This document shows positions 1-21,111 of a DNA stretch of 21,111 nucleotides, in pieces. This stretch comes from a virus. The notes beneath the pieces were generated by a model. The model was not told the DNA's origin, made no database searches, and worked only from the letters and a program-made list of their open reading frames with translations. Every line of letters starts with the position of its first letter. The stretch's first letter is position 1. The position numbers and the translations under genes were made by a program. The stretch spans positions 1 through 21,111 of IMG/VR virus record IMGVR_UViG_3300037839_000885; one strand, given 5' to 3'.

Positions 1-3000
1 ATGAAGCTTTAAATCAAACTTTATCTTCTTTGATTAATAAAACTTTTGTAAATTTAACTAAAGTAGGTTCTGATCTTGGAAAAGTATCTTTTGGGCCAAG
101 TATAGAAAATTTATTAAATTTATTAAACAAAGGATTAGAAAATATTGATGTAGATGGCGGTGGTATTGGAAACAAAATTGCCAAAGGTATATTTGAGCAA
201 ATTGGGGCGTTTGTTTCTGGTCCTGGAATAGTTTTGCTTACTGCGGTTGTTGCTAAATTAGTATTTAATCTAGGAAAATTTGCTGCACAATCATTACAAG
301 TTCTTTTGAGTTTAAATACAAAATCTGAAGAAAGAGCAGCAATACAAGCAAAAATAAATCAAGTTTTATCTCAAGAACCTGCTCTTGTTCAAGCAATTTA
401 TAATAAAGAAATAACTGTTTTAGATGTTGAAAATAAAATTCTTGCAATTATAAGACAGCAAACTTTAGAAAGACAAAAAGCCGCTTCATTATCAACTACT
501 TTAACTACTGGGTTAGTTGGAAAAGGATTATCTGCTAAAGGTGGAGTATTAAAAGCAAAGAGTGCAGGATTTATTCCTAATTTTGCTAGTTCAGAAATTT
601 TAGGAGCATTAGCTGGTGGATATGACCCTGGATATGTTCGTAAAATGAACATTCCTGGAGAAGGTTCTGTGACTTATAATTCAGCAGAAAAAGTTAAAAA
701 ATTTCCTGGAATGGATCAACCAGCAATTATGCCTCCTCAAGGTAGTAAAGCTGGAAAAAATTATCAAAGTCAATTCGATTCAGTATATGGATTTAATCCA
801 TACGCAAGCTCTGGTTTTATACCAAATTTCTCAACAATATCTCCAGCTGTACAAGCAGCAATAAATAAAGCTTTATCCAAAGGAGATACAAGATCATTAT
901 CAAATGTAACATTTACTAGTCGTTTAACACCAAGCGAATTAATAGCTGTAAATTCAACTAAACAAACGATATTAGGGGGTAGACCTTCTACTCAAAATCC
1001 AACTAAAATAACTAAACCTTTTAATGCAGAAAGTTTAGGAGTTTTATCTTTAAGAGGCAAAAGCGGTGATGTGCCTACCTCTACTTCGTTAGCTACGTTA
1101 CCAATGTTTTCTAATGCAGTTAAAGCCGACCCATCTATAGGTTCAAACATGGTTCGATTTGACAAGGTACAAGTTAGGTCATTAGATGCTTTAGACAAGC
1201 AAAAACCCAACGAGTTTATTAGATTATTAACAGAGCAAATTTTACCACCTTTAGCTAATGTGGCAACACAGTTTATGGGTAGTGCATTAGGAAATCAAGG
1301 AGATGGAGTAAATGAAGTGCTTGGAAAAATTAAAAATGGTAAAAGCTTCTTACCTCCAGGAGCTATAGGAGATCTTTTTGAAACAGTAGTAAAAATTGCT
1401 ACAAAAAATCCAGGAAAATTTATACAATCTGTAGATGACGATTTCAGAAGACCTTTCGATTTTGAAGAAGCTGGAGCAGCAAGCGGACAATTTAAATCAA
1501 GATTTGGATTTAAATCCAACTTAATTAAAGCTGATGCAAAATTAACCTCTGATTCTACAGCAATTAGATCTATAATTAAAAAAGCTTACAATTCTAATAT
1601 ACCTGGTCTCCCATTTACAGAATTATTAAATGGTAAAATTCAAAAAACTTCTTCTAGAAAAAGTAAATCTAAAGGTTTTATACCTAACTTTTCAGCACTA
1701 AATGATTCTATAAATAGAGAAGTTATGGCTGGAACATCTCCATCTAGAGTAAGAATTGGTAAAGACCAAAGGTTGACTTCTGCTTCGAATCCACTTGGTT
1801 TGGGGGTTTATAATACAAAAGATGAGCCTCTTGGTTTGGGTCAAGGAGTATCTAGGGCTGGTAGCAAAGCTAAAACTTCAGGGGCTGCAAATAGTTTTGT
1901 GCCTAATTTTGCCTTAGCTGGGGGAGTTTTATTTGCTATTCGGACCGCAGCAGCAGTAGCATTTTCGATTGGTATAGACAAACTAATAACAGTTATTAAC
2001 TCTAAAATTGAAAGCGAAAAAACTAAACGAGTTGTATCAACTGTGGGTCAGGCGGCGAGTTTTGGCGTAGGAGCTGCTGCTACGGGAGGAGCAAAATTTG
2101 CAGGAGCGGTTGCTCTGTCAACTTTAATACCAGGATTGGTAAGCGCACTAGGAACTACAGATCAAACAATTCAAGATTTAATTGTTGCTTCTGAAGAAAA
2201 TAAAGATAAAATTGAAGAGTTTAATTCTGCTTTTTCTTCTTACAGTTCAAATTTAGAAAAATTAAAAGACGAAAATATTTCTTTGGGAGAAAAACAAAAA
2301 ATTCTCTCGCAAAATAATGAACAATTATCGAAAATACTTCTTAATACTCCAGATAATCTTAGAGAAAATCTTGCGAATACATTATCTACTGGAGATTTTG
2401 AAAAAATTGCAGAAGCATTAAGTCAAGTTCAGACTGCTTTGCAGGTACAAAGCGCAAACACACAAAACTTGGCGAACATACTTCAAATTACTTCTGATAA
2501 AAAAGTAACTCCAACAGAATCCAGCAAGCTAACTTCTTCTATATTAAGTGTGCAAAATGAGAGAGGGATGTCTTTGTCTGGCTCAGTAATGAGTAACCCT
2601 AAGATACTTGAAAATTTTCAAAAAAATTTAAATGAAAGCTTAGGGAGTGAAGGTATAAACGTATCAAACAGAGATCTTACAGATGCTGTAGAAAAAAGAT
2701 TTGGATACAGAACTAACATGGATGGGGATAGAGCTTATGCTAAGTCGACAAACTACCCCAACATGGTTTTGCAGAAACAAGAAATAGATCAAAAAGAATT
2801 AAATCGATTAAAGAGCATTGTTGCACCAGACGTATTTAAACAAAAACAAAAAGAATTTGAAGAAAAAAGTCAAAATATAGTAATCAATTCAATTGAGCAG
2901 CTTTTTAAAGATGCAGAAATTAATCCAAGCGTTATAGATTCTATAATACAACCATTAAGAGGTCTTCCATTTGATGAAACAAGTGAGCAAGCGCAAGCTG

Positions 3001-5132
3001 TAAATCAAGCTTTAGGTCTACTTGGTCTTACTGTTAAAAAGACAGATAAAGGACTTGAAGTACTGCTTAAATATACGAAGGAAGATCTTTTAAGAAGAGC
3101 AGGACTTGCGGGTGATGTTTCTTCAAATCCAGCTTCAGCCGACGCTTTCCGAAAAAATATAGACGTAAAATCTCTACAAGAATACAGCAAAGAAGTTTTA
3201 GATAAAGACATGAGCTTAAATGCCAATCGTATTGCTACAACAAGAGTTTTAGACGCTCAACAACAAATATATTCATCTATATTAAATGAAACAGAACGAA
3301 GAAAAGTTAACGCTAAATTCATAGAGCAAACAAACAATTTGCACAAAAAAGGCGTTATAGATTTAGATAAATTTATTCTAGCTGTTCAAGGTGGTCAAGA
3401 AGAACTCGTAGCTTTAAATCAAAGAGCGCGAGGTTTAATGTTTGCTGAAGATTTTAAAGGAGCAAGACAAGCTGGAAGAGAAAAAAGAATATTAGGTGGA
3501 GAAACAAAACTAGAAGATATTCCAGCTGCATTTTTTGATGAATTTGATTTTAGAACAGAAGATTCATATAGACAAGCTCAACTTGGAGCAGCAGAGACAG
3601 CACGAACAATTAAAAGTGAATTTAATAATGCCTTTTTATCTTTTGCTAATGGAACAGAAACCGCTAGTGACGCTTTTACAAAAATGGCTCTCAATATAAG
3701 TGATAAAATACAACAATTAGCATTAGAATTTGCAACAAATCAAATTTTTGGTTCACTAGGTAGCACTAGTGGAATCGGTGGTGCAATCGGAGATTTTTTA
3801 AGCGGTCTATCCAAATCAAAGGGCGGAATCATAAAAGGTTATTCGTCTGGTGGTAATGTAACTGGTGGATCAGGCACAAAGGATGATGTTCCAGCTATGT
3901 TAAGTGGTGGAGAATATGTTATAAGAAAAAGTGCAGTTAAAAAATATGGTCCAGAATATTTACAAATGCTAAATGAAGGAAAAGTTGGAAAACACTTTTT
4001 TGGTGGAGTTATGATGAATATAGGTATGGCAGCACTTGCTCAAAACGCAAAAACAAACCCAGGATCTGCTTCTATGCTTAAGGGTATAGCTCCAGCGTTT
4101 GGCTTCCCTATAGGTCAAAAATCTATGATGGGTACAAGCCAACAATCTATGAAAGTAGCCCCTGGACAATCAGGACGAGTAAACCCGCGCGAATACGAAA
4201 AATTTGCTGGTGGAGGAGAAGTAGGATTTTTAGGAAAAAATTTCTATAAATATAATGATCCTCTTTACCCAACTGGTGGAGAATCTGTAATAAGTGAAAA
4301 TCTAAGTCTTCTAGCTACTTTAGATGAAGATAATCCTCAAAATGCAATAAGAAAAGAAAGAGAAACGACTTTATTTAATTATTTAATATATTTAAAAGAT
4401 TTAAAGGAGAGAAATGAAGAAGCTTATAAAGAAAACCAAAGATTAAACAAAGAAATCAGAGATAATTATAATAGTCAACAAAAGCAGAAGCAAACAGGAG
4501 CGCTTGTAGGATTTGGTTTAGGAGTAGCGGGTGCTTTTGCTCCAGGATTTATCCCTGGTGGCAAAGACTCTTTCTTTGATAAATCTTCTACTCCAAACAT
4601 GCGCTTGCGTCAACCGTATGGTGGCTTTGATCGGAATTATCCGCCTGATGCAAGAGGAAGATTAAAATTAGGTAAGGCTAACGGAGGACAAATTAAAAAA
4701 TTTGCAGCAGGAGGATCAAGTGTAGATGATGTACCCGCCTTACTTATGGCTGGAGAATTTGTAATAAAAAAAGATATGGTAAACATGTATGGTAAGCAAT
4801 TTTTTGATGATCTCAATAGGGGGAGAATTAAAAAATTTGCTGAAGGAGGTCCTGTTGGAAATTTATCTTCTTCTCCCTCTTCAGTTCCAGAATCAAATAC
4901 TTCAGCCTACTCGCCTGTAAATAACATTAATATAACTGTTAATGTAGCAAAAGAACAATCACAAGTCGTATCTCAAAATCAAAACAGTTCGGGATCAGAA
5001 GAGGATGGAAAAGAAGAAACAGTTAAAAATAAAGACCTTGCAGAAAAAATAAAAGGTCAAGTAATTCGAGTGCTTACAGAGCAACAAAGGCCTGGTGGAA
5101 TGCTGAGCAGCAGTGTATATAAGAAAAGATAA
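1..5132 (+). CDS. Phage tail tape-measure protein (5' partial)
   Basis: This protein sets the length of a long phage tail and later helps DNA entry. The frame is open from base 3, so the true start is left of the window; the TTG at 30 is only the first start-like codon. At least 1709 residues are present. Visible features are: a hydrophobic stretch near nt 185-310; four copies of a G-F-I-P-N-F-A/S motif; hydrophobic segments near nt 1910-2150; a long charged helical region; a segment at about nt 3600-3810 (ANGTETASDAF, then NQIFGSLG) resembling the C-terminal region of lambda H-type tape measures; and two Gly-rich DDVPA-type modules near the C-terminus. At about 1.5 angstrom per residue, as in lambda, the visible part would span about 250 nm. 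The gene ends 2 bp from the stop of a converging gene. Family assignment is strong; length is inferred. Confidence 0.93.
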   Translation, partial: EALNQTLSSLINKTFVNLTKVGSDLGKVSFGPSIENLLNLLNKGLENIDVDGGGIGNKIAKGIFEQIGAFVSGPGIVLLTAVVAKLVFNLGKFAAQSLQVLLSLNTKSEERAAIQAKINQVLSQEPALVQAIYNKEITVLDVENKILAIIRQQTLERQKAASLSTTLTTGLVGKGLSAKGGVLKAKSAGFIPNFASSEILGALAGGYDPGYVRKMNIPGEGSVTYNSAEKVKKFPGMDQPAIMPPQGSKAGKNYQSQFDSVYGFNPYASSGFIPNFSTISPAVQAAINKALSKGDTRSLSNVTFTSRLTPSELIAVNSTKQTILGGRPSTQNPTKITKPFNAESLGVLSLRGKSGDVPTSTSLATLPMFSNAVKADPSIGSNMVRFDKVQVRSLDALDKQKPNEFIRLLTEQILPPLANVATQFMGSALGNQGDGVNEVLGKIKNGKSFLPPGAIGDLFETVVKIATKNPGKFIQSVDDDFRRPFDFEEAGAASGQFKSRFGFKSNLIKADAKLTSDSTAIRSIIKKAYNSNIPGLPFTELLNGKIQKTSSRKSKSKGFIPNFSALNDSINREVMAGTSPSRVRIGKDQRLTSASNPLGLGVYNTKDEPLGLGQGVSRAGSKAKTSGAANSFVPNFALAGGVLFAIRTAAAVAFSIGIDKLITVINSKIESEKTKRVVSTVGQAASFGVGAAATGGAKFAGAVALSTLIPGLVSALGTTDQTIQDLIVASEENKDKIEEFNSAFSSYSSNLEKLKDENISLGEKQKILSQNNEQLSKILLNTPDNLRENLANTLSTGDFEKIAEALSQVQTALQVQSANTQNLANILQITSDKKVTPTESSKLTSSILSVQNERGMSLSGSVMSNPKILENFQKNLNESLGSEGINVSNRDLTDAVEKRFGYRTNMDGDRAYAKSTNYPNMVLQKQEIDQKELNRLKSIVAPDVFKQKQKEFEEKSQNIVINSIEQLFKDAEINPSVIDSIIQPLRGLPFDETSEQAQAVNQALGLLGLTVKKTDKGLEVLLKYTKEDLLRRAGLAGDVSSNPASADAFRKNIDVKSLQEYSKEVLDKDMSLNANRIATTRVLDAQQQIYSSILNETERRKVNAKFIEQTNNLHKKGVIDLDKFILAVQGGQEELVALNQRARGLMFAEDFKGARQAGREKRILGGETKLEDIPAAFFDEFDFRTEDSYRQAQLGAAETARTIKSEFNNAFLSFANGTETASDAFTKMALNISDKIQQLALEFATNQIFGSLGSTSGIGGAIGDFLSGLSKSKGGIIKGYSSGGNVTGGSGTKDDVPAMLSGGEYVIRKSAVKKYGPEYLQMLNEGKVGKHFFGGVMMNIGMAALAQNAKTNPGSASMLKGIAPAFGFPIGQKSMMGTSQQSMKVAPGQSGRVNPREYEKFAGGGEVGFLGKNFYKYNDPLYPTGGESVISENLSLLATLDEDNPQNAIRKERETTLFNYLIYLKDLKERNEEAYKENQRLNKEIRDNYNSQQKQKQTGALVGFGLGVAGAFAPGFIPGGKDSFFDKSSTPNMRLRQPYGGFDRNYPPDARGRLKLGKANGGQIKKFAAGGSSVDDVPALLMAGEFVIKKDMVNMYGKQFFDDLNRGRIKKFAEGGPVGNLSSSPSSVPESNTSAYSPVNNINITVNVAKEQSQVVSQNQNSSGSEEDGKEETVKNKDLAEKIKGQVIRVLTEQQRPGGMLSSSVYKKR
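567..1913 (+). repeat. Four dispersed G-F-I-P-N-F-A/S motif copies within the tape-measure gene
   Basis: Seven-residue motifs are encoded at 567-587 (GFIPNFA), 813-833 (GFIPNFS), 1674-1694 (GFIPNFS) and 1893-1913 (SFVPNFA). Each follows a small or basic stretch such as KSKS or AKSA. The DNA copies differ at third positions, so this is a protein-level repeat. Spacing is uneven (about 246, 861 and 219 bases). From memory, similar motifs recur in other phage tape measures. Their role is unknown to me; contact sites for the tube or for chaperones are possible. Confidence 0.8.
3849..4007 (+). repeat. Tape-measure C-terminal DDVPA module, copy 1
   Basis: About 53 residues run from GGNV to FFGG. 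The pattern is Gly-Gly, then KDDVPAMLSGGEYVIRK, an Ala-Val-x2-Tyr-Gly step and LNEG. The same pattern recurs at 4704-4850, so the module is duplicated within the protein. This kind of segment is common near the end of large tape measures. Confidence 0.8.
4704..4850 (+). repeat. Tape-measure C-terminal DDVPA module, copy 2
   Basis: About 49 residues repeat the design of 3849-4007: AAGGSS, VDDVPALLMAGEFVIKK, an M-Y-G step, LNRG and KFAEGG. A partial third copy of the flanking K-F-A-x-G-G element (KFAGGG) lies near 4200-4215. The copies are diverged in DNA, so the duplication is old or under protein-level selection. Confidence 0.8.
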
Positions 5133-5134
5133 AA

Positions 5135-6541
5135 TTAAATTATAAATTTTGCAGAAAAATTTATTAAATCTTTTTCAGATAAAATTTGATTTTTTTGTAA
5201 ATTTTCATTTAAAGATAAAAAGTTTTTTAATTTTTCTAACGAATATTTATACTCAAAAAGAAAAGTAATATATTCTCTATCGTTTAAAAGAGTTTTGTAT
5301 TTTTCTATATATTTTAAATTTGCGCTCGATTCAACATAAAATTTTTCTTTTTCAAAAAAATTCGTAATAAATTCTACGTACAGGAAACATTCTGTTTCAT
5401 TTTCTTTAATTTCTAAAATTTTAACGTCTTTAATATTTCTAGATTGAAAATAATCTAAATCCATATTAATATCTACATATTTAGTTTGACTTTGATTATA
5501 GTATCCAAGATAATCTTTTTCTATGTTATAACTATTATCTATTACGTCATCAGAATTTATATCTTCTGATAGACAAATCATTTTATCTTTGAGATTTTTA
5601 TTCAAAATTGGATAATAATTCTCAAAATTAACATCTCCAATCTGTATTTTATCAATAGAACTACTTAAACTTTCTTCGTTAAATAGGTATAAATAATTTT
5701 GAAAAAACACTAATGTTTCGTAATTTATTGATTGTTTATATATTTTTCCAATATTTATAATTTGTTTTTCAAAATTTTCTGTTAAAAAAACGTTTATATC
5801 TTCTTCTTTTTCTCTATCTTTTAGAAATTTATACATTTCTGATTGCCATTTTTTTAGAGGTAAAATTTTAATATTTATATTCTCTGATATTTCGACTATA
5901 TTAGATTCTATAAAAGGAACGGTAAGTAAGGTAGTAAAATTATTATTATCTAACCATTTTGAGGCAACATTTTCAATAAATAGATTTTTAAGTTGAAGAT
6001 TTTTTTCTACATGATTAGATAAGGTTGATAATATTAAATATGAATAGATTCCTTTTGATTCTAGGTATTCTTTATTTGACAACATTTTTATACTTAAAAA
6101 GTCATCACTTCTATATATTTTATTAAATAAAATATTTTTATCTATGTCTTCTAACATTTCATATTCAACATCTAAATTAAAATGCTGTTTGTCCTGATTA
6201 TCGTATAGTACACTAAAGTTTATATTTTTATAGAAACCAATTTTTTTATTATTTTCTTTGTATTTATTAAAATTATTTTCAAAAAGATAGTCAAAACTTG
6301 AATTAACTTTATTCCTATCCTCACTCCGATTATATTTAAGTTTTTTAGAGTTACTTTCTGAAGAAAAAGTTTTGTTATTATCGATCACATGATTATTTAA
6401 ATTTAAAAACCTATCAATAATTAAATCTTTATCTTTCAGAGTCACGCTAAAAGACGGAGGAATACTACTTTTTGATAAAGTACCCAAAGAGTTTAATATG
6501 GTCTTCCATTCAAGTTTTATATTAATATTGTTATTTTTCAT
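5135..6541 (-). CDS. Unrecognised protein following the J-like gene, putative tail or host-contact protein
   Basis: I do not recognise this 468-residue protein. It is rich in Asn, Lys, Ile, Leu and Glu, with no signal peptide, membrane segment or metal motif that I can see. Its N-terminal region (IKLEWKTILNSLG, then PPSFSVTLKDKDL) looks like a folded start, followed by an Asn/Lys/Ser-rich low-complexity stretch around residues 55-100. It is the last gene of the tail-tip block, starting 4 bases after the J-like gene stops with no clear Shine-Dalgarno site, so it probably depends on coupled translation. It ends 2 bases from the converging tape-measure stop. Position just downstream of J suggests a tail fibre, tip or host-range accessory protein. 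That is inference from context only. Confidence 0.55.
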   Translation of the reverse strand: MKNNNINIKLEWKTILNSLGTLSKSSIPPSFSVTLKDKDLIIDRFLNLNNHVIDNNKTFSSESNSKKLKYNRSEDRNKVNSSFDYLFENNFNKYKENNKKIGFYKNINFSVLYDNQDKQHFNLDVEYEMLEDIDKNILFNKIYRSDDFLSIKMLSNKEYLESKGIYSYLILSTLSNHVEKNLQLKNLFIENVASKWLDNNNFTTLLTVPFIESNIVEISENINIKILPLKKWQSEMYKFLKDREKEEDINVFLTENFEKQIINIGKIYKQSINYETLVFFQNYLYLFNEESLSSSIDKIQIGDVNFENYYPILNKNLKDKMICLSEDINSDDVIDNSYNIEKDYLGYYNQSQTKYVDINMDLDYFQSRNIKDVKILEIKENETECFLYVEFITNFFEKEKFYVESSANLKYIEKYKTLLNDREYITFLFEYKYSLEKLKNFLSLNENLQKNQILSEKDLINFSAKFII

Positions 6542-6545
6542 TTTA

Positions 6546-9500
6546 TTATAATAAATTTACTCCAGATATCGTGACGCTATCTAGTGGGGCTTGGTTTATG
6601 AAATTAAACTTCTTTTCTACGTAACTAGATCTCTCATTCAAGAAATTTGAAGCATATACTCTAAAGGAATATACACCCGTATAAAGTGGGGTAACAAACG
6701 GAGGTATGGTGCCATTTTCCCAGTTTGTGCCATTTAATCCATTTTGTAATACTTCCGTAAGCGAGAGGGTCTTTTCTAAAAATTGATTGTCTATTCCATC
6801 TCCATCAAAATTACCAGATTTTACATATACGGTATATAGAGAAACATATTCTGTATCTCCTGTTGGTAAAATTTGATATATAATACTGTTTATCCCACTT
6901 TGATTTTGTTGATAAGGGATGCTTGGACTACCTGTTGGAGCGTAATTATTGCCAGCGTATCCTGATTTAGGTAGATCTCTAAATAAACCAGTTAAAAATA
7001 AGTTTGGTAGTGGGGGTATTTCTGGTTTTATTGGTTTATCTATTAGAGTAGCTGAATTATCAATGTTAAAATATTTTTGTTCATTATACATCAGCGCAGA
7101 AATACTAAAGTTGTTGTTTTCATTTTCTTTAATCGATAAAACTCTGTATTTTTGAGGTTTATCTAAAAATGGCTCTAGGTAATATCCTGGATAAACGCCT
7201 AATGATGGATTATTAATCTCGGATCGAGCATTTAAAACTCCATTAAAACTTGATTGATTAATTTCTATAATCCAATTAGTATTATTTATTAGATTATAAT
7301 TAATTGAATCTAAGGGTTGTGGCAAGTTTAATCTTATGTAATCTTTATAAATTCCAGACCCACTTGTTAAAAAGCTCGATGGATTATTTATATTTATGTC
7401 TTGAATATGAGGGCGCTTTATAAATTCACTGTTAATACCGCTTATCCCATCAGATTTAATATCTGAAAATCCTGTAGAGTATAGATTTGCTAGGTCCGTA
7501 CCCATTTGTAAATTATAAGTAGGAGTTATAATTTGAAATTTAAAAGATTCATTAATCCCAGTTAAAATATTTAAATTATATTGATTATAATCTAAATCTA
7601 AAACAGCGTGATTTGCGCTTAACTCTAATGTCCTACCTGCGTATATTTTGTTTCTTCTATTTTGATCATATACAGAGATTACATCTCCAGGTTTTATATA
7701 ATACCCTTCGAGTCCTACTCTGAAATCTACCATTTCTGTATCTTCATTATCAGTAACTAACAACCATTTGCCTATTCTTCTTGCTTGAGTTTTGGATGTG
7801 CATCCAAATGCGCTAATTTCTTTCTCTCTTATTCCATGTTTTAATATCCCTTGTCTGTCTTCAACATATTCGATTGCGGGTTTGTAATTATCATTCTTAT
7901 CATTATACCTTACTAATACCGTGGTACTTCTTGCTCTCCTTGAAGCGTCTGAATAAATAAATTCGCCGCCTACTACATTACTATTATTAAAAATATATAT
8001 TGGTTTTTTTGGAGAATCTTGCGATGTTAATATTTGGCCAGCTGAATAGTATATAATACCGCGAAAAATACTAGCCATATCGTTTAAAATTTTGTAAGCT
8101 TCTTCTCTGGTGTTTATATACAAATTACAAGTAAATCTTGGCTCTAAGCCTCCGATTCCATTTGATACGAGTTCATCGCAATATTTAGAAATTTCATATA
8201 AAGTCCATTTGTCCGTAAGATCTTTATCGATATATTTTCCAAGACCATATCTATTGTTTGTGATCATATCATAAAAGCACCAAGCTGGATTGTCTGTCCA
8301 AGCTAATTTAAATTTTCCATTCCAGGCGCCATCATACGTTTTTGTAATAGGATTATAGTTTATAGGAATCTTTACTTTTAGTAAACGAAGATTATAAGAT
8401 CTCTCTGGAATTGCACTAAAATATCTTGCGTCAAATCTAGAATATATTATTGCACAGCCTGGATGAACAAATCGATCAGAATATATTTCTGATATAGAAT
8501 CTATTTGTGTCGTTGTTTGAAGTGTGCTTCCTCCGCCTTCTAGAGTATTTTTTGTTAGTGTAATCGCCCAACCAATTTGATTTTCAAATAAAGTAAAGTT
8601 TGGAAAATTTTCTGCGTATGGTCTCAAATTTATATGATATGTAAATACATTCGGAGAAGATTGGACTTTTCCCTCTACATAAACTAAATCATTAGAATAA
8701 GCCGAAGAGGTATGCGGAGAATATTTAGAAGTATCTAATGCCACTAAAGTATTGTCATTTAAAACTCTAAAAATTTGGATCTCTACTTCTACATCTTGAT
8801 ATTCTACATCCCCTGCGGTTTCTGTTCCGTCTAAAATTTGTTCAAATAAAGCCAAAACTTTTATATTTACTTCTATTGAACTTAAGTCTGTGTTGTATAT
8901 ATAATATGTTTTGGGATACCTTATCTTTGTGTCTGTATTTGAGAGATATGCTCCATACAATCTCTCTCCAATCGATCTTGTCGTGGTTGTTTCTAAAGGA
9001 ATTTTAAATTTATCAACTTGCGAACCGTAATAATTGTATCTATCTTCGTATAAATACATTTTAGGATTAAATATTGTATGTTCGTTATTATTTTCTCCAT
9101 ACGTATATCTATAATTAACATATTGAAAATTAGAAAATCCTTTGATATCCGCTACAGGAGTATTATTCCAATATATTGATGGAGATTCTAAACTAGAATT
9201 TAAGTTAGAAAATGGCGTAAAAGTTGCACTTGAATAACCTATACTTCCAGTTGTTTTATTTTCAAATCCGTAGGAATACTGCCCTGTGACAAAACCTTCA
9301 ATAGGACCCTCGCAGACAAGGTCTGCGGTAGCGATAGTATTGACCGATGTAAAGGCTCTTTGATTGTTTACAGTGGCGGTGGCAGGTGGATATTCTACAA
9401 AAATTGTTTTTAAATTTGGAGAACTTGGAGATATCGCTGATGCTGTAAATCCTGGTCCATCGTTTCCACCATTTTCTTGAAATTTGAATATATCTGCATC

Positions 9501-9746
9501 GTTTAATGTCCTTATAGTCGTCCAATATGCATCAAATCCGCTTGGTCCATAACCATAGCCTCTGGTTTTCGAGGTAGAATACGGTATGCTTGAAGTATCT
9601 CCCCCTTGAAATGAAAATGCTAATGCACCCGGTCTATCTTGAGCGGTGCTTTCTGGAAAGTTATAGCCACAGTAAGTAAACCCTATATTAAATGTATTTA
9701 ATACATTTCTAAAACCTTCTGCATATTTATTAGGGCTATTTGCCAT
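6546..9746 (-). CDS. Lambda J-like tail tip / host specificity protein
   Basis: This is the central tail-tip protein that in lambda forms the tip and contacts the receptor. It has 1066 residues, close to the lambda J length. The family landmarks are TADLVCEGPIEGFV at residues 141-154, a DNPAWCFYDMITNNRYGLG block near residue 485, and YYIKPGDVISVYDQ near residue 680. The last 150 or so residues look like a fibronectin-III type beta domain (FYSFR-like and Asn/Ser-rich strands), which would be the variable receptor-facing part. About 135 Gly/Ser/Tyr-rich residues precede the TADLV landmark, a longer lead-in than in lambda. It starts 5 bases after the I-like gene stops and has no clear Shine-Dalgarno site. 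The family is confident; the receptor cannot be read from sequence. Confidence 0.93.
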   Translation of the reverse strand: MANSPNKYAEGFRNVLNTFNIGFTYCGYNFPESTAQDRPGALAFSFQGGDTSSIPYSTSKTRGYGYGPSGFDAYWTTIRTLNDADIFKFQENGGNDGPGFTASAISPSSPNLKTIFVEYPPATATVNNQRAFTSVNTIATADLVCEGPIEGFVTGQYSYGFENKTTGSIGYSSATFTPFSNLNSSLESPSIYWNNTPVADIKGFSNFQYVNYRYTYGENNNEHTIFNPKMYLYEDRYNYYGSQVDKFKIPLETTTTRSIGERLYGAYLSNTDTKIRYPKTYYIYNTDLSSIEVNIKVLALFEQILDGTETAGDVEYQDVEVEIQIFRVLNDNTLVALDTSKYSPHTSSAYSNDLVYVEGKVQSSPNVFTYHINLRPYAENFPNFTLFENQIGWAITLTKNTLEGGGSTLQTTTQIDSISEIYSDRFVHPGCAIIYSRFDARYFSAIPERSYNLRLLKVKIPINYNPITKTYDGAWNGKFKLAWTDNPAWCFYDMITNNRYGLGKYIDKDLTDKWTLYEISKYCDELVSNGIGGLEPRFTCNLYINTREEAYKILNDMASIFRGIIYYSAGQILTSQDSPKKPIYIFNNSNVVGGEFIYSDASRRARSTTVLVRYNDKNDNYKPAIEYVEDRQGILKHGIREKEISAFGCTSKTQARRIGKWLLVTDNEDTEMVDFRVGLEGYYIKPGDVISVYDQNRRNKIYAGRTLELSANHAVLDLDYNQYNLNILTGINESFKFQIITPTYNLQMGTDLANLYSTGFSDIKSDGISGINSEFIKRPHIQDININNPSSFLTSGSGIYKDYIRLNLPQPLDSINYNLINNTNWIIEINQSSFNGVLNARSEINNPSLGVYPGYYLEPFLDKPQKYRVLSIKENENNNFSISALMYNEQKYFNIDNSATLIDKPIKPEIPPLPNLFLTGLFRDLPKSGYAGNNYAPTGSPSIPYQQNQSGINSIIYQILPTGDTEYVSLYTVYVKSGNFDGDGIDNQFLEKTLSLTEVLQNGLNGTNWENGTIPPFVTPLYTGVYSFRVYASNFLNERSSYVEKKFNFINQAPLDSVTISGVNLL

Positions 9747-9751
9747 AAAGA

Positions 9752-10519
9752 TTATATTTCCGTGGTGCTAGGGGCTTGATTTATTAAGAACCCTCTGTTA
9801 TTAAAAACATATGCTGGAGTTGCGTATAGAGATACTTGTTTTGTGGTTGAATTGACACTTGATTTTGATGCATTTACATTATAACTAAAATTACTCATAA
9901 TATTATGTCCACCAACTATAAGTTCACCGTATCCAACTGGGACTGGCCCACCTTCCCCAACAGTATTGTTGGGACCGTTAAATAGATAAGAACTTGGCCC
10001 ACCAGCACTACCGTCTATAGCATCGGCTTGTTGAGCAGTAAAAGGTACGTTTGGAGGAGGTTTAGATAGTAATGAACTTACTCCAGCAGCAACCAAACCG
10101 ATTCCAGCAAATAAGAGTCCAGGTACAGCAAAAGCTAAGACAGGAGCAACAAAAGGTATAAATATTGCCGCTGCAATCGAAACAGCACCCAAAAAAATTC
10201 CGGCTGCCTTTGACCAAAAATCGCTGCCAATAATCTCTGGTATAATATCTATTGTGTCTACTTTTTCTGATATGTCTAAGAAAAATTCTGAATTTTTAAA
10301 GTCTTCAATAGTTTCAAATTTAGGTACTTCATTAAATAAGTTTTCTTTATTAATTAGAATTTGGTATTCAAAGTCTTCTTTATTTTCTAAAAGAAAATTT
10401 CTCAATTTACCTGTGTTTGCCTCTATTGCTCTAAGAGCTTCAGAAACGCTCAAAACATCTAAATCCCAAAATTCTCCAACTTCTTGACCTAATTTACCAT
10501 GAATATTTACTTTAATCAT
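9752..10519 (-). CDS. Lambda I-like tail assembly protein
   Basis: This protein is needed for tail-tip assembly and is not known to remain in the lambda virion. I start it at the ATG at 10519 (255 residues) because AGGAGA sits 5 bases upstream; a longer reading from 10564 would lack this. The N-terminal part (MIKVNIHGKLG, then SVSEALRAIEANTG) matches the ubiquitin-like fold of the I family. A hydrophobic, Ala/Gly-rich segment spans about residues 104-151. A family signature follows at residues 177-204: SSYLFNGPNNTVGEGG, then VPVGYGELIVGG. The start overlaps the end of the K-like gene by 8 bases (ATGATTAA), a layout that favours coupled translation. The C-terminus ends near an F-L-I-N-Q-A-P sequence that recurs in the J-like protein. 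Confidence 0.9.
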   Translation of the reverse strand: MIKVNIHGKLGQEVGEFWDLDVLSVSEALRAIEANTGKLRNFLLENKEDFEYQILINKENLFNEVPKFETIEDFKNSEFFLDISEKVDTIDIIPEIIGSDFWSKAAGIFLGAVSIAAAIFIPFVAPVLAFAVPGLLFAGIGLVAAGVSSLLSKPPPNVPFTAQQADAIDGSAGGPSSYLFNGPNNTVGEGGPVPVGYGELIVGGHNIMSNFSYNVNASKSSVNSTTKQVSLYATPAYVFNNRGFLINQAPSTTEI

Positions 10520-10859
10520 ATATTTCTCCTGGATAATAAAAATTAAATTCATCCAAACCAACACAATATAATATAAAAGGTATTAAAATTGCATTAGAAG
10601 TTTGTATATCTAATTTAGAAAAATTTTTAATTTGACTTGGATGACTATGATAGATATATTGTATTTTTTTATATTTACTTTTTACTTTTAAAAAATCCAG
10701 TGCATCAATTTTAAAAGTTTCTTTAGGCTCAAAAGATATATTTTTTACTGGGATACATAAATTTTTATTGTTATTTTCTATGACAAATCCGCATGTCTCA
10801 TTGGGTAAATCTATAAAAGATTTATTTTTTATAAAATTGAGTATATCGTTGCTTATCAT
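10512..10859 (-). CDS. Lambda K-like tail protein, JAMM/MPN metalloprotease domain only
   Basis: This 115-residue protein is a JAB/MPN-type zinc metalloprotease fold. The motif is complete: Glu21 (in PNETCGF), then His71-Ser-His73-Pro with Ser81 and Asp84, giving H-x-H-x10-D. Lambda K combines such a domain with an NlpC/P60 peptidase; here the protein stops directly after the JAMM fold and no NlpC/P60 domain is in the neighbouring genes. Its position between the L-like and I-like genes supports the K role in tail-tip assembly. Its ATG overlaps the L-like stop codon (ATGA), and AGGA lies 8 bases upstream. The substrate is unknown; processing of a tip protein is possible, but that is inference. 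Confidence 0.87.
   Translation of the reverse strand: MISNDILNFIKNKSFIDLPNETCGFVIENNNKNLCIPVKNISFEPKETFKIDALDFLKVKSKYKKIQYIYHSHPSQIKNFSKLDIQTSNAILIPFILYCVGLDEFNFYYPGEIYD
10525..10530 (-). promoter_or_regulatory. Shine-Dalgarno site deciding the I-like start
   Basis: On the - strand this reads AGGAGA, 5 bases before the ATG at 10519. It shows that translation begins there and not at the upstream in-frame ATG at 10564. It lies inside the end of the K-like gene. Confidence 0.8.
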
Positions 10860-12259
10860 GACGGTTTTCCTGCAGCAGGAAATCCACCGAAAGGTAAATA
10901 CCCATTTAAGTAATTACCTTGATAATCTTTGGGAATACCATGCGCTTGTTCAGATATTGGGTTTTCTGCTCCAGGCCTTCTAGGAAAATAAACTGGAGTT
11001 CCATTTATTCCCGTTAACCATTGAGAATTAACTTCGTTTACGGTATATTGTACTGCTCCAGGTTTTGCTGCATAGATTGTTGAGTTTGCTCTTTGTTGAG
11101 CAAAGATTCTACTAATTGTTTGATCGTAAGTTTCTCCATTTCTATCCGTGGGCCAAATTACAGGTTTAAATGCTGGGTTTTTTAACCATCTTAGTCTGCA
11201 AGAATTTATATTTTTTGCACATGTATCTGAAACCCAATAGTTAGTGTTTGGTGGGTAATTAAACTCGTCTGCATAATGATTATTAATACAAACAAAATAA
11301 TATTTTAACTTACTTTTTTCAATAAAAACAAAATCTCCAGAAACGTAATTAGCGGTATTTTGCCAGACTCCAGAATTACCTAACCCGCCAGTAATTCTGG
11401 CTGCAGCTGATACTGCAGCTGGCCCTTCAGAAAAAATACCTCCAATAAATAATTGGTCATTTTCTGTTGCTACTGGAGGTGCAGATTGTAAACCGCGAAT
11501 TGTAGCGTAATTATTTTCAATACCAGCGTAACAGCCACTATGTTTTTCTGTTAGTCTTGAATTGTATTCATAGCAACAATTTTCTCCTCTGTATTGAAAG
11601 TTACATTTTTTTGCTAGTATCGTCCTAGCTGGAAGAACTACGTTTTCTATGTCGAGTATAGAAGCTAATTGATACTCTACCATGACTTTATTTTCTATAG
11701 TTTTTCTGTCTATATAATAGATTTCTTTTGGTAGCTCAACTTCATATATGCTAGATTGAGTATTGAATATATTCGTTCCTCCTTGAAAATTTTCACCTTT
11801 TAGATATTTAACAAAAGTTTTTATTCTCGTGAACTTTGCCCCGACTATATCACCTAAAGATTCAATTTGCATTCTGATATATTTATAAAAAGAGTTTAAA
11901 GATTTATCTGGACTAAAGTTACCCATGGCAAGCCTGGGCGTTGGAAGAGTGCCTGCGCTTGTATAATCAAATCCATCTGCTACTATTGGAAATGGATAAT
12001 AAAAATTATTTTTCCATTTTATCGCAGCGGATGGGTTATTGCTAATGTTGTATAAGAAATATTCATTATATAGCCTTAATACTCCTCCATTCAACGGCTG
12101 CTCTCCCGTATTAATAAAATTTTTTAAATTTGGCGATATTTCTGAAAGATCTATCTCATAGAAATTTATTGGTGTTGATGGTGTTAAAGAAGTGAGGTTT
12201 GAATTTATATCTTTGGTGCCACTTACGATTAAATTGTATATCTGAGAAGATGTGCTCAT
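10856..12259 (-). CDS. Lambda L-like tail-tip protein with inserted carbohydrate-binding-like module
   Basis: This tail-tip protein has 467 residues, about twice the length of lambda L (around 230). Its N-terminal half contains the L-like SLGDIVGAKFTRIKTF and YYIDRKTIENKV stretches (residues 134-192). The cysteines that hold an iron-sulfur cluster in lambda L have counterparts with identical spacing: C219 and C228 (9 apart), C347 and C354 (7 apart). Between the pairs are about 118 residues instead of about 22. They include a module at residues 298-345 with W299, Y305, GD308-309, C324, H328, PP336-337 and YW341-342, like small carbohydrate-binding (CBM5/12-type) domains. The C-terminal LPFGGFPA is also L-like. 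The start lies 5 bases after the M-like stop, without a clear Shine-Dalgarno site. The family is confident; sugar binding is inference. Confidence 0.9.
   Translation of the reverse strand: MSTSSQIYNLIVSGTKDINSNLTSLTPSTPINFYEIDLSEISPNLKNFINTGEQPLNGGVLRLYNEYFLYNISNNPSAAIKWKNNFYYPFPIVADGFDYTSAGTLPTPRLAMGNFSPDKSLNSFYKYIRMQIESLGDIVGAKFTRIKTFVKYLKGENFQGGTNIFNTQSSIYEVELPKEIYYIDRKTIENKVMVEYQLASILDIENVVLPARTILAKKCNFQYRGENCCYEYNSRLTEKHSGCYAGIENNYATIRGLQSAPPVATENDQLFIGGIFSEGPAAVSAAARITGGLGNSGVWQNTANYVSGDFVFIEKSKLKYYFVCINNHYADEFNYPPNTNYWVSDTCAKNINSCRLRWLKNPAFKPVIWPTDRNGETYDQTISRIFAQQRANSTIYAAKPGAVQYTVNEVNSQWLTGINGTPVYFPRRPGAENPISEQAHGIPKDYQGNYLNGYLPFGGFPAAGKPS
10868..10871 (-). promoter_or_regulatory. 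Shine-Dalgarno site of the K-like gene
   Basis: On the - strand this reads AGGA followed by AA, 8 bases before the ATG at 10859. It lies in the last codons of the L-like gene, whose TGA overlaps the ATG. Confidence 0.55.
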
Positions 12260-12264
12260 ATTTA

Positions 12265-12807
12265 TTAAACAGGTACCTCTAGAAGGGTAGTTTGAATAGT
12301 GTACATATCATACGATATATATGAAGCTGTCCAATTTATAGAAACATATCTTGTGTCAATTTTATCATTTGATTTTTTATATATAGTTGGAGGATTATAA
12401 ATAAAAGCCTCTACACCTACTCTTTCTTTTAAAAAATGCAAGATTGAAACTGTTTCATTTTCAGATCTGCCTTCAAAGTTTAAAGTAAATTTTGCAAGAG
12501 CTGAGTTTATTCCGTCAGAAATTCTTTGTTGATAACCATTCCCAAATTGAGAAACTGTAATTTGAGGACTAATTTCTATCGATGCATTATATGATGGTTT
12601 CCACCAAAAATTAGGGACTAAAATTCCGTTCAAAGAAATATATCCCTCCCAATGAACTTGGAGATTTGCAAGGGTTATTGGGTTATTAGAAGCATTAGAA
12701 TCTTTAATTGAATAATAGAAACGATTATCACTACCTTTCACAATATCATACTTTTTATAAGTAGTTGCATTGCTCCAGTTAGAAACTGTATCGTGAATAC
12801 TTGCCAT
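12265..12807 (-). CDS. Lambda M-like minor tail protein with N-terminal carbohydrate-binding-like module
   Basis: This minor tail-tip protein has 180 residues. Residues 66-180 fit the lambda M family: FWWKPSYNASIEISPQI, VSQFGNGYQQRISDGIN and a FLKERVGVEAFIYNPP block before the final beta strands. The first 60 or so residues are extra compared with lambda M. They show spaced W11, Y17, Y20-D21, V23, YY31-32, P43 and W53, resembling a CBM5/12-type module like the one inserted in the L-like protein. It is the first gene of the - strand tail-tip block and has a strong Shine-Dalgarno site (GGAGGT, 9 bases upstream of ATG). Together with the order M-L-K-I-J, the assignment is firm. The sugar-binding role is inferred from residue pattern only. 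Confidence 0.88.
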   Translation of the reverse strand: MASIHDTVSNWSNATTYKKYDIVKGSDNRFYYSIKDSNASNNPITLANLQVHWEGYISLNGILVPNFWWKPSYNASIEISPQITVSQFGNGYQQRISDGINSALAKFTLNFEGRSENETVSILHFLKERVGVEAFIYNPPTIYKKSNDKIDTRYVSINWTASYISYDMYTIQTTLLEVPV

Positions 12808-12816
12808 ATACCTTTT

Positions 12817-12822
12817 ACCTCC
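12817..12822 (-). promoter_or_regulatory. Strong Shine-Dalgarno site of the M-like gene
   Basis: On the - strand this reads GGAGGT, 9 bases before the ATG at 12807. It is the strongest ribosome-binding site I found in the window and fixes the start of the first gene in the tail-tip block. Confidence 0.8.
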
Positions 12823-12828
12823 AATAAT

Positions 12829-12850
12829 TTACACTTAAAATATAGTGTAA
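12829..12850. promoter_or_regulatory. 7-bp inverted repeat in the divergent gap, possible operator or promoter region
   Basis: TTACACT (12829-12835) and AGTGTAA (12844-12850) are exact reverse complements with an 8-base AT-only spacer. They sit in the 52-bp gap (12808-12859) between the divergent M-like gene and the + strand structural gene. That gap must hold the signals for both directions if they are transcribed from it. TATAGT at 12841-12846 resembles a -10 box for the + strand. No matching -35 box is obvious, and a chance AT-rich palindrome is possible. Confidence 0.4.
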
Positions 12851-12859
12851 TCATGTTTA

Positions 12860-13666
12860 ATGTTTAACGTATATTCTGTAGAAAATCAAAACTTTTATTT
12901 AAATAACTCTCTTGTTTCTGGAATTGAAGACTTGAGTATATCTTACGGTAATAATATTAATCCTTATCTATCTATAGATAGCAATGATATCAATTACTCT
13001 GTTTCGGCTCCAATTATAGCTAATTTAGATTTAAATTATATTTTGAGCTCGAATGACCCTTTTATATCCTACACAGGTAATAATTCCTTCTCCGGAAAAA
13101 TCGAGTACGGGAACAAATTTTTTACATTTTCTAGCGGGTATTTGAATAATTATTCCATAGAATATAGATTAAACGAATACCCAAAAGTCAACGTAAGAAC
13201 TTTATTGTTAGGAGAATTAGGAAACACTTCTGGAATTTTTAACTTTAATCCAAAACCAATAAATAATTTTAATATAGGTGATAGTTGCTACGTTGACCTA
13301 AATTTAAATGAAGCCAACTTTAATAGGTTAGAATCGTTCGGATTAAATATAGATATAAATAGGATTCCAATCTACACTATTGGTAATTATTTACCAGACT
13401 CTGTTATCATTAAATATCCTATAAATATAAGTTTAAATTTTGAATTTTCAATGAGTGATTATGATCAAGAAAAAGTCACGAATATATTTAATAATTTGAA
13501 TCAAAGAAACTTAACCCTATCATTTAAAAAATATCAAACAAACGAGTCTTTATTGACTTTTAATCTATCTAATTTGATAAATTCAAGCACTCAATTAAAA
13601 TACAGCTTAAATGACGATGCCAAGTTGACCCTATTTTTAAATACATATATACTAAGTGGAATTTAA
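12860..13666 (+). CDS. Putative virion structural protein, tail-tube-like
   Basis: This 268-residue protein is strongly beta-rich, with alternating polar and hydrophobic residues, no membrane segment and only one cysteine. It appears to have two parts. Residues about 1-115 include SGKIEYGNKFFTFSSG. Residues about 125-268 include a block, FGLNIDINRIPIYTIGN, then a run ending in KYPINISLNFEF, that reminds me of phage tail-tube or other virion beta-sandwich proteins. I cannot name a family with certainty. No Shine-Dalgarno site is visible before the ATG. A five-codon reading frame (ATG at 12853, stop at 12867) overlaps the start by 8 bases, perhaps by chance. It diverges from the tail-tip block, so its placement beside tail genes supports a structural role. 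Confidence 0.5.
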   Translation: MFNVYSVENQNFYLNNSLVSGIEDLSISYGNNINPYLSIDSNDINYSVSAPIIANLDLNYILSSNDPFISYTGNNSFSGKIEYGNKFFTFSSGYLNNYSIEYRLNEYPKVNVRTLLLGELGNTSGIFNFNPKPINNFNIGDSCYVDLNLNEANFNRLESFGLNIDINRIPIYTIGNYLPDSVIIKYPINISLNFEFSMSDYDQEKVTNIFNNLNQRNLTLSFKKYQTNESLLTFNLSNLINSSTQLKYSLNDDAKLTLFLNTYILSGI

Positions 13667-13706
13667 ATTTTAGAAATTTTAAACATTTATATATATAATA
13701 TGGTAT

Positions 13707-14165
13707 ATGACATTCGAAAAACTATTAAACTCACCAGTATTTTTTACTGATTTTATCAAGAACGATGAGCTATTCAATTCGTTAAAAAATAAATTTCCAG
13801 AAATTCTAGCCGATTTAACAAGCTCAAGAGAAAATCCTAACTGCTCTTGCAAGGGAAGAGTAAGAAATTACTTAAGAAGCAAATTTGCTACTGAAAAAGA
13901 ATATTTTGATAGTATTCTTAATCTAGAAGAGATTAAAAAAATTATAGAAGAAAAAAAAGAAGACATTGAAAATCTTGTTGTAGACCGTCAAACTGAAGTA
14001 GCCTATCCTGGTACGTTTGGAGCTAACAGCGGAAAAATATTTAAAATTGGAAAGACTGAAGAAGATTGGAATAATCTTTTTAAAAGGTTATTACGTGAGA
14101 GATTTTTTTTCAGATCTTTTTCTATAATAGAAAAAGAAGATCAATTAATTGTTTATTTTATTTAA
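13707..14165 (+). CDS. Unrecognised 152-residue protein with a C-x-C motif
   Basis: I do not recognise this protein. It looks soluble and mostly helical, with a charged coiled stretch near residues 70-92. The only cysteines form C46-S-C48, directly before a basic helix (KGRVRNYLRSKF). A conserved-looking block follows in the middle (VAYPGTFGANSGKIFKIG), and the end is a beta strand (QLIVYFI). The 40-bp gap before it holds TATAAT at 13694-13699, too close to the ATG for a usual leader, and no Shine-Dalgarno site. Its stop codon is immediately followed by the ATG of the next gene, so the two are probably translated together. The neighbouring gene upstream is probably structural, but this does not assign a role. 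Confidence 0.6.
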   Translation: MTFEKLLNSPVFFTDFIKNDELFNSLKNKFPEILADLTSSRENPNCSCKGRVRNYLRSKFATEKEYFDSILNLEEIKKIIEEKKEDIENLVVDRQTEVAYPGTFGANSGKIFKIGKTEEDWNNLFKRLLRERFFFRSFSIIEKEDQLIVYFI

Positions 14166-14462
14166 ATGCTTTACGAATTTTTAATTTACCTTTCTGTTTG
14201 TCTAGGGGTAGCCTACGCTTGGAACGATACAGAAGTCACTATACCTTTCCGTAACTTTATAGCAAAAATTCCATATATTCGTAAACCTCTTCTTTGTCAT
14301 GAATGTAGTAGTTTTTGGATATCTTTTGGTATTAGTTTTTTTATTAATCCATTTTTTGAATTAACTTATCCATTTTTAAGCAACATATTTAGCGCTTTTT
14401 GTGGATTTTTTATTAATCTTTATTTTGTTAGAAATCAGTTAATAAAATATAAAGAATATTAA
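14166..14462 (+). CDS. Small membrane protein with a C-x2-C motif
   Basis: This 98-residue protein probably spans the membrane two or three times: residues about 3-18, 49-61 and 68-87 are hydrophobic and aromatic-rich. Between the first two lies a polar loop with a Lys/Arg patch, ending in KPLLCHECSSFW, where C44 and C47 are followed by W51 at the start of the second helix. Small phage and bacterial membrane proteins with a Cys-x2-Cys before a Trp-containing helix are common, but I cannot give a function. It starts directly after the stop of the previous gene. Its TAA overlaps the stop of the converging gene: the four bases TTAA at 14459-14462 serve both strands. Confidence 0.6.
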   Translation: MLYEFLIYLSVCLGVAYAWNDTEVTIPFRNFIAKIPYIRKPLLCHECSSFWISFGISFFINPFFELTYPFLSNIFSAFCGFFINLYFVRNQLIKYKEY

Positions 14463-15271
14463 TCTTTTATTTTTTTAATTCTGTCTATTAACTCAAATAG
14501 CTTGACTTTTGGTATGTCTGATATGGAAGATAGTTTATCTGCATTTTCAAATTGATCTTTTATTAGCCTTTTCTTAAGGGCTTCAAAATTAATTCCTTTT
14601 TCTTTCATTGTTTTTTCTAATACAGCTTGCGGAGAAGTTGGACTTTCGTTTGATTGAAAAGAGAAATCAAAAAGTTTCGCTTCCCCTAGTTCTTCTTGAG
14701 ATACAATATTAATTTTTAGAAAATTTCGCACGCACCTAACAAAAGCCCTATTCTCTGCAATTGCCGCCAAGAAGAATTTAGCGAAGCTCTTGGTATTATT
14801 TACTGTAGCATCAGCTAACGATTCAAATACTATCTCTCTGCCGCCTGTTTCATAATTCGGTAGCCAAGTTATTCTACAGCTTGTGGCGAAATATGTATCG
14901 TTTGCAGATACAACATTATACTCTACTTTAGAATATCCTCTGATTTGAGCAAGTTCTTTTATCCCACCTAATAGTATAAGAAGATCTTTATCTTCTAGCT
15001 TGGATACATCTGTTTCTTGGGTTTTTTGTCTATTATTAACAAGATATTCTGTTTTTACCATTTTACGCCAATTGATCGTTCCATCATCATTATAAATGTA
15101 ATTTATATTTGCATCTTCAATTAAGCCATATTTGTTTCTTGTTATTATTTTTGGTGGCACGACTTGAATGGGTAAGTCTTTATTCTCTTGTTGCGATTGT
15201 ATTGGCATATTAAAAAGTTCAGAACTGCCTACTGAAATTGTATTTTCTTCTACTTTAATTTTAGGGCTCAT
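14459..15271 (-). CDS. Candidate recombination mediator / single-strand annealing protein
   Basis: This 270-residue protein has a flexible, Gln/Pro-containing N-terminus (about residues 1-45) and a central domain (about 90-195). In that domain LLILLGGIKELAQIRGY and a beta-rich stretch are followed by SLADATVNNT and a helix containing AAIAENRAFVRCVRNFLKI. The A-E-N-R-A-x3-R-x-x-R pattern resembles the A-E-T-R-A-x-x-R-A-L helix of phage annealing and recombination-mediator families (Rad52/Sak or ERF type). A charged C-terminal helical region follows. It shares a strand with the polymerase gene, which fits DNA metabolism. Similarity is at motif level only, so an unrelated DNA-binding role is possible. 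The Shine-Dalgarno site is weak. Confidence 0.5.
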   Translation of the reverse strand: MSPKIKVEENTISVGSSELFNMPIQSQQENKDLPIQVVPPKIITRNKYGLIEDANINYIYNDDGTINWRKMVKTEYLVNNRQKTQETDVSKLEDKDLLILLGGIKELAQIRGYSKVEYNVVSANDTYFATSCRITWLPNYETGGREIVFESLADATVNNTKSFAKFFLAAIAENRAFVRCVRNFLKINIVSQEELGEAKLFDFSFQSNESPTSPQAVLEKTMKEKGINFEALKKRLIKDQFENADKLSSISDIPKVKLFELIDRIKKIKD

Positions 15272-15297
15272 TTAAGAATGATACCCTATATTAAACT

Positions 15298-16449
15298 TTA
15301 AGTCAACTTAAAAATATAAAAATTATCAACTTCTTTCCAAAAATCAGGATGATCCACTACTTTATCGCCTGTTCCATTTAACCAATCATATTTTGATCTA
15401 AACCGACCTTTTGAAGTATGCAGTATTCTAGAAGAATTATAGTAAAGATCATCAACCTCTTTTATGTTAGTGTCTTGTTTGCTCTTATGGTTTTTGTTTA
15501 TAATTAAGTTATAATCCATATAATTTAATTTATACTTACTGAGCTCCTCGTCCTTCAAGAAAGAGAGTAATACATAGTTTATTGAATTATTCTTTAACGT
15601 TTTAACAAAGTTTAAATCATTATCATGATCTATAATGTAAATTAATTGGATAATATTGCTTTTGTACTTTTTAAGTATATCTTTTTTAATAGGTTTATCT
15701 GTGAAAATTATGGATTTTTTAATTAATAAGACTTTTTCAAGAGCTTTTTCATTAAAAAGATAGTCCATTCTTATAATAGGATTTTCTATTGGAATTGAAT
15801 TCACATCCATCTCATCGTCTAGTATAACTTCAAAACTCCTATTGTTAAAATCTGGTCCAATATGTATAGTTTCTGGTAATTTAGAATGGCTTATATTTAA
15901 TAAATCTAAAATCCCTTTAGCAATTTCTTCTGGTTTTATAGTATCTATTGATTTGGGGCTTTCTACTTGAGAATATGATGGCTTTTTATTTCCAATTTTT
16001 TCGTACCCCTTTAGTAGGATATGTTTGTCTTTATTTCCAAAATGAGGACCAGCAACGTCTGGGTTACTTATACTGTAAATTGAAACTATGGGCTTATCAA
16101 AATAAGAAGCTAAATGAACAGAAAGACTATCCGCGCCGAAGTGTAAAATACTATTTTCAATAACATAAGCCAATTGATTTAGCGTCGTTTGACCAACAAT
16201 ATTAATTGTTCCATTTAAAACTTTTTCGTCTTTTATACCAACTTGTAATATATGAATATTTTCTTTTAATAAGGGGGCATGAATCAATCCAATTACTTCT
16301 TGCCAATAAGAGTAATTTCTAGAGTCATAAGGAGTTTGAGCTTGAAAAGTTATATACTTTTCTAAGGGCAAAGGAAAAAATTTAGTATAGATAAAAGGTT
16401 TGTCAATTTTTGAACCAGTATTGGTTGCATATGTATCTAAAAGCCTCAT
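15298..16449 (-). CDS. GT9-like glycosyltransferase, C-terminal lobe plus extra domain
   Basis: This 383-residue protein has the C-terminal, nucleotide-sugar-binding lobe of GT9 (heptosyltransferase-type) enzymes. Residues about 80-137 contain NIVGQTTLNQLAYVIENS, FGADSLSVHLASYFDKP and SIYSISNPDVAGPHFG, matching the usual order of Gly-Thr-Leu, Gly-x-Asp-Ser-x3-His-Leu-Ala and Gly-Pro. The matching N-terminal lobe is absent here and is found at the end of the upstream gene. Residues about 190-383 form a second domain that I do not recognise. It begins 14 bases after the upstream stop, with only AAAAGA directly before the ATG. The frame is the -1 frame of the upstream gene, so a frameshift or a split gene should be considered. 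Acceptor and sugar are unknown. Confidence 0.75.
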   Translation of the reverse strand: MRLLDTYATNTGSKIDKPFIYTKFFPLPLEKYITFQAQTPYDSRNYSYWQEVIGLIHAPLLKENIHILQVGIKDEKVLNGTINIVGQTTLNQLAYVIENSILHFGADSLSVHLASYFDKPIVSIYSISNPDVAGPHFGNKDKHILLKGYEKIGNKKPSYSQVESPKSIDTIKPEEIAKGILDLLNISHSKLPETIHIGPDFNNRSFEVILDDEMDVNSIPIENPIIRMDYLFNEKALEKVLLIKKSIIFTDKPIKKDILKKYKSNIIQLIYIIDHDNDLNFVKTLKNNSINYVLLSFLKDEELSKYKLNYMDYNLIINKNHKSKQDTNIKEVDDLYYNSSRILHTSKGRFRSKYDWLNGTGDKVVDHPDFWKEVDNFYIFKLT

Positions 16450-16463
16450 TCTTTTATTGTATA

Positions 16464-18377
16464 TTATTTGAGTTCAAAATCTATTTTATCTAAGCCATTG
16501 TGAAGATAATTTAAATTTCTTTGAGTGCAGGTATAAGGTAAATAAGCGATATCAAAGTATCCATCGTGTTGACTATTTCCTTCTAACCAAATTAAATTAT
16601 CCATAATAGGATTATACTCTATCCATCTGTGAACATAAGGGTTACCGTCTAGTATGTCTTTATACTGCGGTTTTGTAGCCACATACAAGCTATAGTCTGG
16701 ATATCTATTTTTAATAGATTTAAATAAAGCAGTACTTAAGAATATGTCTCCTGCGCTCTCTGGCATAACATATATAACTCTACCTTTATCTTTTTCATCA
16801 AGTAAATCTTCAAATTTTACTTGTTTTTTATTTTCATTTTCTTTCAAGGCGACGTTCCTAAAATAATTTTCTATATCTTGTCTTTTTGTTCCTTTAGATA
16901 ATTCTTGCATCCAATATTTGTGCCCAGAATCATTACCATCGATATTTTTCATTTTTAAAATGTTATGGTACAACTGAATCAGCCAGATCTCGTTATCTGC
17001 AATCTCTGGCATTTGATAATAAGGATCTTTTTTGTCTTCTGGATTTTCTTTTATCTTTTCCCAGTCAGCAAAGGGTTGAGAATCAATAAAGTCTTCTAGA
17101 ATTTTGCCTATGTTTTTTACTGCAAAATTATTAATTGTCCATTCTCTAGCTTTTTTACCTAACTCTCTTCTTTTGTGCTCAGGCATTTTATATACAATAT
17201 TAATTTGTTTAGCTATAGATTCTGGAGTTGTAGAAGCTTTAATAAATTCTGTTCCGTGTTCTCTATATTCGGTCCATTCTAAAGCTAATGAAGCTGCTTC
17301 TGGCTCACACATCTCTTCTCCACAAGAATAATTGGTAACTAACGTGATTAATTCTGTTAATTTTGCTTCTTGAATGGGTATCTCTTGACCTCCGCTTGTA
17401 AAAGGATGGCAGTATGTATCCATGAAATTGTATACCTCATTTAATTGAGATTCTGTTATTCCTAATCCTACATTTGTCGTTGTCTGACTCTTTTCTGCTC
17501 CACAATATTTACAGTTTAAATCTTGACCAATAAAGGGTTTAATTTCGTATTGACCACAGTTTTTACATATATATGTCGTCAATATTTCTTGAGGATTTAC
17601 TCCAATTTCTGAAGCTAACTTATGTATATTCCAACCTTCGCCCCAATGTGTATGAAACAATAAATAAGTATTCTCGATTCCTGGATTTTCTTTTTTCCAT
17701 AAAGCGTAACCTTGCAAAAGATTAGGAACACTTTTTCTTAACTGATTTCTAAACACGAATCCGATAATAAAAGCATTTTCTGGAAGATTATTATTTTTGC
17801 GAAGTTCTTTTCTCTCAAAATCTGATAATCTATAAAAATCTTTATCTTCTAAGCATCCGTGTACTGTTTTTATATGACTATAACCAAGTTTATGCAGAGC
17901 TTTTGTTGCAAAATTACTCCAGATCCAATAGTTTTTGATCTTAGTTGCATTTGTAATAGCAGATTGAAGTATAGGCAAGGAATCTAATGTCGTCCAAATA
18001 ACAGAACTAATTTTAGAAAACCATTTTTTTTCAATTGCAAAATCGACCCCCCAAATATCTTGTACAGCAAAATAGACATCTGGTTTTTCTTCATTAATTA
18101 CTCTATCTATAAAATGAGCCCCATAGCTAGCCATTCTTGCCAAGTTTGGATCTCTATTGAGTTGATCTAATTCTTGTTGATTATTAGGAAGTGAACCTAC
18201 AGATTTCCATGGGGTTTTTTTTAGCTCTGGATGATCATAAGTCATACCACAGGAGTAGTGAGTTATGTCATACTTATCTGTGGAATACAGGTACTTTAGT
18301 AAAGCTCTAGAGTTTCTACCGAAACCAGTTTTCGCTAAAGAAAAATCACTTTGAAATAAAATCTTTTTTCTTTTCAC
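16464..18377 (-). CDS. GT4-like glycosyltransferase with zinc ribbon, DUF4214-like segment and GT9 N-terminal lobe
   Basis: This is a multidomain sugar-transfer protein of 637-640 residues, numbered here from the possible TTG start at 18386; I prefer the GTG at 18377. Residues 7-30 (SLAKTGFGRNSRAL) and 205-250 fit a GT-B fold of GT4 type, with the acidic GGQEIPIQEAK block at 332-342. A four-cysteine zinc ribbon (C274, C277, C292, C295) is inserted in the second lobe. Residues about 466-512 (QLYHNILK, then YWMQELSKGTKRQDI) resemble DUF4214. Residues about 536-640 (RVIYVMPESAGDIFLSTAL) are the first lobe of a GT9 enzyme. Its second lobe is in the next gene. Upstream in-frame stops exclude a longer start. 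It overlaps or abuts the previous gene. Target is unknown: phage DNA, virion protein or host glycan are all possible. Confidence 0.8.
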   Translation of the reverse strand: MKRKKILFQSDFSLAKTGFGRNSRALLKYLYSTDKYDITHYSCGMTYDHPELKKTPWKSVGSLPNNQQELDQLNRDPNLARMASYGAHFIDRVINEEKPDVYFAVQDIWGVDFAIEKKWFSKISSVIWTTLDSLPILQSAITNATKIKNYWIWSNFATKALHKLGYSHIKTVHGCLEDKDFYRLSDFERKELRKNNNLPENAFIIGFVFRNQLRKSVPNLLQGYALWKKENPGIENTYLLFHTHWGEGWNIHKLASEIGVNPQEILTTYICKNCGQYEIKPFIGQDLNCKYCGAEKSQTTTNVGLGITESQLNEVYNFMDTYCHPFTSGGQEIPIQEAKLTELITLVTNYSCGEEMCEPEAASLALEWTEYREHGTEFIKASTTPESIAKQINIVYKMPEHKRRELGKKAREWTINNFAVKNIGKILEDFIDSQPFADWEKIKENPEDKKDPYYQMPEIADNEIWLIQLYHNILKMKNIDGNDSGHKYWMQELSKGTKRQDIENYFRNVALKENENKKQVKFEDLLDEKDKGRVIYVMPESAGDIFLSTALFKSIKNRYPDYSLYVATKPQYKDILDGNPYVHRWIEYNPIMDNLIWLEGNSQHDGYFDIAYLPYTCTQRNLNYLHNGLDKIDFELK

Positions 18378-18379
18378 GA

Positions 18380-18913
18380 TTACCAAAGTTCGCTATCTTC
18401 TTGTGGGTTATTGATCGTTTCTTTTGTTGAGTTTTTAGCTTTCTTTATCGCTTCAATTCTTTGGGTTTCAAAAACAGAATTTAAAGAATAGCTTAAAAAC
18501 TCTCTTAAAAGTCTAGCTTCGTTAAAGTAAAAACCAATTAAATAAGACTGTTTGTTTTCTATATTTTGCTTATCTTCTTTATGAACACTATAAGAAAAAC
18601 CGACTTGTTTTTCTTCCCTAATATAAGGAGACAACTTAATCTTAGTAATTTGTTTTTCTGAGTTATGATAAGCAGAAAACTCTGTATTTCTTTCTATTGA
18701 GTCAAGAATTCCAGCTGCTTCTGTTAATGAAAATTTGATTTTAACGCTTTTATTTGGACTATTTTGATTTTCTGAAAATGAACCTATTTTTTTTGATTCA
18801 TTCCAAGAGCTTTGTTTTATGAGTGAGCCCCATACAGAGTTATCTTTTGAATTTACGCTAAAACTACAAGCTGTGCCTGTATTTTTACTATTTGGTTTAT
18901 AGAATGATATCAT
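18380..18913 (-). CDS. Unrecognised 177-residue protein, possibly ssDNA-binding
   Basis: I do not recognise the family. The core (residues about 56-140) is beta-rich and bounded by helices: VKIKFSLTEAAGILDSIE, three or four strands through VGFSYSVHKED, then YLIGFYFNEARLLREFL. It is followed by a basic helix (RIEAIKKAKN) and an acidic tail ending in an aromatic residue (QEDSELW). A basic or beta core with a short acidic tail and terminal aromatic is typical of phage single-stranded-DNA-binding proteins, such as that of T7. The gene lies directly downstream of the DNA polymerase gene. Both points suggest replication, but this is inference, and a Whirly- or PC4-like nucleic-acid-binding fold is an alternative. 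AAAGGA lies only 2 bases before the ATG. Confidence 0.55.
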   Translation of the reverse strand: MISFYKPNSKNTGTACSFSVNSKDNSVWGSLIKQSSWNESKKIGSFSENQNSPNKSVKIKFSLTEAAGILDSIERNTEFSAYHNSEKQITKIKLSPYIREEKQVGFSYSVHKEDKQNIENKQSYLIGFYFNEARLLREFLSYSLNSVFETQRIEAIKKAKNSTKETINNPQEDSELW

Positions 18914-18946
18914 ATTCCTTTATCTTACTACTTATATTTTAAAATG

Positions 18947-21111
18947 TCAATTATTTTTATCTATCTTTTTTAAATCATTTAATTTCATATAAATCTCATG
19001 GTCTTGAATAGCTATTAAATCACCAAATATACAATCATCCCTTTTAGAGCCTTTGACTATTACGATGTTTCCTTCTTCAAAATTCCTATCGTTTAATAAT
19101 TTATTAGTTTCAATATTATCATTGAATATTAATACGCTAATTGTGCTTGTTTCATCTGATATCTTTAATCTAACATACCTTGTCTTTTTTGCATTTTTAG
19201 ATATCCCAGAGAATACTTCTTCTATCTGGCCTACCAAAGCCACTTTAGAGTTTACTGGTTCGTCTAATATATCAGATACATATTTAAGATTTTCTCTTTT
19301 CTCTGCAAAGATGTCTTTAAGGTTTTTATTGTAAGTATAACCTAGAAGCTTCTTTTCATAATACCAATTCGCAAAACTTTCACTTTTATTATTTTGTTCA
19401 TATATACTCAAATATGGAGTATATTTTTCTTTAATAGTACTCAATCTATTGTCTTTAATAACCACTTTATTTTTCTCGTCAGTGAATTTATTGAGATGTT
19501 TAATGATTTTAATTAGATCATAATCAAATTTATCTGCAAACGATATAGCGTATTTCTTTTCTTTAGAAGTTAGCATATTCCATAATTGAACTTCTAATAC
19601 TATTTTACTTCTTGATTGATTAAAACCGCTAAGCGCACCAGCTTGAATTAATGCAGATAATGCTCCAATATTTAATCCAGCTTCTTCTGCTGCTTCGAAT
19701 ATTTCGAATTTATTAGAATATTTATTTCTAAAGCTATTCAATTTTTCTATTGATTTATCGCTAATGCCTTTGATTGACAATAGACCGAATCTAATATCTT
19801 TATCCTCAATTGAGAAGTCCATTTCTGACTTGATAATATGAGGAGGAAGAAGCTTAATACCGAAATTATGCATTTCTTTTTGAATCTTAGATATTTCGCC
19901 AATCGGATCTGGTTCATTTCTGCTCATCTTTAATAATGATAAAAAGAATTGTTGAGGATAATTAAACTTAAGATAAATTGTAATTGCTGCGAGTCCAGCA
20001 TAAGCTATTGAATGTGATTTATTAAAACTATAATTCGCAGAGTCTTCAAGAATCTTCCATAGGATTTCACTAACTTCTTTTGGAATTTTATTTTGCTTGC
20101 ATTTTTGATCAATCTTTTGTTGCCAAGCTTTGATCTCTTCAGTTTTCTTTTTGCCAACGATTCTTCTTAATATTTCGGCTTCATCTAAAGTAAAGCCAAT
20201 CTTATTAGCCATTTTCATTAGTTGCTCTTGATATAAAGCAACGCCACCAGTTTCTTTTAAGATTTCATCAAAAAATGGATGAATACTTTCTGATTGTTGA
20301 TAGTTCGTATGCGCTGCATATTTATCTACGAATTGTAGTGCTCCAGGTCTAGCTAAAGCAAGGACACCGCTTAACTCTTCTAAATTTTTTGGTTTAACTT
20401 TTTGGCACACCCTAAAATTAGTTTCTGCTTCAATTTGAAATAAACCATGCGGAGATTTTAAATCTTGTAAATTCCTATAAATAGATTCATGATTCAAATC
20501 TATATCTTCTATTTTTATATTAATGCTCTTGCAAACATTATCTACAACAGAAACGCTTCTTAAGCCAAGAATATCTAACTTTATATTAAAAACACTTGCC
20601 CAATTCATATCAAAACTAGATACAACCTCTTTATCTGAAGAAAATTCTGTTGGACATATAGTTTCTAGATCATAATAAGAAAGTAATACTCCAGAAGGAT
20701 GAACCCCTTTATTCTTGATCAAGTCTCTTAATTTAAGCGCAATCTGATATGCTTCTTTATTTTGGTCGCACCATTCTTTGAATTGTTCTACTTCTTGATA
20801 GGCTTCCGAGATATCCTTAACTTGTCCATAAGTTTTAGGGATCAAAGAAGAGATCATAGTCATTTCTTGCTCTGGTTTTTCAGCGATGATTTTACCACAT
20901 TCTTTAATAAGCAATTTCCCACTTAAGCTATTAAAGGTTAATATCTTGCTGGTTTTGCCTTTGAATTTGTTCTCTAAATATTGGAGTACTTTTTGACGAT
21001 TATAATAACAAATATCTAAATCTACGTCACACATCAAACTGCCATCTAGATACGTTACTCCATCAATAACCTGCTTTTTAGCACGAATCTTGGATATAAA
21101 TCTTTCGAAAT
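18947..21111 (-). CDS. dnaE: DNA polymerase III alpha subunit, DnaE-type (5' partial)
   Basis: This is a replicative C-family DNA polymerase. The frame is open to the right edge, so the PHP domain and first palm part lie outside; the TTG at 21037 is not the true start. In the 720 visible residues, FERFISKIR (1-9) precedes the catalytic C-D-V-D-L-D-I-C motif (27-34), equivalent to PDFDVDFC of E. coli with D401 and D403. The third catalytic Asp is in IKLDILGLR (Asp179). Further landmarks are GVHPSG, VALYQEQLMKMA, ILRRIVGKKK and YSFNKSHSIAYA in the fingers, IKGISDKSIEKL as helix-hairpin-helix, and a C-terminal OB fold (nt about 19000-19260). A 16-residue insert separates FERF from the Asp motif. 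No large tau-binding domain follows the OB fold. It heads the - strand block on the right. Confidence 0.95.
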   Translation of the reverse strand, partial: FERFISKIRAKKQVIDGVTYLDGSLMCDVDLDICYYNRQKVLQYLENKFKGKTSKILTFNSLSGKLLIKECGKIIAEKPEQEMTMISSLIPKTYGQVKDISEAYQEVEQFKEWCDQNKEAYQIALKLRDLIKNKGVHPSGVLLSYYDLETICPTEFSSDKEVVSSFDMNWASVFNIKLDILGLRSVSVVDNVCKSINIKIEDIDLNHESIYRNLQDLKSPHGLFQIEAETNFRVCQKVKPKNLEELSGVLALARPGALQFVDKYAAHTNYQQSESIHPFFDEILKETGGVALYQEQLMKMANKIGFTLDEAEILRRIVGKKKTEEIKAWQQKIDQKCKQNKIPKEVSEILWKILEDSANYSFNKSHSIAYAGLAAITIYLKFNYPQQFFLSLLKMSRNEPDPIGEISKIQKEMHNFGIKLLPPHIIKSEMDFSIEDKDIRFGLLSIKGISDKSIEKLNSFRNKYSNKFEIFEAAEEAGLNIGALSALIQAGALSGFNQSRSKIVLEVQLWNMLTSKEKKYAISFADKFDYDLIKIIKHLNKFTDEKNKVVIKDNRLSTIKEKYTPYLSIYEQNNKSESFANWYYEKKLLGYTYNKNLKDIFAEKRENLKYVSDILDEPVNSKVALVGQIEEVFSGISKNAKKTRYVRLKISDETSTISVLIFNDNIETNKLLNDRNFEEGNIVIVKGSKRDDCIFGDLIAIQDHEIYMKLNDLKKIDKNN

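Follow-up and report, generated by a model that had tools for sequence, protein, structure and literature searches.

Glycosyltransferases of the GT-B type can be encoded as two separate lobes. In the MurG lineage, Alg14/Alg13 and EpsE/EpsF are enzymes that are split into an N-lobe protein and a C-lobe protein (PMC8993221, PMC4973528). For the GT9 family, the catalytic residues of heptosyltransferase I (WaaC) are D13, K192, and D261, with D13 acting as the catalytic base (PMC5713226). We analyzed a 21,111-base fragment from an uncultured virus (the window is this whole stretch) that contains two neighboring genes, here called A and B. Based on sequence comparisons and structure prediction, A and B very likely encode a single GT-B glycosyltransferase of the GT9 type in two halves, each made as a separate protein.

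Genes A and B are on the minus strand (Table 1), between a lambda-like tail module (tape measure, minor tail proteins, tail assembly protein, and central fibre J) and a gene for DNA polymerase III alpha. Among relatives, the order upstream neighbor-A-B-downstream neighbor was almost invariant. Neither of the two flanking genes had a significant match in Pfam or PHROG. The adjacency to the polymerase gene is a weak hint of a replication-linked target, such as DNA.

Table 1. Features of the A/B locus in the window and, where a locus is named, in relatives
Feature	Position	Strand	Remarks
Upstream neighbor of A	18380..18913	-	conserved; adjoins A in 126 of 132 loci reaching that far
Gene A, 637 aa: GT4, DUF4214-like helical linker, GT9 N-terminal lobe	16464..18377	-	GTG start 18377; alternative start TTG 18386; stop at 16464
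GT4 (GT-B) module of A, about residues 1-440	17058..18377	-	profile and AF2/Foldseek
Zinc-ribbon-like insertion in the GT4 module, C271, C274, C289, C292	17502..17567	-	invariant alignment columns
DUF4214-like helical segment, A residues 465-502	16872..16985	-	PF13946 E 0.043 (weak); helices in model
GT9 N-terminal lobe, A residues 531-637	16467..16787	-	family profiles, alignments, predicted fold
A Asp544, equivalent of WaaC D13	16746..16748	-	150 of 150 aligned sequences
Gap from A stop codon to B ATG, 14 nt	16450..16463	-	spacing not conserved among relatives
Gene B, 383 aa: GT9 C-terminal lobe and C-terminal domain	15298..16449	-	ATG start 16449
GT9 donor-binding (C) lobe, B residues 1-185	15895..16449	-	
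B Arg44, likely equivalent of WaaC K192 by position	16318..16320	-	K/R in 145 of 150
B Asp107, likely equivalent of WaaC D261	16129..16131	-	
B His112, GT9 DS...H motif	16114..16116	-	
C-terminal domain of B, residues 186-383 (198 aa)	15301..15894	-	
Downstream neighbor of B	14459..15271	-	conserved; adjoins B in 138 of 144 loci reaching that far
Anp1-like gene between the halves	L076:7910-8551		also in L040, L082-L084, L087, L088, L092, L220, L267
DUF6165 gene between the halves	L097:7917-8294, L107:7919-8296, L232:5354-5761		

The larger part of A is predicted to be a complete GT-B fold of the GT4 type. A matched the PHROG 2170 glycosyltransferase profile (E 5.6e-10), and PF00534 matched residues 301-413 with 25.7 bits, slightly below its cut-off of 26.4. 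In addition, an AF2 model of A alone resembled GT4-type structures in a Foldseek search (E 3e-17; TM normalized to the target, 0.77). The four-cysteine insertion in this module may bind zinc. In a tblastn search of cultured phages, the GT4 part of A weakly matched Synechococcus phage KJ410740. The same type of search with both GT9 lobes gave nothing useful, and a search of plasmids gave no match.

We found that A ends in a GT9 N-lobe and B begins with a GT9 C-lobe, with the same models matched at complementary ends. The first-pass annotation had noted this likeness from the sequence by itself, and it was confirmed by the matches to TIGR02195 (heptosyltransferase II, NCBIfam): residues 534-587 of A aligned with model positions 2-55 of 339 (E 0.013, a weak match), and residues 76-183 of B with positions 233-337 (E 8e-7). 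The match that is weak in A becomes solid in single-chain homologues (below) and in a stand-alone paralogue, the N-half of which matched positions 1-56 of TIGR02193 (E 4e-6) and the C-half positions 241-299. B also matched the Pfam GT9 family, PF01075 (E 2.4e-7; profile positions 165-232 of 247), scoring 30.8 bits against a curated cut-off of 22, and this match was present in 28 of 31 family members. The C-terminus of A is too short and divergent for a Pfam match. A tail profile compared to PDB sequences gave GT9 matches that were all sub-threshold. The first approximately 29 residues of B complete the N-lobe/linker region of the GT9 fold. Beyond its lobe, B has a C-terminal domain that is fast evolving, yet under purifying selection, and that has a high-confidence predicted structure and no match in Pfam or PHROG.

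The split between A and B is a stable state that has been retained through long evolution in a large group of uncultured tailed phages. We scanned viral contigs for relatives (main scans of 48, 80, 80, 80, and 79 loci, and one scan with 387 stretches encoding a relative of B). Both parts were present in 311 of 325 loci. There were no fused close relatives among these 311 loci or in four MAG contigs examined in full, all four of which kept the split. Removal of identical pairs left 150 distinct A/B pairs, and recurrence in this many distinct pairs indicates that the split is not due to chance. Both halves are under strong purifying selection: dN/dS was about 0.03-0.09 on both lobes in comparisons of the window to ten relatives. 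In two contigs, a B homologue has no adjacent A and is behind a gene resembling that for dCMP deaminase (L304:4998-6200 and L300:4181-5383). The contig of L304, 136 kb long, showed no A lobe.

The residues expected in a GT9 active site are divided between the two proteins. The equivalents of D13, K192, and D261 of WaaC would sit on different chains: D544 on A, and D107 and probably R44 on B. The lobe of A is a GT9 N-lobe with the catalytic Asp. All four motif residues, G543 and D544 of A and D107 and H112 of B, were present in 132 of the 150 pairs. In one clade (L110-L124; 10 pairs), the donor-site Asp and His of B were lost, and the Gly beside D544 of A was also changed in all 10 pairs. These pairs are possibly non-catalytic, having probably lost activity. 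Two further clades had changed the Gly beside D544, and one of them had also lost the Asp of B. The coupled change in A and B, which amounts to about two events on the tree, fits one active site common to two chains.

Structure prediction also points to a single GT-B fold formed by the lobes of A and B. In five relatives with a short junction, A and B are in the same frame with one stop codon between them. We read this stop as a residue, for prediction only, to obtain a single chain (alignment of 91 rows). The AF2 model of the read-through chain had a pLDDT of 93.4 and a pTM of 0.91 and was poor only at the junction, although the tether between halves given as one chain helps them to dock. The best 30 PDB matches of this fold were all GT9 and included 3tov, WaaF (1psw), WaaC (2h1h), and TibC, with E values from 2e-13 to 4e-8, alignments over whole targets, and target TM scores of 0.49-0.62. 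The top matches aligned over 349-361 columns to targets of 331-348 residues. A single lobe could hardly exceed a TM of 0.5, and the values for WaaF, WaaC, and 3tov (0.59-0.62) are above that. The RMSD between the read-through model and crystal structures of GT9 enzymes was 5.4-7.3 Å, so the orientation of the lobes is uncertain. When A was modeled alone, the complete GT4 was followed by a trailing half-domain with a confidence of about 76-90, compared to 95-98 with B present. Because the alignments of the two models differ, this comparison is only supportive.

It is possible that the half-lobes have been repurposed singly, without rebuilding a GT9 enzyme. For example, the lobe of A could be a docking module for the GT4 and the lobe of B a sensor of sugar nucleotides. 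The extra domain on B, the loss of donor-site residues in L110-L124, and the few contigs with B and no nearby A would all suit such separate roles. We consider these roles improbable, because all four motif residues are kept in most pairs, A and B are almost always adjacent, and the half-pair has been duplicated as a pair. Three contig groups (L322, L323/L324, and L325) have a bare pair, consisting of an N-lobe gene of 119 aa and a C-lobe gene of 182-184 aa. In L331, the N-lobe is inside a somewhat longer ORF. The bare half-genes overlap by 14 nt and adjoin a separate GT4 gene, and the active-site motifs are intact in both halves. Two phages with a bare pair also have the canonical A-B pair next to the polymerase gene, indicating that the half-genes were duplicated together. 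In 14 long phage contigs of the A/B clade, no further GT9 was found.

We also considered that programmed -1 frameshifting or read-through of the stop codon might fuse A and B into a single protein. A -1 frameshift was among the explanations offered in the first-pass annotation, and the window itself is compatible with it: the two genes are in different frames with a -1 relation, and the open stretch in the frame of B begins at a TGA that is a few codons ahead of the stop of A. In addition, 93 of the 150 pairs have a short open overlap of 1-82 nt. However, the relation between the frames is not conserved. The relative frame was 0 in 9 pairs, 1 in 70, and 2 in 71, and it changed about 24 times on the tree of pairs. 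The distance from stop to start ranged from -17 to +15 nt or, with an insert, from 192 to 683 nt. One or more whole genes lie between the halves in 28 pairs, and in 29 further pairs a stop in the frame of B after the end of the A coding sequence blocks entry. That is, the path from A into B is closed in 57 of the 150 pairs. Furthermore, B starts at its own ATG in 147 pairs, and by eye there is no canonical X_XXY_YYZ heptamer in the overlap in the window. Joining of the two chains during translation is therefore very improbable, and the frameshift proposed earlier does not hold.

Two types of gene were the most frequent inserts among these 28 pairs. One encodes an Anp1-like transferase (GT-A type, about 213 aa; PF03452, E 1.6e-9) and lies exactly between the half-genes; its insertion corresponds to about five changes on the tree. 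The other, in other relatives, encodes a DUF6165 protein of about 125-135 aa (E 1.9e-12). Short inserts between the half-genes were seen in L164 (192-nt gap) and L221 (205-nt gap). We considered an intron between the halves and rejected it: Rfam detected none in six insert loci, and the inserted genes are intact and have Pfam matches themselves.

Homologues with both parts in one protein, which the first-pass annotation had suggested looking for, were found in more distant phages. In these phages, a single ORF of about 640-700 aa encodes a GT4 together with a complete GT9 (ten loci, L345-L354, with nine distinct proteins). One of these proteins matched the lobe of A by BLASTP (33% over 55 residues, E 2e-9) and also aligned with the GT4 part of A. 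Residues 406-475 of the single chain align with the lobe of A (hhalign to A, up to residue 475 of the single chain, E 2.6e-13), and residues 490-670 correspond to residues 3-184 of B (hhalign, E 1.4e-11). These alignments place the natural cut no more than about 15 residues from the A/B boundary. In the simplest history, a single-chain GT4-GT9 protein of this type probably underwent fission into A and B, a direction that is inferred and unrooted. Although such single-chain proteins might also suggest that A and B are one gene broken by an indel, through an assembly error or as a pseudogene, this earlier suggestion is hardly credible: the same split recurs across many contigs (about 150 distinct pairs, with four relatives at 95-96% identity among them), and dN/dS is well below 1 for both halves.

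Sequence, conservation, and structure prediction all support the proposal, also made in the first-pass annotation, that two chains form one active site across the lobes of a GT-B fold, presumably by assembly in trans. In this split GT9 enzyme, A would supply the acceptor-side N-lobe with the catalytic D544, behind a complete GT4, and B would supply the sugar-nucleotide-binding C-lobe (K/R44, D107, and H112) followed by the extra domain. In most relatives, A and B follow each other stop-to-start as one operon, and their products are therefore probably made together. They would then probably dock and close the active-site cleft, and the GT9 enzyme would be obligately two-chain. A complex of A and B would have both a GT4 site and a GT9 site and could attach two sugars one after the other. 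A more speculative extension, which we regard as unlikely, is that an obligate multi-site machine (the GT4, the split GT9, and sometimes the Anp1-like transferase) assembles an oligosaccharide on the DNA of the phage or on a different target linked to replication, and that the split lets the phage regulate or swap the donor half of the GT9.

Alongside the split enzymes of the MurG lineage, this case in GT9, with its bare two-half version and its single-chain relatives, suggests that the boundary between GT-B lobes is a repeatable point of fission. With genes A and B, it can be tested how two chains form a transferase site and why the split is maintained in phages. These genes also serve as a warning for annotation pipelines, to which A would look like a truncated GT4/GT9 gene and B like an orphan piece of a GT9.

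The GT9 heptosyltransferases WaaC, WaaF, and TibC have the same fold as A/B and are its best structural matches, and they share with A/B the N-lobe GD...T motif, which holds the catalytic Asp, and the C-lobe DS....H motif. In contrast to A/B, these enzymes are one polypeptide of about 320-350 aa, whereas A/B is encoded by two genes that join the N-lobe half to a GT4 and the C-lobe half to a new domain. The single-chain phage proteins (L345-L354, 640-685 aa) have the same order as A/B (GT4, GT9 N-lobe, C-lobe), but in one ORF, and the DUF4214-like linker and the extra C-terminal domain were not seen in them. The T4 alpha and beta DNA glucosyltransferases and other phage DNA-modifying transferases are, like A/B, phage-encoded and GT-B. 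Those enzymes belong to other families and are single chains; A and B are near a DNA polymerase gene. A limited literature search gave no account of a split GT9 or of a phage pair like A/B.

The closest parallel to the split is in Alg14/Alg13 and EpsE/EpsF, which are also cut between the GT-B lobes and also have known single-chain relatives. Those pairs are of the MurG lineage, cellular, and without a GT4 module, whereas A/B is GT9, from phages, and has a GT4 module; Alg14, in addition, is a membrane anchor. Homology of A/B to MurG (GT28) was not found: the best 30 structural matches were GT9, as were the Pfam and NCBIfam matches of B. Splitting between the lobes of GT-B enzymes is known from the MurG lineage, and the split in GT9 is a second and separate case that is widespread in uncultured phages.
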